NCBI GenBank assembly: GCA_017405085.1
Contig: JAFRBB010000026.1
Location: 1-64,000 of the forward strand
Origin: Eubacteriaceae bacterium
GTDB taxonomy: Bacteria > Bacillota > Clostridia > Eubacteriales > Eubacteriaceae
Direction: 5' to 3'
Length of the DNA: 64,000 nucleotides
Positions 1 to 64,000 of this stretch are shown one piece after another. The translations under genes and the position numbers were made by a program. How positions within the stretch are numbered: position 1 is the first letter of the stretch; every line of letters begins with the position of its first letter. Under the pieces are notes generated by a model that was given only the letters and a program-made list of their open reading frames with translations, had not been told where the DNA came from and did not search any database.

Positions 1-1
1 A

Positions 2-277
<276 letters not shown>

Positions 278-282
278 AAAAA

Positions 283-304
283 CTCCGGCGATTTCTCGCC
301 GGAG
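283..304 (+). terminator. Hairpin after the transposase gene
   Basis: Perfect 9-bp arms (CTCCGGCGA at 283-291 and TCGCCGGAG at 296-304) enclose a 4-base loop directly after the transposase stop. There is no long T run, so termination may be weak. It may insulate the element from its neighbours. Confidence 0.5.
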
Positions 305-366
305 CAAAAGTCTAACATTTGGGGGTCACCTCAAGCCTCAAAGGGACTCAGCTGTTTTTTGATTGG

Positions 367-2436
367 TTACTCTTTAGTTTTTGTTGATTTTTTCCGGGTC
401 GTTTTTTTAGCTGTTGTTTTTGTTTTCTTGGTCGCGGTTTTTGCGCGCTTGGCAGTGGCGGCTTTCGCTTTTTTAGCTGTCGGTTTTTTCTTCGGTTTCG
501 GCGCGGGATCGGGGGTCAGCGTGTCTCCCGGGAAGGCGAGAATCATCGCTTCAAAAGGACGAAGGTCGTAGGTGAGACGATAGTCGTAGCCGTCGCAGTC
601 GTGACGCTCGGTGAGCAGCTCCGGCACATAGCCGAGTTCATCGGGACTGCCGGCGCCGGGCAGGCTGTCAAAGGTGGAGAACACGCGGCGGTATGCGCCT
701 TCCTGGGGCGCGCCGACGGTATAGCCCGCGTAATGGGTGGCGGAGAAATTGCAGACGACGAGAAGCGCGCCGTCATAATTCCACGGGTTTCTGCGGATGA
801 AGCTGATGATGTTTCGGTCCATATCCGCGCCGTTGACCCATTCGAAGGTCGTCGGGTTTTTGGAGTCGGCGTGGAGCGCGGGATAGCGGCGATAGACGGC
901 GATGAGGTTTTTCACGCATTGCAGAACATCCCGGTGACCGTAATCATCAGCGAGGAACCAATCGATTTCTTTGTGATAATCCCATTCGGCGTCCTGGGCG
1001 AAATCCTGCCCCATAAAGAGAAGTTTTTTGCCCGGATGGGTAAATTGATAGGTATAGAGGGTTTTAACGCCGCCGAGGCGATCCATGATGCTGCCCGGGG
1101 TTTTGCCGACCATGGATTGCTTGCCGTAGACCACTTCGTCGTGGCTCAACACCAGAATGAAGTTTTCCGTGAAGGCGTAATCCACCGTGTGGGTGAGCTC
1201 ATGATGGTGCCATTTGCGATAGACCGGATCGTGACCGATATAGCGCAGGGTGTCGTTCATCCAACCCATATTCCATTTGAACAAAAAGCCCATACCGCCG
1301 TCTTCCGAGGGCACGGTGATGCCGGGCTCCGCGGAGGAATCCTCGGCGATCAGATAGCCGTTGGTTTGATGACGGACTTCGTAGTTGAGTTGTTTTAGGA
1401 AGTCGGTGCTTTCCAGATTGATGTTGCCGCCGAAGATGTTGGGCCGCCATTCGGCACGGCTGAAGTTGACATAGATCATCGCCGCGACGGCGTCGACGCG
1501 AAGGGCATCGATATGGAATTCATTGATCCAATAGAAGGCGCTGGAAATGAGGAAAGAGCGCACTTCGGGTTTGCCGTGGTCAAAGGCCAGGGTGCCCCAT
1601 TCGGGATATTCGGCGCGCAGGGGATCCGCCGGTTCATAAAGGGGTGTACCGTCAAAATGCGCGAGGGCGAATTCATCCTTGGGGAAATGGGCGGGGACCC
1701 AGTCGAGGATGACACCGATGCCGGCTTTGTGCAGGGTGTCGACAAAATAACGGAAATCATCGGGATTGCCGTGGCGGCTGGTCGGCGCGAAAAAGCCGGT
1801 GACCTGATAGCCCCAGGAGCCGTCGAAAGGATGCTCGCAGACGCCGATGAGCTCCACATGGGTATAGCCCATCCAGTTGGCGTATTCGGCCAATTGATCG
1901 GCAAGGTCGCGGTAGTTTAAAAAGCCGTCTTCATCGCCGGGACCGTTGTATTGTTTTTTCCAGGAACCGAGATGAAGCTCATAGATAGCCATGGGTTTTT
2001 CGAGGACTGTGTTGTTGTCGCGAGCGGCTTGGTAGTCGCCGTCGCCCCAGGCGTAGTTGTCCAGATTATAGACGATGGAGGCGTTGTCGGGACGCTTTTC
2101 GGCATAGAAGGCATAGGGATCGCTTTTATAGCGTCTGACGCCGTCGGCACCGGTGACGACATAGCGGTAGGCATCGCCCTGGACAACGCCGGGCACAAAG
2201 CATTCCCAGACGCCGCCGTCCCAGGCGGAGCGGCTCATCCATTGTTCGTTTTCCCAGCCGGTTTTGGCGGAGATGACAGAAACATATTGGGCGTGGGGCG
2301 CCCATACGTTAAACAAGGTGCCTTCGACGCCGTCTCTTTCCATCGGATGAGCGCCGAGTTTTTTGTAAGCCTCATAGTCTGTTCCTTGATGAAACAGGTA
2401 GCTGTCCACATCGGAAAAAAAGGAATTGTTTGACAT
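367..2436 (-). CDS. glgB: 1,4-alpha-glucan branching enzyme with a lysine-rich C-terminal tail
   Basis: This 689-residue GH13 protein cuts alpha-1,4 glucan chains and re-attaches them as alpha-1,6 branches during cytoplasmic glycogen synthesis. An N-terminal CBM48-like region (about 30-120) precedes the TIM barrel. Catalytic residues are visible: nucleophile Asp315 in ALRVDAV, acid/base Glu365 in LIAEDSS and Asp433 in LSHDEV. The natural end of the fold is near residue 645. It is followed by 43 residues (647-689) made almost only of Lys, Ala, Thr and Pro, with 18 lysines and 2 arginines, resembling a histone-H1 tail. That tail is not usual in the family. The gene is followed 41 bp upstream on the same strand by another GH13 gene, suggesting a storage-glucan unit. 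Confidence 0.95.
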   Translation of the reverse strand: MSNNSFFSDVDSYLFHQGTDYEAYKKLGAHPMERDGVEGTLFNVWAPHAQYVSVISAKTGWENEQWMSRSAWDGGVWECFVPGVVQGDAYRYVVTGADGVRRYKSDPYAFYAEKRPDNASIVYNLDNYAWGDGDYQAARDNNTVLEKPMAIYELHLGSWKKQYNGPGDEDGFLNYRDLADQLAEYANWMGYTHVELIGVCEHPFDGSWGYQVTGFFAPTSRHGNPDDFRYFVDTLHKAGIGVILDWVPAHFPKDEFALAHFDGTPLYEPADPLRAEYPEWGTLAFDHGKPEVRSFLISSAFYWINEFHIDALRVDAVAAMIYVNFSRAEWRPNIFGGNINLESTDFLKQLNYEVRHQTNGYLIAEDSSAEPGITVPSEDGGMGFLFKWNMGWMNDTLRYIGHDPVYRKWHHHELTHTVDYAFTENFILVLSHDEVVYGKQSMVGKTPGSIMDRLGGVKTLYTYQFTHPGKKLLFMGQDFAQDAEWDYHKEIDWFLADDYGHRDVLQCVKNLIAVYRRYPALHADSKNPTTFEWVNGADMDRNIISFIRRNPWNYDGALLVVCNFSATHYAGYTVGAPQEGAYRRVFSTFDSLPGAGSPDELGYVPELLTERHDCDGYDYRLTYDLRPFEAMILAFPGDTLTPDPAPKPKKKPTAKKAKAATAKRAKTATKKTKTTAKKTTRKKSTKTKE

Positions 2437-2477
2437 CTGTGGTTTCCTCCTTCTTGATCATAGGCAAGATCGTAGAT

Positions 2478-4526
2478 TTATCGGCAGGCAAAATAATATA
2501 TTTCCGCGCTTTTCGGCGCGAGGGTTAACATCAGTTTGCCGGATTGTATTTGTTTGGTCTCGTTGGTGTGATCGTCAAAACCCTGGTCTTTTGTATTAAA
2601 AACGCGCGTCACAACGCTTTCGTCCGGAATGCCGGCGTCAAAAACCGGAAGGTCGAGGAACTGCTCGGCATCGGCGTTATTGACGATGATGAGGGCGCAG
2701 CACGCCGCGTCAAATCTGGCAAAGGCAATCAAGGCGCCGTCGGCATAAAGGGGTTTGAAGCTGCCGGTTTTGAGCACCGGATATTGCTTTCGAAGACGGG
2801 CAAGGGCACGGTGAAAATCGATTAAGGATGTGTCCTCGCGGCCCCAGGGATAGGTTCTGCGGTTGTCGGGATCGGTCCAGCCGGCAAGTCCGGCCTCATC
2901 GCCGTAATAGATGGTCGGGGCGCCGGGCAGAGTCATGAGCAAAACGACGGCTTCTCTGAAGACACGCATATCGGTGCCAGTCTCCGCGGCGGCGCTTCCC
3001 AACGTCTCGAGTCTGCCGGGCATGCCGTTGGTGCGGGTTAAAAACCTGCTGTGATCGTGATTGGACAGCTCGTTCATCGCCGCGCTTAGCGATTGATCGG
3101 GCAATCGGCTCATCGCTTCGCAAAGGCTCTCAAAAAAGGCCGGGGCGTTTTGATGGAGATCGTCCCGTTTGTCATCACAATGTTTTTCCATCCCCGTGAG
3201 GAAAAAACTCACCGGCTCCATGAAAGCGTCGTAGTTCATCACCGTGTCCCATTCGTCGCCGCCAAGCCATGGCGACGGGTCGCCGTAATGCTCGGCGACA
3301 ATCAGCAGTTCGGGATTGACGGCCTTGACCCGCTGTCTGAAGGCTTTCCAGAAATGATGGTTGAAGTCCGAAGTGTGTCCGAGATCGGCGGCGACATCCA
3401 AGCGCCAACCGTCGATGGCATAGGGCTCGCCGGCCCATTTTTCGGCAGTTTGAAGGATGGTTTCAACAAGCGTGCCGGAGGCTTCGTAATTGAGTTTGGG
3501 CAGCGTGTCGAAATCCCACCAGCACTCATAGCTGCCGTCATCGCGAAAGCTAAAATAGGACGGGCAAGCGCCTGCAAAGTGGTTGTCCGTGGCGGGATAA
3601 ACACCGGCTCGATTGATCCACCGGTGAAAGGAGCCGCAGTGGTTAAAGACACCGTCCAAAATGATACGCATACCCCGATTGTGAACTTCTTCGCAAAAAC
3701 GGGCGAAAAAGGCATCGGACGCGGCAAGGTTGTCTTCCGCCGTCGTTCGGTTGATATAAAGTGACGCGTGGGCATTGTCAAGATCGCCCTGTTCGAGGAC
3801 ATGGCCTTCGTCTTTTAAAATGACGGTCAGGTGCGGGTCAATGTGGTCATAGTCCTGGGTGTCGTAGCCGTGGCTGGAGGGAGAGACAAAAACGGGATTG
3901 AGATAAATCGCCTCGACTCCCAGGGACTCAAGATAATCAAGCTTGTCCAAAACGCCTTGAAGGTCGCCGCCGTAAAAATGCCTGAAATCCCCGGAGGCGG
4001 GCAGCGCATCCCAGTCGTCGATGTGGCGCACGTCATCGCCGTTGTAACTGTATTCCCGGGTTTTCACGTCGTTGTCCGGATTGCCGTTGGCAAACCGGTC
4101 GGGAAAAATCTGATATTGGACGGCGCCTTTGGCCCACTCGGGCACATGAAAGCCGGGGATGATTTTAAATCCGCGCGCCGGATCCGGCGAAGGCTTCTCG
4201 GAAGACAAAACCGCGCCGGCTTTGGTGTAGTGAATATATTTTTCGTCCCATCGGATGACAAAGGAATAAACCACAGGATTGTCATCGGGAACGGAAATGT
4301 TGATCTCAAACCGGTCGAATAGGTCGTCGCTGCCGGTTCGCGTCATGGGGTCAAGGGTTCCGTCGGAGCCTGTCATCAGAAAAACCTCGGCCCCGGTATT
4401 TTTTTTCATTCGGAGCCGCAGGGTCACCTCGTCTCCGGGATCGGGATCGGCAGGGTGTCGAAATAATTCGGACTCATCGCTGAAAATCGATGAGATGATC
4501 GATTGCGGGTCGATTGGGTTGGTCAT
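2478..4526 (-). CDS. GH13 alpha-glycosidase (neopullulanase/cyclomaltodextrinase-like)
   Basis: This 682-residue protein has an N-terminal beta domain of CBM34 type (about 1-125) and then the motif AVQYQIFPDRFANGNPDND, typical of neopullulanase-like enzymes. Active-site regions are present: ILDGVFNH, the nucleophile region IDGWRLDVA, the acid/base region LIVAEHYGD and LSNHDHSRF. No signal peptide is seen, so it probably cleaves maltodextrins or pullulan fragments in the cytoplasm. It is co-directional with glgB, 41 bp away, consistent with glycogen or maltodextrin metabolism. The exact substrate preference (alpha-1,4, alpha-1,6 or cyclic dextrins) cannot be read from the sequence. Confidence 0.85.
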   Translation of the reverse strand: MTNPIDPQSIISSIFSDESELFRHPADPDPGDEVTLRLRMKKNTGAEVFLMTGSDGTLDPMTRTGSDDLFDRFEINISVPDDNPVVYSFVIRWDEKYIHYTKAGAVLSSEKPSPDPARGFKIIPGFHVPEWAKGAVQYQIFPDRFANGNPDNDVKTREYSYNGDDVRHIDDWDALPASGDFRHFYGGDLQGVLDKLDYLESLGVEAIYLNPVFVSPSSHGYDTQDYDHIDPHLTVILKDEGHVLEQGDLDNAHASLYINRTTAEDNLAASDAFFARFCEEVHNRGMRIILDGVFNHCGSFHRWINRAGVYPATDNHFAGACPSYFSFRDDGSYECWWDFDTLPKLNYEASGTLVETILQTAEKWAGEPYAIDGWRLDVAADLGHTSDFNHHFWKAFRQRVKAVNPELLIVAEHYGDPSPWLGGDEWDTVMNYDAFMEPVSFFLTGMEKHCDDKRDDLHQNAPAFFESLCEAMSRLPDQSLSAAMNELSNHDHSRFLTRTNGMPGRLETLGSAAAETGTDMRVFREAVVLLMTLPGAPTIYYGDEAGLAGWTDPDNRRTYPWGREDTSLIDFHRALARLRKQYPVLKTGSFKPLYADGALIAFARFDAACCALIIVNNADAEQFLDLPVFDAGIPDESVVTRVFNTKDQGFDDHTNETKQIQSGKLMLTLAPKSAEIYYFACR

Positions 4527-4810
4527 AACGGATGTCGTCTCCTTGTCCGGCCATCCGGCTGTGAGCGGAGGGCATCTATTATTTTATATTTTGTAAAGAA
4601 TCATTCCGCAATTGCGGTTTTTTTCAGTATATCCAAAAAACGCCGTATTTTCAACATTAAATATTTTATCTTTACAACATGAAATTACAATGTTATTATC
4701 AAAAAATAGGGTAAAGCGGGGCTTTCCTCGGTTGATTTTAATCGCGCGAAACGGTTGGGCTCACCCGGGTGAAAGCGCCGGCTTTGATGTTATTATTGAA
4801 GGAGGAAACT

Positions 4811-5503
4811 GTGATTTATTCAACGGAAGTTAAAAACATGTGTCCGATCGCGCAGGGCGTTTCCCACGGCGCCGCGCCGATTCCTCAAGAAGGAGCATGG
4901 ACCAAAGCAAAAGAAATTACGGATATTTCCGGCTACACCCACGGGATTGGCTGGTGCGCGCCGCAGCAAGGCGCTTGCAAGCTTTCCCTCAACGTGAAAG
5001 ACGGCATCATTCAGGAAGCCCTGGTGGAAACCGTCGGTTGCTCCGGCATGACCCATTCCGCGGCCATGGCATCGGAAATTTTACCCGGTCTGACGCTGCT
5101 TGAAGCGCTCAACACCGACCTGGTTTGCGACGCCATCAACACGGCCATGAGAGAATTGTTTTTGCAGATTGTCTACGGCCGCACCCAAAGCGCTTTCTCG
5201 GAAGGTGGCTTGCAGATCGGCGCGGGACTCGAAGACCTGGGCAAAGGACAGCGTTCCATGCTCGGCACCATGTACGGCACCCTGGATAAAGGTCCCCGTT
5301 ATCTGGAAATGACCGAAGGCTATGTCACCGAACTGGCTTTGGACGAAGACGATGAAATCATCGGCTACAAATTCGTCAACTTCGGCCGCATGATGGATTT
5401 TATCAAAGACGGCGACGACGCGCAGACCGCGCTGGAAAAAGCTTCCGGACAATACGGCAGAATCAATGACGCCGCGCGTTTTGTTGATCCGAGAAAGGAA
5501 TAA
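4811..5503 (+). CDS. Iron-sulfur cluster assembly scaffold-like protein (IscU/NifU-type)
   Basis: I place the start at GTG 4811 because a strong AAGGAGGA site (4799-4806) precedes it; an ATG 42 bp upstream would lack one. The product has about 230 residues with an IscU/NifU N-terminal-like domain. Cysteines in GWCAPQQGACKLSL and VETVGCSGMTHS sit where cluster ligands are expected, and a second conserved domain of unknown role follows. It lies 10 bp before the GGGtGRT gene. That two-gene pairing is common in Clostridia and Bacteroidetes. A role in building or holding Fe-S clusters is inferred from the domain; the client is unknown. Confidence 0.8.
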   Translation: MIYSTEVKNMCPIAQGVSHGAAPIPQEGAWTKAKEITDISGYTHGIGWCAPQQGACKLSLNVKDGIIQEALVETVGCSGMTHSAAMASEILPGLTLLEALNTDLVCDAINTAMRELFLQIVYGRTQSAFSEGGLQIGAGLEDLGKGQRSMLGTMYGTLDKGPRYLEMTEGYVTELALDEDDEIIGYKFVNFGRMMDFIKDGDDAQTALEKASGQYGRINDAARFVDPRKE

Positions 5504-5513
5504 GGTGACAAGC

Positions 5514-6533
5514 ATGGCATTATTTGAATCTTATGAACGCAGAGAAAAACAAATTCTGGCTGTTTTGAACGAATACGGCATCAAGTCCATCGAAGAAGCA
5601 AAATCAATTACCGAAGCCGCCGGTCTCGATATCTATCACTTGGTCGAAAACATTCAACCGATTTGTTTTGAAAACGCCAAATGGGCGTACACCGTCGGCG
5701 CGGCGATCGCCATCAAAAAAGAATGCCGCAAGGCATCCGACGCAGCGGCCGCCATCGGCGAAGGGCTGCAGGCCTTCTGCATTCCGGGCTCCGTCGCGGA
5801 CAGACGTCAAGTCGGCCTCGGCCACGGCAACCTGGGCAAAATGCTTTTGGAAGAAGATACCGAATGCTTCGCTTTCCTGGCCGGACACGAATCCTTTGCC
5901 GCCGCTGAAGGCGCCATCGGCATCGCGGAAAAAGCCAACAAAGTCCGCAAAAAACCCCTTCGCGTCATCTTAAACGGTCTCGGCAAAGACGCGGCGCAGA
6001 TCATCTCCCGCATCAACGGCTTTACTCACGTGGAAACCGACTATAACTACAGTACCGGCGAACTCAAAGAAGTTTCCCGCAAATGCTACTCCAAAGATCC
6101 CGAAAACCCGAGAGCCAAAGTCAACTGCTACGGTTCCAACGATGTGCAGGAAGGCGTGGCTGTCATGTGGAAAGAAAACGTGGATGTCTCCATCACCGGC
6201 AACTCCACCAACCCCACCCGCTTCCAGCATCCCGTGGCGGGTACCTACAAAAAAGAACGGGTTCTCGCTGGCAAAAAATATTTCTCCGTGGCCTCCGGCG
6301 GCGGCACCGGCAGAACCCTCCATCCCGACAACATGGCGGCGGGCCCGGCGTCCTACGGCATGACCGATACCCTCGGCAGAATGCACTCCGACGCGCAGTT
6401 CGCGGGCTCCTCATCGGTGCCGGCCCATGTGGAAATGATGGGTCTTATCGGAATGGGCAACAACCCGATGGTCGGCGCCACCGTAGCAACGGCCGTGGCT
6501 GTGGAAGAAGCGGCGAAAGCCGGCAAATTTTAA
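5514..6533 (+). CDS. GGGtGRT protein, partner of the Fe-S scaffold-like protein
   Basis: This 339-residue protein carries the signature SGGGTGRTLHP near residues 260-270 that gives the family its name. The start at ATG 5514 follows AAGGAATAAGGTG. Glycine-rich stretches (GLGHGNLGKMLL, GMGNNPMVGATVA) suggest nucleotide or cofactor binding, but no reaction is established for the family. The tight coupling to the scaffold gene makes a joint role in Fe-S or redox chemistry likely. No signal peptide or membrane segment is visible. The pair ends in a clear terminator. Confidence 0.85.
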   Translation: MALFESYERREKQILAVLNEYGIKSIEEAKSITEAAGLDIYHLVENIQPICFENAKWAYTVGAAIAIKKECRKASDAAAAIGEGLQAFCIPGSVADRRQVGLGHGNLGKMLLEEDTECFAFLAGHESFAAAEGAIGIAEKANKVRKKPLRVILNGLGKDAAQIISRINGFTHVETDYNYSTGELKEVSRKCYSKDPENPRAKVNCYGSNDVQEGVAVMWKENVDVSITGNSTNPTRFQHPVAGTYKKERVLAGKKYFSVASGGGTGRTLHPDNMAAGPASYGMTDTLGRMHSDAQFAGSSSVPAHVEMMGLIGMGNNPMVGATVATAVAVEEAAKAGKF

Positions 6534-6559
6534 GCGCGGCTCAGCAATAAAATAACAAC

Positions 6560-6598
6560 AAAAATCAGGTTTGACACGTTTTCGAACCTGATTTTTTT
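6560..6598 (+). terminator. Intrinsic terminator of the Fe-S/GGGtGRT operon
   Basis: Perfect 12-bp arms (AAAAATCAGGTT at 6560-6571 and AACCTGATTTTT at 6585-6596) are followed by a T run. Confidence 0.9.
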
Positions 6599-6782
6599 AT
6601 GGAAGCGGACTTCCCATGTTTTAGCATAAAACGCGGGATTTTAAGAGCGTTTTGTGGTATTATATAATCATCAACAATCCAAAAGATAAAATGACTGCGT
6701 GTCTTTAGCACAATCAGAAATTGTCAGCCGAGATGCATTTTTTCGCGTCGTCGGCCCGACAGTCATTCCTCGGAGAAATGCC

Positions 6783-7331
6783 ATGTCAAACAACAAACAC
6801 ATTCCGACCCTCATCACCGAGCGGCTGGTTCTTCGAGAGCCTGTCATCTCGGACGCCGAAGTTCTCTACGAGACGGTCGGTCATGATGCGGACATCATCC
6901 GCTACACAGGATGGAACCCTTACATATCTCTTGGCTCGACGAAAGAAAAAATCGCTAATGATTTAAACGCAATAGAGAAGGGCGAAGGCTGGTCGTGGAT
7001 CATCACGCAAGATGATAAATTTGTCGGCACCGTCGGTGCCTACGATGTCAATGCGGAGATTGCATCCGCGGAGCTCGGTCTAACCATTATCAAAAGCGAA
7101 TGGCAAAAAGGCTACGGCTCCGAAGCCCTTGCCGCTGTCGTCTCTTATCTGCTTGGGGACGGCGGCTTAAACCGCGTCTGCGCCTGGTGCCATGCCGACA
7201 ACGTCGCATCCGAAAAGGCAATGCGCCATGCGGGCATGACTTTGGAAGGCGTTTTTCGTAAGGCGCTGTGGGATCCCTCCGGCGGCTTTGCCGATCAAAA
7301 ATGGTTCGCGAAGCTTCGGCATGACGCTTAA
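6783..7331 (+). CDS. GNAT-family N-acetyltransferase (RimJ/RimL-like)
   Basis: A 182-residue acetyltransferase of the RimJ/RimL/SpeG-like GNAT subgroup. TERLVLREP at the N-terminus, the acetyl-CoA loop region SEWQKGYGSEAL and NVASEKAMRHAGM near the C-terminus are typical. The start at 6783 follows GGAGAAATGCC; an earlier in-frame ATG at 6699 lacks a ribosome site. It would transfer an acetyl group to an amine, but the substrate (protein N-terminus, antibiotic or metabolite) is unknown. It stands alone between terminated units. Confidence 0.85.
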   Translation: MSNNKHIPTLITERLVLREPVISDAEVLYETVGHDADIIRYTGWNPYISLGSTKEKIANDLNAIEKGEGWSWIITQDDKFVGTVGAYDVNAEIASAELGLTIIKSEWQKGYGSEALAAVVSYLLGDGGLNRVCAWCHADNVASEKAMRHAGMTLEGVFRKALWDPSGGFADQKWFAKLRHDA

Positions 7332-7451
7332 AATCAATGGGGCCTCATGATCCCAATGCTTTGTTGTATCCATTGTCCTCCATCATGAATCGTGTGATTT
7401 TATGACTGAGACAATCCAATCATCATCAGTCAGTTATAGGAGAAATACAAA

Positions 7452-7895
7452 ATGGGCGAATTTATCTATGTCATAGAGATTTTGTCGGTCATCGCGATGA
7501 TTATCGGCCTGATCATGACGATCATGGGATTGTGGTTTTTCTTTACCAAACGCCGCATGGAAAAATGCACGGCGCATACCAAGGGGGTGCTCGTCAAAAT
7601 CCATGTCGGCACAAGATGGCATCCCGGAGATTGGATGCAATTTGATTATCAGGTTGACGGCAAGACGGTTCGCGGCACCGTGACCTTTGAATACGTGGAA
7701 GACTTGCCGCTGAACAGCCCGCCGGGCACGACGGTGGACATTTGGTATGACCCGCAAAAGCCCAAGACTTTTCTGGTCACAAAAGATCCCAAAAATTTTC
7801 AGGGCGCCCAGATGTTTCTCAAAATCGGCATTGCCGGCATCGCTTTGCTCCTTCTCGGCACGGCCGGCATGATTATGTTTGTCATCAAGCATTAA
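7452..7895 (+). CDS. DUF3592-like two-helix membrane protein
   Basis: This 147-residue protein has one membrane helix at each end (about 8-31 and 122-144). Between them is a small beta-rich domain containing VEDLPLNSPPGTTVDIWYDPQKPKTF in segments, the usual DUF3592 pattern of a parameterised PG-x-x-V-x-V-x-YDP-x-x-P motif. The role is unknown. AGGAGAAATACAAA precedes the start. A second DUF3592-like gene lies at 35023-35427 on the minus strand. Confidence 0.7.
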   Translation: MGEFIYVIEILSVIAMIIGLIMTIMGLWFFFTKRRMEKCTAHTKGVLVKIHVGTRWHPGDWMQFDYQVDGKTVRGTVTFEYVEDLPLNSPPGTTVDIWYDPQKPKTFLVTKDPKNFQGAQMFLKIGIAGIALLLLGTAGMIMFVIKH

Positions 7896-8062
7896 AGCCG
7901 ATGACAGACCGTTTTGTCAGTGTTTTCCGGTGATGCCGGCACGGACAAACACGAGATGATCAGCAATCCGCGGGGATTGACAAAAGTCATAACACCTTTC
8001 CCGGAATGTCGGCAAAACGGTCTCCTTCGGTCATTGATTATCATTTGAGTTTATCTTTATCT

Positions 8063-8090
8063 AAAACGCCCATGATTTCGGGCGTTTTTC
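8063..8090 (+). terminator. Intrinsic terminator downstream of the DUF3592-like gene
   Basis: Arms AAAACGCCC (8063-8071) and GGGCGTTTT (8080-8088) run into a T run. It separates the small membrane protein from the kinase gene. Confidence 0.85.
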
Positions 8091-8129
8091 ATTGCCAGAC
8101 AAAATAGGAAAAAGGATTACAATGAAGGA

Positions 8130-8158
8130 TTGAAAAAAAGGCAAATTGATTATATAAT
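8130..8158 (+). promoter_or_regulatory. Sigma-A-like promoter of the hybrid kinase gene
   Basis: A TTGAAA -35 box (8130-8135) and a perfect TATAAT -10 box (8153-8158) are separated by 17 bp. The start codon is about 80 bp downstream. Confidence 0.75.
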
Positions 8159-8244
8159 AATAAAAGCGTTTAATAAAGAAAACCTCATCATCAGGCGAAA
8201 TGCACAAAGTTGCCATCGACATCCAATCAAAAGGGGGGAAGACT

Positions 8245-10866
8245 ATGAAAAAAGAATCCAAGGTGATTATCGGCGGGTCGATTTTTATTCTTGTGTTGAT
8301 TGTTGCCGTTTTTTTGATATTGAATATTTATATGAATCAACAAACCGAACAAGATGTGCGGGAGATCGGCAAGGTTTATCTGGAAGGGACCAGCGAACAG
8401 CAGATCGACCGATATAACGCCGTGAAACAAATCCGTTTTTCTCAGATGGATGTGCTGAAAAAGAAGGTTGCCGACGAAGGAGCAACCGATGCCCAAAACG
8501 TTAAACGTGTTTTGAGCAGTGAAGCAAGCGATCAGCATTTTGACGGTTGCGCGCTTATCGATGCCAAAGGAAACATTGAAACCGTCAGCGGAGAGCCGAT
8601 CATCAAACTCGGGGACAGTGATTATCTGGTCTCGAGCATGAGCGAAAAACAAAATGTCATCACCGGCGGATGGAATGCCAAAGAGCAAATGATTATCTAT
8701 GCCGAAAGCTACGACGCGCCGATGGAAAACGGCAACCGAAGCGTGGGGCTTTTGTGCTACAGACCGATGAGCAGCTATTTGAAAATCATCAATTTTAACG
8801 ATCCCCGTTCATTGGTGACCTACTATATCATTCGTCGGGACGGCTCCTATGTCGTGGAGGGCGATAAAGACATCGATAATACCTATTTTGAAAATTCGCT
8901 CCAACACGCGACGCCTGTCGGCATGACCGCCGATGAAGCGGTGGATCAACTCAAAAAGTCCATTAAAGACGGCACGGACTTCACCATGCACATCAACTAT
9001 ACCGATGAAGCAAAAGGGATCAATGAAAGGCGCAGCATCCGAATGTCGCCTTTGCCGGACAGCAACTGGAATTTGATCAGCATCTTGCCTTACGGTGTCC
9101 TTGATCAGACCATCGCTGGAATGGGACAATCCAGAAACATCGGTATGTTAATCGCCTTGGCGGTGATCGCTTTGGGCATTTTGCTTGTCTTTAACATTTA
9201 CATGCGGATGACCAACAATCAAATCACTGCCCTCGAGGAAGCGCGGATTGCGGCGGATAAAGCCACAGCCGTGGCGGAAGAGGCCAGGCAAGAAGCCGAG
9301 GATGCCAACAAAGCAAAGAGCGAATTCCTCTCAAACATGAGTCACGACATCAGAACGCCGATGAACGCCATTGTGGGACTCACGGAAATCGCCAAAACCC
9401 ATATGGACGAGCCCGAGCGCGTGGAGGACTGCCTGCGCAAGATCACCATTTCCGGCAAGCAGCTCCTTGGCTTGATTAACGATGTGCTCGATATGTCCAA
9501 GATCGAAAGCGGCAAAATGACCCTCAATTACGAAGTCCATTCCCTCCGGGAAATTATGGAGACCATGTGCGACATTGTCCGGCCGCAGATCAAAGACAAC
9601 GGTCAGGAATTTGACGTCTATATCCGAAACATCATCGCCGAGGACGTTTATATCGACAACGTCCGCATCAATCAGGTACTCTTAAATCTGCTGAGCAATG
9701 CCATGAAATTTACGCCGGCAGGAGGCTCGGTGGATATCGAGCTTTGGCAGGAAGCCCTTCCGGACAATGATAAAGTCCGCACCCACTTCATTGTTAAAGA
9801 TACCGGAATGGGGATGAGCGATGAATTTAAGGCCAAGCTTTTCACCGCCTTCGAGCGGGAGGACAGCAAACGCGTCCATCAGATTCAGGGAACGGGCTTG
9901 GGGCTTACCATCACCAAGTATATTGTCGACGCGATGGATGGCGAAATCGATGTGGAAAGCGCTCCGGGAGAAGGCTCCCGCTTCCAGATTATTGTTGATC
10001 TGGAGAAAGCGCCGGCCGGTGATGAAGAAATGGTTCTGCCCAATTGGCCGATTCTCATTGTCGATGACAGCGAAATCCTATGCGAAACAGCTGAGCTTTC
10101 ATTGAAAGAACTCGGTGCCGATCCGATGATCTGTCACACCGGTGAAGACGCGATTAAATTTGTTCAAGAGGCTCACACCAGCGGTAAGAGCTTTTTCGCG
10201 GTGCTCATCGATTATCGTCTCCAAGGTATAAACGGCATCGAAACCGCTGTCAAGATTCGTGAAATCTTAGGTGACGATGTGCCGATCAGCATCATTTCCG
10301 CCTATGACTGGTCCGATATTGAAGATGAAGCTAAAGCGGCGGGGATCACCCGATTTATTTCGAAACCCCTGTTTAAATCGACGCTTTATTATGAACTCAA
10401 AAAATACGAAGGCAAAGACGATGCTGGACCCAAACAGGATGAGAAAAAAGCCAACATCAAAGGCATGATGGTGCTCCTTGCTGAGGATCAATTCATTAAC
10501 GCGGAAATTGCCAAGGTGATTCTCACCGAGGCCGGCGCGGAAGTCGAACATGCCGAAGACGGAAAAATCGCGACGGACATGTTTGCCGCCTCCCCGGTCG
10601 GAAAATACGACGTGATTTTGATGGACCTTCGGATGCCCAACATGGGCGGTATTGACGCGACCATTGCCATCCGCGGGATGGATCGCCCCGACGCTGGGAC
10701 CATCCCGATTATCGCGATGACCGCCGACGCCTTTGCCGAAGATGCCAAACGCTGCATCGACGCGGGAATGAATGCCCATATGGCAAAACCCATCGATGCC
10801 GATTTGCTTCTCAGAACCCTTTCCGGGCTATACAAAACCGCTGAAGAAGACAGCGAAAAGTCTTAA
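8245..10866 (+). CDS. Membrane hybrid sensor histidine kinase with two receiver domains
   Basis: The start is ATG 8245, after AAGGGGGGAAG. The 873-residue protein has a first membrane helix (about 7-29), an extracytoplasmic sensor region of Cache type (about 30-295) and a second helix (about 298-322). A short coiled coil (330-358) and the H-box NMSHDIRTPMNAIVGL follow, with phospho-acceptor His367. Next come a HATPase domain (including DTGMGMS and GTGLGLTI), a receiver with Asp656 (LIDYRL) and a second receiver with Asp794 (LMDLRMPNMGG). It probably senses an external small molecule and relays phosphate internally. No output domain or partner regulator is adjacent, so the target is unknown. 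Confidence 0.9.
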   Translation: MKKESKVIIGGSIFILVLIVAVFLILNIYMNQQTEQDVREIGKVYLEGTSEQQIDRYNAVKQIRFSQMDVLKKKVADEGATDAQNVKRVLSSEASDQHFDGCALIDAKGNIETVSGEPIIKLGDSDYLVSSMSEKQNVITGGWNAKEQMIIYAESYDAPMENGNRSVGLLCYRPMSSYLKIINFNDPRSLVTYYIIRRDGSYVVEGDKDIDNTYFENSLQHATPVGMTADEAVDQLKKSIKDGTDFTMHINYTDEAKGINERRSIRMSPLPDSNWNLISILPYGVLDQTIAGMGQSRNIGMLIALAVIALGILLVFNIYMRMTNNQITALEEARIAADKATAVAEEARQEAEDANKAKSEFLSNMSHDIRTPMNAIVGLTEIAKTHMDEPERVEDCLRKITISGKQLLGLINDVLDMSKIESGKMTLNYEVHSLREIMETMCDIVRPQIKDNGQEFDVYIRNIIAEDVYIDNVRINQVLLNLLSNAMKFTPAGGSVDIELWQEALPDNDKVRTHFIVKDTGMGMSDEFKAKLFTAFEREDSKRVHQIQGTGLGLTITKYIVDAMDGEIDVESAPGEGSRFQIIVDLEKAPAGDEEMVLPNWPILIVDDSEILCETAELSLKELGADPMICHTGEDAIKFVQEAHTSGKSFFAVLIDYRLQGINGIETAVKIREILGDDVPISIISAYDWSDIEDEAKAAGITRFISKPLFKSTLYYELKKYEGKDDAGPKQDEKKANIKGMMVLLAEDQFINAEIAKVILTEAGAEVEHAEDGKIATDMFAASPVGKYDVILMDLRMPNMGGIDATIAIRGMDRPDAGTIPIIAMTADAFAEDAKRCIDAGMNAHMAKPIDADLLLRTLSGLYKTAEEDSEKS

Positions 10867-10878
10867 AACAACATGATT

Positions 10879-10907
10879 CGAACCCCGGCATTGCTGGGGT
10901 TCGTTTT
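10879..10907 (+). terminator. Intrinsic terminator of the hybrid kinase gene
   Basis: Arms CGAACCCC (10879-10886) and GGGGTTCG (10896-10903) are followed by TTTT. Confidence 0.85.
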
Positions 10908-10961
10908 ATCATCACGATGCTGTTTTCGATTAAACGCTTTTGGGGATATCGCGTATCCGTC

Positions 10962-10994
10962 AAATAAAAAAGCCGAGGCTTTCGCTTCGGCTTT
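10962..10994 (-). terminator. Intrinsic terminator of the minus-strand ytxH/DUF948 unit
   Basis: Arms AAAGCCGA (10969-10976) and TCGGCTTT (10987-10994) form a hairpin. On the minus strand it is followed by a run of Ts, so it ends transcription coming from 11046 and beyond. Confidence 0.8.
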
Positions 10995-11045
10995 ACTTCA
11001 TTCAAGATTCTCCGTGTTTGATATTAGGCCGCTTTTACGCTTTTT

Positions 11046-11381
11046 TTATTTCGCGACAACGCTGGCGGCTTTTACGACGTTGGAGACAACTTTAATCGCT
11101 TTACCGGTGGTGTCAAGAACAGGATCGACGAGTTCGTTGGACACACGACTGACGGCGGTTTCGGCATCATTCATCACGTTTTTCGTAGAATCGGTGATGT
11201 CGTTGGTATTGTCGACGATTTTGTCAATGTTCGCGCGGTTGTATTGGAGCAATGCGTCAACGTCATCGGCAGCTTTGGACAGGCTTTTTAAAAACTTGAC
11301 CAGGTAGATGACGGCAAACACGACAGCGACAGCAACGATAAAAATGGCCAATTCCCATAATTGAAAAGATACGCTAATCAT
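11046..11381 (-). CDS. DUF948-like membrane-anchored protein
   Basis: A 111-residue protein with an N-terminal membrane helix (about 8-30) and a mainly helical, likely coiled-coil remainder (KAADDVDALLQYNRANIDKI and following). This matches DUF948 proteins, which commonly accompany YtxH-type proteins in Firmicutes. It starts 15 bp after the YtxH-like gene stop, so the two are probably one operon. A general envelope-stress role is assumed for the pair by association only. Confidence 0.75.
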   Translation of the reverse strand: MISVSFQLWELAIFIVAVAVVFAVIYLVKFLKSLSKAADDVDALLQYNRANIDKIVDNTNDITDSTKNVMNDAETAVSRVSNELVDPVLDTTGKAIKVVSNVVKAASVVAK

Positions 11382-11396
11382 TCGAGATGATCTCCC

Positions 11397-11846
11397 TTAT
11401 TTGGTTTCGGAAACTTTTTCCGCTTTGGCGTCGGCCGGTTTGGGCGTGTCTTTCGGTGCGTCTTTGGGTGTATCTTCCGCCGGAACTTCTTTTGCCGCAG
11501 CTGCTTCCGCTTTGATTTCGTCTAATTCATCGTTGAGTTCTTGAATTTCTTCGTTGGTTTCAGCTTGAATTTCATCGATTTTGACTTCGATTTCCTGACG
11601 ATAAGCGTTGATTTGATCGGTGAAAGAATCGGTCAAATCATCAAATTGAGACCGGACTTCCTGATAGTATTCCGAGGCTTGATCGCGGATATCTTCTAAA
11701 GCTTCACCGACGGTATTGGCAATGATTTGGCGGGTTTCTTCACCGGATTTGGGTGCGAAGAGAAGTGCGCACGCGCCTCCGACGACAGCGCCCGTAAACA
11801 GACCGCCGATAAAATAGACAGTTTTCATTCCGCTTTTACTACTCAT
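11397..11846 (-). CDS. YtxH-domain general-stress-like protein
   Basis: I place the start at 11846 because AAGGAGGAATATGAT precedes it; upstream ATGs lack a site. The 149-residue product has the YtxH pattern. A glycine-rich membrane helix near residues 9-28 runs into LLFAPKSGEETR. A long acidic helix (about 60-125) and a Pro/Ala/Lys-rich C-terminal tail follow. The family is linked to stress responses in Bacillus, but its mechanism is unknown. On the minus strand a likely promoter is GTGACA-18-TATAAT around 11886-11915. Confidence 0.8.
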   Translation of the reverse strand: MSSKSGMKTVYFIGGLFTGAVVGGACALLFAPKSGEETRQIIANTVGEALEDIRDQASEYYQEVRSQFDDLTDSFTDQINAYRQEIEVKIDEIQAETNEEIQELNDELDEIKAEAAAAKEVPAEDTPKDAPKDTPKPADAKAEKVSETK

Positions 11847-11942
11847 ATCATATTCCTCCTTATTGAGAATATTTTTTGATGCTTTATTATAACACATTAT
11901 TGACAATCTTGTCACATAAATTGATTGTTATTTGACGAAAGT

Positions 11943-12215
11943 TTAAATGGTGAGTTCGCCGAAGCCGCTGTTGATGAGGGCGGTCAGCGCGTCGATGGCT
12001 TCGGTCTCATCGGAACCGTCGGCTTCCAGAATGATGGTGGTTCCCTGGGTGATGCCCGCGGACATCACGCCCATGATGCTTTTGGCGTTGACGCGTTCGT
12101 CGCCTTTGAGGATGAAGATATTGCTTTCATATCTGCCGGCTTCTGCGACAAAAGCCGATGCCGGTCTGGCATGAAGGCCGCTTTCGTTTATGATTTTGAT
12201 TTCTCTTTGATGCAT
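11943..12215 (-). CDS. ptsH: Phosphocarrier protein HPr
   Basis: This 90-residue protein is HPr of the sugar phosphotransferase system. It takes phosphate from enzyme I on His15 (ESGLHARPAS) and passes it to sugar-specific enzymes II. It also has Ser46 in KSIMGVMS, the site used by HPr kinase in Firmicutes for catabolite control. It is transcribed 68 bp after ptsI, the reverse of the usual ptsH-ptsI order. No sugar-specific enzyme II is present in the window. Confidence 0.95.
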   Translation of the reverse strand: MHQREIKIINESGLHARPASAFVAEAGRYESNIFILKGDERVNAKSIMGVMSAGITQGTTIILEADGSDETEAIDALTALINSGFGELTI

Positions 12216-12283
12216 GGGATTTCCTTTCGGGTTGTCTTGGACTCTTTAAAGAATGAATGGGCAAAGGTGAAATGCCGCCGGGT

Positions 12284-14014
12284 TTAAAGCAGCTTGATGC
12301 CCTTTTCGGCCATTTTTGCTGTGATCATGCTGCGGATGTCGGCGCTGCTTTTCATTGACAGCGCGTCGTCGGCAATGGCTTTGGCTTCACCGAAGGTGAC
12401 GGAGCGGATGATTTTTTTGATTTGGGGAATGGATGAGGCGCTCATCGAAAATTCGTCCAACCCCATGCCGAGGAGAATGAGGGCAGCGTAGGGATCGCCG
12501 GCCATTTCGCCGCACATACCGGTGAAGCGGTCATCCCGCGCGGCGGTGGCGTCAATGACGTTTTTGATCAGCCGGAGGATGGCCGGATGGAGCGGATCAT
12601 AAAGATAGGAGACGTTTTGGTTCATTCGGTCAACGGCCAGGGTGTATTGACAAAGGTCATTGGTGCCGATGGAGAAAAACGCCGCTTCTTCGACAATGAT
12701 GTCCGCCGTGACGGCGGCGGAGGGGATTTCAATCATCACGCCGATGTCGATATTTTTGTCATAGGCTTTGCCCTCGGCGTCCAGCTCGGCCATGCAGGCC
12801 CTCACTAGGGCTTTGGCTTGTTTGACCTCGTCCACATTGCCGATCATTGGGAACATGATGCGGGCTTTGCCGAAAGCGGAAGCGCGCAGGATGGCGCGAA
12901 GCTGGGTTTTGAACAGGTCTTCCTTTTGGAAGCACAGACGCACGGCCCGAAGCCCAAGGAAGGGATTCATTTCTTCTTCCAGGGGAAGATAGGGCAGTTT
13001 TTTGTCGCCGCCGATATCGAGGGTGCGGATGATGACCGCGCCGTCTTCAAAAGCTTCGATGACGGATTTGTAAGCGGCGAATTGTTTTTCTTCGTCGGGC
13101 ATCACATCCGCGTTCATATACAAAAATTCTGTTCGGTAGAGTCCGATGCCTTCACCGCCGTTTTCGAGGACACCGGGGGCATCCGCGGGACTGCCGATGT
13201 TGCCGACGATTTCCACGCGGTGGCCGTCGATGGTTTCGGCAGGTTGATCTTTGAGCTCGGCCAGCTCGGCGCGGTAGGCGTCATAGGCTTCTTTTTTGGC
13301 TTTGTATACAGCGATTTCGTCTTCGGTGGGATCTACAATCACCACGCCTTCACTGCCGTCGACAATAATGGTGTCGCCGTCTTTGACCGTGGCGGTGATG
13401 TCATCCAGACCGAGGACGGCGGGGATTTCCAGGCTGCGGGCCATGATGGCGGTGTGAGACGTGCGGCTGCCGATATCCGTCGCGAAACCTTTAACATGAG
13501 CCTTGTCCATGGTTGCCGTGTCCGAGGGCGCCAGGTCTTCGGCCAAGATGATGGTGTCTTCGTCGAGATGTGAGATGTCGACCATGGGTACGCCTAAAAG
13601 ATTGTGAAGGATGCGGGTGCCGACGTCTTTGATATCGGCGGCCCGGCCTTTAAAATAGGGATCATCCATGGCGTCAAACATGGCGGAGAACATGTCGGTG
13701 GTCTTTTGGGTCGCGATTTCGGCGCTTGTGCCGCCGGCGATGTCGTTTTCGATGGCGCCGACAAATTCGGGATCATCGAGAAACATGGCGTGGGCTTCGA
13801 AAATTGCCGCTTCTTCCGCACCGAGTTCGGCGACGGCTCTGTCATAGATGGCGGCGAGCTGGGCGCGGCTTTGTTCCACGGCGTCGTTGAAACGCCTTTC
13901 TTCGGCCGCAATATCGTCAATGGTTCGTTCGCTGATGTTGAGTTCCTTTTTGACATAGACAAAGGCTTTGGCAATGGCAATACCGGGCGATGCGTTGATT
14001 CCTGTTTTTTTCAT
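12284..14014 (-). CDS. ptsI: PTS enzyme I (phosphoenolpyruvate-protein phosphotransferase)
   Basis: This 576-residue enzyme moves phosphate from phosphoenolpyruvate to its own histidine and then to HPr. The N-terminal half ends in the phosphohistidine site GSRTSHTAIMARS with His187. The C-terminal barrel has the PEP-binding regions GIGLYRTEFLYM and IIRTLDIGGDKKLPYL, and FSIGTNDLCQYTLAVDR with the GMCGEMAGD segment near the end. Length and all key motifs are intact. It lies 67 bp downstream of recR on the same strand and directly before ptsH. Confidence 0.97.
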   Translation of the reverse strand: MKKTGINASPGIAIAKAFVYVKKELNISERTIDDIAAEERRFNDAVEQSRAQLAAIYDRAVAELGAEEAAIFEAHAMFLDDPEFVGAIENDIAGGTSAEIATQKTTDMFSAMFDAMDDPYFKGRAADIKDVGTRILHNLLGVPMVDISHLDEDTIILAEDLAPSDTATMDKAHVKGFATDIGSRTSHTAIMARSLEIPAVLGLDDITATVKDGDTIIVDGSEGVVIVDPTEDEIAVYKAKKEAYDAYRAELAELKDQPAETIDGHRVEIVGNIGSPADAPGVLENGGEGIGLYRTEFLYMNADVMPDEEKQFAAYKSVIEAFEDGAVIIRTLDIGGDKKLPYLPLEEEMNPFLGLRAVRLCFQKEDLFKTQLRAILRASAFGKARIMFPMIGNVDEVKQAKALVRACMAELDAEGKAYDKNIDIGVMIEIPSAAVTADIIVEEAAFFSIGTNDLCQYTLAVDRMNQNVSYLYDPLHPAILRLIKNVIDATAARDDRFTGMCGEMAGDPYAALILLGMGLDEFSMSASSIPQIKKIIRSVTFGEAKAIADDALSMKSSADIRSMITAKMAEKGIKLL

Positions 14015-14081
14015 GGGAAACTCCTCTCACATGATGGTTAAAAATCGGATGATTTGACGGTTGAAAGATAAGTAGCAAAGT

Positions 14082-14684
14082 CTAAGCAATAGGATTTCTG
14101 CCTTCAAAGGCTTTGATTAAGGTGACTTCATCGGCAAATTCCACATCGGCACCGATGGGAATGCCTTTGGCAAGCCGGGTGACCTCAATGCCCATCGGAC
14201 GAATCAGTCCGCCGAGATAGACGGCGGTGGCTTCGCCTTCCGGGGTGGGGTTGGTGGCCATGATGACTTCCCGGACGTTTTGCTCGCCGAGGCGCATCAT
14301 GAGCTCCCGGGCTTTGATGTCCTTGGGCCCGATGCCCTCGATGGGGGAGATGGCGCCGTGAAGGACGTGATACAAGCCGTTAAATTCACGGGTTCGCTCG
14401 ATGGCGAAAATGTCCCGGGTGTTCTCCACAACGCAGATGACCGAGCGGTCTCTTTCGGGGGATGAGCAGATGTCGCAGCGCTCCCCGTCGGTGATGGAGA
14501 AGCATTCGGGACAGAGATGCACTTTGTCCCGGACGGCTAACAGCGCGTCGGACAAATCGGTCATGTCCGAGGCCTTGGCATCGACCAGATGGAGAGCCAG
14601 TCTGGCAGCGGTTTTCTCACCGATGCCGGGAAGCTTGGACAGCTCCGCGATGAGTCTGTCGATGGCTTTGGGATAAATGCCCAC
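14082..14684 (-). CDS. recR: Recombination mediator RecR
   Basis: This 200-residue protein is RecR, which with RecO/RecF helps load RecA at gaps. It has a helix-hairpin-helix (LPGIGEKTAARLALHL), a four-cysteine zinc finger (CPECFSITDGERCDIC) and a Toprim domain (VENTRDIFAIERT, MATNPTPEGEATAVYL). It starts with GTG, one base after the stop of ybaB, so the two are translationally coupled. This matches the common dnaX-ybaB-recR arrangement. Confidence 0.97.
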   Translation of the reverse strand: MGIYPKAIDRLIAELSKLPGIGEKTAARLALHLVDAKASDMTDLSDALLAVRDKVHLCPECFSITDGERCDICSSPERDRSVICVVENTRDIFAIERTREFNGLYHVLHGAISPIEGIGPKDIKARELMMRLGEQNVREVIMATNPTPEGEATAVYLGGLIRPMGIEVTRLAKGIPIGADVEFADEVTLIKAFEGRNPIA

Positions 14685-14685
14685 G

Positions 14686-15039
14686 TTACATCAGCCCCGG
14701 AATGTTCATGCCGCCGGTGAGTTGACCCATGGCGCCCGCTGCCGCGGCGTCGGCTTTGGTCATGGCGTCGTTGACGGCGGCGACGATTAAGTCCTCAAGC
14801 ATTTCCACATCATCTTCGTCGATGACGTCAGGGTCGATGGTGACGCGCTTCAGCATTTTGTTGCCTCCCGCGATGACGGTGACGGCGCCGCCGCCGGCGG
14901 TCCCAGTGATTTCCTGTTCTTCAAGGGCGGCTTGGGCGCTCTCCATTTCAGCCTGCATTTGCTGAATTTGTTTCATCATGTTTTTTTGATTCATTTTGCC
15001 GCCGGCTCCTCGGACGGCTCTTCTTTTTGTTTTACTCAT
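14686..15039 (-). CDS. YbaB/EbfC-family nucleoid-associated DNA-binding protein
   Basis: I place the start at 15039, after ACGGAGGAACC. The 117-residue protein has a basic N-terminal extension (KTKRRAVRGAGGK), a long helix rich in Gln/Met (NQKNMMKQIQQMQAEMES) and the YbaB core (GGGAVTVIAGGNKMLKRVTIDPDVI). It ends in a Gly/Met-rich tail. The family forms dimers that bind DNA; its role near recR and dnaX is not firmly known. A TATAAT-like -10 box on the minus strand (about 15069-15074) suggests its own promoter. Confidence 0.9.
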   Translation of the reverse strand: MSKTKRRAVRGAGGKMNQKNMMKQIQQMQAEMESAQAALEEQEITGTAGGGAVTVIAGGNKMLKRVTIDPDVIDEDDVEMLEDLIVAAVNDAMTKADAAAAGAMGQLTGGMNIPGLM

Positions 15040-15457
15040 GGTTCCTCCGTTGTTTTCCTTTTTATACAATTATAGCACGAAATAAAAGGTTATTTTGTAA
15101 AAATCAATGGCAGGGCAAAAAAGCCTTTGTTTTTATTTAATTTGTCGTTTTAAGCATCCTGTGATGAATCGGCGCGATGTCGCGGTTGATGGATTTTCTC
15201 ATACCGTCTTTATTCAGCCGGGGTGAGATTGCGCTTTCGCGGTTTCGTTAGGCCGCTGACCATCTTGTCTTTCGGGAAAATTTTTTATCGGCAGCGGCAT
15301 CAATGGTTTCCCGTAAAAAGACTGGGTTTGGCTGAGAGATCATGCTTTGTCTCGAAATTGCTATGCTGTTTATTACCTCAGAATTTCGATTTTATCATGC
15401 TCCAACGTCATGCAGCCTGTCATATCCGCCTTTATGCGCCGTCTTGTATCTTGCCGA
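15040..15457. other. Non-coding gap between dnaX and ybaB
   Basis: In most Firmicutes dnaX and ybaB nearly touch; here 418 bp separate them. I see a probable -10 box for ybaB at 15069-15074 (minus strand) and no convincing gene. Short open frames on the plus strand lack ribosome sites and resemble no family I know. Confidence 0.6.
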
Positions 15458-17419
15458 TTATGTCTCGCGCTCAAAGGTGACAGACTGTCCTTCCAAAATC
15501 GCTTCGGTCTTTTCGGTAAAGCTCATCGCTTCATAATCTTTTGTGTAAAGTTCGGCTTTTAGGGCCGGGACAAAAGAGAGTTCTTTTTGAATTAAGGCTG
15601 TGAAGTCCCGATCGGTGATCATTTCCTCACAGATGGACAGGGCCGCTTTTTCGGCGCGAAACACCAGAGTGCCGCCGCGTTCGGCCAGAAGACAGTGATC
15701 GAGGGTACTGTTGTACAAAATGCCTTTGGAGAGATTGCGGACGTTGTTTTTCAGCTTGCGGTACAGATCATCGGTGTTGATGGCTGAAGGACTCCCTTGA
15801 GCGGGCTTTTCTGATGGCGTCGATTGATTATTGTTAGCAGTCGGTCCGGCGGTTCCGGCGTCATCGACGTGAACGGACGGATTAGTTTGAGCGGGTTGAT
15901 CCGATGGCGCGGGCATGTCGGGGCGAGAGGGATTTTCAAACGCCGCGGCGGGCTCGGCTTGCTCCGTGATAGGCGGCTGAGACATTTCATCCGCTTCGTT
16001 ATATCTTGAGGACGGATTTTTCCGCGCGGCGGGCCGGGTATCCGTTACCCGACTTTCGTTTGCCGCAACAGAGCCAACGTCGGTTGCTGCGCCTTTGTTG
16101 GCGGCGGGCCTTTTGTTATTTTTAGCGTCGGCTGCCGCGGTGTTGCCGGGTTTGGATTTTTGATCGGACGGAAGGCCCATCATTTCCCGAAGAGAGGGCT
16201 CGTTTTTTGGGGAAGCGTTGGCTTTGGCCCGGGATGCTCTCGCTTGGCCGGGATTGATGCTTTGTTTTTGCGCGGACTGACGGCTGCTCGAGTTTTGCGA
16301 TGACGGCGCCGCGGGAATGGGCGCTTTTTCAACACAAAGGGACAACAGACTCATTTCCAAAATGACGCCGGCCATATCGCTGTAGCGCATTTTTCCCCGG
16401 GCGTCGATTAAGGCGTCGGTCATGTCAAAGAGACGGTTTTTGCCGCAGCGCTTGGCCATGGCGGCGTAGGCCTCGGCCCTTTCCTGTCCGCAGCCGATGA
16501 CCTCGGCTGCCTTGCTTCCCGAAATGCCGGCGACAATGATGTCTCTTAAGGTTTCGATGAGTTGTTCGATGAGCAGATCGGCGTTTTTCCCCGAGGCGTA
16601 AAGCGCTCTGATGGCGGTGAGCGCCGCCGCGGCGTCGCGGTCAATGACGGCTTCCAACACATCGACAAGGATTTTGGTGTCGGCCATGCCGAGAAAATCC
16701 AGCACCTGTTCTCTGGTGATGGGTTTGCCGCCCTCGCGGATATCAATGATCTGATCGAGAAGGCTCAAGGCGTCGCGCATGGAATGATCGCCTCTGGCGG
16801 CGATAAAGCTTAGGGCATCATCATCGATGGCCACGCCGATGTCGTCTAATATGTGTTTCATTCTCCTGGCGATTTCCTCTGTCGAGATGGGGCGGATGTC
16901 ATAGCGCTGACAACGGGAGAGAATGGTCATCGGCAATTTATTCGGTTCGGTGGTGGCTAGGATAAAAATGATGTGCGCCGGCGGTTCCTCCAGAGTTTTG
17001 AGCAGGGCGTTGAAAGCCTCTTTGGTGAGCATGTGGACTTCGTCGATGATGTAGACTTTGTATCGGCCCAGCACCGGCGGATATTTGACCTTTTCGCGAA
17101 TGTCCCGGATCTCATCGACACCGCGGTTGCTGGCGGCGTCGATCTCAATGACATCACTGACCCCCGGTTTATCGATTTGGGCGCAGACCTCGCATTTGTT
17201 GCAGGGATTGCCGTCTTCGGGATGGGGACAATTGACGGCGCGGGCAAAAATTTTGGCGATAGAGGTTTTGCCGGTGCCGCGGATGCCCGTCAGGAGATAG
17301 GCGTGGGCAATGCGGTTGTTCAGGATTTGATTTTTTAAAATTCGGGTGACGTATTCCTGGCCGACGACTTCGTCAAAAGTCTGCGGACGGTAACGTCTGT
17401 AAAGTGCCAGATAAGCCAT
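15458..17419 (-). CDS. dnaX: DNA polymerase III subunit gamma/tau
   Basis: The start is ATG 17419 (MAYLALYRRYRPQTFDEVVG), preceded by AGAGGTCACATC; an upstream extension of 34 residues is not family-like. The 653-residue protein is the clamp-loader ATPase of the replisome. Walker A (GIRGTGKTSIAK), a zinc module (CPHPEDGNPCNKCEVC), Walker B (YIIDEVHML) and sensor/SRC (LSRCQRYD) are intact. Residues of about 370-530 form a low-complexity linker rich in Pro, Ser, Ala and Asn, before a C-terminal tau-like domain (LSKGILYNSTLDHCLLAERG). Confidence 0.95.
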   Translation of the reverse strand: MAYLALYRRYRPQTFDEVVGQEYVTRILKNQILNNRIAHAYLLTGIRGTGKTSIAKIFARAVNCPHPEDGNPCNKCEVCAQIDKPGVSDVIEIDAASNRGVDEIRDIREKVKYPPVLGRYKVYIIDEVHMLTKEAFNALLKTLEEPPAHIIFILATTEPNKLPMTILSRCQRYDIRPISTEEIARRMKHILDDIGVAIDDDALSFIAARGDHSMRDALSLLDQIIDIREGGKPITREQVLDFLGMADTKILVDVLEAVIDRDAAAALTAIRALYASGKNADLLIEQLIETLRDIIVAGISGSKAAEVIGCGQERAEAYAAMAKRCGKNRLFDMTDALIDARGKMRYSDMAGVILEMSLLSLCVEKAPIPAAPSSQNSSSRQSAQKQSINPGQARASRAKANASPKNEPSLREMMGLPSDQKSKPGNTAAADAKNNKRPAANKGAATDVGSVAANESRVTDTRPAARKNPSSRYNEADEMSQPPITEQAEPAAAFENPSRPDMPAPSDQPAQTNPSVHVDDAGTAGPTANNNQSTPSEKPAQGSPSAINTDDLYRKLKNNVRNLSKGILYNSTLDHCLLAERGGTLVFRAEKAALSICEEMITDRDFTALIQKELSFVPALKAELYTKDYEAMSFTEKTEAILEGQSVTFERET

Positions 17420-17829
17420 GATGTGACCTCTTGTTTTTTTGCTTTCATTATATACCAACCGCCCGCAAATGTATAGCGACGAAGGATAAATGATTGATGC
17501 CCCGTCGATGCCGTTTTTCACGAAGCGGTGAGAATTAAAAACTCCGGGGACGCATTGACCGTACCGGCCGGATGGCCTTATGCTGAGATATGTCCAAAAA
17601 ATGGTTGAATCGAAGAAAAACGCATATCATTTGATGACAGGCAGGTCAGCCTTTCAGATGGTGGCATTGCCGCAAAATCAACCTGTCCCGGTTAAGAAGA
17701 AAATCTGCGGACAAAATCAATGATAATGAGATGTTTGAAAGACTGAAAAAGGTTTGCATTATATTGTTTTTTGCATCATTGTTTGATATAATAAAGAAAA
17801 TTTATATTATCAATTTGGAGGAGGCGAAT
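17420..17829. other. Divergent intergenic region between dnaX and the zinc-ribbon gene
   Basis: This 410-bp region holds a plus-strand promoter for the zinc-ribbon/TM2 gene: TTGTTT (17764-17769), 17 bp, TATAAT (17787-17792). An SRP RNA often lies upstream of dnaX in Firmicutes, but none of its conserved core is seen here on either strand. Confidence 0.6.
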
Positions 17830-18498
17830 ATGGCTACACAATTATGTCCGCGATGCGGTGCCGACGTTGACGCAAACGCCGAATATTGCAAAAATTGCGG
17901 AACGCCTTTAAGCCCGTCGGAGGCGAAAGCACAACCCGAAACGGTCAAACCCGAAGCGGAAGCCGCCAAGGTCGAAGCTGCCGAACCTCAAGCGGAACCC
18001 GTCGACGAAGTGAAAGCTGAGCCCGTCGAAACGGTCGAATCAGAGCCTGCCGCAGAAGTGAAAGCGGAACCCGCGGAGGAAGTAAAAGCGGAACCTGCCG
18101 CAGAACCTGCGGAACCAGCGGATCAACCCCAGGCGGAGCCTGCCGAAGAAGCGAAAGCGGAACCCGCCGAAGAATCTGCAGAACCGGTGAAAGCCGAGCC
18201 CGTGACGCCGGACGCGATTAACGGTGTCGGAACCGATTGGCCGGTCAAAAGCAAAATCATTGCCGGGATTTTGGGGCTGTTCCTGGGCGGCTTCGGACTG
18301 CATCATTTTTATCTTGGCAACACCAAACAAGGCGGTATCTTTTTGGCGATCACCCTTGTCGGTTTTGTGTTGACCTTCATTGGTATCGGCGCGATTGTCG
18401 TCGGTGTTATGGAAATCATCGGATTTGTTCAGGGCATCATGATCCTTTTTATGTCCAAAGAAAATTTCGAACAAAAATATCATTGCCGCGCGTCGTGA
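17830..18498 (+). CDS. Zinc-ribbon protein with Glu-Pro-Ala repeats and a TM2 domain
   Basis: The start is ATG 17830 after TTGGAGGAGGCGAAT. The 222-residue protein begins with a double-CxxC zinc ribbon (LCPRCGADVDANAEYCKNCG). Next is about 110 residues of low-complexity Glu/Pro/Ala/Lys repeats (units like KAEPAEE and QAEPAEE). It ends with a TM2 domain of two membrane helices (about 138-205), including GGFGLHHFYLGN. The repeats probably form a stiff, acidic spacer between a cytoplasmic zinc ribbon and the membrane. Function unknown. Confidence 0.8.
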   Translation: MATQLCPRCGADVDANAEYCKNCGTPLSPSEAKAQPETVKPEAEAAKVEAAEPQAEPVDEVKAEPVETVESEPAAEVKAEPAEEVKAEPAAEPAEPADQPQAEPAEEAKAEPAEESAEPVKAEPVTPDAINGVGTDWPVKSKIIAGILGLFLGGFGLHHFYLGNTKQGGIFLAITLVGFVLTFIGIGAIVVGVMEIIGFVQGIMILFMSKENFEQKYHCRAS

Positions 18499-18553
18499 TT
18501 TTTCTCAAACGCCGCGTTTGCAGTGTGACACAATAAAATAAGTCTTTATTTTT

Positions 18554-18583
18554 CACCGGTGTGATGAGCGCCGGTGTTTTTTT
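18554..18583 (+). terminator. Intrinsic terminator after the zinc-ribbon/TM2 gene
   Basis: Arms CACCGG (18554-18559) and CCGGTG (18571-18576) are followed by seven Ts. Confidence 0.8.
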
Positions 18584-18665
18584 GCTTGAGAAAATGGTTG
18601 CTTTTGATTACAATGAAAAAATAGGTCCGATTGAGATCACAAATTAAACCGAGGGAGAATATCAT

Positions 18666-19559
18666 TTGAAAGAGACAACCGCGAAAAAACTGGCCTTGCC
18701 CGCCTTATTCGCCGCGGCGATCATTTGGGGCAGTTCGTTTTTTATCATGAAAGATACGGTGGATGATTTTCCGGTTTTTTATCTGATTGCCGTTCGGTTT
18801 TTGATAGCATCGATTCTCATCGGCGCTTGTGGCTATAAAAGACTCAAAACAATTGACAAAGACACCATTATCGCCGGATTTGTCATGGGACTGACGCTTT
18901 TTATCGCCTATATTTTTCAAACCTTCGGTCTCGTTGGGACAACCCCGGGGAAAAACGCTTTTCTAACCGCTGCCTATTGCGTGATGGTGCCCTTTTTTGA
19001 ATGGCTGTTTTTTAAAAACAGACCCGATCGCTACAACATCATTGCTGCGGTCGCTTGTCTTATCGGCATTGGGTTTGTCAGTTTGGACGGGGATTTGACC
19101 ATCGGATGGGGGGATGGCCTCACGCTCATTTGCGGCGTGTTCTTTTCCCTCAACATCATCGCCATCGCGCACTACACCAAAAAACACGATATTTTGATGC
19201 TGACCGCTCTGCAATTCGGCTTTGCCGGGCTGATGTCCCTGATTTGCGCGATGTTTTTCGAGACCTGGCCATCCTCCGTGCCGCCTTCCACTTGGGCTGC
19301 CATTGCTTATCTGGCCGTTATGGTTACCGCCGTTGCCTTTTCTTTTCAAAATTTCGGCATCAAATACGAGGACGCTTCCCGGGCGTCTATTGTGCTGGCG
19401 TTGGAGTCGGTGTTCGGCGTGCTGTTTTCGGCGATTTTTTACGGGGAAACCCTGTCGCCTAAGGTGCTTCTCGGCTTCGTGATCATTTTTGTGTCGGTCA
19501 TCACCTCGGAGACCAAGCTTTCATTTTTGCGGGGAAAAGAAAACATATCAAAAAATTGA
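18666..19559 (+). CDS. EamA-family (DMT superfamily) membrane transporter
   Basis: This 297-residue protein has about ten membrane helices arranged as two EamA repeats. WGSSFFIMKDTVDD near the N-terminus and the mirrored FGIKYEDASRASIVLALESVFG segment in the second half are typical. It probably exports a small metabolite or amino acid; the substrate cannot be read. A TTG start at 18666 follows GAGGGAGAATATCA. Confidence 0.85.
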   Translation: MKETTAKKLALPALFAAAIIWGSSFFIMKDTVDDFPVFYLIAVRFLIASILIGACGYKRLKTIDKDTIIAGFVMGLTLFIAYIFQTFGLVGTTPGKNAFLTAAYCVMVPFFEWLFFKNRPDRYNIIAAVACLIGIGFVSLDGDLTIGWGDGLTLICGVFFSLNIIAIAHYTKKHDILMLTALQFGFAGLMSLICAMFFETWPSSVPPSTWAAIAYLAVMVTAVAFSFQNFGIKYEDASRASIVLALESVFGVLFSAIFYGETLSPKVLLGFVIIFVSVITSETKLSFLRGKENISKN

Positions 19560-19627
19560 TAAGTTCGTGGTGAATCATCAAATCGTTTGAGCTGCCAATG
19601 TTCAATTAATATTGTAAAGAGAATCAT

Positions 19628-20236
19628 ATGAAAATACCCCTTTCGTTTTTAATCGGGAAAAAATTGAGAAAACAATCCGCCTCCATCATTGCCGCCCTTG
19701 GCATCATCCTGATTTTGTCGGGGGAGCATTTGCGGCCGTCGTTGCATTTTATCTATCTCGGAGCGGCTTTGATCGCGTGGAGCGTCGCCAACGATGTCAC
19801 ATGGCGCGGCCTTCGCTATATGAGCAAAGGAAGAACACCGGCGGTGGTCATGTCTTATTTGGCCTGCGCTTACGGCGTCGCTTGTGTTGTGAAGGCAGGC
19901 GAATTTGATTTTTGGCGGCCGATGGCCCGATGGACATGGCCGATTGTACTCTTGACGGGATTATTCGGTATTTTTGAAATCGTCGCGGTGATGCTTGCCC
20001 GTTACCGCGCTGCCCGAGACGGCGGGTTTCCCTTCAACCCCGACAGTGAGGAAATTTTCGTGATTGTCATTTTGCTTTCGGTCACCATCTTCACGATGAT
20101 GCTTTGCGCGGGGCTTAATGCCGATATGCTGCCCGTCACCATGACCGCCGACGCCGTCGCGATGCTCCTATCCATTGGGCTTTACGCCATGGGGCTGTGT
20201 CAATCTCCGGAAATCATCATGGTCAAAAAATCATAA
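19628..20236 (+). CDS. Unrecognised integral membrane protein
   Basis: This 202-residue protein is strongly hydrophobic with about six predicted membrane segments, starting around residues 19, 40, 70, 98, 135 and 165. A basic N-terminus (KKLRKQ) suggests an inside orientation. I do not recognise the family. A GAGAATCAT ribosome-like site precedes the ATG, and it follows the EamA gene by 68 bp, so they may be co-transcribed. Confidence 0.6.
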   Translation: MKIPLSFLIGKKLRKQSASIIAALGIILILSGEHLRPSLHFIYLGAALIAWSVANDVTWRGLRYMSKGRTPAVVMSYLACAYGVACVVKAGEFDFWRPMARWTWPIVLLTGLFGIFEIVAVMLARYRAARDGGFPFNPDSEEIFVIVILLSVTIFTMMLCAGLNADMLPVTMTADAVAMLLSIGLYAMGLCQSPEIIMVKKS

Positions 20237-20505
20237 CGATTTTGGAGCCGATTTGGTTCTTCATAAACGCTGTGAGGAGGGGATGGCTTGCGTCCTGTTT
20301 AATAAAGACGTGAAAACCCTAAAAGGCATCGGCTGAATAAAAAAAGCAACTTTTTCCAAAAAAGCTTGTCCATTTCTTTAATTTTCGTTATAATGTTCTA
20401 GCAAAATTACACCCTTGATTTGATGGATGAGACGCGCTTCCCAAAGGAGGCGGTGTTTTCCCTCTGTTAAGGAGAAGAAAAATACAAAAAGGAGGAAATA
20501 GTAAA

Positions 20506-21048
20506 ATGTTTTTAAATCGTGTTTTGAATGTAATTTTGGGTATTATTCTTGCGTTTTGCGGTGTTTATCTGGTCATGTCACCGGGAATCACCTTCTTGGC
20601 GCTGGGGATGGTTGCTGGTATTTCCATGATTATCAACGCCATTGTGTTTGTTATCTTTTGGTTCAGATTCCGTGATACCGGTATTGTCGGCGGCTTTGAG
20701 TTGTTCATCGCCATTCTTTTGGGAATTTTAGGTCTCTTTGTCATTTATAATGGCTTCGCGCAAGTTGCTGTGGACTGGATGATTTTGCTTTTCACCAGCA
20801 TCGGATTTTTGGTTGGCGGCATCAGACTGATTGTCAATGCCTTTAAAATCCGCAGACTGACCAACGAAGGCGTCAACACCGGCTTCAAATGGGGCTGGGT
20901 GCTGGTCGGCGGTATTCTGCTTGCCATCGCCGGCGTTCTCGGTTTAATGTATCCCGCGAACTTGGCAGTAGCCATTGGCTTCATTATCGGTCTTGAAATT
21001 ATCTTCAGCGGTATCGCTCTGATCGCCGCGGGCTTTTTCCTGGAATAA
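20506..21048 (+). CDS. HdeD/DUF308-like membrane protein
   Basis: This 180-residue protein has six membrane helices with the glycine-rich repeats typical of HdeD/DUF308 proteins (VLNVILGIILAFCGVYLVMS, VGGILLAIAGVLGLMYPANL). In enterobacteria HdeD is linked to acid resistance; whether that applies here is unknown. A strong AAGGAGGAAATAG site precedes the ATG and a clear terminator follows, so it is a single-gene unit. Confidence 0.8.
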   Translation: MFLNRVLNVILGIILAFCGVYLVMSPGITFLALGMVAGISMIINAIVFVIFWFRFRDTGIVGGFELFIAILLGILGLFVIYNGFAQVAVDWMILLFTSIGFLVGGIRLIVNAFKIRRLTNEGVNTGFKWGWVLVGGILLAIAGVLGLMYPANLAVAIGFIIGLEIIFSGIALIAAGFFLE

Positions 21049-21075
21049 GCAAAACTTGATAATAACAATTCTTTC

Positions 21076-21110
21076 GGGATCTTCGCATGTATCGAAGATC
21101 CCCTTTTTTT
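21076..21110 (+). terminator. Intrinsic terminator after the HdeD-like gene
   Basis: Arms GGGATCTTCG (21076-21085) and CGAAGATCCC (21093-21102) are followed by seven Ts. Confidence 0.9.
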
Positions 21111-21124
21111 AAAAGGAGAAGAGC

Positions 21125-22393
21125 ATGCAACACGCCTCGGAGCGTATTCAAATAGTCAATCGCGTCAAAATGATCGGTTTTTGCGCGCTGCTCGGCGCGG
21201 CCGCCGGCGCGGTGGTTTGGCTTTTTTTAAAAGCCGTCGCTATCACCTCGGACCTTTTGTGGAAAACCTTGCCCGGGGTGCTTCCCGTTCCATGGCTTCC
21301 CGTTTTGATTTGCGGCTTGGGCGGGCTTGCTGTGGGGGTTCTGCACCAACGCTTTGGCGTCTATCCCGACAGTCTTGAGGTGGTCCTTGGGAAAATTAAA
21401 GGCGAAAAGCACTACGACTATCATCCGATGTTCATCATGCTCCTTTGCGCTTTTCTGCCTTTGGTCATCGGCGCGTCGGTCGGTCCCGAAGCGGGGCTTG
21501 CCGGCATCATCGCCGCCCTTTGCTATTGGGTGGGCGATAATGTCAAATACGCCAAACATCACGCCGAAGCCTATTCCGAAATCGGCACAGCCGTGACATT
21601 AAGCGTGTTATTTCACGCGCCGCTTTTCGGCATTTTTGCCGTCTCCGAATCAGAAGACGAGTCAAATATGGCGCTCCTTTCCCGAACCGATAAACTCATG
21701 TTGTACGGCGCCGCCACCGCTGCCGGCATCCTTATCTATTCCGGCTTATCAAAGCTTTTCGGCGCGGGCATGAGCGGTTTCCCCGCTTTTGAGGGGACGG
21801 CCCTTTCGGCGGCGGATTTCGGCTTGATGGCTTTGGGCGTGCCCGTCGGTCTCGTTTTGTACTACATCTATATCTATGCGGAAAAAATCTTTGAGATGAT
21901 CTCAGACAAAATTCCCGTGATTGTCCGGGAGACGGCAGCGGGCATCGTGATCGGCCTGATCGCGATGGTGATGCCGGTTTTGCTTTTTTCCGGCGAAGAG
22001 CAAATGGCCGAGATGATGCACGCCTACGGCAATTATCTGCCCTGGATGCTTTTCGGGGTTGCTGTTCTCAAGTTGGTGCTGACGGCCTTTTGCCTGTCCT
22101 TCGGACTGAAAGGCGGGCACTTTTTTCCGATGATTTTCGGTTGCTCCGCCGCGGGCTACGGTTTGGCGATGGCCTTGTTTCCGGACGCCGGCGCCCATGT
22201 GGTCATCGCCGCGGCGGCGGTAACGGCTACGGCATTGGGCGCGCAGATGAAAAAACCCTTTGCCACAGCTTTGCTACTGCTCATTTGCTTTCCTTTTCGC
22301 TATGTGCTCTGGCTGTTTCTGGCGGCGCTTATCGCCGCGAGACTGACCGGCTACAGCGATCGGTTTTTACCGATGATCGGCACCGAGTCTTAA
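21125..22393 (+). CDS. ClC-family chloride channel/transporter-like protein
   Basis: This 422-residue membrane protein has about ten helices and ClC-like features. GASVGPEAGLAG resembles the GxGxP selectivity segment, and SFGLKGGHFFPMIFG is a second filter-like segment. It would move chloride or fluoride, as channel or antiporter. The motif is a variant of the usual GREGP, so ion choice is uncertain. The start follows AAAAGGAGAAGAGC, inside the tail of the preceding terminator. A TetR gene lies downstream. Confidence 0.75.
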   Translation: MQHASERIQIVNRVKMIGFCALLGAAAGAVVWLFLKAVAITSDLLWKTLPGVLPVPWLPVLICGLGGLAVGVLHQRFGVYPDSLEVVLGKIKGEKHYDYHPMFIMLLCAFLPLVIGASVGPEAGLAGIIAALCYWVGDNVKYAKHHAEAYSEIGTAVTLSVLFHAPLFGIFAVSESEDESNMALLSRTDKLMLYGAATAAGILIYSGLSKLFGAGMSGFPAFEGTALSAADFGLMALGVPVGLVLYYIYIYAEKIFEMISDKIPVIVRETAAGIVIGLIAMVMPVLLFSGEEQMAEMMHAYGNYLPWMLFGVAVLKLVLTAFCLSFGLKGGHFFPMIFGCSAAGYGLAMALFPDAGAHVVIAAAAVTATALGAQMKKPFATALLLLICFPFRYVLWLFLAALIAARLTGYSDRFLPMIGTES

Positions 22394-22561
22394 ATGATGC
22401 ACCTGCCTAATCAAAAATTTAATCATAGGATTTTCGCAAAAACCTTTTACCGGAAAAACCGTTAAACACCCCTGATTTGCCCAGAGAAACACAAAAAAAC
22501 ATTGCAGTATCACCATCGGATTTTCGTGAACGCGAAAACATAACCGGGAGAGGAGAAGCCC

Positions 22562-23137
22562 TTGGATCGCAGAAAAATAAAAACCCGGCGCGCCGTTTTT
22601 GCGGCTTTTGAAAAACTCCTTTCAAAAAAGCGCTACCGCCATATTACCGTTTCCGACATTTTGGAAGAAGCCGATATCGGACGCTCCACTTTTTACGCGC
22701 ATTTTGAAACAAAGGACGATTTGCTCAACGCCATGTGCGCCGAGCTCTTCGATCATGTTTTTGAGGGTGAGCCGCCCCGGGAAGCGCATCATGATTTTTC
22801 TGAAGGCGACTATTCCCTTGAAAAGCGGCTGGCGCACATGTGCCATCATCTTTATGAGAACCGCGCGGAAATGCTCAGACTCCTTTCCCACGAAGGCGCG
22901 GATGTCTATTACGGCTATTTTTCCCGGGGATTGAACAGCATTTTTTTCCGTGAGCTTGCAGCCATCAAAAAACAAATGAAGGTTTCCGAAACGGTTCCCG
23001 ATGAGTTTTTAATCCATCAATTATCCGAGGGCATCATTTCCGCTCTGCGTTTTTGGGTGGATGAATCGATGAAAACACCTCCCGAAACTATGGCTGATTG
23101 GATTTATGCCGTCAATTTTAAAGTGTCAGACGTGTAG
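22562..23137 (+). CDS. TetR/AcrR-family transcriptional regulator
   Basis: A 191-residue repressor-like protein. Its N-terminal helix-turn-helix includes HITVSDILEEADIGRSTFYAHFETKDDLL (seen in parts), and a ligand-type C-terminal domain follows. The start is TTG 22562 after GGGAGAGGAGAAG. Its target is unknown; the ClC gene upstream and the flavin reductase gene downstream are possible. A second TetR-type gene is at 48299-48901. Confidence 0.9.
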   Translation: MDRRKIKTRRAVFAAFEKLLSKKRYRHITVSDILEEADIGRSTFYAHFETKDDLLNAMCAELFDHVFEGEPPREAHHDFSEGDYSLEKRLAHMCHHLYENRAEMLRLLSHEGADVYYGYFSRGLNSIFFRELAAIKKQMKVSETVPDEFLIHQLSEGIISALRFWVDESMKTPPETMADWIYAVNFKVSDV

Positions 23138-23548
23138 ATGTAGATGATGCTTTTGAAACAATTGGCTTAAAATAAAAAGTTGCTGTTTAAATCCTACACA
23201 CACAAAATTTTTGCAAGGCACACCTGAGGTAAACCTTTGACTGCAGGCGGTCCGTTTGTTTTAACAATTATCCATGCTGAGTCACCCAAGACCGATCGAA
23301 CATTTTTCGATGATAGAAATCCTTGTGTGTTTAAAACAGTCTTTGATCATCATAAGGCGAGTGGCTGCAGGCGTTGATGGGATGGTGTGTTGAGTCTACG
23401 TCATTTTGGCGATAAAAGCGTCAGACATCCCAAAACAGACAAAAAATAACACGTATCTGTCCTATAAAGGAATTGTTTTTCTTTGCGTTTCGGTTTATAA
23501 TAAACATGATCGAAAAATCGGATCAAAATGTCAGGAAGGAGGATTGCT
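23138..23548. other. Non-coding gap before the flavin reductase gene
   Basis: This 411-bp region shows no supported gene. A possible promoter lies near its end (TTTATAATAAAC around 23490). No terminator or strong repeat was found. Confidence 0.5.
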
Positions 23549-24088
23549 ATGAAAATTTGTGTCATTACCGGAAGCGCGCGCGGAAAAGGAACGTCATCTC
23601 GTTTGGCGGATGCTTTTATAAAAGGCGCCGAAGCTGCCGGGCACGAAGTGTTTCGTTTTGACGCGCCCTTTCATCGCGTCCATCCCTGTATTGCCTGCAA
23701 CACCTGCCGTAAAGGAGAGGCAAAAGGCTGTATGTTCGGCGACGATATGCGCACTGTTCTCGTGCCAAAGCTCATCGAAGCCGATGCCGTTGTGTTTGCT
23801 TCGCCCATCTATTTCGCGGGGCTTTCCGCCCAACTCAAAGCGGTGATCGATCGTTTTTACGGTTATGTGGATGACATCAAAGGCAACAAAAAAACCGCGT
23901 TGCTCCTTTCCTTCGGGGATGAAACCTTGGGCAGCGCCGAAGGAGCCATCATGACATACCGTCACATGGCGGATTATCTCGGGTGGGAAAACCGCGGCGT
24001 TTTGACGGCCATCGGTTGCTATACACCGGATGATTTGCTCACTTCCGATTTTCTCTATCGTGCCGTTCAGATGGGGGCGACCATCTAG
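23549..24088 (+). CDS. Flavodoxin-like NADPH-dependent FMN reductase
   Basis: The start is ATG 23549 after AGGAAGGAGGATTGCT. The 179-residue protein has the flavodoxin-like fold of iron-sulfur flavoprotein/NAD(P)H oxidoreductases: the phosphate loop TGSARGKGTSSRLADAF, a cysteine-rich segment (CIACNTCRKGEAKGC) and the flavin segment ASPIYFAGLSAQLKAVIDR. The compact cysteine cluster recalls Isf-type proteins that bind a 4Fe-4S cluster next to FMN, but cluster binding is inference. The unit ends with a terminator. Confidence 0.85.
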   Translation: MKICVITGSARGKGTSSRLADAFIKGAEAAGHEVFRFDAPFHRVHPCIACNTCRKGEAKGCMFGDDMRTVLVPKLIEADAVVFASPIYFAGLSAQLKAVIDRFYGYVDDIKGNKKTALLLSFGDETLGSAEGAIMTYRHMADYLGWENRGVLTAIGCYTPDDLLTSDFLYRAVQMGATI

Positions 24089-24131
24089 CATCGCGTCAAT
24101 TTCATATTAATATATTTTTTCGATTTATTAG

Positions 24132-24155
24132 CCGACTGAATCAGTCGGTTTTTTT
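24132..24155 (+). terminator. Intrinsic terminator of the flavin reductase gene
   Basis: Arms CCGACTGA (24132-24139) and TCAGTCGG (24141-24148) are followed by seven Ts. Confidence 0.85.
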
Positions 24156-24157
24156 AT

Positions 24158-24188
24158 ACAAAAAGACCGGTCATGACAGCCGGTCTTT
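24158..24188 (-). terminator. Intrinsic terminator of the HD-GYP gene
   Basis: Arms AAAGACCGG (24162-24170) and CCGGTCTTT (24180-24188) form a hairpin. On the minus strand a T run follows. It stands back to back with the plus-strand terminator, insulating the convergent genes. Confidence 0.8.
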
Positions 24189-24216
24189 CTGCTTTAATAT
24201 TGATGTTAAAATCAAA

Positions 24217-26412
24217 TCATTTACTGCGTTTACTATCGTTGTTTTCGTCAACCATTTCAACCTTTCCGTCTATTTTGACGGCCGCGGCGGACGGATCTGC
24301 CGTGTATTGTTTGGCAAAATCGTTGGCGATGGCTTCGGCTTCTTCTTTCACATTGATAAAGGCCTCGGCGACCACCGGATCAAAATGGGATCCGGCATCT
24401 TCCTGAATGATGGCAAAGGCTTTTTCGTAGGTAAAGGCTTTTTTATACACCCGGGGCGAGACCAATGCGTCAAAGACATCGGCAACGGCCATGATGCGCG
24501 CCGACAGCGGAATGTCTTCGCCGGCAAGGCCTTCGGGATATCCGCGGCCGTTCCATTTTTCGTGGTGATAATGGGCGATGTTTTCGGCTTCTTCCAAATA
24601 GTCGGAATCGGGAAGCTTGGAGATGACCTTCTCGATGATTTCCGCTCCGGCAGTGGTGTGGGTTTTCATGATGTCGAATTCTTCGTCTGTCAATTTACCG
24701 GGTTTGTTTAAGATGTTATCGGAGACGGAAATCTTGCCGATATCGTGAAGCGGTGCCGATTTGATGACGTTGGAGATATATTCGTCGGTGAGGACATCAG
24801 TGAAGTGCCCCGTGCGTCGGAGTTCTTCCATGATGATGCCGGTATACGCAGCGGTTTTCCGCACGTGTTCACCGGTGGAGGAATCGCGGTTTTCCACCAT
24901 GTCGGCCAGCACCATAATCAAACCGTTTTGCAATTCGGCAAAGGCATCGGCCTGAGCCTGCATGTCGTTGTAGAATTTGGCTGAATTTTGGATGGCTTCA
25001 GAAAAGGCGTGATACAGGTTTTCCAGTTCGTCCCCGGTTTCGATTTGAAGCGTGTTGAGGGTGTGCTCGTTTTTCTCCAGAGCGTCCTTGTCGTGATACT
25101 TAAATTTGCCGGTGATGAAGGCCATGGAGTTGACGGGATAAATGATGTTGTATCGAGCCAGCCACAGCGCAAAGGACAGGATGAGGATGAGGAAGCTAAA
25201 GCCTAAGGACAATAACTTCATAATGAAGTCGGTTTGATAGACGTTCAAATCCTCCATGGAGATGTCCGCGCAGGCATAAGCTTTGCAGTTGCCTTTTTTG
25301 TCATAGATGGGCTCATAGACGGTGAGCAGATAGCCAAAGGTGTCGTTGGTGATGATGGGATCGATGCGGTCTCCGGCCAACAGGGTCGGCAACAGATGAT
25401 TGAAGCTTTCGTCGAAAGGAACGATGTCTCCGGGATTGCCGCCGGGGGTCTCCTTGGTATCGAGATCGAAGACCACGTGACAGCCGTCGTTTTCGATACG
25501 ATAGACATAAAGATACAGAACGTCCGGTGTGTTATCGCGGATATTGTACAGGAGATCTTCGGTTTCTTTGTAGCCCGGGGCTTTTTCGCCGTTTTTGATA
25601 TAATCGTCAATTTTGTCGGGATCGATGGCGTCGGAGACGATGCCGGTGATTCCTTTGGCGTTTTTGGCGTGCTCATCAATCGTTGTTTGACGGAACAGCA
25701 TGAAGCTGATGTAGGTGATGACGATGGCGATGGCCAGACAGGCTGCCATAATGACGACGACAATGCGCATGCCCAAAGATGCCCTACGGCATTCGGTGTG
25801 GTTGATGGCGTAAAGATCATCATCGTAGAGCGGATTTTGTTTCCAGCCGCGGAATTTGACCTTTTGTTTGATCGAATCCGGAACGTTGAGATAGATGAGC
25901 AACGCGATCGCCGTGCTGATGGCTTTGTCGCCAAGATCGACAATAAAAGCAGTGATGAGATTGGCAGGGAAAAGGGGAATGCCGTAGCCGGCCAAGGTGT
26001 TGACCATTTCTCCGTTAAATCCGCCGACAGCGGTGCCGTCGGCAATCCAGGTGATGATGCCGCCCAGCACACCACCGATGAAAGCGATGATGATTACATA
26101 GAGCAGAATCATGGTCCATTTTTTGAAATAGCCGCGCTTGCGGAACATGACCGTCACAACGGCAATGAGGACATTTAAAATACCGTAATAGGCCGTGGTG
26201 GGCGCGCCGATGGACGCGATCAGATTGGTGGCGATGGCCACGGTGATCCCGGGAACATAGCTGCTGAAAGCCGAGACGATAATCGTGCCGATGGTGTCAA
26301 AGAAAAAAGGAAGTCCGGTTTGGCCGATCAGCCTATTGAGTCCCAAGTTGAGCGCAATGCCGGCAAGCATTAAAAAAAACACTCTGAGATTGGAACGCGT
26401 TTGTTCACTCAT
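24217..26412 (-). CDS. Membrane HD-GYP phosphodiesterase with a transporter-like N-terminus
   Basis: The 731-residue protein starts with about five to six membrane helices (10-190) that resemble ECF substrate-binding components. A separate helix (about 218-243), an extracytoplasmic sensor domain and another helix (about 408-430) follow. Then come a HAMP-like linker and an HD-GYP domain (about 505-690). Catalytic markers are present: SAPLHDIGKIS, HHEKWNGRGYPEGL (the GYP variant), and DVFDAL. It likely degrades cyclic-di-GMP in response to a ligand. The diguanylate cyclase at 33728 would make the same messenger. The N-terminal fold is unusual for the class. Confidence 0.85.
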   Translation of the reverse strand: MSEQTRSNLRVFFLMLAGIALNLGLNRLIGQTGLPFFFDTIGTIIVSAFSSYVPGITVAIATNLIASIGAPTTAYYGILNVLIAVVTVMFRKRGYFKKWTMILLYVIIIAFIGGVLGGIITWIADGTAVGGFNGEMVNTLAGYGIPLFPANLITAFIVDLGDKAISTAIALLIYLNVPDSIKQKVKFRGWKQNPLYDDDLYAINHTECRRASLGMRIVVVIMAACLAIAIVITYISFMLFRQTTIDEHAKNAKGITGIVSDAIDPDKIDDYIKNGEKAPGYKETEDLLYNIRDNTPDVLYLYVYRIENDGCHVVFDLDTKETPGGNPGDIVPFDESFNHLLPTLLAGDRIDPIITNDTFGYLLTVYEPIYDKKGNCKAYACADISMEDLNVYQTDFIMKLLSLGFSFLILILSFALWLARYNIIYPVNSMAFITGKFKYHDKDALEKNEHTLNTLQIETGDELENLYHAFSEAIQNSAKFYNDMQAQADAFAELQNGLIMVLADMVENRDSSTGEHVRKTAAYTGIIMEELRRTGHFTDVLTDEYISNVIKSAPLHDIGKISVSDNILNKPGKLTDEEFDIMKTHTTAGAEIIEKVISKLPDSDYLEEAENIAHYHHEKWNGRGYPEGLAGEDIPLSARIMAVADVFDALVSPRVYKKAFTYEKAFAIIQEDAGSHFDPVVAEAFINVKEEAEAIANDFAKQYTADPSAAAVKIDGKVEMVDENNDSKRSK

Positions 26413-26898
26413 GTTTTAGCCTCCTTTGCGGCCGGAACGGCCGCGGGATGAACGTACGCCGCATTTGAATCGGCGTCTATTTCTCATGAAAAATCATGAT
26501 GGAAAATTGATTGAATTTTCGTAAGATGTTTGTTTGGTAAATATAATCTTATTATATCTTTTTTTGCGAATTTTTCCACAGTTTAAAGTGATAAAATGCT
26601 GTATGTATTAAAATTAGTTCATCACAGACGGAAAAACGCGTTGTTTTTTAAGAAAAAATCCTTTATATTGAAAAAATTTATATTAGGATATATACTATAA
26701 CTATTAATGAAGACAAATTTTTCGATGATAATGAGCAGATTCAATTAGCGTTAAGCGATGGCGATCTAACAGGTCTTATCAACAACATTGCTTTGCTTTG
26801 TACAATCGCTTTTGCTTCAATCAATGGCGATGGCGTCCACGGTGGAGCAAAATGCTTTTATAGGCCGGATATTATTTGTCAAAAGTGAGGAAAAACAA
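26413..26898. other. Long leader region upstream of the subtilase gene
   Basis: This 486-bp region contains AT-rich promoter-like boxes near 26668-26705 (for example TATACT and TATAAC) and then about 190 nt before the subtilase start. One frame (about 26670-26888) is open and reads like protein (FFDDNEQIQLALSDGDLTG) but has no start codon. It may be a decayed gene fragment. No known riboswitch was recognised. Confidence 0.4.
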
Positions 26899-29800
26899 AT
26901 GAAAAAAACGTTCATCCTGTTGCTTGTGTTTTGCGCGGCAGCGGGAATCATCGGTGCGGCGGTGTCTGTCGCCGGCACTTCTCAAAATCTCAAAACGCCG
27001 TCAAGCGTCGACGCGGTCATTACATCGACGGCACAGCTTCCGGACATTTCCGAAGACACGCCGATGGCGGAACGGGTTGTCGTGGTTTATCGCGACGGCG
27101 GATCTCTGTCATCCCTTGGATTGACCCAAAAGGACGTGGACGCGGGCAGCGCGGTCTCCGACATGGTGGCGGTTTTCCATCCGGCGGATGGCAATGCCGA
27201 GGCCCTCATCGCCCGACTCAAAGCCAATGCGCAGGTTGAGTCGGCCTTTGCCGATGACGTCGTGCCCTGCATGGCCATGCCCAATGATCCCGAAATGAGT
27301 TCGACTTCGAACAATGTTGTCGCGAGAAGTGTCTACACCGTCACGGGTGCCGATCACACCTGGCGTCAGGTCAACGGCAACAGCCCAGTGAAAGTTGCGG
27401 TGGTGGACACGGGCTGCAATATTAATCACGAAGATCTTTCGGGCAGAACCGAAAACGTGATTGACGAATATTATATCAAAAATCAAGGGACGAGTGCCAA
27501 TGACTTAGCCTATCACGGCACCCAAGTCTGCGGCATCCTCGCGGCTTCGACCAATAACAGCAAGGGCATCGCCGGCATGGCGGGAACAGCCAATGTGAAG
27601 CTTGTGCCCTATCGCTGCGGCGGAACGTATCAGGATGATACCGATTTGAAATTGTCTTGCATCACCGCGTCGCTCAAAGATATAGAAGATAAAAGTGACA
27701 TTAAAGTGGTCAACATGTCCTTTGGCGCCATTGAAGGCGAAGCCGCGGCAGAGACAATTAATCAAATTCAATCGGCAGTGGCTCGCTGTGTCGCCAAAGG
27801 CAAGATCATGGTGGCTTCGGCGGGAAACAACGGCCATGATAACAGTACTCATCGAAACAATTTAGTCTATCCCGCGGCCTGTGACGGCGTGATTGCCGTC
27901 GGCGGCGTAAGCTGTGCCGGAGGCGGCGTGACCCATTGGGAAGGCTCTCCCGAAAACAGCAGTATTGACGTGGTGGCGCCGGCTTACTGCGTGCGTTCGA
28001 CCTATACGGGGAATAATTACACGACCAATACCGGCACGTCCTTCGCCGCTCCCGTCGTTGCCGGAGAAGCGGCAATGCTCCTTGCGGATAATCCGAATTT
28101 GACGGCGGCTCAAGTGACCGAGCTCATCACGTCGACGGCTTCGGATATGGGCGCTTCCGGAAAAGATGATACCTATGGCTACGGCCTTGTGCAATTTGAT
28201 AAGGCCCTTGCCAAAGCGCAAAATCATAAATGCGGCAACGCTTTGTATTGGCAGGTGTCTTCTGACGGAAGAACCCTGACCATTATGGGTTCCGGAGCGA
28301 TGACAAACTTCGCGGATGCTTCGTCTGTGCCGTGGCATGCCAGCGCGGGCACCATCGAGACCGTGGAGCTTCCGGCCGGTCTGACCAATATTGGGGATTA
28401 TGCGCTATCCGGCATGACGTCTCTGACAAGTGTTACCATTCCCGAAAGCGTTACGGTCATCGGAAAAGGCGCTTTTATGGGGGACAATCAGCTTTCCGCG
28501 CTCAATGACGGCGTGAACACGTCAAACAACGGCACGCCAATCAACATTCCAAACGGCATTGTCAGCATCGGTGAGAAATCCTTTGACGGCTGCTCGGCCT
28601 TTTCGTCGGTTTATCTTCCGGCGAGTGTCTCAGGCATCGGTGCCGGCGCTTTTGACGACTGCGAAAACCTCGAAGCTTTTATTGTTGACGCGTCGAATCA
28701 AAACTTTACGGCGGCAGACGGTGTCCTCTTCAACAAAAGCGGCACTGCTTTGGTACGTTATCCGGAAAATAAAACCGGAGAATCTTTTGCGGTTCAAAAT
28801 ACGGTCACAACCATTGCCGCCGGCGCCTTCGCCGATAGCAAAAACCTCACAAGCTTAACCATTCCCGAAACGGTCAAAACCGTCGGGGATAACGCGTTTA
28901 TCGATTCTAAAATTAACACGGTATACGGAACGACAAATAGCGCCGCGCAGATTGCCGTAGCCAAACACAACAGCGATCAGTCAAATAAGATTACCTTTGT
29001 AAATGAAAACAAAGAATCAGAAATCAAGGCTTATCCCTTGGCGTCTCTCTATAAAATGACGCCCACATCGGTCACGGAAAACGGCAGTCCCGTTTCGGTG
29101 ACGGTAAACGCCGCACCAGATGCCGGACAATTTACCGCGGTGAAATATAACGGATCGAGTACCGCCCCGTCGGCGCCGGGCGCGTATACTGTCACTGTTG
29201 ATACCGAGGCCAACGCTTCCTACATCGCGGCCAGCAACCTTGCCATCGGGACGCTGACGATCAAAGCCAAACCCGCACCGCCCTCCGGCGGCGGCGGAGG
29301 TGGCGGAGGCGGCGGTTCATCGACTCCCGCCACGACGGAAAAAGTACAGCCGACAGCTTCGCTCTATGTGCTTACGCCCTCTGAGGCCGAAGCGACGGGC
29401 GAGCCGATCGCCGTGAAGGTGACGGCTGCCGAAGGTGAGAATATTGGAGAGGTAACCGCGATAACCATCACCGATGCCGAAGGCAACGCGGTTGCGCAAA
29501 TTGTTGAGCCCGGCGTTTATACCGTTGCCGTCGACACGGCAGAGACCGATGTTTACACGGCGGCAAAAGGGCTTGTGGTCGGAACGGTTAATGTGACCGA
29601 AAAGGTCGAGCCTCAGCCATCTCCCGAGGAAACGATTATCCCGGTAGTCTATTACCGCGCCCATGTGCAGAATATCGGCTGGCAACGCTATGACGGAAAC
29701 GAATGGCAAACGGCCAACACCGGTGATGATGTGGGAACCCACGGCCAAAGTCTTCGCATGGAAGCCATTGAGATCGCGGTTCCGGAAGACTATGAAATTG

Positions 29801-30111
29801 CCGGCATTGCCCATGTGCAAAACCTCGGCGATATCCATGTGAAAAAAGATCGAAGCGTCTCGCTGACCGGTGCCGATGGCAAAGAAATACCCTATGATGT
29901 CTATTTCCTCGGTACGACAGGCAAGGGCCTTCGCGTGGAGGCAATGCAGATCAACATGATGAAAGGCGGAGAATCAATCGACTTCGACTTGTCCTACGAA
30001 ACCCATGTTCAAAATATCGGCTGGATGGGTTTTGTGCCCTGCGGCGGATTCGCCGGAACAAAAGGACAGGGCCTTCGCATGGAAGCGCTTCGGATGCGAG
30101 TTCGTGAATAA
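26899..30111 (+). CDS. Secreted S8 subtilase with BspA-type leucine-rich and ChW repeats
   Basis: The start is ATG 26899 after GTGAGGAAAAACAA. The 1070-residue protein has a signal peptide (about 1-27). An S8 peptidase domain follows with Asp170 (VAVVDTGC), His206 (YHGTQVCGIL) and Ser381 (TGTSFAAPVVAGEAAM). Then come BspA-type leucine-rich repeats (about 490-640) and two related beta repeats of about 85 residues, split by a Gly10 linker near residue 800. Three ChW repeats (about 917-1069) close the protein, each with AHVQN-type starts and GLRMEA-type ends. It is likely a cell-surface or extracellular protease. The ChW repeats suggest surface attachment. There is no LPXTG sorting signal. Confidence 0.9.
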   Translation: MKKTFILLLVFCAAAGIIGAAVSVAGTSQNLKTPSSVDAVITSTAQLPDISEDTPMAERVVVVYRDGGSLSSLGLTQKDVDAGSAVSDMVAVFHPADGNAEALIARLKANAQVESAFADDVVPCMAMPNDPEMSSTSNNVVARSVYTVTGADHTWRQVNGNSPVKVAVVDTGCNINHEDLSGRTENVIDEYYIKNQGTSANDLAYHGTQVCGILAASTNNSKGIAGMAGTANVKLVPYRCGGTYQDDTDLKLSCITASLKDIEDKSDIKVVNMSFGAIEGEAAAETINQIQSAVARCVAKGKIMVASAGNNGHDNSTHRNNLVYPAACDGVIAVGGVSCAGGGVTHWEGSPENSSIDVVAPAYCVRSTYTGNNYTTNTGTSFAAPVVAGEAAMLLADNPNLTAAQVTELITSTASDMGASGKDDTYGYGLVQFDKALAKAQNHKCGNALYWQVSSDGRTLTIMGSGAMTNFADASSVPWHASAGTIETVELPAGLTNIGDYALSGMTSLTSVTIPESVTVIGKGAFMGDNQLSALNDGVNTSNNGTPINIPNGIVSIGEKSFDGCSAFSSVYLPASVSGIGAGAFDDCENLEAFIVDASNQNFTAADGVLFNKSGTALVRYPENKTGESFAVQNTVTTIAAGAFADSKNLTSLTIPETVKTVGDNAFIDSKINTVYGTTNSAAQIAVAKHNSDQSNKITFVNENKESEIKAYPLASLYKMTPTSVTENGSPVSVTVNAAPDAGQFTAVKYNGSSTAPSAPGAYTVTVDTEANASYIAASNLAIGTLTIKAKPAPPSGGGGGGGGGGSSTPATTEKVQPTASLYVLTPSEAEATGEPIAVKVTAAEGENIGEVTAITITDAEGNAVAQIVEPGVYTVAVDTAETDVYTAAKGLVVGTVNVTEKVEPQPSPEETIIPVVYYRAHVQNIGWQRYDGNEWQTANTGDDVGTHGQSLRMEAIEIAVPEDYEIAGIAHVQNLGDIHVKKDRSVSLTGADGKEIPYDVYFLGTTGKGLRVEAMQINMMKGGESIDFDLSYETHVQNIGWMGFVPCGGFAGTKGQGLRMEALRMRVRE

Positions 30112-30220
30112 ACGGCCGCGTTTTTAAGAAAACACAACGTTGCTTTACAGCGAAACGGTAGTCAAGACGATATTATACGGTTCAAAAAGTCATATTTTTT
30201 GAAAAAATCATTAAAATATA

Positions 30221-30260
30221 AAAAACGGGAGCGTTTATTTGACCGAATTCCCGTTTTTTT
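30221..30260 (+). terminator. Intrinsic terminator of the subtilase gene
   Basis: Arms AAAAACGGGA (30221-30230) and TCCCGTTTTT (30249-30258) are followed by further Ts. Confidence 0.85.
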
Positions 30261-30305
30261 GATATAATCACACGGTCACAAGAAAAAAATTCTAAAAAAT
30301 TTTGA

Positions 30306-30339
30306 ATGTGACCGTGATGTGACTATACCCGCTTATAAT
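30306..30339 (+). promoter_or_regulatory. Promoter of the SipW/TasA-like operon with paired ATGTGAC repeats
   Basis: Two ATGTGAC copies (30306-30312 and 30317-30323) lie 11 bp apart. A perfect TATAAT -10 box begins 11 bp after the second copy (30334-30339). There is no TTGACA -35, so activation by a bound regulator is likely. An inverted GTCACAA (30275-30281) lies upstream. The promoter of the TasA-like gene at 32571 has exactly the same spacing. Confidence 0.65.
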
Positions 30340-30396
30340 ACGAATAAGATTAATGATGGATAAAAAGATTATTATGTATAATCAGAAAGGTCAGGC

Positions 30397-30936
30397 ATGC
30401 GGACAGTATATAAAATATTCACAAATATCATATTGGTTGTGCTCATCGCGTTGGCTGTGCTCTTGATCGTCCCCAGGTTCATCGGTATGACGCCAATGGC
30501 CGTCCTCTCCGGATCCATGGAGCCCACCTATCATGTCGGCAGCATGTTGTATGTCAAGTCTGAGAAGCCTGAGAACATCAAACAAGGCGATCCGATCACT
30601 TTCAAGATCAGCGACAGCACCATGGTAACCCATAGAGTCATCGCCATCGACACCGCGGGCCAGTGCTTTTACACCAAAGGGGACAACAACGATGTGCCCG
30701 ACGGCGGAAGCGTTGCCTACGCCAATCTCGTCGGAAAACCGGTTTTCAGTCTTCCCCTGCTGGGATACTTAGCGGTGTACGCGTCCAGCACCTCAGGAAT
30801 TATCATTATGGTCTGCGCCATTCTGATTGTGTTGATTCTGACTTTCCTTCCGGATTTCCTTTTTTCGGACGATAAAAAAGAAAACGCCGAAGAAAATAAA
30901 AACGAAGAGAAACAAAAAAGGAGAAAGAAGAAATGA
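30397..30936 (+). CDS. SipW-type signal peptidase I
   Basis: This 179-residue membrane protease has two membrane helices (about 9-27 and 132-153) and the ER-type catalytic pattern of SipW. Ser40 is in LSGSMEPT and His79 in VTHRVIAID, in place of the Lys of ordinary bacterial signal peptidases. In Bacillus subtilis SipW processes the biofilm protein TasA. Its stop overlaps the start of a TasA-like gene by 4 bp, so it probably cleaves the proteins encoded next to it. A lysine-rich cytoplasmic tail ends the protein. Confidence 0.9.
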   Translation: MRTVYKIFTNIILVVLIALAVLLIVPRFIGMTPMAVLSGSMEPTYHVGSMLYVKSEKPENIKQGDPITFKISDSTMVTHRVIAIDTAGQCFYTKGDNNDVPDGGSVAYANLVGKPVFSLPLLGYLAVYASSTSGIIIMVCAILIVLILTFLPDFLFSDDKKENAEENKNEEKQKRRKKK

Positions 30937-31670
30937 GTTTACCGGATAAAATCAAAAACAAGAAAGGTATCGTCATTGCGGTTATTGCGTTGATTGCCGT
31001 GGCAATCGGCGGTGGCGCGACTTTAGCTTATTTCTCCAGCACAACTGCTCAGGCTCACAATGAGTTTAAAGGCGCGGCCGTCAACATTTCGGTCATTGAA
31101 AATGAAGCGCAACTGGATCAGAACAATAAAGAATCTGAAGACGAAACGGGTAACGGCAACGTCGCGACCTTCTCATCGGTTTCCAACGGCACGCAAGTTC
31201 CCAAAATTGTCCGCATCAAAAATAAGGACACCAACGACTATCACACGGTTGACACCTATGTGCGGGTGCGTTTGGTTCCCAAACTGGTCTATGATGACAA
31301 TAATACCGAAGGTTATGCCGGCCAGACGGCGGTGGATCTCAAACCCGATCAGGTGACCTACACCTTCGCGGATAACCTTGCTGATACATGGGATGCCCAA
31401 ACCGTCAGCGCCAACGGCAAGAATCAAACCTACTATTATTATAAAGAAGCCATCAAACCCGGCGAGCTTTCAAGTGTGTTGTTGACAGCGGTTCAATACA
31501 ACGGCACCATTCCTCAAGGACAACATTTTGAACTGGAAGTGCTCACCGAGGGCATCGCGGCCGGACAGCACAGCATGACAGAGACAGATCCGGAAACAGG
31601 AGTTTCGACGGAAAAAGAAGTCCGCGCTGATTACATGACTGCTTGGAACGAAGTTTTAGGTAAAAAATAA
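30933..31670 (+). CDS. TasA/CalY-like secreted protein with SipW-type signal peptide (1)
   Basis: This 245-residue protein begins with a signal peptide of the SipW-cognate class: a helix about 11-31 ending in GGGATLAYFSST. The mature part is acidic and probably beta-rich (TYVRVRLVPKLVYDD, HFELEVLTEGIA), like TasA-type proteins that polymerise into matrix fibres. It overlaps the signal peptidase gene by 4 bp. Assembly into fibres is inference. Confidence 0.8.
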   Translation: MSLPDKIKNKKGIVIAVIALIAVAIGGGATLAYFSSTTAQAHNEFKGAAVNISVIENEAQLDQNNKESEDETGNGNVATFSSVSNGTQVPKIVRIKNKDTNDYHTVDTYVRVRLVPKLVYDDNNTEGYAGQTAVDLKPDQVTYTFADNLADTWDAQTVSANGKNQTYYYYKEAIKPGELSSVLLTAVQYNGTIPQGQHFELEVLTEGIAAGQHSMTETDPETGVSTEKEVRADYMTAWNEVLGKK

Positions 31671-31682
31671 GGAGGCTGAACG

Positions 31683-32345
31683 ATGAGTAAACGAACAAAA
31701 ATCACAGCGATTGTTATCGTCATCGCAGCCGCGGCCATCATAGCGGCCGGAGCTACTTTGGCCTATTTCACCGCTGACGGCGGAACAAAAACCAACACCT
31801 TTTCCACCGGCAGCGTGACGGTTGAATTGCGTGAACCCACCTGGGACGGTTATAATTTTGGTGATCCGCACGTTTCCGATGGGCAATCCGCTGCTTCAAA
31901 CGATCCGTCTTTAGGTTTCAATCAAGCGCAGAAATACGGCCCCGGCGATGTCATTTCCAAAGATCCGCAGGTTAAAAACACCGATAAGGTGGTTGCTTGG
32001 GTGGCCATCAAAGTCAATTATAGTTTGAACGGAGGTCCTTTAACCTATTCAGATTTCCAAAGCAAGCTTTTGACCAATAACGGGTTGGATTTTGATCTAA
32101 GCAATTGGACACTTCTAAAAGACGAAGGCACAAAGGGCCAACTTTATCTGTATAAAACCAAATTGGAAAAAGACCAAACCACAGGAAAACTTTTTACAAA
32201 AGTGCCGATTGCCTTTGGCGGACTTGAGTTGATTGATGGAAAACTTCCGACCTTCGCCATCGACGCTCAAGGATTCGGTGTCCAAGCCGAAAATATCACG
32301 CCGGAAAAAGCGCAAGAAGAACTGATCAACTTAGCTTTTAATTAA
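31683..32345 (+). CDS. TasA/CalY-like secreted protein with SipW-type signal peptide (2)
   Basis: This 220-residue protein has the same signal-peptide class (AAGATLAYFTADGGTKTNTF) followed by FSTGSVTVELREPTW, a close match to the mature N-terminus of TasA/CalY-type proteins. VKNTDKVVAWVAIKV resembles the conserved core. It lies 12 bp downstream of protein 1, with AGGAGGCTGAACG before the start, so it is in the same operon. Confidence 0.85.
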   Translation: MSKRTKITAIVIVIAAAAIIAAGATLAYFTADGGTKTNTFSTGSVTVELREPTWDGYNFGDPHVSDGQSAASNDPSLGFNQAQKYGPGDVISKDPQVKNTDKVVAWVAIKVNYSLNGGPLTYSDFQSKLLTNNGLDFDLSNWTLLKDEGTKGQLYLYKTKLEKDQTTGKLFTKVPIAFGGLELIDGKLPTFAIDAQGFGVQAENITPEKAQEELINLAFN

Positions 32346-32393
32346 ACAAAACGAAAAACACAAAAAGTCACAATTTTTTCAAAAGAGTTTGAT

Positions 32394-32427
32394 ATGTGAC
32401 TCCCATGTGACTTTGGTCTGATATCAT
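32394..32427 (+). promoter_or_regulatory. Second promoter with paired ATGTGAC repeats
   Basis: ATGTGAC copies at 32394-32400 and 32405-32411 are again 11 bp apart. TATCAT (32422-32427) begins 11 bp after the second copy, exactly the geometry seen at 30306-30339. A GTCACAA motif lies at 32367-32373. It probably drives the third TasA-like gene from about 32434. Confidence 0.65.
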
Positions 32428-32570
32428 TGAATCAAGATAAGGAAAGATCATTGGATCAGACATGAAATTATCCTAATCTGCTAATGATGACAAAACGTCA
32501 TTAAAAAATGTCCCCTGCGGCAAATTAAATTCATTCATTTAATGAAAATCAAAAGAAAGAGAGAGAAACA

Positions 32571-33200
32571 ATGGCAAAATCAAAGAAAATCGCAATCGTT
32601 GTAGCCGCTATCGCGCTCATCGCGGTCATCGGCGTTGTCGGAAGCACATTAGCTTACTTCACAGATAACGATCAAAAGACAAACACCTTCACAATGGGTA
32701 ATGTCAACGGAACATTGGAAGAAATCAAAAATGATGGAAGCGAAGAGCTTGTTACTGAAGAAGGTTTAACGTTCGACAATGTGACACCGAATGCTGAACT
32801 CGTCAAAAGAGCGTTCATGCAATTAGGAAATGATTCCTCCGACGCTTATGCTCGTGTTAAATTAACATGGGATACCACTGGTATGACTCAGGAACAAATT
32901 GATGCTTTCAATGCGCAACTCCCGAGCTTCCTTCCCGTTGGACAAGGTTGGGTCGAAGGAACAGACGGCTATTATTACTATCAAACAAAACTTAGCAAAG
33001 GCGATAAAACAGTCAATGTCATTGATAAGGTTACTATCCCCGCTGAATGGGGCAATGTGATGGCCAATGCTAGTTTCAAACTCAAAGTCGAAGGCGACTT
33101 CATCCAGGCTGATAACTTTGAACCTACTAAAGACGCATCCGGTAACATCGTCAGCTGGGGCCAGGTCACAATCGAACAATTCCAAGCTCCGCAACAGTAA
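32571..33200 (+). CDS. TasA/CalY-like secreted protein with SipW-type signal peptide (3)
   Basis: This 209-residue protein carries VVGSTLAYFTDNDQKTNTF, the SipW-type signal end, and then FTMGNVNGTLEEI. GGAAAGATC-like leader sequence and AGAGAGAGAAACA precede its start. It has its own promoter and a 220-bp leader, so it can be made at a level different from the first two. Mature segments (AYARVKLTWDTT, YYYYQTKLSKGD) align with protein 2 in spirit. Confidence 0.85.
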   Translation: MAKSKKIAIVVAAIALIAVIGVVGSTLAYFTDNDQKTNTFTMGNVNGTLEEIKNDGSEELVTEEGLTFDNVTPNAELVKRAFMQLGNDSSDAYARVKLTWDTTGMTQEQIDAFNAQLPSFLPVGQGWVEGTDGYYYYQTKLSKGDKTVNVIDKVTIPAEWGNVMANASFKLKVEGDFIQADNFEPTKDASGNIVSWGQVTIEQFQAPQQ

Positions 33201-33281
33201 GAGCTTTTAGCAAACGCAACGGGACATAATCGATTGAGTGATGCCGATTAGCGGCGCGCTTAAAGAAATTGAGGTACAGAC

Positions 33282-33497
33282 ATGGATGACTTGAGTAACA
33301 ATATTCGCATAATCTCAGTTGGAAAAGAAACCTTCATGATTAAGTATATGTATCATCAGAATCATACCAATCATGGGACAATCTACAGATTGTCCACCAA
33401 AACCACTTTGGGTTTCCGCTCCGACTTGGAACTTATCCGCATTTTGGAATCGGTTGTCGATGTTAATGACTGGTATCCTCAAATGCAAATCGTTTAA
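33282..33497 (+). CDS. Small conserved protein of the RQN...FRS-LEL type
   Basis: This 71-residue protein matches, from memory, an unnamed small-protein family common in Clostridia. Such proteins share F-x-I-K-x-x-Y-x-Q-N, a Gly-Thr-Ile segment and FRS-x-LEL-I. Here these appear as FMIKYMYHQNHTNHGTI and FRSDLELIRILESV. There is no signal peptide. It sits 81 bp after the third TasA-like gene and just before a strong terminator. Function unknown; linkage to matrix production is only positional. Confidence 0.6.
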   Translation: MDDLSNNIRIISVGKETFMIKYMYHQNHTNHGTIYRLSTKTTLGFRSDLELIRILESVVDVNDWYPQMQIV

Positions 33498-33504
33498 AAA
33501 CCAA

Positions 33505-33537
33505 AACCGCTTTCGCTGGCAGCGAAGGCGGTTTTTT
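33505..33537 (+). terminator. Intrinsic terminator of the TasA-like unit
   Basis: Arms AACCGCTTTCGCT (33505-33517) and AGCGAAGGCGGTT (33521-33533, one G-U pair) are followed by Ts. Confidence 0.9.
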
Positions 33538-33658
33538 CATGGAAGACGGACAAATAACCTGTTGACTTATTATCACAAAATCATATTTCGTGTTGAAATA
33601 TCAACCGACAGCCTTTATACTTAAAAGAAACCAAAAAAATATTTCGGTCACAAAAATC

Positions 33659-33687
33659 TTGTGCTTTTTATCGAATAATAGTATAAT
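33659..33687 (+). promoter_or_regulatory. Promoter of the diguanylate cyclase gene
   Basis: TTGTGC (33659-33664), 17 bp, then a perfect TATAAT (33682-33687). GTCACAA (33647-33653) lies just upstream, matching the motif found before both TasA-like promoters. Confidence 0.5.
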
Positions 33688-33727
33688 GAGACCCAATTGC
33701 CAAAAAGATTAAGAAAAGGACGAAATA

Positions 33728-34861
33728 ATGAAACCTTCTTTTTTGTATATCGAAGCGGATATCGTCTGCATCATCGCGATGATATACTTGATCATCAGAA
33801 ATAATAGGCGGGTTGATCAACAGGAAAGCACACGCTATTTCACGGCGACAACGATCATGTTTGTCTGCACCATGGTTGCCGATCTCTTGTGGACCATCAT
33901 CGATACAGACATTTATGTTCAAAATAAATCAACTCTATATATTAGCAATATCTTTCTATATGTGAGCATGTGCCTGCTGACTTATTATTTGTATCGATAT
34001 ATGCTCGCCGCGGTCAAATATAATGAAACCAGTTCCGAAAAACGCAAACGGGCAGCCATTCCTTTTGTGATTAGCGTGATCGTTGTGTTGACCACGCCGC
34101 TGACCGGATGGATGGTCTATCTCAACCAAGACATGAAAATCGAGCCCGGCATTCTCTTTTTCCCCGTGATTATCATGGCAATGGGTCATGTGATCTACGC
34201 GGCGATCATCGCCATCAAACAGAGCCAAAAGGTAGAGTATTATCCGGACCGCAAATTTTACCGCGTGGTGGCCTTCGCACCGCTCATCACAGCGATTGCC
34301 GGCGGCGCGCAAAGTTTGATTTGGCAGTGGCCGATCATGTGCTACGGCTTGGTGGCGACGGCGTTTTTGATCTATGACAACAGACAAGAGCATCTCATTT
34401 CCCAGGATGCCCTGACAGGGCTCAACAACCGCAACGAGCTCTACCGCGTTTTGGTGAATAAAATGGAACGAGATGATAATGATCCGATTTATCTGTTCTT
34501 TATTGATATGGATAAATTCAAAGAGATCAACGATCGATACGGGCACAATGAAGGGGACAAAGCTTTGATTTGTGTGGCCGATGCCCTGAAAGACGCGGCC
34601 AAACAAGCTAAATCCCGCTGCTTTATCTGCCGATACGGCGGGGATGAATTTATCATCGTGTCCGAGTCGACGTCCGATGCCGAGCATCTGCCGGATTGGG
34701 TGAGAGACAGCCTCCAGAAAAAAGTGATTGATAATCATCTCAAATATCCGCTTAAGGTGAGTATCGGAAAAGCGATGCATGAACATGGCGAAATCTCCAT
34801 TTCGGATTTCATCAAAGAAGCCGACAATCACATGTACAACGCGAAAATAAGCGCCAGATAA
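33728..34861 (+). CDS. Membrane diguanylate cyclase (GGDEF)
   Basis: The 377-residue protein has six to seven N-terminal membrane helices (about 5-220) of an unassigned 7TM-like sensor and a C-terminal GGDEF domain. Hallmarks are DALTGLNNRNEL, FFIDMDKFKEINDRYGHNEGD and the intact active site RYGGDEFII. It should make cyclic-di-GMP. No RxxD inhibitory site was confirmed. It lies directly after the TasA-like unit and could link matrix protein levels to second-messenger signalling, with the HD-GYP protein at 24217 as opposing enzyme. Confidence 0.9.
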   Translation: MKPSFLYIEADIVCIIAMIYLIIRNNRRVDQQESTRYFTATTIMFVCTMVADLLWTIIDTDIYVQNKSTLYISNIFLYVSMCLLTYYLYRYMLAAVKYNETSSEKRKRAAIPFVISVIVVLTTPLTGWMVYLNQDMKIEPGILFFPVIIMAMGHVIYAAIIAIKQSQKVEYYPDRKFYRVVAFAPLITAIAGGAQSLIWQWPIMCYGLVATAFLIYDNRQEHLISQDALTGLNNRNELYRVLVNKMERDDNDPIYLFFIDMDKFKEINDRYGHNEGDKALICVADALKDAAKQAKSRCFICRYGGDEFIIVSESTSDAEHLPDWVRDSLQKKVIDNHLKYPLKVSIGKAMHEHGEISISDFIKEADNHMYNAKISAR

Positions 34862-34864
34862 ACA

Positions 34865-34889
34865 AAAAACCGCCGATACGGCGGTTTTT
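34865..34889 (+). terminator. Intrinsic terminator of the diguanylate cyclase gene
   Basis: Perfect arms AAAAACCGCCG (34865-34875) and CGGCGGTTTTT (34879-34889). Confidence 0.9.
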
Positions 34890-35022
34890 GTGATAGTGAA
34901 TAAATAAAAGATTACATGCCCTTTGCGTTAACAACGGGATTGTTCTTCGGTTAAAAAACAACCGGCCGTCAAATAAGACAGCAATGACGATCGGCGTGAT
35001 GCCGATAAGAAATAGATCTGAC

Positions 35023-35427
35023 TTAAACCACTGCTAACGTGAGCATATAAATGCCGACGATAGCGAATGCGCCGCCCAAAAGGACACCTAAGCGAACGTA
35101 AGCGGGGTTGATGAGCTTGGTCTGGGCGGGCTTGTTGGGATCGGCTTTGTCACAGGTGTAGTCAATTTTGTTGCCGATGGGAATATTGTAGAAATCCGCC
35201 GTTCTGACCGCTTTGACACCGGAGTAGGTTTTGCCGTTCACTTCGAAGCTTAAGAAAAATTCACTGACGATGTTGCCGTCGGCGTCTTTTCGCTCTTTTT
35301 TGTCGACGATTTCCGCTTGCACATCGATGGTGGTATTGCGATGATTGCGGTTTTTTGAAAAGATAAAGCATCCGGCGGCGATCAGCGCCAGACCGATCAA
35401 GATAAAAACAATGGCGATAGCTTGCAT
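35023..35427 (-). CDS. DUF3592-like two-helix membrane protein (second copy)
   Basis: The start at 35427 follows AAAGGAATCTTTCTC on the minus strand. The 134-residue protein has helices near residues 3-22 and 110-131, around a small beta domain with IPIGNKIDYTCDKADPNKP. That is a DUF3592-like region related in plan to the protein at 7452-7895. Function unknown. Confidence 0.65.
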   Translation of the reverse strand: MQAIAIVFILIGLALIAAGCFIFSKNRNHRNTTIDVQAEIVDKKERKDADGNIVSEFFLSFEVNGKTYSGVKAVRTADFYNIPIGNKIDYTCDKADPNKPAQTKLINPAYVRLGVLLGGAFAIVGIYMLTLAVV

Positions 35428-35647
35428 ATGAGAAAGATTCCTTTCGTGGGGTTGGATCAAAATAGGATTTTAAATATTCTATCATAAACAGGGGATAATA
35501 GAAAAGCGAAAACAGGTTAAATTCCTCACAAATCAACAAAAGGTTCACATAACGGTAAACTGTCCGTGATGAGGTGACAAACTAAAAAGAGCGCGTTGTC
35601 AGAAGGCGGTACAATGCTGTATAATAGAATAATCAAAAGGAGGTGTA

Positions 35648-36067
35648 ATGATGCGTATTAAAAAAATGATTTACCCGGTGATGATCATCATGGCGTCAGT
35701 GGCGCTGATGATGACGCTTTCGGCCTGCGGCGGAGGTGACCTCAAGGCCGACAATTTGAAAGGGACGTGGATCGCCGATTCACAGTACAACCCTTTCCAA
35801 AACAACAATGTTCACTACCGCGCGGTCATCAAAGAGGACGGAACAATCATCATGGAGCAATATGACAGCCAAACGGCCACGGCGCCGGTCGCGGCCGTCA
35901 ACGAAACCTACGCGCTCAAAGGCGGCAATCTGACGTTAAAAGCCGTAGACGCCGCGCCCTTTGTCGATATTCCCGACGGTGATTATCAGGCGGCCTTAAA
36001 AGGGGATTCCCTGACGCTGACCAACGGCGATCACACATTAATTTTTGTAAAAATGTCTGCCAATTAA
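35648..36067 (+). CDS. Small lipoprotein
   Basis: This 139-residue protein has a lipoprotein signal peptide with lipobox LSAC near residue 27. After GGG, the mature part (about 110 residues) is probably beta-rich (YRAVIKEDGTIIMEQYD, LKGDSLTLTNGDHTLIFVKM). This pattern is common among DUF5640-type or META-like Clostridial lipoproteins, but I cannot assign it. AAAAGGAGGTGTA precedes two adjacent ATGs; either can be the start. It would be anchored outside the cell membrane. Confidence 0.75.
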   Translation: MMRIKKMIYPVMIIMASVALMMTLSACGGGDLKADNLKGTWIADSQYNPFQNNNVHYRAVIKEDGTIIMEQYDSQTATAPVAAVNETYALKGGNLTLKAVDAAPFVDIPDGDYQAALKGDSLTLTNGDHTLIFVKMSAN

Positions 36068-36266
36068 AGAGTTTTGATCATCTTATATCAGAGTTAGACG
36101 ATTAGAACAAAAAAGCAATAAAAGAGAACAAAAAAGTTAGATTTACCATATCTTTGATATGGTATTAAACTTTTGACTTTCAAAACTTTATTATATTACA
36201 TAAAAAGATTCATAAAAAATGTAAAAACAACTTGCATTTAGAATCCCTAAAGTTTAAAATAAGATC

Positions 36267-36432
36267 AATATAATAATTGACCTTGAAACAAAACGGGAAA
36301 ACGGTGAAAAACCGTTGCTGTAATCGCATCTGTAACGCGAAATACCTCTTTTACGCGCTTAAGAGCCGACCACTGCATCCTGCGGGAAGGTTAAACGAGG
36401 CTGATATCGCGAAGCCAGAATATCGTTGTTTC
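36267..36432 (+). promoter_or_regulatory. Cobalamin riboswitch with upstream promoter
   Basis: Conserved B12-riboswitch segments are readable in order: CGGGAAAACGGTGAAAA near 36294, GCTGTAATCGC at 36316, GCCGACCACTGCATCC at 36365, GCGGGAAGG at 36382 and GCGAAGCCAGAA at 36409. A promoter TTGCAT-17-TAAAAT lies just upstream at 36232-36260. The terminator at 36518-36546 shows control by transcription termination. It should switch off the cobalt transporter operon when cobalamin is plentiful. Confidence 0.93.
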
Positions 36433-36517
36433 CGGGTTTTCTCAAAACTCACCGATTAGTCAGTTTTAGAAAATCACTGTATGCTTATTTTAAGGATATG
36501 CGCAATGATCATCAACA

Positions 36518-36546
36518 AACGTCTCAGTGGGGCTGAGACGTTTTTT
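36518..36546 (+). terminator. Expression-platform terminator of the cobalamin riboswitch
   Basis: Arms AACGTCTCAG (36518-36527) and CTGAGACGTT (36533-36542) plus a T run end the leader when B12 is bound. cbiM begins 104 bp further on. Confidence 0.85.
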
Positions 36547-36649
36547 CACGCTTGTTTTTAGTTTGCTATTATCTTTTTTCATATGCGTTAAGCGGTGTAA
36601 CCATTGTTGGAGGGGTTGATTGTTATAAATTTTTTTCAGGAGGTTTCTT

Positions 36650-37408
36650 ATGTCAAAACTGTCTAAGAAACAAAAATGGCTCGTTGCCGGCTTGCTGGCT
36701 GTTGCCCTGTGCTTTGGGATCAGCCCGGTCACCGGCGCGATGCACATTATGGAAGGCTATCTTCCGATGGGATTTTGCATCCTTTGGTACGTCATTTCGA
36801 TTCCCTTTGTGGTGTGGGGATTTATTCAACTGAAGAAATCCATCGACGCCAATCGTCGGAATATGGCGATCATTGCCATGTGCGGAGCCTTCATCTTTAT
36901 CATTTCTTCCCTTAAAATTCCTTCGGTGACGGGTTCTTGCTCGCACATGACCGGGACCGGCCTCGGCGCGCTGCTTTTCGGACCGGCGGCGGTTTCCGTT
37001 CTCAGTGTCATCGTCTTGTTGTTCCAGGCCATTTTGTTGGCTCACGGCGGACTGACCACTTTGGGTGCCAACACCTTCTCCATGGGGATTGCGGGTCCTT
37101 TCCTGTCCTTCGGAATTTATATGTTGGGCAAGAAATTTAACTTCAACAAAAAAGTCACAGTGTTTGTTGCCTGCTTCCTCGGTGATCTTTTCACCTATTG
37201 CGTGACGGCATTACAACTCGCTTTGGCTTATCCTTCGGAATTGGGCGGATACAGCGCTTCTTTCGTGAAATTTTTGGGTGTTTTCGCACCGACACAGATT
37301 CCGCTGGCCATTATCGAAGGTATTCTCTCCGTGATTGTCATTATTGCTCTTGAATCTTATGCCAAACCGGAAATGCGTTCTCTCGGTTTCATCGAACAGG
37401 AGGCCTAA
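36650..37408 (+). CDS. cbiM: Cobalt ECF transporter substrate-binding membrane subunit CbiM
   Basis: This 252-residue membrane protein contains the diagnostic motif MHIMEGYLPMG in its N-terminal metal-binding region, where His and Met help bind Co2+. It has about seven helices and ends cytoplasmically. TCAGGAGGTTTCTT precedes the ATG. It starts the riboswitch-controlled cbiMNQO operon, which imports cobalt for cobalamin synthesis. Confidence 0.95.
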   Translation: MSKLSKKQKWLVAGLLAVALCFGISPVTGAMHIMEGYLPMGFCILWYVISIPFVVWGFIQLKKSIDANRRNMAIIAMCGAFIFIISSLKIPSVTGSCSHMTGTGLGALLFGPAAVSVLSVIVLLFQAILLAHGGLTTLGANTFSMGIAGPFLSFGIYMLGKKFNFNKKVTVFVACFLGDLFTYCVTALQLALAYPSELGGYSASFVKFLGVFAPTQIPLAIIEGILSVIVIIALESYAKPEMRSLGFIEQEA

Positions 37409-37411
37409 ATC

Positions 37412-37735
37412 ATGTCAGAATCCAATAAAAAACTTGTTATTGTCTTGCTGATCATCGTCGCGGCGATGATTGTTGTGCCGCTGATTATGCGCGCGGGTGC
37501 CGAATTCGGCGGCTCCGATGATGCCGGTGGTGAAATGATTTCCGAAGTGCAAGGCGTCGAATACGAACCTTGGTTCACACCGGTTGCCGAAGTGATCTTA
37601 AACGGCGAAATTCCCGGCGAAATCGAATCGCTCCTTTTCTGCCTGCAAACGGGTATCGGTGTCGGAATTCTTTTCTTCTTCTTCGGCCGTTTCTACGAAC
37701 GTAAAAAACTCGGTAAAGAGGATCAGGAAATTTAG
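37412..37735 (+). CDS. cbiN: Cobalt transporter subunit CbiN
   Basis: This 107-residue protein has a membrane helix at each end (about 6-26 and 74-92) and a short acidic extracytoplasmic loop (EFGGSDDAGGEMISEVQGVEY) typical of CbiN, which is needed to load cobalt onto CbiM. It starts 4 bp after cbiM, with CAGGAGGCC as ribosome site. Confidence 0.93.
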   Translation: MSESNKKLVIVLLIIVAAMIVVPLIMRAGAEFGGSDDAGGEMISEVQGVEYEPWFTPVAEVILNGEIPGEIESLLFCLQTGIGVGILFFFFGRFYERKKLGKEDQEI

Positions 37736-37828
37736 CCTGATAAAAATGACTGAATGAAAAGTCGGAGGGTGGAGGCTCTCCGGCTTTCTTTTATTTATCT
37801 TCGTATTGATTATACAAAAGAGGTGACT

Positions 37829-38737
37829 ATGGTTATTCACTGGCTATGGGTGCTGCCTTTTGTGCTGCTTTTAATCGGCGGGCTGATTTATAAAGCCTAC
37901 CGGCACAGAGGCGAACACCATCATCATCACGGCTTCGGGCATAAACATGGCGAAGCGACCATTGCCGTCGATACCTACGCTTATCATTCGGGCATCGCTC
38001 ATTGGAATCCCGCCTTTAAGGTGGTGCTGTCCATCGTGCTGTTGCTTTTTTGCGTGATTTCCGACAGCGTGGAAGTATCTTTAATCATTATTTGTTTTAC
38101 CACCTTTGTGACAGTGGTTCTCGGGGATTTGTCCTTTCATCATTATTTTGAGATGCTGACGATTCCGCTGGTTTTTTTGATCGTCGGGAGCGTGATCATT
38201 CTCATCAATTTTTCGTGGACACCGATGACGAATGTCATTTTATGTCTTCCCGTTTTTAACTTTTTTGTGATCATCACCCACGACAGTTTGTATGTCACGG
38301 TTCATTTGTGGGCACGGGCCTTCGGGGCGTTGTCCGCTATGTATATGATGTCGCTATCCACCATGTCCAATGAGATTTTTTCGGTGCTGCGAAAAGCCCA
38401 TGTGCCGGCGCTTCTCATTGAGCTGATGAATATGATTTACCGCAATATTTTCATTATGGCTGACACCCAAAACCGCATGCGAAACGCCGCGGAATCCCGC
38501 CTGGGCTATGTGGACTACCGCACGTCGCTCAAATCCTTCGGCAGCACGATCAGCAATTTGTTTATTGTGTCGTTAAAGCGAAGCGGTCATTTGTTTGACG
38601 CGATGGAAGCGCGGTGTTATGACGGTGAATTGTTGTTTTTGGAAACCGAAAAGCCTCTGAACGCGAAGCTGATTTTGATGGCTTTGGGGGTGGTCGCGTA
38701 TTGTGTGTTGGTGTGGGTAATGACCCGGGGAGTGTAA
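37829..38737 (+). CDS. cbiQ: Cobalt ECF transporter transmembrane coupling subunit CbiQ
   Basis: The start is ATG 37829 after AAAGAGGTGACT. The 302-residue protein is the T-component, whose coupling helix (LRKAHVPALLIELMNMIYR) transmits ATP hydrolysis to CbiM/N. A histidine-rich stretch near residues 30-45 (RGEHHHHHGFGHKHGE) is unusual for CbiQ and may hold metal. A weak hairpin in the 93-bp gap after cbiN could tune expression. Confidence 0.9.
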   Translation: MVIHWLWVLPFVLLLIGGLIYKAYRHRGEHHHHHGFGHKHGEATIAVDTYAYHSGIAHWNPAFKVVLSIVLLLFCVISDSVEVSLIIICFTTFVTVVLGDLSFHHYFEMLTIPLVFLIVGSVIILINFSWTPMTNVILCLPVFNFFVIITHDSLYVTVHLWARAFGALSAMYMMSLSTMSNEIFSVLRKAHVPALLIELMNMIYRNIFIMADTQNRMRNAAESRLGYVDYRTSLKSFGSTISNLFIVSLKRSGHLFDAMEARCYDGELLFLETEKPLNAKLILMALGVVAYCVLVWVMTRGV

Positions 38738-38740
38738 GCA

Positions 38741-39598
38741 ATGAATCATATCATTTTAAAAACAGAGAATTTGACCTATAGCTACGGCGACGGCCATCAG
38801 GCCTTAAAAGGCATTTCCGTTGAAATTAAGGAAGGTGAGCGGGTGTGCGTCGTGGGCTCCAACGGCGCCGGCAAGTCGACATTTTTCTTGAATGTCAACG
38901 GTGTTTTGAAGCACGACGGCGGTGACATCTATTTTAAAGGGCAAAAGGTCGGCAACAGCAAAAAAGAACTCAATGAGCTTCGCCGGGGCGTCGGCATCGT
39001 CTTTCAAGACGCGGACAATCAAATTATCGCCTCAACAGTAATGGGCGAGGTGTCCTTCGGACCGATGAATTTAAAACTGCCCAAGGAAGAGGTCATCGCC
39101 CGAGTTGATGAGGCGCTGGAATATATGAATTTAAGTGACTTCAAGGAAAGAGCGCCACATTATTGTTCCGGCGGTGAAAAAAAGCGCATCTCCATCGCGG
39201 ATATCATCGCCATGCATTCGGAAGTTATGATTTTTGACGAACCGACGGCGGCCCTTGATCCCTTAAACGCCGCGATGCTCGAAGATGTGCTGACGCGTCT
39301 TTCGGCTCAAGGCAAAACCTTGCTCATCTCAACCCACGATATGGATTTTGCCTATCGCTGGGCAGAGCGTCTGGTCGTCTTTTGCAATGGGGAAATTATC
39401 GCGGACGGCACGCCTGTGGACATTTTGGCTGATGATGCCATCCGTGAAAAGGCCAATCTGCGAAAGCCCATGATGCTCGATGTCTATGAAGCGATGACCC
39501 GTCACGGCTTTTCGTCAATGGCTGAGGATCATCCCAAAGATCCCGATGCCTTCAATCATTGGCTCGGACAATTAAATCAAATGCAGGCGTCAAATTAA
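38741..39598 (+). CDS. cbiO: Cobalt ECF transporter ATPase CbiO
   Basis: This 285-residue ABC ATPase powers the cobalt ECF transporter. Walker A (GSNGAGKST), the Q-loop (VFQDADNQI), signature (YCSGGEKKRISIA), Walker B (VMIFDEPTAALDP) and H-loop (STHDM) are intact. It starts 3 bp after cbiQ. The operon ends here and is followed by 566 bp of non-coding sequence. Confidence 0.95.
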   Translation: MNHIILKTENLTYSYGDGHQALKGISVEIKEGERVCVVGSNGAGKSTFFLNVNGVLKHDGGDIYFKGQKVGNSKKELNELRRGVGIVFQDADNQIIASTVMGEVSFGPMNLKLPKEEVIARVDEALEYMNLSDFKERAPHYCSGGEKKRISIADIIAMHSEVMIFDEPTAALDPLNAAMLEDVLTRLSAQGKTLLISTHDMDFAYRWAERLVVFCNGEIIADGTPVDILADDAIREKANLRKPMMLDVYEAMTRHGFSSMAEDHPKDPDAFNHWLGQLNQMQASN

Positions 39599-39628
39599 GC
39601 GCCAGATGATATCATGAAATCCGCCATC

Positions 39629-39930
39629 GGATGAATGATGAATAATTCAGGTAGAAATCCGGCTGTGCCGGATTTCTATTGGTTTTTTGCACTTCTCCAT
39701 CTTGCGCTTTTGTCTTACTTTAGGTCAGTTTTTTCGCATCACGCGAAAGCATCCGCTCAGGACAGCGGTCCTTTGCTTAAGTGAGCATCCAAATCTTCGA
39801 TTTGGTTCATGCGAACTTATCGAGCGAAGCGGGTGGACAAACGCCGCTTTTCATGCTCGCGGCTTACCCTTGTCAAGGGGATCCTTTTTGTGCTCAGCAA
39901 TTTTATTTCCAATTTGAAATCAGGACGTGC
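39629..39930. repeat. Dispersed intergenic mosaic element, copy 1
   Basis: After short ATGAATGATG-type repeats comes a hairpin (AGAAATCCGG at 39653 and CCGGATTTCT ending at 39677). It is followed by C/T-rich modules such as GAGCGAAGCGGGTGGA near 39827 and CTTGTCAAGGGGATC near 39870. Related modules recur at 50543-50830 and 61194-61290, always between genes. No gene is seen in it. Confidence 0.55.
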
Positions 39931-39940
39931 CGAATGTCTA

Positions 39941-40007
39941 TTTCTCGCGGATAGATGATTTAATTTTTGTTTTTTAATCTGCGTGAATCAGCGTTATCCG
40001 CGAGAAA
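39941..40007. repeat. Perfect 13-bp inverted repeat with a 41-nt loop
   Basis: TTTCTCGCGGATA (39941-39953) and TATCCGCGAGAAA (39995-40007) are exact complements, about 160 bp upstream of cbiA. It could form a cruciform or RNA stem; no T run follows. Confidence 0.5.
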
Positions 40008-40164
40008 ATCGGAAAAGATTTTTATCGCGCGATTGCTTTGCACATTGATTTTTCATGGGAAGCGTGATATTTTAATTATAACAATTCATCGTTTGATATT
40101 AACAATAGCAGAAATCCGATGGGTTCGGATTTTTCAGATATAGATTGCGTAAAGGGGGTTTACA

Positions 40165-41535
40165 ATGAAAGGTTTTATGCTTGCCGGCGTTTCCAGCAAT
40201 GTGGGCAAAACCACAGTGACCATGGGGATATTGTCCGCGCTGAAAGAGCGGGGATTTGATGTGGTGCCGTTTAAAAGCGGTCCTGATTATATCGATCCGA
40301 TGTTTCATGAATTTGTAACCGGCACACCTTCGTCCAATCTGGATAGCTGGATGATTGAAAAAGGCTATTTGCGGACCATTATGGCCGGGCGCATGGAAGA
40401 AAAGAAAAACGGCATTGCGGTGGTGGAAGGCGCCATGGGGCTGTTTGACGGCCATGCTTCCGGCGGCGAAGAGGGGAGCGCAGCCTATCTGGCCAAGACT
40501 CTCGGCTTTCCGGTTATTCTGGTCATTGACGGCCGCGGAATGTCCACGTCGGCGGCGGCCCTCGTGAAGGGCTACGCGGAATTTGATCCGGAGCTCAATG
40601 TCGCGGGCGTGATTATTAATCGCTTAAAATCGGCATCGCATTACCTGCTTCTAAAAAAAGCCATTGAATCCCGGACGGGAATTCCCTGTGTGGGATGGAT
40701 GCCGGAAAACGAAAACCTTGCCCTGGGCTCCCGCCATTTGGGACTCATTCCCGCCGATGAGATCAAAGGCCTTAAAAAGAAGGTGGCTTTGGCCGCGGAA
40801 TTTGCGGAGACCTACATCGATCTTGATAAAATACTCTCGCTTTCGGAAGTGACGCTTCCCGGCGGTATCACCGATCCTTTCGCTTTCAGAGCCGATGCCT
40901 ATAAAGATCTCACCATTGCCTATGCCTGGGATAACGCTTTTAATTTTTATTATACCGACACGTTGGGGGCGCTTAAAAAACTCGGGGTCAGACTCATTCC
41001 TTTCAGCCCTTTAAACAACACGGAGCTTCCCGAAGACATTGACGCCCTTTATCTCGGCGGCGGTTTTCCGGAGGTTTTCGGTGAAGCCTTTGAAAAAAAT
41101 ACGATGATACGCGAGTCCATCCGAAACAGCTTAAACGCGGGGCTTCCCTGCTACGCCGAATGCGGCGGTCTGATGGTGCTCACCAACTATCTGGAGGATA
41201 AAGAGGGCAATCGTTACGAAGGGGTCGGTTTCCTTGAGGCCGAGACCATCATGACGGAACGGCTCCAGCGCTTTGGTTATGTGACGGTGGAGGCGGATAT
41301 TCACGGCGATCATTATCAATTCCGGGCCCACGAATTTCATCACAGCCGGACAATCTTGGACGACGGCATTCCCAGATTATTTACTGTGACCAAAGGCAAA
41401 CGAAATTGGACCTGCGGCTATACCAAGGCATTCACCATTGCCGGCTATCCCCATTTTCACGCCTACAGTTCTCCCGAATGGGTGTTCTTTTTGCTTGATC
41501 GTGTCCGGAAAATCAAAGAGGAAAAAGGCCGATGA
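40165..41535 (+). CDS. cbiA: Cobyrinic acid a,c-diamide synthase
   Basis: This 456-residue enzyme amidates two side chains of cobyrinic acid using glutamine and ATP. It has the ATP-binding N-terminus (GVSSNVGKTTVTMG) and the type 1 glutamine amidotransferase C-terminus. The nucleophile Cys is in CYAECGGLMVL and a histidine segment in GYPHFHAYSS. GTAAAGGGGGTTT precedes the start. The next gene overlaps by 4 bp. No separate cobalamin riboswitch was seen in front of it. Confidence 0.93.
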   Translation: MKGFMLAGVSSNVGKTTVTMGILSALKERGFDVVPFKSGPDYIDPMFHEFVTGTPSSNLDSWMIEKGYLRTIMAGRMEEKKNGIAVVEGAMGLFDGHASGGEEGSAAYLAKTLGFPVILVIDGRGMSTSAAALVKGYAEFDPELNVAGVIINRLKSASHYLLLKKAIESRTGIPCVGWMPENENLALGSRHLGLIPADEIKGLKKKVALAAEFAETYIDLDKILSLSEVTLPGGITDPFAFRADAYKDLTIAYAWDNAFNFYYTDTLGALKKLGVRLIPFSPLNNTELPEDIDALYLGGGFPEVFGEAFEKNTMIRESIRNSLNAGLPCYAECGGLMVLTNYLEDKEGNRYEGVGFLEAETIMTERLQRFGYVTVEADIHGDHYQFRAHEFHHSRTILDDGIPRLFTVTKGKRNWTCGYTKAFTIAGYPHFHAYSSPEWVFFLLDRVRKIKEEKGR

Positions 41536-42422
41536 GACGGGTGACGGCTTTCGCTCCGGGTTCCTGCGGCGAATTTATTCAGGGGGTCCTACGGGGGGAG
41601 CCCTGCCTGGTGTCCTGTCCGGTTAACCGCTTTTCCAAGGTGACGGTGAGCGCTGGTGAGCCCGACGCCTTTTTGCCGCCGAAGGCATCCAAAATGCTCG
41701 CGCTGGTCTTTAAAGCGCTGTCGCTTCCCGCTGAGGACAAACACCGCATTCGGGTCACGCTATCCTCGGATATTCCCGTCGGCAAGGGAATGGCCAGCAG
41801 CACGGCGGATCTCTCTGCCGTGGCATCCGCCGTCGCCGCGTATTTTGAAAAAGAATTGACAGAGGATGCGCTGGCGGCTCTTTGCGCTGAGGTGGAGCCG
41901 ACGGACAACATCATGTACCGGGACCTCAATTTGTTCAATTATATGACGGGAAAAATCATCAAAAGTTTTGACGGCAGGCAAATCGACAATCTGAAGGTTT
42001 TAATGATTGATTTCGCGGGGGCGGTGGATACCTTGTCTTTTCACGAGAAATCCTCCGAAACAGCAGATGAAGCGACGGCGAACTTTGAGGAAATCGCCGG
42101 AGCATTTGAAAAAGCCTTGGTCTCGGGCGATCGCAAAGCCGTCGGACGCGCCTGCACCGCAAGCGTTCGGGCCAATCAAAGCTTGCTTTACAAACCCTAT
42201 CTTGAAACGGTCATCGCCCTTTCCGAACGGTTTGGGGGACTGGGTGTCGTCGGCGGGCACAGCGGCACCGTACTCGGGGTGCTTTATGACGAAGGCTTTG
42301 ACGCGATGAGCTTTACCGAAGCGTTTAAAACAGAGGTTCCCCCCGAAGCCTATGAGGCGATTATGCGCTGTGATGTCGTCGCCGGAGGCGTACGTCTGCA
42401 GACCAGTGATTCTCCATCATAA
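41532..42422 (+). CDS. pduX: L-threonine kinase, GHMP family (PduX-like)
   Basis: This 296-residue GHMP kinase has the family ATP loop PVGKGMASSTADLSA (about residues 80-95), the N-terminal segment FAPGSCGEFIQG seen in PduX and a C-terminal GVVGGHSGTVLGVL segment. PduX makes L-threonine phosphate, the precursor of the aminopropanol arm of cobalamin. The 4-bp overlap with cbiA supports a role in cobalamin synthesis. Confidence 0.85.
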   Translation: MRRVTAFAPGSCGEFIQGVLRGEPCLVSCPVNRFSKVTVSAGEPDAFLPPKASKMLALVFKALSLPAEDKHRIRVTLSSDIPVGKGMASSTADLSAVASAVAAYFEKELTEDALAALCAEVEPTDNIMYRDLNLFNYMTGKIIKSFDGRQIDNLKVLMIDFAGAVDTLSFHEKSSETADEATANFEEIAGAFEKALVSGDRKAVGRACTASVRANQSLLYKPYLETVIALSERFGGLGVVGGHSGTVLGVLYDEGFDAMSFTEAFKTEVPPEAYEAIMRCDVVAGGVRLQTSDSPS

Positions 42423-42773
42423 GCGAGCAAATGATGATTTGACTAAACGGGAATGCTTTCTTAAATTATTCTTAATGGTTTCAGAGACTTGAAATGATAG
42501 TGTCTTTATTGTGTCTAAACGGGTGCTATAATGCTGTCAAAAGAAAAACAGAAAAAACACTTCACATTTCAACTAAAGGGGTAAAGGCCATTGAATCAAA
42601 GAGGAATTAACAAATAATCAAAAGAGAGGCAAAGCCATAAGCTTAAGCCTTAAGAACAAACGGATTGATGCATCCGAAGGTTCTATAAAGAAAGTGCTCG
42701 ATTTTGTCAAGGATTCAAAGTGATTTCGGTATGATGTTTCACAGAAACGATAAAATTTATAAGGAGAATTAAA
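42423..42773. other. Non-coding gap upstream of the acidic lipoprotein
   Basis: This 351-bp AT-rich gap includes a TATAAT -10 box near 42527 and the ribosome site AAGGAGAATTAAA right before 42774. No gene or terminator was recognised. Confidence 0.5.
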
Positions 42774-43364
42774 ATGAAAAAGACAAGAAAAACTTTAATG
42801 GGAACAGCCGTTCTGCTCATCGCGGGATGTTTATTGATCGCCCTATTAACAGGATGCGCGAACAAGAAAAGCAGCGAACAAACCCAACCTCAACCTTCAA
42901 ACACACCGGCCGTTACGACGACCGCCGTTCAGACCCCTTCCAATTCGGGAAACACCAACACAGCTCCGGCAGCCGATCCCGTGGCCATGCTCAAACCTTA
43001 TGATGATTTTGGGTGCGCCTCCGGCAATCAAATGCAATACAAACTCGATGTCGACGACGGTCGCGTGAAAGTCAAAGCCTACTACTACACCGCGAACGAT
43101 GATCACGACAACGAATACTATCTCAATGCTTCTACCGCCAAAGTAGAAGGCAACACCGTCACCTTTACCGGCATCTCAACGGAAAACGGTCAGGATATTT
43201 CCGGACAATTCGACGGCATCACCTTTACGACAAACGGCAATTCCGTCACGATGCAAATCAACCGTAAAGACGGCGGCGGAGGAGCCGGACAGCTCACCGG
43301 CGGATCCTACAACCTTGCACCCATCAATTCCGATGCCTATGATCGTGATGACCATGATGATTAA
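42774..43364 (+). CDS. Secreted lipoprotein of unknown function
   Basis: This 196-residue protein has a lipoprotein signal peptide with lipobox LLTGC (about residue 28). A Thr/Pro/Gln/Asn-rich linker to about residue 68 and a C-terminal beta-type domain (MQYKLDVDDGRVKVKAYYYT, AKVEGNTVTFTGISTENG) follow. It ends in an acidic DRDDHDD tail. It is anchored outside the cell membrane. I do not recognise the domain. Confidence 0.75.
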   Translation: MKKTRKTLMGTAVLLIAGCLLIALLTGCANKKSSEQTQPQPSNTPAVTTTAVQTPSNSGNTNTAPAADPVAMLKPYDDFGCASGNQMQYKLDVDDGRVKVKAYYYTANDDHDNEYYLNASTAKVEGNTVTFTGISTENGQDISGQFDGITFTTNGNSVTMQINRKDGGGGAGQLTGGSYNLAPINSDAYDRDDHDD

Positions 43365-43410
43365 TTCGGAAATGAAAATATAATCAATCAAAAAACGTAA
43401 TCAATAAATC

Positions 43411-43449
43411 AAAACGCTCCTCACCAATGGATGTGAGGAGCGTTTTTGC
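43411..43449 (+). terminator. Intrinsic terminator of the acidic lipoprotein gene
   Basis: Perfect 14-bp arms AAAACGCTCCTCAC (43411-43424) and GTGAGGAGCGTTTT (43433-43446) with further Ts. Confidence 0.92.
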
Positions 43450-43520
43450 GTCATACATGCCGTTTCGGGAATGATTGACAAAGATGGTTATGGAACGGGT
43501 AACCATTTGAGTATAGCCCG

Positions 43521-45776
43521 TTATTTGATTTCCGCCGTTTCAATGATAAAGCTGACGTCACCGTCCATGGTGTCGACCTTTCCGGCGAAATTGTTGTAGG
43601 CGGCACTGGCGTCTTTGACAGCGTTAAGATTATTTGCCAGGCCCTTAAAATTGTTGTTGTACGCATTTGCGATTTGATCAATGCCTTCGGATTTAAAGGT
43701 GCTCATGCCCGAGGACAAGGTTCCGAGGCCCGCGGCCAGCTGACCGGCACCGGTGTTGACCTGCATGGCGCCGTTCTTTAAGGTTCCTACACCGCTTGTC
43801 AAAGTTGTTCCATTGGTTTTCAGCGTGTTTAAGCCGGAGCTTAAGGAAGCTGTGCCTTGTGCGAGCTCATTGATTTTGCCCATACTGGAAGCGGAAGAGA
43901 TTATTTTATTGGCGCCTTCGTTGATTTTGGCGTTGCCGGCGACTAACGCGTTCATGCCGGACGTCGTTTCCGTTCCGACAAGTTTGTCCATGCCGGCGGC
44001 AAGACGGTCAACGGCGGATTTGGCACCGGCATCTCCGTTGATGCCGGTATTTAACTGGGCAGCACCGGCTCCGAGTTTGTCCATGCCGGCACTTAAGTTT
44101 GCCGCACCGGTCCCGAGGGACTGCATTTGCTCGATCATCGAAGCGCCGCTTTCGTCGGGAGATTCCAGGGTTCCCCGCATGGATTCTAACACCTCCCAAT
44201 TGCCGACGGCAGTCGCGATTTGCGAATAAGACGCGTATTCTTCTTTGGCGGCGGCAAGATCCTGAGGTGTGCCGGATTCGAGTTTCGCGTTGATGTCTGT
44301 TTGCAACGCGGTCATTTTGGCTTCGGCTTCGTCCAAAGTTGTAATGCCGTAGGGAGAAAGGGCCGATTTGATGGCGGCGATTTTTTCGTTGATATTGCCG
44401 TCCATTTTAGAGATACCGGCTGAGGCTTTTTCCGTACCGGCAGCGATTTGCTTGGCGCCTGCCGCCGCGCCTTGTGACGGATCGTTTAAGCCGGAATCGA
44501 GGGATTTCGCGCCGTCGGCCAGCGCGTTCATGCCGGTTTTGGGATTGCCGTCGCTGCCATCGTTGCCCTTGAGTCCGTTGAGGCCGGCATCAATATCTTT
44601 GGCGCCGTTATAGGCGTTTTGCACACCGCCGGTATAATCTTTGAGGCCGTCTCCGAAGGTTTTTAATTGTCCGAACATCGGCGCCATTTTGGTGACGGCA
44701 CCGTTTAATTGCGCCGCGCCATCGGCCGCTTTCGATACACCGGCAACGTATTGGTCGGCGCCGGTTTGCAATGTGCCTGTGCCGGCGTATAGCTGCGCTG
44801 TTCCCGCGGCCAGTTGATCGGCGCCTTGACGGGCTGTCAAAGAGCCCGCCACCAACTGATCGGAGGCCGTGGTCAGCCTGTTAATCGCATTGTCCAGATC
44901 GCCAAAGCTTTTGATGTTTTCAAGGCCGGCTTTGTTCAGAACTTTGGTCGACAGGGATGTGATGGTCGCGCCCATTTCAAAATCGGTGACGTCGGCTTCG
45001 ATGGTTGCCGATTCGGGAATGGTGATGTCAAGGTTTTTACCCGATAAACCCAGCGCGTCGGAAAGACCGGGAAATCCCAGAGCGATGACGATGTTGTTAT
45101 CGCCGTTTTCAATGACAGCTCCATGATCAATGTTGACGTTTTTAAAGTGTTCGCCGTTCAAGTCCATGGCCGTCGCGGCGGTAAAGGGAACGGTCGTGCC
45201 GCCTGTTGCCGCGTGGTTGGTATAATTGACTGTCATCACCATGTGGCCGCTTTTGCCTTTCATGTCGGCGGCGGTCATGTTTTTTCCATCGAGTTTGTAG
45301 GTGATTTGCACGCCGACGGGCAGCGCTTTGGTGCTTTTTCCTTGATACCAGATGTCCTTGCCGGCACCATCCCAGAGGATGTTGCCGTCTTGATCCTGGG
45401 TGAAATGTTCGTCGCCTTTGATATTTTCGATATCCGTCAAGTTTGATTTGTCGGAAATTTGTTTGCGGCTACCGACGTTTTTGATCCAATCGGAAACGGT
45501 GATGCTTTTGGCGGAACCCGCGGCGTCGGTTTTGACGTAGACGGTTTCCGATTTGCTCAGTCCCTTTTCATTTGACGAGGTGTCCGCGCCGGAGACAGCA
45601 GCGGCTTGACGGGCAAGTTCCACCGTTGTAGTTTTTTTGTTTTGGGTTTCTTTGGCCATCTCTCGTCCGGTATCGGCAGCCTGTGAAATCAGCAGATAAA
45701 TACCGCCGGCGCACAGAAGGATCATGATGAGGGCAATGATGATGTTTTTTGCAGAGAGTTTTTTCAGTCTGTTCAT
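43521..45776 (-). CDS. YhgE/Pip-like heptad-repeat envelope protein
   Basis: This 751-residue protein has an N-terminal membrane helix (about 13-31). A globular part (100-290) and then over 400 residues of X-X-X-Leu-X-X-Gly heptad repeats follow, such as GADQLAAGTAQLYAGTG and GAAQLNTGINGDAG. These repeats are typical of YhgE/Pip-type proteins and form long coiled coils. Unlike full YhgE proteins, it ends in DVSFIIETAEIK with no C-terminal membrane domain. The neighbouring MMPL exporter gene (82 bp upstream on the same strand) suggests the two work together in the envelope. Confidence 0.8.
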   Translation of the reverse strand: MNRLKKLSAKNIIIALIMILLCAGGIYLLISQAADTGREMAKETQNKKTTTVELARQAAAVSGADTSSNEKGLSKSETVYVKTDAAGSAKSITVSDWIKNVGSRKQISDKSNLTDIENIKGDEHFTQDQDGNILWDGAGKDIWYQGKSTKALPVGVQITYKLDGKNMTAADMKGKSGHMVMTVNYTNHAATGGTTVPFTAATAMDLNGEHFKNVNIDHGAVIENGDNNIVIALGFPGLSDALGLSGKNLDITIPESATIEADVTDFEMGATITSLSTKVLNKAGLENIKSFGDLDNAINRLTTASDQLVAGSLTARQGADQLAAGTAQLYAGTGTLQTGADQYVAGVSKAADGAAQLNGAVTKMAPMFGQLKTFGDGLKDYTGGVQNAYNGAKDIDAGLNGLKGNDGSDGNPKTGMNALADGAKSLDSGLNDPSQGAAAGAKQIAAGTEKASAGISKMDGNINEKIAAIKSALSPYGITTLDEAEAKMTALQTDINAKLESGTPQDLAAAKEEYASYSQIATAVGNWEVLESMRGTLESPDESGASMIEQMQSLGTGAANLSAGMDKLGAGAAQLNTGINGDAGAKSAVDRLAAGMDKLVGTETTSGMNALVAGNAKINEGANKIISSASSMGKINELAQGTASLSSGLNTLKTNGTTLTSGVGTLKNGAMQVNTGAGQLAAGLGTLSSGMSTFKSEGIDQIANAYNNNFKGLANNLNAVKDASAAYNNFAGKVDTMDGDVSFIIETAEIK

Positions 45777-45857
45777 CGGTTTTCCTTTCTTTGTTTTTTG
45801 AAATGAAATTGGCTATTTACTATTGTTAGACGTTCTTAACAAAGCGTATTATAACAC

Positions 45858-47930
45858 TTACACGGCTTTTGCGGGTAGAAAATTTTTCGATGTTTTGCAA
45901 ATGAGCTTATCGAAGCACATAAACAGCGAGGGCAAAATGAGGATGACGCAAGCCATGGAGATGAGCGCGCCCCGGGACATCAAAATACACAGGGATGAGA
46001 TGATGTCCACCCTTGAATACAAGCCGACGCCGAAAGTGGCGGCGAAAAAGCCGAGGGCCGAGACGATGACCGACGGCATCGCGAAAGCCAGGGCTCTGGT
46101 GATGGCGGTTTTTTTGTCTGCGCCGCCAAAACGTTCCGATTTATACCGCGATGTCATGAGAATGGCGTAGTCCACGGTGGCTCCCAGTTGGATGGTCGAA
46201 ATGCAGATCGGCGCGATAAAAGGCAGGGCGGTACCTGTAAAGTACGGTATCCCCAAATTGATGAAGATGGCAAGCTCAATGACTGCCACCAGAATAAAAG
46301 GCAGTGACGCCGACATCAGCACAATGGCGATGATGACAAAGATGAGGCCGATGGAAACGGCGTTGACCACTTGGAAGTCATGATTGGAAATGGTGATGAG
46401 ATCCTTGGTGGCCGGCGCCTCTCCGATGAGCATGCCCGTCTTGTCGTATTTGTGCAGGCTCTCATTGATGGCGTCAACCTGCGCGTTTACTTCGTCGGTG
46501 GCCGTCGTGTATTCCGACATGACGATCAGCAGCTTGTATTGATTGCTTTCCAGCAGATTTTTTATCTTGTCGGGAATCATGTTGTCCGGCACCGAAGGAT
46601 CGATCAGACTGTCTGCGCCGAGAACGGCTTTGACACCGTCGATTTTCTTGATTTCCTCGATCATTTTGTGCATGTCTTTGCGGGATGTCGATGTGTCGGC
46701 AAGAATCATATGGGTTGAGCCGGTTTGGAAATTGTCGGTCAATTTATCTCGGGCAATACAATAGCCGAGATCCCCCGGAAGGGTCGCACCGAGATCGTAA
46801 TAGGTCTGGGTTTGGGTGTAGCCGAAAATGGCCGGAATCCAAAGAATGACGAAGACGACGAGAAATATCTTATAGTGATCCGTGATCCACGAGGCAATGC
46901 CGTGCATATCGGGCAAAATGGGTTTGTGCCTGGTTTTCTCGATGAGTTTATCGAAAATCAAAATCATGGCCGGCAAGACGGTGACGCAGCTGATGACACC
47001 CAAAACGACGCCTTTGGCCATCACGATCCCCAGGTCAAAGCCCAGGGTGAAGGTCATAAAGCACAGGGCGACAAAACCCGCAACGGTGGTAATGGAGGAG
47101 CCGACCACAGAGGTGACAGTCTCGGCGATGGCCTCGGCCATGGCTTCGAGCCTGTCGTCGTATTGTTTGCGCTTCTCCTCAAAGCTGTGCCACAGAAAAA
47201 TGGAATAGTCCATGGTAACGGCCAATTGCAAAACCGCCGCCAGGGATTTGGTGATGTAGGAAATTTCTCCCAAAAATATATTGCTTCCCAGATTCCAAAC
47301 AATGGCCATGCCGATACACAACAGGAAAATAATCGGAATGAGAAACGAATCCAAAAACAACATCATGACCAGGGCGGAGAGCCCGACGGCAATGAGGATG
47401 TAGATCGGCTCCTCCTGCTCGGTCAGTGCCTTTAAGTCGGTGACCATGACGGACATGCCGGAAATGAAAACCTGCTCGCCGGCGACTTTGCGCATGCTTT
47501 CGATGGCGGAAATCGTCTCGTCGGCGGAGGTGGAGGTGTCAAAAAACACAGCCATCATGGTGGTGTCGCCTTTGTTAAAGGCTTCGTAGAATCTGTCGGG
47601 GATCATCTCCTTCGGCATCTCCAAGCCGACGAGACTGTCATACCAGACCACCGATTCCACATGGTCAATCTTGCGGAATTTGTCTTCCAGGGCGGCAACG
47701 TCCTTGTCGGACATGCCCTCGACCATGACAAGGGAAAAGGCGCCTTTTCCGAATTGATCCTTTAAAATATTCTGGCCTTTCACCGTTTCGATGTCCTCGG
47801 GCAAATAGGTCAGGATGTCATAATTGATCCGCGTGTTAAAATACCCGATTCCCGCGGGAATGAGAAGCAACACGCCGATCAACAAAATGAGCTTGCGATG
47901 TTTCGCAACCGCTCTGCCAAAAGTGATCAT
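45858..47930 (-). CDS. MMPL-family (RND) membrane exporter
   Basis: The start at 47930 follows AGAAAGGATTTGACAAA on the minus strand. The 690-residue protein has 12 membrane helices in two repeats of one plus five, with two large outer loops, the MMPL/RND plan. Motifs include TMDYSIFLWHSFEEKRK in repeat 1 and ATVDYAILMTSRYKSERF in repeat 2, each with the Asp-Tyr that takes part in proton coupling. The substrate is unknown. The gene lies with a heptad-repeat partner gene downstream and a divergent TetR gene, a common three-gene arrangement. Confidence 0.9.
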   Translation of the reverse strand: MITFGRAVAKHRKLILLIGVLLLIPAGIGYFNTRINYDILTYLPEDIETVKGQNILKDQFGKGAFSLVMVEGMSDKDVAALEDKFRKIDHVESVVWYDSLVGLEMPKEMIPDRFYEAFNKGDTTMMAVFFDTSTSADETISAIESMRKVAGEQVFISGMSVMVTDLKALTEQEEPIYILIAVGLSALVMMLFLDSFLIPIIFLLCIGMAIVWNLGSNIFLGEISYITKSLAAVLQLAVTMDYSIFLWHSFEEKRKQYDDRLEAMAEAIAETVTSVVGSSITTVAGFVALCFMTFTLGFDLGIVMAKGVVLGVISCVTVLPAMILIFDKLIEKTRHKPILPDMHGIASWITDHYKIFLVVFVILWIPAIFGYTQTQTYYDLGATLPGDLGYCIARDKLTDNFQTGSTHMILADTSTSRKDMHKMIEEIKKIDGVKAVLGADSLIDPSVPDNMIPDKIKNLLESNQYKLLIVMSEYTTATDEVNAQVDAINESLHKYDKTGMLIGEAPATKDLITISNHDFQVVNAVSIGLIFVIIAIVLMSASLPFILVAVIELAIFINLGIPYFTGTALPFIAPICISTIQLGATVDYAILMTSRYKSERFGGADKKTAITRALAFAMPSVIVSALGFFAATFGVGLYSRVDIISSLCILMSRGALISMACVILILPSLFMCFDKLICKTSKNFLPAKAV

Positions 47931-48298
47931 TTTGTCAAATCCTTTCTGTCCATTTATTTTCAACGACTTTATGACGATAAAAGATAAATAACCATAAAGA
48001 TGTTGATTTATTAACTCATGTAAATTATAATAATTCGTGTTGGAAAATCAATAAACACATGGTTAATGTAATGTATGTTATTCAACATCTTTTTGAAATA
48101 TGATGAATAACGGCAAAATATCGCTTTGATTCCGTCGCTTTTCCATGTAAATCCCAGGGTTTTGCAAGGTGATGGCGGGTCATCAAAAGCTGTCTGCAAA
48201 AAAGCGGGCCTATCGCAAAAATGATGGCGGCAGTCGAAGAAAAAGGTAAATCCGGTTCTCCGGCAGTCCAAAAAAGTACCAGTGGAAAAGGGGAGAAG
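47931..48298. other. Divergent control region between the MMPL exporter and the TetR gene
   Basis: This 368-bp AT-rich region has TATAATTTACATG on the minus strand near 48015-48030 as a possible exporter promoter. It also has distant ATGTTGA and TCAACAT arms that could serve as an operator. A precise operator is not clear. The TetR start at 48299 is set by AAGGGGAGAAG. Confidence 0.45.
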
Positions 48299-48901
48299 AT
48301 GGTAGAACAAAAATCAAATGAAAAAAAACTTGACCGCCGGGTGCGCAAAACCCGTCGTGCTCTAAAAGAAGCATTAACCCAAAAGCTGAAAGAAAAGCCC
48401 ATTCAGGCCATTACGGTTCGGGAAATCGCCGATGAAGTTGATATTAATCGCGGGACGTTTTATCAGCATTATCGTGATATGTATGATATGCTCGGTCAAA
48501 TCGAGGCAGAGCTTTTCGAGGAGTTTGATGAGCTTTTGAAAAACGCCGACAGGCATCACGCCGAAGGCATCAAGGAGACGTTCATCGGGTTTATTACCTT
48601 ATTAAAAGATAACCGCGATCTGGTGACAGTGCTGCTCGGATCCAACGGTGATCCGGCTTTTGTTGACAGAGTGAAAGCGCTGGTGAGAGATCACGTCATT
48701 CACGATTGGGTGCGTGTCAATTCTCCTGAAGCCATGCAGTATTTTGATTATTTTTATGAGTTTGTCACCGCCGGATGTATCGGCCTTTTTCAAAAATGGC
48801 TGTCAAGCGGCGCCAAAGAAAGTCCGGAGAAGTTAGCGAATATGGTTGGTGTGGTGCTTCGCGGCAGCGCGGATACGATTCGGAAAATCAATGAGATTTA
48901 A
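48299..48901 (+). CDS. TetR/AcrR-family regulator, probably of the MMPL exporter
   Basis: This 200-residue protein has a TetR N-terminus (TRRALKEALTQKLKEKPI, then ITVREIADEVDINRGTFYQHY seen in parts) and an all-helical ligand domain. It is divergent from the MMPL exporter and YhgE-like genes, the usual location of their local repressor. Binding by an exporter substrate is inference. Confidence 0.88.
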   Translation: MVEQKSNEKKLDRRVRKTRRALKEALTQKLKEKPIQAITVREIADEVDINRGTFYQHYRDMYDMLGQIEAELFEEFDELLKNADRHHAEGIKETFIGFITLLKDNRDLVTVLLGSNGDPAFVDRVKALVRDHVIHDWVRVNSPEAMQYFDYFYEFVTAGCIGLFQKWLSSGAKESPEKLANMVGVVLRGSADTIRKINEI

Positions 48902-49042
48902 TGTTTTTGTGTTAAATGCTTTTGACGGGGGTCTCCTTTGTCGAAAGCTTTTTTTGATGGCTTTTGGAATAAAATATGTATGCGTACAGGATTGCCGCCT
49001 TGCTGGGGGCCGCTTGCTTTGGTGCGATTGTTGTCGGACAAT

Positions 49043-49221
49043 AAAAAAACGCCGATGCGGTGGGGCGCAAAGGCATTTAGTATCATTTGCAGCGGTGCTT
49101 TTATCTCTCTCAGGAGGGGGGAGATACGCTTAAATGATGAAGGATCGCGCCGGTGTGGGGCAGGCGCAATGTTTGGAGGGATTAACCGATAAAACGGTTA
49201 ATCGTCAAGAGGATGCTTGAC
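49043..49221 (-). ncRNA. Candidate ~180-nt small RNA with a CCUCCU loop
   Basis: Read on the minus strand, a near-consensus promoter (49228-49255) would start transcription at about 49221. The transcript has a 9-bp hairpin (49180-49203, loop UUUUAU) and a hairpin (49102-49126) whose 13-nt loop holds CCCCCUCCU, complementary to ribosome binding sites. It ends in an intrinsic terminator (49043-49078) with stems of 7 and 4 bp before seven Us. No sizeable minus-strand gene follows the promoter. This fits a trans-acting small RNA of the C-rich-loop kind known from other Firmicutes, but expression is not shown. No family was recognised. Confidence 0.45.
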
Positions 49222-49227
49222 AATAAC

Positions 49228-49255
49228 ATTATACCCGTATAGGTATAAATGTCAA
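49228..49255 (-). promoter_or_regulatory. Strong minus-strand promoter with an embedded palindromic operator
   Basis: On the minus strand, TTGACA (49250-49255), 16 bp and TATAAT (49228-49233) form a near-consensus promoter. Within it lies TATACC-N6-GGTATA (TATACCTATACGGGTATA), a palindrome of the size and type used by CsoR-family copper sensors. A CsoR-like gene is 1 kb away at 50237-50512. Regulation by it is inference. Confidence 0.6.
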
Positions 49256-49435
49256 GGGTATTGAGTTAAATTTAAGAATCATGTATTCGAAAACTTGTGA
49301 TGTTCATACGGGGTAATGGGTTGGAGGATTTTCAAGTCAAAAAAAGATGAGAAATTTGTAAATAGATAGAATATGATATACATTTTCCTTTATAGTTAGA
49401 TGACAATGAGGGAAACAAATTAAAAAGCACATATA

Positions 49436-49471
49436 TAGCACATTGAAAAACAGTGCTAAAGCGCATAAAAT
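49436..49471 (+). promoter_or_regulatory. Promoter and operator of the antitoxin-toxin pair
   Basis: TTGAAA (49443-49448), 17 bp, TAAAAT (49466-49471). An inverted repeat TAGCAC (49436-49441) and GTGCTA (49453-49458) brackets the -35 box, typical of autorepression by a RelB/DinJ-type antitoxin. Confidence 0.5.
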
Positions 49472-49496
49472 ATAAGCAAAAAGGGTGGGTAAAAAA

Positions 49497-49763
49497 ATGG
49501 CAGCGACAGTTAACAAAACAAATTTTACCATTAAAATGGATAGAGAAACCCGGGATGCTTTTGATCTTTTATGTAAGAATATCGGTATTTCCATGTCAGC
49601 CGGAATCAACGCGCTTGTCAAACAAGCAGTGCGTGAACAAGGCATGAGTTTCTCTCTGAGAGATCAAAACGGATTTATACTAAATCATGCCGCTACGTTA
49701 AAACGACGCGCCGCTGAAGTAGACGCAGGGCTTGTTGAGAATCATGATTTGATCGAGGGTTAA
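49497..49763 (+). CDS. RelB/DinJ-type antitoxin
   Basis: I place the start at ATG 49497, after AAAGGGTGGG. The 88-residue protein has the ribbon-helix-helix N-terminus of the RelB/DinJ family (NFTIKMDRETRDAFDLLCKN, then ISMSAGINALVKQAVREQG). A C-terminal toxin-binding part follows. It would bind and neutralise the YoeB-like protein next to it and repress its own promoter. The toxin reading frame starts 1 bp after its stop. Confidence 0.85.
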   Translation: MAATVNKTNFTIKMDRETRDAFDLLCKNIGISMSAGINALVKQAVREQGMSFSLRDQNGFILNHAATLKRRAAEVDAGLVENHDLIEG

Positions 49764-49764
49764 A

Positions 49765-50031
49765 ATGAGAGGTCTTTCTTGGCATGCGGAGGCTTGGTCC
49801 GAATATTTAGCATTACAAAAAGAAAAGAGTCTGCTAAAAAAGACAAATCAATTGATCAAGGACATTCAATGAAATGGCTATCAGTGTTCCTACGGAAAAC
49901 CAGAAATGCTTGTGGGTGATTTGCGAGGATACGCAAGTGTGCGCATTGATAAAAAGCATCGGCTGATTTTTTCCGTTTCGGATGATATGATAACAATATT
50001 GGCATGTGGCGGGCATTATCACGATAAATAA
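49765..50031 (+). pseudogene. YoeB/Txe-type toxin, interrupted by an in-frame TGA
   Basis: The frame begins MRGLSWHAEAWSEYLALQK, a good match to YoeB, and stops at TGA 49870-49872 after 35 codons. The same frame continues to TAA 50029-50031 and reads GKPEMLVGDLRGYASVRIDK and HRLIFSVSDDM, the remaining YoeB core with its HRL segment. One base change (CGA to TGA) would restore an 88-residue toxin. The catalytic half is therefore probably not made, leaving a solitary antitoxin. Confidence 0.75.
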
Positions 50032-50164
50032 ATAATCGATGATGGATCTGTTGCGTAAACCTCGCGTCGCCATAACCTCATCTCAAAACACATGTGACGC
50101 AGTCCGGCTATAGCATATCTTATAAAGAGATTTATTCTTTTATACATAAAGTTTGAACCAAAAC

Positions 50165-50197
50165 AAAAACCCGCGGCCGTATTCGGCGCGGGTTTTT
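50165..50197. terminator. Bidirectional hairpin terminator
   Basis: Arms AAAAACCCGCG (50165-50175) and CGCGGGTTTTT (50187-50197). It can end transcription from either side, between the toxin pair and the csoR-like gene. Confidence 0.85.
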
Positions 50198-50236
50198 GAC
50201 ATAGATGACACCAAGGGATTTGATTGAGATTAGGGC

Positions 50237-50512
50237 TTATTTGATATTGGCAAAGCGCTCGACGGCTTTGGTAAAGCGGGCGACGGTCTCGTCGGGATCT
50301 CCTCCCGCGATGCCGTCCCGGACGCAATGCCTGATATGACCTTCCAAAACCACCTGTCCAGCGCTATGGAGCGCGGATTTGGCGGCGTTGATTTGGCTCA
50401 AGATATCTTCGCAGGGGACATCTTCATCGATCATGCGGTCGATGGCCTGTACTTGCCCAACGATTTTTTTGAGGCGACGGTGCAGATTGTCGCTGTCCAT
50501 ACATTGTTTCAT
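50237..50512 (-). CDS. CsoR/FrmR-family metal- or formaldehyde-sensing repressor
   Basis: This 91-residue all-helical protein matches the DUF156 family. It has GQVQAIDRMIDEDVPCEDIL with a key Cys, then GHIRHCV giving His and a second Cys. This Cys-His-Cys pattern is that of copper-type CsoR rather than FrmR. Start after ATACGGAGGACACGC. No copper exporter is adjacent. A matching palindromic operator lies about 1 kb away (49228-49255). Confidence 0.85.
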   Translation of the reverse strand: MKQCMDSDNLHRRLKKIVGQVQAIDRMIDEDVPCEDILSQINAAKSALHSAGQVVLEGHIRHCVRDGIAGGDPDETVARFTKAVERFANIK

Positions 50513-50542
50513 GCGTGTCCTCCGTATCGGGTAATGGTTAAT

Positions 50543-50830
50543 GATTAATGATGAATGATGAATGATGAATGATTCTGGATGAAACTCGGCTTTGCCGAGT
50601 TTCTATTTTTTGTTTTTGAGCCGGGTTTTGGGGTCGGTGTGCTCAGTGAGGTTTTGGCCTACCTTTTTTGGGCAGATTGCTCGCTACGCTCACAATCATC
50701 TCCACCCGCTTCGCGGGGTAAGTTCGCACCCCTTTTCAAAGGGAGCTTTTTTGCGCTCAGTGAGGTTAAAAAAAGACCCTAAAACGCATCCCTAAAAATC
50801 TCAATTTGAAATCCGGCCTGGCCGGATATC
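50543..50830. repeat. Dispersed intergenic mosaic element, copy 2
   Basis: Tandem ATGATGA units (50543-50575) lead into a hairpin GAAACTCGGC/GCCGAGTTTC near 50580-50602. Modules related to copy 1 at 39629 follow, including GCTCGCTACGCTCAC, CCACCCGCTTCGCGGGG and TCAAAGGGAGC. It fills a 577-bp gap between the csoR-like gene and an MBL hydrolase gene in which no coding frame was supported. Confidence 0.55.
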
Positions 50831-51089
50831 TTCCTAAATTATTAATTAGTAATTGTCCGTTGCCTTGTCAAATGTCCGTATGCCCTGACGCGCAAGCGCG
50901 TCGGTCACACGGCCGCTTGACAAGGGCTTATCGCTCAAAAGGATAGCATTATTTTAGAGTTTTATGACAAAAATGTCAAGATGAACTGAAGCATTGCGGC
51001 TTTATATACTTTTTGTTCCGGACGTGCTATAATAAATAAAAAAGCAAAACCTTATCATTGGTTTTGTCAGCCAAAGGAGGGCTTTTAAG

Positions 51090-51719
51090 ATGAGCAAAAT
51101 TACCTGGAACGGACACAGTTGTTTCTCCATCCAACAAGACGGGTATGTGATCGTCTTTGACCCCTATGAGGACGGCTCGGTGCCGGGGCTTGGACCGCTT
51201 CGGATTGAGGGAGACGCCGTGATTTGCTCCCACGAACATCACGATCACAACGGCAGAACGTGTGTTGCCCTTCGGCAAAGGGAAGCGGCGAATCCCTGGC
51301 AGATCACGACCCTTTACAGCTATCATGACAACAAGCTTGGCAGACTCCGCGGCGTCAACAATATCACGATTTTGGACAACGGCTCGCAGCGTATCGCGCA
51401 TATGGGCGATATCGGGTGCATGCCTGATGATGATCAACTCACGGCATTATCAGGTTTGGATGTGATGATGGTTCCCATCGGCGGCTATTACACGATGGAG
51501 CCGGCCGATATTCACACACTCATCCAAAAAACCGCGCCGCGCATTGTGGTGCCGATGCATTATCGTTCCGTGGAGAAGGGCTTCGGTTATGATGTGATCG
51601 CCGAGGCAGAGGTCTTCCTAAAGGACGCCGACAATGTGATTTTCCTAGACAGCAACGCTTTCGATCCGGAAACGATCAAAGGTTCCGCCACTGTGATGTT
51701 GACATTGCAGAACCGCTGA
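51090..51719 (+). CDS. Metallo-beta-lactamase-fold hydrolase (UlaG-like)
   Basis: This 209-residue protein has the MBL-fold metal motif SHEHHDHNG, the early segment WNGHSCFSI and late histidine VPMHYRS, a short UlaG-like form. It would bind two metal ions and hydrolyse a small substrate that I cannot name. GGAGGGCTTTTAAG precedes the start. A TATAAT box near 51030 suggests its own promoter. Confidence 0.85.
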   Translation: MSKITWNGHSCFSIQQDGYVIVFDPYEDGSVPGLGPLRIEGDAVICSHEHHDHNGRTCVALRQREAANPWQITTLYSYHDNKLGRLRGVNNITILDNGSQRIAHMGDIGCMPDDDQLTALSGLDVMMVPIGGYYTMEPADIHTLIQKTAPRIVVPMHYRSVEKGFGYDVIAEAEVFLKDADNVIFLDSNAFDPETIKGSATVMLTLQNR

Positions 51720-51762
51720 TTCATTTTGTAAAAAAAGCACATCAATACGGGAGGAATAAATT

Positions 51763-52281
51763 ATGAAAGAAACTTTGGTCGATTTGGTAACCAGACGTTC
51801 GTGCAGAGCGTATAAAAAAGAACAGATTAGCGATGAAGAACTGGATATGATTTTAACCGCGGGGACCTTTGCCCCAACGGCCATGAATCAGCAATCGCCG
51901 ATTATTGTCGTTGTTCAAGACGCGAAAACCATCGCGGCCATGTCCGAATTAAACGCGAAGGTGATGGGCGCTGACATCGATCCCTTTTACGGCGCGCCGA
52001 CGGTCTGCATCATTATGGCGCCGAAGGACGCTAAATGCGGCGTTCAGGACGGAAGTCTCGTCATCGGCAATATGTTAAACGCCGCCCATGCCCTGGGTAT
52101 CGGCTCTTGCTGGATTAACCGGGCCAAAGAGGTTTTTGATTCTGCCGAAGGAAAAGCCCTGATGGCAAAATGGGGCATTGACGACAATTATGAAGGCATC
52201 GGCAATTGCATTCTCGGCTATCCCGAAAAAACCGATGTGGACGCGGCGCCGCGAAAGGCCGACTACATCAGAAAAGTTTAA
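51763..52281 (+). CDS. Nitroreductase-family flavoprotein
   Basis: This 172-residue protein has the nitroreductase N-terminus (LVTRRSCRAYKKEQISDEEL), AGTFAPTAMNQQS for FMN binding and a C-terminal WINRAKEVFDS segment. It should use FMN and NAD(P)H to reduce small electrophiles. CGGGAGGAATAAATT precedes the ATG. It is 43 bp after the hydrolase gene and may be co-transcribed with it. Confidence 0.9.
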   Translation: MKETLVDLVTRRSCRAYKKEQISDEELDMILTAGTFAPTAMNQQSPIIVVVQDAKTIAAMSELNAKVMGADIDPFYGAPTVCIIMAPKDAKCGVQDGSLVIGNMLNAAHALGIGSCWINRAKEVFDSAEGKALMAKWGIDDNYEGIGNCILGYPEKTDVDAAPRKADYIRKV

Positions 52282-52290
52282 CTCAACAAA

Positions 52291-52318
52291 AGCGACAGAT
52301 CATTCTGCCGCTTTTTTT
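52291..52318 (+). terminator. Intrinsic terminator after the nitroreductase gene
   Basis: Arms AGCGACAGA (52291-52299) and TCTGCCGCT (52304-52312), with one mismatch, are followed by seven Ts. Confidence 0.7.
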
Positions 52319-52350
52319 GTTTGATTATGTATATTCAATCATATTCTCTC

Positions 52351-53547
52351 TCAAGCATTTTGATACAGCGCGGCGATGCGCGCCATGGCTTCACGGATAG
52401 TTTCAAACTCGCCGAAGACGGTGAAGCGGACATAACCTTTTCCAGATTTGCCAAAGCCGCTGCCGGGAGTGCAGATGAGGCCCGCGCCGGTGAGCAGTTC
52501 ATCGAAAAAGGCCCAGTCATCACCGTCTGGAACCGCGAGCCAAATATAGGGCGAGTCAACACCGCCGAAGACGTCAAAGCCCGCTGCGCTGAGCTTTTCC
52601 CGCATAGTGCGGGCGTTTTCTTTGTAAGCGGCGATTTGTTTTTTGATGCCCGCTTGACCTTCGGGGGTGAACACCGCTGCCGCTGCCCGTTGAATGGGAT
52701 AGGCCACGCCGTTCATTTTGGTGGTCTGTCTGCGGGACCACAGGGCATTTAAGGATTTGCCGTCCCGCTCCAAATCCTTGGGAATGACGGTGTAGGCGCA
52801 GCGCATACCGGTGAAGCCCGCGGTTTTGCTTAAACTTTTGAATTCGATGGCGCAGGTGCGGGCCCCGGGAATTTCAAAAATGCTATGGACGACGCCGGGC
52901 GTTTCAACAAAGGCTTCATAGGCCGCGTCGTATAAGATCACCGCGCCGGTCTCGTTGGCGTAATCGACCCATTCGGTGAGTTGGGCTTTGGTGATGCCGA
53001 CGCCGATGGGATTGTTGGGAAAGCAAAGATAAATGAGATCGACGGGACGATCGGGGAGTTCCGGAACGAAGCTGTTATCCGCCGTTGCGGGAAGATAGAC
53101 AAAATCTTTTGTGTTTTTCGCGCGGCCGCTCATGATGTTGGTGTCGACATAGACGGGATAGACCGGATCGCAGACGGCCACAATGTTGTCCAGGTCGAAG
53201 ATATCCCCGATGGCCCCGGTATCGCTTTTGGCGCCATCACTAATAAAGATTTCATCTGCGGAAATGTCCAAATCCCGATAGTCGGTTGCCGCGATGGCCT
53301 CCCGGAGGAAGGGATAACCCGATTCCGGGGCGTATCCGTGAAAAGTCTCGGTCCGGGACATATCGTCGGCGGCAGCTTTGAGGGCGTCTATGACCTCGGG
53401 AATGAGGGGACCCGCCACATCGCCGACACCGAGGGAGATCACATTGATCTCAGGGTGTTTGGATTTGAATTGGGAGACTTTACGGGCAATGTCCGTAAAG
53501 AGGTAGTTTTGGGGGAGGTTGTTGAAATTGGGGTTGATGTGTGCCAT
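52351..53547 (-). CDS. dapL: LL-diaminopimelate aminotransferase
   Basis: This 398-residue PLP enzyme is a type I aminotransferase converting tetrahydrodipicolinate to LL-diaminopimelate in the lysine and cell-wall pathway. Markers are the start (NYLFTDIARKVSQF), CFPNNPIGVG, the PLP lysine in FKSLSKTAGFTGMRCAY and C-terminal YVRFTVFGE. Start follows GAAAGGAATACC. dapF is 148 bp upstream on the same strand, so the two work in sequence. Confidence 0.93.
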   Translation of the reverse strand: MAHINPNFNNLPQNYLFTDIARKVSQFKSKHPEINVISLGVGDVAGPLIPEVIDALKAAADDMSRTETFHGYAPESGYPFLREAIAATDYRDLDISADEIFISDGAKSDTGAIGDIFDLDNIVAVCDPVYPVYVDTNIMSGRAKNTKDFVYLPATADNSFVPELPDRPVDLIYLCFPNNPIGVGITKAQLTEWVDYANETGAVILYDAAYEAFVETPGVVHSIFEIPGARTCAIEFKSLSKTAGFTGMRCAYTVIPKDLERDGKSLNALWSRRQTTKMNGVAYPIQRAAAAVFTPEGQAGIKKQIAAYKENARTMREKLSAAGFDVFGGVDSPYIWLAVPDGDDWAFFDELLTGAGLICTPGSGFGKSGKGYVRFTVFGEFETIREAMARIAALYQNA

Positions 53548-53695
53548 GGTATTCCTTTCTCACATAGATTTAAGGCGGTTCGTCATACTTTTATTTGTTG
53601 TTGTGGTGAATATTATAATATTTGCGCCGAGAAATATATTGTCATGCCAGTCGGCGGATTGTCAGTCACTGACTTAAGTCGGATGTTTTTAACTT

Positions 53696-54556
53696 TTAAA
53701 CAGACTGTGCGCCAAAACGGCCGATGGCGATGGTTCCGGTAAAGACTTCATCGGCCGGACCTGTCATATAGACATGATTGTCCGATTCGCGCCACTCGAT
53801 GGCAAGATCCCCTCCGAGAAGATGCACGGTGACATTTCGCGCGGTGAGACCGTTTAAGACACAGGCGACCACCGAGGCGCAGGCGCCGGTGCCGCAGGCT
53901 TTGGTTTCGCCGCTTCCCCGTTCCCACACACGCATGTTGATCTGACCATCGTCCACCACATGAATCCATTCGGTGTTGACGCCTTCGGGAAAGCAGTCAT
54001 GATTTTCGAAAGACGGGCCGATATCAGAAAGGTTCAAGCCGTCCAAATCGGGGACAAAACACACGCAATGGGGATTGCCCATGGACACACAGGTGACACG
54101 GCTAAGCGCGCCGCCGACAGAAATGGGCTTGTGAATTACTTGTTCGTCGTCAAAGCGCGCCGGAATGTCTCGGGGATTTAAAATCGGCTCTCCCATATCG
54201 ACGGTGACGGTTTGAACACGGTCGTCCTCGTCTGTTGTTACGGTGACGGTTTTAATACCGCTTTGGGTATCGATGGTTATGGTTTTTTTGTGAGCAATGC
54301 CATGATCATAGGCGTATTTGGCCACGCAGCGGATGCCGTTGCCGCACATTTTTGCCCTGGAGCCGTCGGCGTTATAGATGTCCATTTCACAATCGGCCCG
54401 GGATGAGGGCTTGATTAAAATGATGCCGTCGCCGCCGATGCCTTTATGTCTATCAGATAAAATCGGACTGAGGGTTTCGGGATGGTCCACGTTCTCGGTA
54501 AAGCAATCGATGTAGACATAGTCGTTGCCGATGCCGTGCATTTTGGTGAAGTTCAT
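53696..54556 (-). CDS. dapF: Diaminopimelate epimerase
   Basis: The start at 54556 (MNFTKMHGIGNDYVYID) follows TAAGGAGAGACGC on the minus strand; an upstream 19-codon extension is not family-like. The 286-residue enzyme interconverts LL- and meso-diaminopimelate. The catalytic cysteines lie in MCGNGIRC and KACGTGACAS. Its leader has a promoter and terminator that suggest regulated elongation. Confidence 0.95.
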   Translation of the reverse strand: MNFTKMHGIGNDYVYIDCFTENVDHPETLSPILSDRHKGIGGDGIILIKPSSRADCEMDIYNADGSRAKMCGNGIRCVAKYAYDHGIAHKKTITIDTQSGIKTVTVTTDEDDRVQTVTVDMGEPILNPRDIPARFDDEQVIHKPISVGGALSRVTCVSMGNPHCVCFVPDLDGLNLSDIGPSFENHDCFPEGVNTEWIHVVDDGQINMRVWERGSGETKACGTGACASVVACVLNGLTARNVTVHLLGGDLAIEWRESDNHVYMTGPADEVFTGTIAIGRFGAQSV

Positions 54557-54595
54557 GCGTCTCTCCTTATTTAACATTTCTCCTTGAACTGCAAC

Positions 54596-54634
54596 AAAAA
54601 AGGGCAAAGTCATCCTATGAGGACGTCTTTGCCC
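54596..54634 (-). terminator. Leader terminator of dapF overlapping a hexaloop hairpin
   Basis: On the minus strand, arms GGGCAAAG and CTTTGCCC (54627-54634 and 54602-54609) plus six Ts form a terminator. The upstream part can instead fold as GGGC-AAAGAC-GTCC (54621-54634), a 4-bp stem with a 6-nt loop of ANTAR-target type (A at 1, G at 4). The two forms exclude each other. Confidence 0.5.
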
Positions 54635-54654
54635 GAAATTGTCATTAACAGTTA

Positions 54655-54684
54655 TATTGTATACAATAACCAGAGTTGCGTCAA
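54655..54684 (-). promoter_or_regulatory. dapF promoter with a 14-bp palindrome
   Basis: On the minus strand, TTGACG (54679-54684), 17 bp, TACAAT (54656-54661). TATTGTATACAATA (54655-54668), a perfect palindrome, covers the -10 box. Related palindromes occur at the amtB and glnN promoters. Confidence 0.6.
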
Positions 54685-54848
54685 GGGGTGTTAGAATTTT
54701 AAAAGAGTAATTTTTTTATTTTGTTGTCTATATGTTAATTTAAACTTGTTGTGACGGTCTGATCAAAAGGAAAATTCAATCAGAAGCAAAGAGCCAATCA
54801 AAAAAAGATTCTATCGACAATCATGTCCATAGAATCTTTGATGGCATT

Positions 54849-56633
54849 TTATTCAACATCGCGAAGAGCTGCGGGGCCTTCCTCGCCGGTGCGAATTTTG
54901 ATGACATTGGTCATCGGATAAACGAATATTTTTCCATCACCGATATGTCCGGTATAGAGCGCGCGTTTGGCGGCTTCAACCACTTCATCCACCGGAATTT
55001 TACTGACGACGACCTCCACCTTGATTTTCGGAAGCAATGTCACATCCATTTCGATACCGCGATAGCGCTCACCGGCACCTTTTTGAACGCCACATCCCAT
55101 CACCTGGGTGACGGTCATACCCGTTACGCCGATTTTGTTCATGGCTTTTTTCAGGGCATCATATCGGGAAAGCTTGGCGATAATCACAACCTTATGAATG
55201 TTGCTTTGGAAAGCTTTGGGCAATGATTGATCAACTACCGGCACAGCCGCGTCTTTCAGGGTTTGGGACGCGTTGTCGTATTGATCCGTTCCGAGATCGG
55301 TGTTTTCATTGACACTCATGACGGAATCGGTGATATCCATTAAACTAAAGCCCGCATAAGCGGAAGACAAACCGTGTTCCGTTATGTCCAAGCCCATGAT
55401 TTCTTCTTCCTCCGAAGCGCGAAGACCAATTGTTTTTTTGATGAGGAAAAATGCAATTGTCATGGTGACGGCGGTCCAGAGGGCCGTTGCGCCCATACCG
55501 ATAAACTGAATGCCGAGCAATTTAAATCCACCGCCGTAAAACAGGCCTGTCATGGTGTTTCCCGCAGCATCGGCAATGGCATATCCCGGCGCACTACCGG
55601 TTGCGAACAGACCGACAGCGATGGTTCCCCAAATACCGTTAAGACAATGTACGGCAACGGCACCGACGGGGTCGTCCACATGGATGATATGATCCAAAAA
55701 CCATACGCCGAAGACGACGAGAAGGCCGGCAACGAATCCGATGGCGCAGGCGCCAAATGCGTCTGTCACATCGCAAGGAGCTGTGATGGCAACAAGACCG
55801 GCCAAGGAAGCGTTTAGGCACATAGAAACATCGGGCTTTCCGAATTTAATCCATGTAAAAATCATACACACCACGGTCGCGACAGCGGGCGCGATTGTCG
55901 TTGTTAAAAAGATGCTTCCGAGTTGTTCGACGCTGGTGGCTGCAGCACCGTTAAAGCCGTACCAACCGAGCCACAAAATGAACACGCCGAGGGCCCCGAT
56001 GGGAATATTATGTCCCGGAAAGGCGTTGATCTTTGTGACGTTGTTATTCGCGTCACGGACAAATTTTCCGATACGCGGACCGAGAATTGCCGCGCCGATC
56101 AAGGCACTGATGCCACCGACCATGTGAATGCAGTTGGATCCGGCAAAATCGTGAAACCCGATTGCCGCGAGCCAACCGCCACCCCATGTCCAGTGGGCTT
56201 CGATGGGGTAGATCACAGCGGAAATGATGACTGAATAAACACAATAAGATAAGAATTTGGTTCGCTCTGCCATGGCACCGGAAACAATAGTTGCCGTTGT
56301 CGCACAGAAGACCAGATTGAATACGAAAGATGACCAATCAAAATTGGCATAATTGGTAAAAATTGATAAATTGGGAAGGCCAATGAGCCCAAACATGGCG
56401 TCTTCGCCCAAAAGCAATCCAAAACCGATAAGGATAAACACAATGGTTCCGAGGCAAAAATCCATCAGATTTTTCATGATGATATTGCCGGCATTCTTTG
56501 CCCGTGTAAACCCGGCTTCAACCATCGCAAAACCGGCCTGCATCCAAAAGACAAGGGCGGCTGCGGCGAGAAACCATACACCGAAAATCTCGCCGTTGAG
56601 TGTTTCAAACATGATTGCGTCCAACTTAAACAT
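54849..56633 (-). CDS. amtB: Ammonium transporter fused to a PII (GlnK) domain
   Basis: This 594-residue fusion has an Amt channel (about 1-420, 11 helices) with the pore histidines in FAGSNCIHMVGG and VGAVAVHCLNG. A linker to about 480 and a complete C-terminal PII domain (about 480-594) follow. The PII part has IAKLSRYDALKKAMN, a T-loop with GERYRG, and YTGHIGDGKIFVYP. AmtB and GlnK are normally separate, with GlnK gating the channel in response to 2-oxoglutarate and ATP. Here the regulator is covalent. The start is uncertain: the ribosome site AAGGAGGA nearly touches ATG 56633, and a TTG 9 bases downstream would be better spaced. Confidence 0.92.
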   Translation of the reverse strand: MFKLDAIMFETLNGEIFGVWFLAAAALVFWMQAGFAMVEAGFTRAKNAGNIIMKNLMDFCLGTIVFILIGFGLLLGEDAMFGLIGLPNLSIFTNYANFDWSSFVFNLVFCATTATIVSGAMAERTKFLSYCVYSVIISAVIYPIEAHWTWGGGWLAAIGFHDFAGSNCIHMVGGISALIGAAILGPRIGKFVRDANNNVTKINAFPGHNIPIGALGVFILWLGWYGFNGAAATSVEQLGSIFLTTTIAPAVATVVCMIFTWIKFGKPDVSMCLNASLAGLVAITAPCDVTDAFGACAIGFVAGLLVVFGVWFLDHIIHVDDPVGAVAVHCLNGIWGTIAVGLFATGSAPGYAIADAAGNTMTGLFYGGGFKLLGIQFIGMGATALWTAVTMTIAFFLIKKTIGLRASEEEEIMGLDITEHGLSSAYAGFSLMDITDSVMSVNENTDLGTDQYDNASQTLKDAAVPVVDQSLPKAFQSNIHKVVIIAKLSRYDALKKAMNKIGVTGMTVTQVMGCGVQKGAGERYRGIEMDVTLLPKIKVEVVVSKIPVDEVVEAAKRALYTGHIGDGKIFVYPMTNVIKIRTGEEGPAALRDVE

Positions 56634-56802
56634 TCCTCCTTATAAAAGGGCATCTTCATTGCGAATTTTAAAAGCTTTATTCAAATATGCCCGTTGATAA
56701 AACCCAATATGCCTATACTATTTAATCCAGTAAGGCAAATCGGATACCTTTGGTTTGGGGTGTTTTGTTTTCCGCGGAATAAAACAATAAGACCTGTATA
56801 TA

Positions 56803-56844
56803 CAAAAAAGGCGCTTTCCCGAGAAGGAAGAACGCCTTTGTCTG
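56803..56844 (-). terminator. Leader terminator of amtB overlapping a hexaloop hairpin
   Basis: On the minus strand, arms AAAGGCG (56833-56839) and CGCCTTT (56807-56813), then Ts, form a terminator. The upstream arm can pair differently as CAGAC-AAAGGC-GTTCT (56829-56844), an imperfect stem with a bulge and a 6-nt loop with A1 and G4. It lies at the 5' end of the transcript. Confidence 0.45.
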
Positions 56845-56849
56845 AAAAT

Positions 56850-56879
56850 ATTGTATACACGATATCGCCGCTTTGTCAA
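56850..56879 (-). promoter_or_regulatory. amtB promoter with TGTATACA palindrome
   Basis: On the minus strand TTGACA (56874-56879) and TATACA (56852-56857) are separated by 16 bp. GTGTATACAAT overlaps the -10, resembling the palindromes at dapF and glnN. Transcription would begin near 56845. Confidence 0.6.
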
Positions 56880-56890
56880 TTCTTTTTTTT

Positions 56891-56930
56891 ATGCAATGCT
56901 TTTCTAATTTTTGCAATGCTTTTCTAATTT
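56891..56930. repeat. Two tandem 20-bp direct repeats upstream of the amtB promoter
   Basis: WTGCAATGCTTTTCTAATTT (W is A or T) is present twice head to tail, at 56891-56910 and 56911-56930. On the minus strand the pair ends 12 bp before the amtB -35 box. Two helical turns per unit would place two bound regulators on the same DNA face. No other copy was noticed in the window. Confidence 0.7.
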
Positions 56931-56956
56931 TGCTGTTCGTTTCCGACGGTTTTTTC

Positions 56957-57038
56957 TTGACAAAAGGGATTTTTCTTGATTATGATAAAAATAAGCAACG
57001 GCGCTAAAGGCTTGCCTTCAGTCTGTCCGTTGTTTTTT
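56957..57038 (+). promoter_or_regulatory. purF promoter and leader terminator
   Basis: TTGACA (56957-56962), 18 bp, TATGAT (56981-56986). A terminator-like hairpin follows at once (CAACGG 56996-57001, CCGTTG 57027-57032, then six Ts), upstream of purF. It suggests attenuation. No PurBox pair or purine riboswitch motif was seen, and the hairpin does not give the hexaloop found at amtB and glnN. Confidence 0.55.
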
Positions 57039-57071
57039 ATTTTTTGAGCATATGATGAAGGAGTGATATGA

Positions 57072-58472
57072 ATGCTACATGAAGAATGCGGCGTGTTTGG
57101 GATTTTTTCACCGATTCCGGACAATCTGGCCGTAACGGTGTATGATGGGCTTTCGGCGTTGCAGCACAGGGGTCAGGAGGCGGCGGGGATTGCCGTTAAT
57201 CAAGATCGTCAAATCAGCTTTGAGAAGGGCTGCGGTTTGGTTTCCGAGGTTTTTGGAAAAGACAGATTAAAACGGCTACCCGATGGGAAAATCGCTGTCG
57301 GGCATGTACGCTACGCCACAACGGGGGAAACCTCGGAGATCAATGCCCAACCCCTTGTCATCAAGCATGTGAAGGGGAAGCTGGCCCTTTGCCACAACGG
57401 CAATCTGGTCAACGGAGCTTCCCTTCGCAAGGCGCTTGAGCTTGAAGGCAATATTTTTCACACGACCAGCGACACAGAAGTCATTGCCTATCTGATGACG
57501 AAGCATCGCTTGAAGACGCCTTCGATTGAAAAGGCATTGATTGAAACGATGGCGGAACTCAAAGGAGCCTATTCTCTCGTGATGATGTCGCCGGCCAAGC
57601 TTTTGGCCTGCAGAGATCCCCTTGGGATCAGACCCCTTTGCTACGGGGTGACCCCGGAAGGTAAAACGGTTTTCGCGTCGGAAAGCTGCGCTTTGGATGC
57701 CATCGGCGCCCGTTTTGTTCGGGATGTAGCACCCGGCGAGGTCATCGTTGTTGATGAAAAGGGCTTAAGATCCTTTAGAAATCATTGCGATACAAAGCCG
57801 AAAGCCCTTTGTGTTTTTGAGCTGATTTATTTCGCGAGGTCGGATTCCATCATTGAGAAGGTGTCAATCCAAGAGGCAAGAAAGCAGGCTGGGCGGTATT
57901 TGGCAAAGGCACATCCCGCTGATGCCGATTTGGTCATCGGCGTGCCGGATTCGGGTTTGGACGCGGCGATGGGATTTTCTGAGGTATCTAAAATTCCTTT
58001 CGGTACAGGGCTCATCAAAAATAAATACATTGGCAGAACCTTTATCGAAGGCGGACAGCGGCGCAGAGAAAATCTGCTCAGACTCAAACTGGGGGTCGTT
58101 AAAAGCGCCGTGGCCGGCAAGCGCGTTGTGATGATTGATGATTCCATTGTGCGGGGGACGACCATGCGGCGCATTGTCGCTTTGGTACGGGATGCCGGAG
58201 CGTCAGCTGTGCATGTGCGGGTATCGGCGCCGCCCTTTTTAAATCCTTGCTATTACGGAACCGATGTGCCTTCCCGGGATAAGCTCATTGCCTGCGGGCA
58301 CCGCATTGATGAAATTCGCGCGCACATCGGCGCGGACTCACTTGGCTTTTTATCCGTTGACGAGGTGTTAAGACTTTATCCCGAAAAAGAACCTTCCGAG
58401 TTTTGCGCCGCTTGTTTTGACGGAAGATATGCAGCGGGCGCACCGGCGGATTTTTTTGAAATCCGATCGTAA
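57072..58472 (+). CDS. purF: Amidophosphoribosyltransferase
   Basis: This 466-residue enzyme uses glutamine to convert PRPP to phosphoribosylamine, the first step of purine synthesis. Cys6 (EECGVFG) becomes the N-terminal nucleophile after removal of a 5-residue propeptide. The PRPP loop VVMIDDSIVRGTT is present. Cysteines in NPCYYGTD and EFCAACFDG mark the 4Fe-4S type found in Firmicutes. GAAGGAGTGATATGA precedes the start. It is a glutamine-consuming gene placed between amtB and glnN. Confidence 0.96.
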   Translation: MLHEECGVFGIFSPIPDNLAVTVYDGLSALQHRGQEAAGIAVNQDRQISFEKGCGLVSEVFGKDRLKRLPDGKIAVGHVRYATTGETSEINAQPLVIKHVKGKLALCHNGNLVNGASLRKALELEGNIFHTTSDTEVIAYLMTKHRLKTPSIEKALIETMAELKGAYSLVMMSPAKLLACRDPLGIRPLCYGVTPEGKTVFASESCALDAIGARFVRDVAPGEVIVVDEKGLRSFRNHCDTKPKALCVFELIYFARSDSIIEKVSIQEARKQAGRYLAKAHPADADLVIGVPDSGLDAAMGFSEVSKIPFGTGLIKNKYIGRTFIEGGQRRRENLLRLKLGVVKSAVAGKRVVMIDDSIVRGTTMRRIVALVRDAGASAVHVRVSAPPFLNPCYYGTDVPSRDKLIACGHRIDEIRAHIGADSLGFLSVDEVLRLYPEKEPSEFCAACFDGRYAAGAPADFFEIRS

Positions 58473-58842
58473 AGGCAATTTGGTCTTGGCTCCGACGAGA
58501 CGATGGTGTCCGCGATGCAAGTCGGAAAAGCCTTGGTTATTCGGTCGGGGATAGAAGCGGCCGACGGTTTGCTGCCGATCTAAAATATCATCAGAGCAAA
58601 AGGAGCCTGGGACTTTGGGATGGGGATGGGGCTAATGTTGGAGGATACCGCCGCTTTTGATGGACGGGAAAGCTTTAGCCTTTTGATAAAGATTGCGGGA
58701 AGATAAAAACCTCTTTACCAAAGCTATCTTCCGCAAAAACATATTTGTTTATCGGCAAATTAAGCAGAAGAAGCGGACTCATCTATCGGCAGGATTTTGC
58801 TGCGCTTTTTAAATTTGAAAAAGTTTAACACAAAAACCGGGC
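58473..58842. other. Non-coding gap between purF and glnN
   Basis: This 370-bp stretch has short open frames (for example GAWDFGMGMGLMLEDTAAF in the 58600-58705 region) without starts or ribosome sites. They may be relics of a gene or chance. No terminator with a T run was seen after purF. Confidence 0.4.
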
Positions 58843-58882
58843 TTGACAAATAAAAAGCACTCTGTTAGGATATTGTATACAA
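58843..58882 (+). promoter_or_regulatory. glnN promoter with TTGTATACAA palindrome at the start site
   Basis: TTGACA (58843-58848), 17 bp, TAGGAT with an upstream TGn (58866-58871). The palindrome TTGTATACAA (58873-58882) lies over the likely start point near 58878, a position for a repressor. Confidence 0.6.
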
Positions 58883-58924
58883 GCAAAGGCGCTTGGGAAC
58901 CATTGGTTTCCGGCGCCTTTTTTT
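58880..58924 (+). terminator. Leader terminator of glnN overlapping a hexaloop hairpin
   Basis: Arms AAAGGCGC (58885-58892) and GCGCCTTT (58913-58920) plus Ts form a terminator. The first arm can instead sit in CAAGC-AAAGGC-GCTTG (58880-58895), a perfect 5-bp stem with a hexaloop with A1 and G4. The two folds are mutually exclusive, as expected for antitermination. Confidence 0.6.
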
Positions 58925-58946
58925 AATGAAAAAAGGAGGACAACCC

Positions 58947-61055
58947 ATGAAAAAAGGACAAACGGTTGCCGATCTTTACGGCAGTCTCGTTTTTAACGAA
59001 AAGGTGATGCAAGAGCGATTGCCGAAAGATGTTTATAAAGCTGTGCACGAAACGGCGGTCACCGGCTCCCATTTGAAACTGGACGTCGCCAATACGGTGG
59101 CGTCTGTCATGAAAGAATGGGCCATTGAACTCGGCGCGACGCATTTTACCCATTGGTTTCAGCCGATGACGGGCCTCACCGCGGAAAAGCATGACAGCTT
59201 TCTCTCGCCGGAGCCCGACGGCCGGATTCTGATGGAATTTTCCGGTAAAGAGCTTGTGAAGGGCGAGCCCGACGCGTCCAGCTTCCCTTCCGGCGGACTT
59301 CGCGCCACCTTTGAAGCCCGGGGATACACTGCGTGGGATCCTTCTTCGCCGGCGTTTATCAAAGACGGGACCCTTTATATCCCGACGGCCTTTATTTCCT
59401 ACGGCGGTGAGGCCCTTGATAAAAAGACGCCGCTTTTGCGTTCCATCGAAGCGCTCAACACGCAAGCGATGCGTATGCTTGCCCTGCTGGGGGACAGCGA
59501 AACCAGACACGTGAACACCACCATCGGTTCCGAGCAGGAATATTTTCTCATCGACAAAAGCTTGTATATGAAGCGAAAGGATTTGCTCCTTTGCGGCCGA
59601 ACCTTGATCGGCGCCCCGGCTCCCAAAGGTCAGGAAATGGAGGATCATTATTTCGGGGTTTTAAAACCGAAGGTTTCCGCCTTTATGCATGATTTGGATG
59701 AAGCCCTTTGGCAGTTGAGCGTTCCGGCCAAAACGAAACACAACGAAGTCGCTCCGGCTCAGCATGAGCTGGCGCCGGTTTTTGAAACGGCCAATATTGC
59801 CGTCGATCACAATCAACTGACCATGGAGATCATGAAAAAAGTGGCCGATCAGCACGGCTTTGCCTGTTTGCTTCACGAAAAGCCCTTTGAAGGGATCAAC
59901 GGCTCCGGCAAGCACAACAACTGGTCTGTGGTGACCGATCAAGGGAAGAACCTGCTAAATCCCGGCCGACACCCCGAGGATAATATCAAGTTTCTCGTTT
60001 TCCTGACGGCTGTGATTGCCGCGGTGGATGATTACGCCGATATTTTAAGGCTGTCCGTGGCCAGCGCGGGCAACGATCACCGCCTGGGCGCCAACGAAGC
60101 GCCGCCGGCTGTCATCTCGGTTTTCCTTGGAGACGAGCTTGCTCAAATTGTTCATTCTCTGGAAGCCGATGAGGCGTTTGAAGGGCACGGCAAATCGCAA
60201 ATGGCAGGGGGCGCGACGGTTCTCCCCCACATTACCAAGGACAACACCGACCGCAACCGGACATCACCTTTTGCCTTTACGGGCAATAAGTTTGAATTTC
60301 GGATGCCGGGGTCCTCGGTTTCCGTCGCCAATGCCAATATTGTGCTCAATACGGCCGTGGCGGAAATTTTAAAACAAATGTGCGACGCGTTGGAAGGGAT
60401 TCCCGAAGATGAACTAGAAAGCGCAGTTCACGATTTGACGCGAAAGACTTTAAGAGATCATCATCGTATTCTCTTTAACGGTGACGGTTATACCGATGAA
60501 TGGATCGAGGAAGCCGAACGCCGGGGCCTTGATAATTTAAAATCGCTGCCCGCCGCCATGCCCCGGTGGATTTCGGATAAATGCATTAATTTGTTCACTG
60601 CCCACCGGGTGCTCACCCGGGATGAAATTTTCTCACGTTATGAAATCCTTCTGGAAAACTACAATAAAGCCATTCATATCGAATCGCTGACGATGCAGGA
60701 AATGGTGCGGAAGGAATTTGATTACGGCATGATGCGTTATGTGAAGGATTTGACGAAGGAAACCCTTCAGAAAAAAGCGGTGCTCGGCGATGATGTATTT
60801 ATGCCGGAAGCCAAGACGATTGCCCGTTTAAATGAGGATGCCGCCAAGATCGCAGAAAAACTGGAAAAACTTGACGCCGATACCAAAACCGCCGAGGGCA
60901 TTGAGGACGCTCAGGCCTGCGCCGATTTTTATGAAAAAACGGTTCTTTCGGATATGGACGCGCTCAGGCAGGTCGTCGACGCGGCGGAAATGCTTATTCC
61001 CGATCAATACCTGCCGTATCCGACCTACGGTGATATGCTGTTCTCGCTCAGATAA
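58947..61055 (+). CDS. glnN: Glutamine synthetase type III (GlnN)
   Basis: I start at ATG 58947 because AAAAGGAGGA directly precedes it. The 702-residue enzyme makes glutamine from glutamate, ammonia and ATP and is of the large type III class. Key regions include GSEQEYFLID, KHNEVAPAQHELAPVFE, NGSGKHNNWS and FTGNKFEFRMPGSS. All usual GS catalytic motifs are present, in contrast to the gene at 61408. It probably is the main glutamine synthetase. Its leader terminator suggests control by antitermination. Confidence 0.95.
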   Translation: MKKGQTVADLYGSLVFNEKVMQERLPKDVYKAVHETAVTGSHLKLDVANTVASVMKEWAIELGATHFTHWFQPMTGLTAEKHDSFLSPEPDGRILMEFSGKELVKGEPDASSFPSGGLRATFEARGYTAWDPSSPAFIKDGTLYIPTAFISYGGEALDKKTPLLRSIEALNTQAMRMLALLGDSETRHVNTTIGSEQEYFLIDKSLYMKRKDLLLCGRTLIGAPAPKGQEMEDHYFGVLKPKVSAFMHDLDEALWQLSVPAKTKHNEVAPAQHELAPVFETANIAVDHNQLTMEIMKKVADQHGFACLLHEKPFEGINGSGKHNNWSVVTDQGKNLLNPGRHPEDNIKFLVFLTAVIAAVDDYADILRLSVASAGNDHRLGANEAPPAVISVFLGDELAQIVHSLEADEAFEGHGKSQMAGGATVLPHITKDNTDRNRTSPFAFTGNKFEFRMPGSSVSVANANIVLNTAVAEILKQMCDALEGIPEDELESAVHDLTRKTLRDHHRILFNGDGYTDEWIEEAERRGLDNLKSLPAAMPRWISDKCINLFTAHRVLTRDEIFSRYEILLENYNKAIHIESLTMQEMVRKEFDYGMMRYVKDLTKETLQKKAVLGDDVFMPEAKTIARLNEDAAKIAEKLEKLDADTKTAEGIEDAQACADFYEKTVLSDMDALRQVVDAAEMLIPDQYLPYPTYGDMLFSLR

Positions 61056-61193
61056 TCGCCAGACGGTTAAATGGTAAATGAAAAATTAATCTATGATTTC
61101 TGCAAAAGTAAGGCACGCAGTCGGAATCTATCATGACGAGTTGACGTATAAATGCAAGACGGCATGATCAGATTTTCGAATATGCGCCGTGCC

Positions 61194-61290
61194 GCAAACC
61201 TCATGCCTTTCGGCATGAGGTTTGCGTCGCTTACTTTGAGCAGGTTGCTTGCTTTTGATCGAGCAAAGCGGGTGGAAAGGTGAGTTTCGG
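61194..61290. repeat. Dispersed intergenic mosaic element, copy 3
   Basis: A perfect 14-bp hairpin (GCAAACCTCATGCC 61194-61207 and GGCATGAGGTTTGC 61212-61225) is followed by GATCGAGCAAAGCGGGTGGA near 61257. The second part matches module GAGCGAAGCGGGTGGA of copy 1. It lies in the 352-bp gap between glnN and the next operon and may also end glnN transcription, though no T run follows. Confidence 0.5.
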
Positions 61291-61407
61291 CATGTTTTTC
61301 AAAAAATGCATTAAATCACATAAAAACGGCGACGTTTTGATTTATTATAGGGATTAGACATAGAAATATTGTTTTGAAATAGATCAAAATGAAAGGAATT
61401 TTTTGAA

Positions 61408-62595
61408 ATGAACAATACCCAGGAATCCGTTTTTCAAATGGTGAGAGACGAAGACGTCAGTTTTATCAGGCTGCAGTTTACCGATTTGTTCGGAACGCTC
61501 AAAAATATCGCGATCACCCGGAGTCAGTTGGGGCGCGCTTTTGACGGCAGATTTACCTTTGACGCCACAAAAGCCTTCGGCGCTTTTGATGACAATGGAC
61601 TGCTCACTTTGGAGCCGGATCCCGAGACTTTCGTGATTTTTCCGTGGCGTCCGCAGCAGGGAAAAGTCGCCAGACTCTTGTGCTGTGTCAAAACGGCATT
61701 GGGAGAGCCTTATCCGTCGGACACTCGAGCGGTCTTAATCCGAACGCTCCGGAAAGCCCGGGATTTGGGCCTTTCTCCCACGGTGGATTGCCGCTGTGAG
61801 TTTTTTCTGTTTCCGACGGATGAAACAGGAAAGCCCGTCACCGACCGCGCGGAGCATGCGGGCTACCTTGATTTGGGACCGCTTGATTCAGGGGAGAACA
61901 CGAGACGCGACATTGTGTTGACATTGGAGGATATCGGTATTCCCGTGGCGTCTTCTCATCATGAAGCGGCGCCGTTTCAGCATGCCGTGACCCTTCAGGC
62001 AGCCGACGCCCTGTCCATGGCCGACGCGATGATCACTTTAAAGCTGGTGATTCGTACGATTGCCCAAAGACACGGCTTTTTCGCGAGTTTCATGCCAAAG
62101 CCCAAACGCGGCGTTCCCGGCTCCGGCATGCATTTAGGATTGTCTTTTCAAACGATCAAAAATGCTTCTTTTGATGCCCGTGCTTTTCATGACGGCATTG
62201 CCGCGCATCTTCCGGGCACGGCATTGGTGAGCAATCCTCTGGTCAATTCTTATAAACGTCCGGTCTCCGATTTGGCGGATGCCTTTTTGGCGAAGGGGGA
62301 CGGGCGATTTGATTTGAAGCATCCGGATCCCGCGGCAAACCCCTATTTGACCATCGCTCTGATCATAGAAGCGGGGCTTTCGGGTTTGAACGGAACAGCC
62401 GAAAAATCAACAGAGTGTCAATTTCCGCAAAATTTAAAAGCGGCGATCGAGACATTTGAGAAGGACAGATTGATTCAAGAGATTCTGGGAAAAACCATCA
62501 GCACAAGGCTTATCGCTACAAAGGAAGAGGAATGGGCGGAATACAGTTCTCAGGTGACAGATTGGGAGCTTTCCAAATGGCTGTTCCGGATATGA
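61408..62595 (+). CDS. Glutamine-synthetase-like protein with a degenerate active site
   Basis: This 395-residue protein aligns with type I glutamine synthetase over its length (FIRLQFTDLFGTLKNI, FVIFPWRPQQGKVARL, MPKPKRGVPGSGMHLG). Most catalytic sites are altered. The first Glu of PEPEFFLF is lost (DCRCEFFLF). Gln-His-Glu becomes FQHAVT. NSYKRLVPGYEAP, the Arg-Asn-Arg-Ser loop and the Arg-Val-Glu-Val-Arg strand are replaced by about 20 residues (NSYKRPVSDLADAFLAKG). It is about 45 residues shorter than usual. It probably lacks activity and may act as a sensor or scaffold. AAAGGAATTTTTTGAA precedes the start. The ANTAR gene begins 4 bp after its stop. Confidence 0.9.
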   Translation: MNNTQESVFQMVRDEDVSFIRLQFTDLFGTLKNIAITRSQLGRAFDGRFTFDATKAFGAFDDNGLLTLEPDPETFVIFPWRPQQGKVARLLCCVKTALGEPYPSDTRAVLIRTLRKARDLGLSPTVDCRCEFFLFPTDETGKPVTDRAEHAGYLDLGPLDSGENTRRDIVLTLEDIGIPVASSHHEAAPFQHAVTLQAADALSMADAMITLKLVIRTIAQRHGFFASFMPKPKRGVPGSGMHLGLSFQTIKNASFDARAFHDGIAAHLPGTALVSNPLVNSYKRPVSDLADAFLAKGDGRFDLKHPDPAANPYLTIALIIEAGLSGLNGTAEKSTECQFPQNLKAAIETFEKDRLIQEILGKTISTRLIATKEEEWAEYSSQVTDWELSKWLFRI

Positions 62596-62598
62596 TCT

Positions 62599-63150
62599 AT
62601 GCCCATCATTGTCATTTTCCCCAAGGCGGAAACGGCCAGAGCGATCAGGGATGTTTTGATCCGGGCGGGTTATCACCCTATCAAGATTGGTACGTCGGCC
62701 GCGGCGGCAAGAGCTTTTTTACGGACCTTTGAAGAAGGGATCATCATTGCCTATTACAGACTTGCCGATGAATCCGCTTCTCATTTGGCTGAAGATCTTG
62801 ATCCCGGATTTTCCATGATCATGGTCGGCCCTGCCGATGTATTTGATGATTATGCCTATGACGATGTGTTGATGCTCGCCGCGCCGTTTCACAAAAATGC
62901 GTTGATCTCGACGGTGGAAACCTTGACGGCAGGACGCTTTTTTCAGAGGCGAAGACATTCAGCCGGGAATCGTCGGCGAAGTGACTCAGAACAAAAGCTT
63001 ATTGAAAACGCCAAGGCATTGCTCATTGAGCGCAATCGTCTGACCGAAGAGCAGGCTCATCGCTTTTTGCAAAAGGCAAGCATGAACCGGGGCCTCACAT
63101 TGGTTCAGGCCGCGCAGATCGTATTAAACACATCTGATGAACCATCGTGA
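62599..63150 (+). CDS. ANTAR-domain antiterminator with a pseudo-receiver (NitR-like)
   Basis: This 183-residue protein has an N-terminal receiver-like domain (about 1-115) and a C-terminal ANTAR RNA-binding domain (about 128-178; LIENAKALLIERNRLTEEQA and MNRGLTLVQAAQIVL). The phospho-acceptor position reads GIIIAYYRL, so no aspartate is present and the receiver is probably not phosphorylated. ANTAR proteins stop terminator formation by binding hexaloop hairpins. In Clostridium saccharobutylicum NitR lies in a similar glnA-nitR-gltAB group. It has no strong ribosome site and is probably coupled to the upstream gene. Confidence 0.85.
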   Translation: MPIIVIFPKAETARAIRDVLIRAGYHPIKIGTSAAAARAFLRTFEEGIIIAYYRLADESASHLAEDLDPGFSMIMVGPADVFDDYAYDDVLMLAAPFHKNALISTVETLTAGRFFQRRRHSAGNRRRSDSEQKLIENAKALLIERNRLTEEQAHRFLQKASMNRGLTLVQAAQIVLNTSDEPS

Positions 63151-63219
63151 TGCTAGCGAACTTGCCCCGAGAAGCGGTAAAACGGATGAATCCGAAGAAA
63201 GAGAAAGTACGGCAAAAAA

Positions 63220-64000
63220 ATGATAGAACAATTAAACAAACAATACGAACAATTAAAAACGGAAAAGGATGCCTGCGGAATCGGAGCGGTGGTGAGTATC
63301 ACCGGGAAGCGGGATTACGGCGTGCTTTCGGACGCCCTTGATATTGTTGAGAAACTCGAGCATCGCGCCGGTAAGGACGCAACCGGAAAGGTTGGCGACG
63401 GCGTCGGCATTCTCACACAAATCTCCCATGATTTTTTTAAGACGGCCGCGGCAAAGGAGGGCATCGCATTGCGCGAAGCCGGAGATTACGGCATCGGCAT
63501 GTTTTTCTTTCCCCAGGATAAGCTAAAGCGAACTTTCGCCAAGCGCATGTTTGAGGTCATCGCCGGCAAAGAGGGACTGACGCTGCTCGGATGGCGGGAT
63601 GTACCCGTCCGTTCTAACATTTTGGGCGGTCCGGCAATAGAGAGCATGCCGCGGATTATGCAATGCTTTATCGAAAGGCCTGAGTCCCTTGAGCCGGGCA
63701 TTGATTTTGACAGGCGGTTATACGTCGTCCGGCGTGAATTTGAGCAAAGTGCCGAAGATACTTATATCTGCTCCCTTTCCTCCCGCACCATTGTCTACAA
63801 AGGCATGTTTCTCGTCGCTCAGCTTCGCGCTTTTTATGATGATCTCAGAGATGAGACCTATCAAACCGCCATCGCCATCGTTCATTCCAGATTTTCCACC
63901 AACACGACCCCGTCCTGGGAGCGGGCGCATCCTTACCGCATGATTGCCCACAACGGTGAGATCAATACCATCCGGGGAAATATCGACCGGATGTTCGCCC
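63220..64000 (+). CDS. gltB: Glutamate synthase large subunit, N-terminal part (partial)
   Basis: The gene runs off the right edge; 260 codons are visible. The start at ATG 63220 gives an 18-residue propeptide ending before Cys19 (EKDACGIGAVVSI), the glutamine amidotransferase nucleophile. KLEHRAGKDATGKVGDGVGI, IVHSRFSTNTTPSW and YRMIAHNGEINTIRGN are class II amidotransferase motifs of GltB. The enzyme would make glutamate from glutamine and 2-oxoglutarate, closing the GS-GOGAT cycle. It follows the ANTAR gene by 69 bp. Confidence 0.93.
   Translation, partial: MIEQLNKQYEQLKTEKDACGIGAVVSITGKRDYGVLSDALDIVEKLEHRAGKDATGKVGDGVGILTQISHDFFKTAAAKEGIALREAGDYGIGMFFFPQDKLKRTFAKRMFEVIAGKEGLTLLGWRDVPVRSNILGGPAIESMPRIMQCFIERPESLEPGIDFDRRLYVVRREFEQSAEDTYICSLSSRTIVYKGMFLVAQLRAFYDDLRDETYQTAIAIVHSRFSTNTTPSWERAHPYRMIAHNGEINTIRGNIDRMFA

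Follow-up and report, generated by a model that had tools for sequence, protein, structure and literature searches.

Two promoters of a BsaA/TasA-like matrix gene cluster in a Eubacteriaceae genome carry the same pair of direct repeats, TGTGAC-N5-TGTGAC, at a constant distance from the -10 box. It is likely that these pairs are the operators of a SARP-type activator, encoded at C26:650-1882 in the same genome, which would switch on matrix and surface genes. We give this reading a probability of about 0.82; there are no binding or expression data.

Paired repeats at two matrix promoters

We have studied a stretch of 64,000 nucleotides, which we call the window. A first-pass annotation, made from the sequence alone, had claimed two identically built promoters without a TTGACA -35 box. 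The claim held exactly: ATGTGAC-N4-ATGTGAC-N10-TATMAT is present at 30306-30339 and at 32394-32427, both on the forward strand. The first one reads TGTGAC-N5-TGTGAC-N10-TATAAT and lies upstream of sipW; the second one ends in TATCAT and lies upstream of the third TasA-like gene. The -10 box was said to begin 11 bp after the second heptamer; this also held, and leaves 10 bases in between. Counted from the first base of the -10 box, the start codon is 63 bp away for sipW and 149 bp away for the third TasA-like gene. A TTGACA-like hexamer was sought at 16-18 bp spacing in both window promoters and was not found: the -35 slot contains CCGTGA/ACCGTG/GACCGT in one and CTCCCA/ACTCCC/GACTCC in the other.

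When up to three mismatches are allowed in the full pattern, only these two places match in the 64-kb window. There are no matches in 100 dinucleotide shuffles of the window, and the number of exact matches expected from base composition is about 2.5e-7. The two copies are 2 kb apart and precede paralogous genes, so that chance, or the recent duplication of a single promoter, might be invoked. Both are all but excluded: the two promoters differ outside the conserved words, the expectation is near zero, and 52 non-redundant sites with diverged flanks are known from this analysis. Looser definitions of the signal were rejected. Single ATGTGAC heptamers are in excess in the window (14 against 5.7 expected), yet matches in coding regions abound; pairs with up to three mismatches are found in numbers at chance level.

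The word GTCACAA had been reported upstream of each pair and it is indeed present, at 30275-30281 and 32367-32373 on the forward strand. The word may be an accessory half-site, inverted with respect to the repeats, and is over-represented before such pairs: GTCACA precedes 9 of the 52 non-redundant sites, whereas mononucleotide shuffles predict 0.3. Its distance is variable and it is not universal. A terminator-like hairpin of the preceding gene overlaps with it in some genomes. In the window there is also an inverted repeat followed by a run of T at about 30220-30262, between the subtilase gene described below and the first operator.

Genes around the paired repeats

The first operator precedes a sipW-type signal peptidase I gene (30397-30936, +), which matches PF10502 and TIGR02228 above their cut-offs and NF046067 (SipW) below cut-off. 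It adjoins genes with SipW-type signal peptides; the corresponding model, TIGR04088 (cognate_SipW), is above cut-off in two of the three and just below it in the third. These genes code for BsaA/TasA-like matrix proteins, all on the forward strand. Protein 1 (30933-31670), SipW-dependent, has TIGR04088 above cut-off and TIGR04090 below it (E 2.7e-7). In protein 2 (31683-32345) both models are below cut-off. Protein 3 (32571-33200), of the camelysin type, lies behind the second operator and has PF12389 and TIGR04088 above cut-off. The second operon ends with a 71-aa open reading frame (33282-33497, +), a single-domain relative of the SARP partner protein discussed below (hmmsearch E 3e-7 within the window). 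The same position is found in the clusters of five other genomes (G005, G009, G018, G022 and G438).

The matrix cluster is flanked by a diguanylate cyclase gene on one side and by a gene for an HD-GYP-type protein on the other. The cyclase (33728-34861, +; PF00990, 117 bits; sequence RCFICRYGGDEF) has an intact GGDEF motif, with no RxxD ahead of it, and is a probable source of c-di-GMP. The HD-GYP-type protein (24217-26412, -; PF13487/PF01966), with the motif HHEKWNGRGYP, is a probable c-di-GMP phosphodiesterase. Both activities are inferred from sequence. The GTCACAA word noted at 33647, before the cyclase, is present in the sequence, but was rejected as a signal: the cyclase has an ordinary promoter, TTGTGC-N17-TATAAT, and no pair. 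The single heptamer noted near ytxH is incidental, as the promoter there is an ordinary one (GTGACA-N18-TATAAT). Just upstream of sipW, at 26896-30111, there is a subtilase which carries BspA-type leucine-rich repeats as well as ChW repeats.

Distribution of the element in the genome and in relatives

The genome is a 2.2-Mb draft from the family of Eubacterium callanderi, E. aggregans and E. barkeri. The genome scan with fixed spacing proposed in the first-pass annotation gave five exact copies of TGTGAC-N5-TGTGAC: C10:5981, C26:5749 on the minus strand, C67:30307, C67:32395 and C67:73446. All five are followed by a TAnnnT -10 box at exactly N10, and the genes behind them all code for TasA/BsaA-like or other secreted proteins. 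C67:30307 and C67:32395 correspond to the two window operons; the C26 pair precedes a TasA-like operon, while C10:5981 and C67:73446 precede genes of large secreted proteins with SpaA domains. The regulon had been underestimated: large surface proteins of the SpaA type belong to it as well, together with a second TasA-like operon and the small partner proteins. At C67:73436 there is an extra TGTGAC, a 10-bp step upstream of the pair at C67:73446. Two imperfect sites possibly belong to the regulon as weaker members: TGTGAC-N5-TGTGTC-N11-TATAAT at C67:136279 (-) (L010), before a polysaccharide-deacetylase-like gene, and TGTGAC-N5-CGTGAC-N10-TAAAAT at C69:17466 (+) (L011), upstream of a response-regulator-type gene.

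The promoters of sipW and tasA in relatives were compared, as had also been proposed, and the element is conserved in Eubacteriaceae and at distant sipW loci. Among 41 relatives the perfect sites are concentrated in nine genomes of four genera, with 2 to 5 sites each; a reversed control pattern has almost no matches. In the nine SARP-bearing Eubacteriaceae genomes 105 TGTGAC pairs have spacings from N1 to N24: 40 of them have N5, and the runner-up spacing has 14. A de novo search was carried out in 76 sipW loci of other Firmicutes, with any hexamer repeated at 11 bp and a -10 box at N10 being accepted. TGTGAC tops all hexamers with 9 cases; no other has more than two. The distant sipW loci with the element belong to Lactonifactor, Merdivicinus, Gallacutalibacter, Caproiciproducens, an Erysipelotrichaceae MAG, Agathobacter and Sharpea.

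The 52 non-redundant sites give the consensus TGTGAC-Y-NNN-R-TGTGAC-N10-TATAAT; a TG one base ahead of the -10 box is partly conserved. The conserved word is therefore TGTGAC and not the heptamer ATGTGAC of the first-pass annotation: the leading A has a frequency of only 0.33 in the first repeat and 0.31 in the second. It might be thought that the repeats are the promoter of an unusual sigma factor, which would need no activator. A constant gap before a -10-like hexamer, without a -35 box, would fit such an alternative sigma. Against it, the consensus of the -10 box is the usual TATAAT, preceded by a partly conserved extended TGn, and a word repeated identically with an 11-bp step is what a tandem dimer typically reads, not a sigma factor; we consider this possibility very unlikely.

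The element does not occur throughout the phylum. In a phylum-wide random sample of 398 genomes there are matches in only six besides our own genome, mostly with poor -10 boxes, and this sample is uninformative on co-occurrence with a regulator. In three loci (L160 5889-11080, L154 12817-17633 and L156 14872-19000) a transglutaminase-domain lipoprotein-like gene is divergent from an operator-driven TasA-like operon. Behind it there are type IV pilus-like genes (PilC- and PilT-like by eye), an arrangement conserved in three genera.

A SARP-type protein as candidate regulator

The regulator had been left unnamed; the gene of our candidate is outside the window, on another contig (C26:650-1882, -). 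It codes for a SARP-type activator of 411 aa with a BTAD domain (PF03704, 79.5 bits, cut-off 22.1), a weak Trans_reg_C match (16.5 bits, under the Pfam cut-off) and a partial GGDEF match. The AlphaFold2 model has a mean pLDDT of 84.6. Residues 13-264 match AfsR (8k60) with Z 20.5 and an rmsd of 4.2 over 242 residues, a region where EmbR also matches; residues 286-409 match GGDEF domains with Z about 13. In this predicted fold the N-terminus is an OmpR-type winged helix followed by the BTAD domain. No receiver domain is present in the model.

The gene lies downstream of the operator-driven TasA-like operon on C26, and in general it is found inside the same cluster as the operator-bearing matrix genes. 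In the 25 genomes of the family a close SARP homologue (E below 1e-120) and at least two perfect sites are found in the same nine genomes, and in none of the other 16 (p 5e-7; by genus 4/4 against 0/5, p 0.008). SipW follows the operator less well than the SARP: one genome, G008 (87% complete), has operators and the SARP without any SipW match. Among 50 further sipW genomes the SARP is present in all seven which have the operator at the sipW locus. In a genome-wide scoring of these 50 distant genomes, 12 of the 18 with the regulator have a good operator, as do 2 of the 32 without it (p 1e-5). This value is only nominal: the genomes are related, and the E and -10 cut-offs of the distant table were chosen after the lists had been seen. 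The other six of the 18 SARP-bearing genomes lack a qualifying site. In Lactonifactor, Gallacutalibacter and the Erysipelotrichaceae MAG a perfect site is found directly after the SARP gene.

Tandem repeats of 11 bp also suit response regulators of the OmpR/PhoB family. The pho box and the WalR site TGTWAH-N5-TGTWAH are direct repeats with an 11-bp period which replace the -35 box. The pair could then be read by such a regulator together with a histidine kinase: SARPs have the same DNA-binding fold, and at least seven Trans_reg_C proteins are present in the genome. However, it is the SARP which lies in the matrix clusters and co-varies with both the presence and the sequence of the operator, while no response regulator is known there; the distributions of the response regulators have not been traced. 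We consider this alternative unlikely. The co-occurrence, the location in the same clusters and the operator geometry of its known relatives make the SARP the best-supported reader of the pair: its role has strong support, without having been demonstrated. The earlier statement that the pair and its spacing, rather than the heptamer, are the signal is supported by the genome scan, the relatives, the spacing histogram and the co-occurrence with this regulator.

Inferred DNA recognition

The known SARP sites are direct repeats with a period of 11 or 22 bp, the 3' repeat being located 8 bp from the -10 box (PMC10936776). Two AfsR protomers sit next to each other on a pair of 11-bp repeats which overlap the -35 region, and contact sigma region 4 (PMC10936776); the 22-bp afs box extends from -40 to -19 (PMC10936776). 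Operators with three repeats are also known (PMC10972967). The presumed operator has a period of 11 and a constant N10, which fits the 8-bp rule approximately if the repeat is counted as 7 bp. When each repeat is taken as an 11-bp unit, 6 bp remain before the -10 box, the same as for the afsS box if the -10 of the latter corresponds to -12 to -7. This exact agreement rests on our own reading of the afsS coordinates.

AfsR contacts bases through Arg92 and Thr88, the latter at -36 (PMC10936776), which, in the repeat beginning at -40, is position 5. In a profile alignment, ungapped in this region, the Asn of the sequence ALKNL in our protein falls on Thr88 and an Arg falls on Arg92; the offset of 20 tag residues in the AfsR numbering was inferred from 8k60. 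In some SARPs the recognition helix has Thr where ours has Asn, and their loci (L249, L254, L266, L268-L274, L284 and L285) have a TGTAAC version of the operator. The base which differs between TGTGAC and TGTAAC is position 5 of the repeat, the position contacted by Thr88. Asn regulators go with TGTGAC and Thr regulators with TGTAAC in 26 out of 26 cases. The rule was noticed in a few loci and then held in new genomes: G442 (Asn) has TGTGAC, while G486, G439, G031 and G038 (Thr) have TGTAAC. One genome, G035, was left out of the 26: its SARPs are of the Asn type with Cys replacing the base-contacting Arg, and it has a single TGTAAC pair with a weak -10 box (CATTAT) and no gene found downstream. 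In a tree the change of residue and the change of base occur together, about two times, one of them on well supported branches. A sign test has only one or two independent pairs, with which significance cannot be reached. Since there are only about two changes in the tree, the match is suggestive and not statistically independent.

The degenerate GGDEF domain

In the C-terminal domain of the SARP the catalytic GG(D/E)EF motif has been lost; SxxQ is found instead (in 47 of 48 homologues at the Glu position). In contrast, the RxxD I-site is kept, with R in 47 and D in 47 of the 48. The C-terminus is a catalytically dead GGDEF domain, in its model-predicted fold, which has kept its I-site residues. 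R350, D353 and the downstream R381 (own numbering) are invariant in our alignment A1, with nearly the spacing of R363, D366 and R395 of PelD from Bacillus cereus, which are needed for binding c-di-GMP (PMC7112168). The I-site also aligns with those of DgcR (RKSD) and of 3ign, both solved with c-di-GMP.

The SARP might read the operator while its GGDEF-like domain is a module for dimerisation or protein binding, or a receptor for another nucleotide. The partner protein is encoded after the SARP and is fused to it in genome G004, so that the C-terminus could take its signal from this partner; furthermore, large SARPs use other ligands, such as ATP for AfsR (PMC10936776), which also fits. On the other side, the three invariant residues have kept a PelD-like spacing while the catalytic motif decayed, the I-site alignment with DgcR points the same way, and the genome has 18 other GGDEF matches. 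On balance we lean against this alternative. That the domain senses c-di-GMP appears probable to us, an inference from the conserved I-site and the gene context; an intact RxxD is no proof of binding. Whether the ligand would activate or repress is not fixed.

A family of small partner proteins

In the genome of the window the partner protein has two domains and is encoded at C26:225-644, directly after the SARP gene; its gene is often under its own operator. There is no Pfam match for it. The predicted structure has tandem beta-beta-beta-alpha repeats, with low confidence (mean pLDDT 60), and a Foldseek search with this model gave no match below E 0.001. Small proteins of the family, with the motif TWQGTI...FRSxLELI, were observed in the window (33282-33497), L150 (10669-11091), L253 (9977-10465), L259 (11335-11892) and L280 (663-1169). 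The family is undescribed, and its members sit beside the SARP or under its operator. They might modulate the SARP, which is no more than a guess.

Proposed mechanism

In the mechanism that we propose the winged helix and BTAD domain of the SARP would bind the two TGTGAC repeats from the same DNA face, as a dimer with its subunits side by side. The dimer would stand in for the -35 box and hold RNA polymerase, probably through sigma region 4, at a promoter which has only a -10 box; this replacement of the -35 contact is proposed by analogy with AfsR. The targets turned on in this way by the SARP would be sipW, the genes of the BsaA/TasA-like matrix proteins and those of other surface proteins. 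As its gene follows an operator-driven operon, the gene order suggests a positive feedback. Finally, the dead GGDEF domain would bind c-di-GMP, which would switch the activator on or off; the conserved I-site and the gene context are the reasons to propose this control. A dedicated activator with two binding sites on one DNA face had been inferred in the first-pass annotation, and the inference stood up to all the computational tests; the binding, the dimer and the activation remain inferred.

A bolder reading, which we slightly prefer to its opposite, is that a widespread system of c-di-GMP-responsive SARP and partner protein in anaerobic Firmicutes reads TGTRAC-N5-TGTRAC-N10-TATAAT and couples c-di-GMP to a SipW/TasA-like regulon, with a single helix residue setting G or A.

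Comparison with known systems

The way in which SipW/TasA-like matrix genes are switched in anaerobic gut Firmicutes is largely open. A named candidate regulator and a likely signal are now offered, with an operator which can be recognised by its sequence alone in many genomes. If our reading is true, the SARP family reaches biofilm control, beyond the antibiotic clusters of Actinobacteria, and a transcription factor joins the degenerate-GGDEF receptors. The correspondence of Asn or Thr with G or A would be a simple amino-acid-to-base rule, testable by single substitutions. SARP activators and the geometry of their operators were already known, as were degenerate GGDEF receptors. In the open-access literature that we searched we found no SARP control of SipW/TasA-like genes, and no description of a BTAD-GGDEF regulator, its regulon or such an operator; within these limits the SARP-GGDEF fusion, its control of the matrix genes and the operator appear to be new.

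The genes themselves resemble sipW-bsaA of Clostridium perfringens and tapA-sipW-tasA of Bacillus subtilis: a SipW peptidase is accompanied by SipW-dependent, fibre-forming matrix proteins. Control of the B. subtilis operon is based on SinR and Spo0A. The operator differs from the pho box of PhoB and from WalR sites in its word, TGTGAC/TGTAAC, and in its phyletic link to a SARP without receiver domain. The SARPs already described (AfsR with its afs box, DnrI, ActII-ORF4, PimR) share with our protein the OmpR-like domain and BTAD, repeats with an 11-bp period which overlap the -35 region near the -10 box, a gene placed inside the controlled cluster, and operators of two or three repeats, as in the third TGTGAC at C67:73436. 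However, they are Streptomyces activators from actinobacterial antibiotic clusters and their C-termini are of the NOD/TPR, FHA or LAL types, whereas our protein would act on biofilm-matrix and surface protein genes of Firmicutes and has a degenerate GGDEF domain as its C-terminus. In this domain the closest likeness is to PelD of Pseudomonas aeruginosa and B. cereus: a GGDEF fold without its catalytic motif, with RxxD and a downstream Arg, and linked to the biofilm matrix. PelD acts after translation on polysaccharide export, while in our case the domain is joined to a DNA-binding activator.
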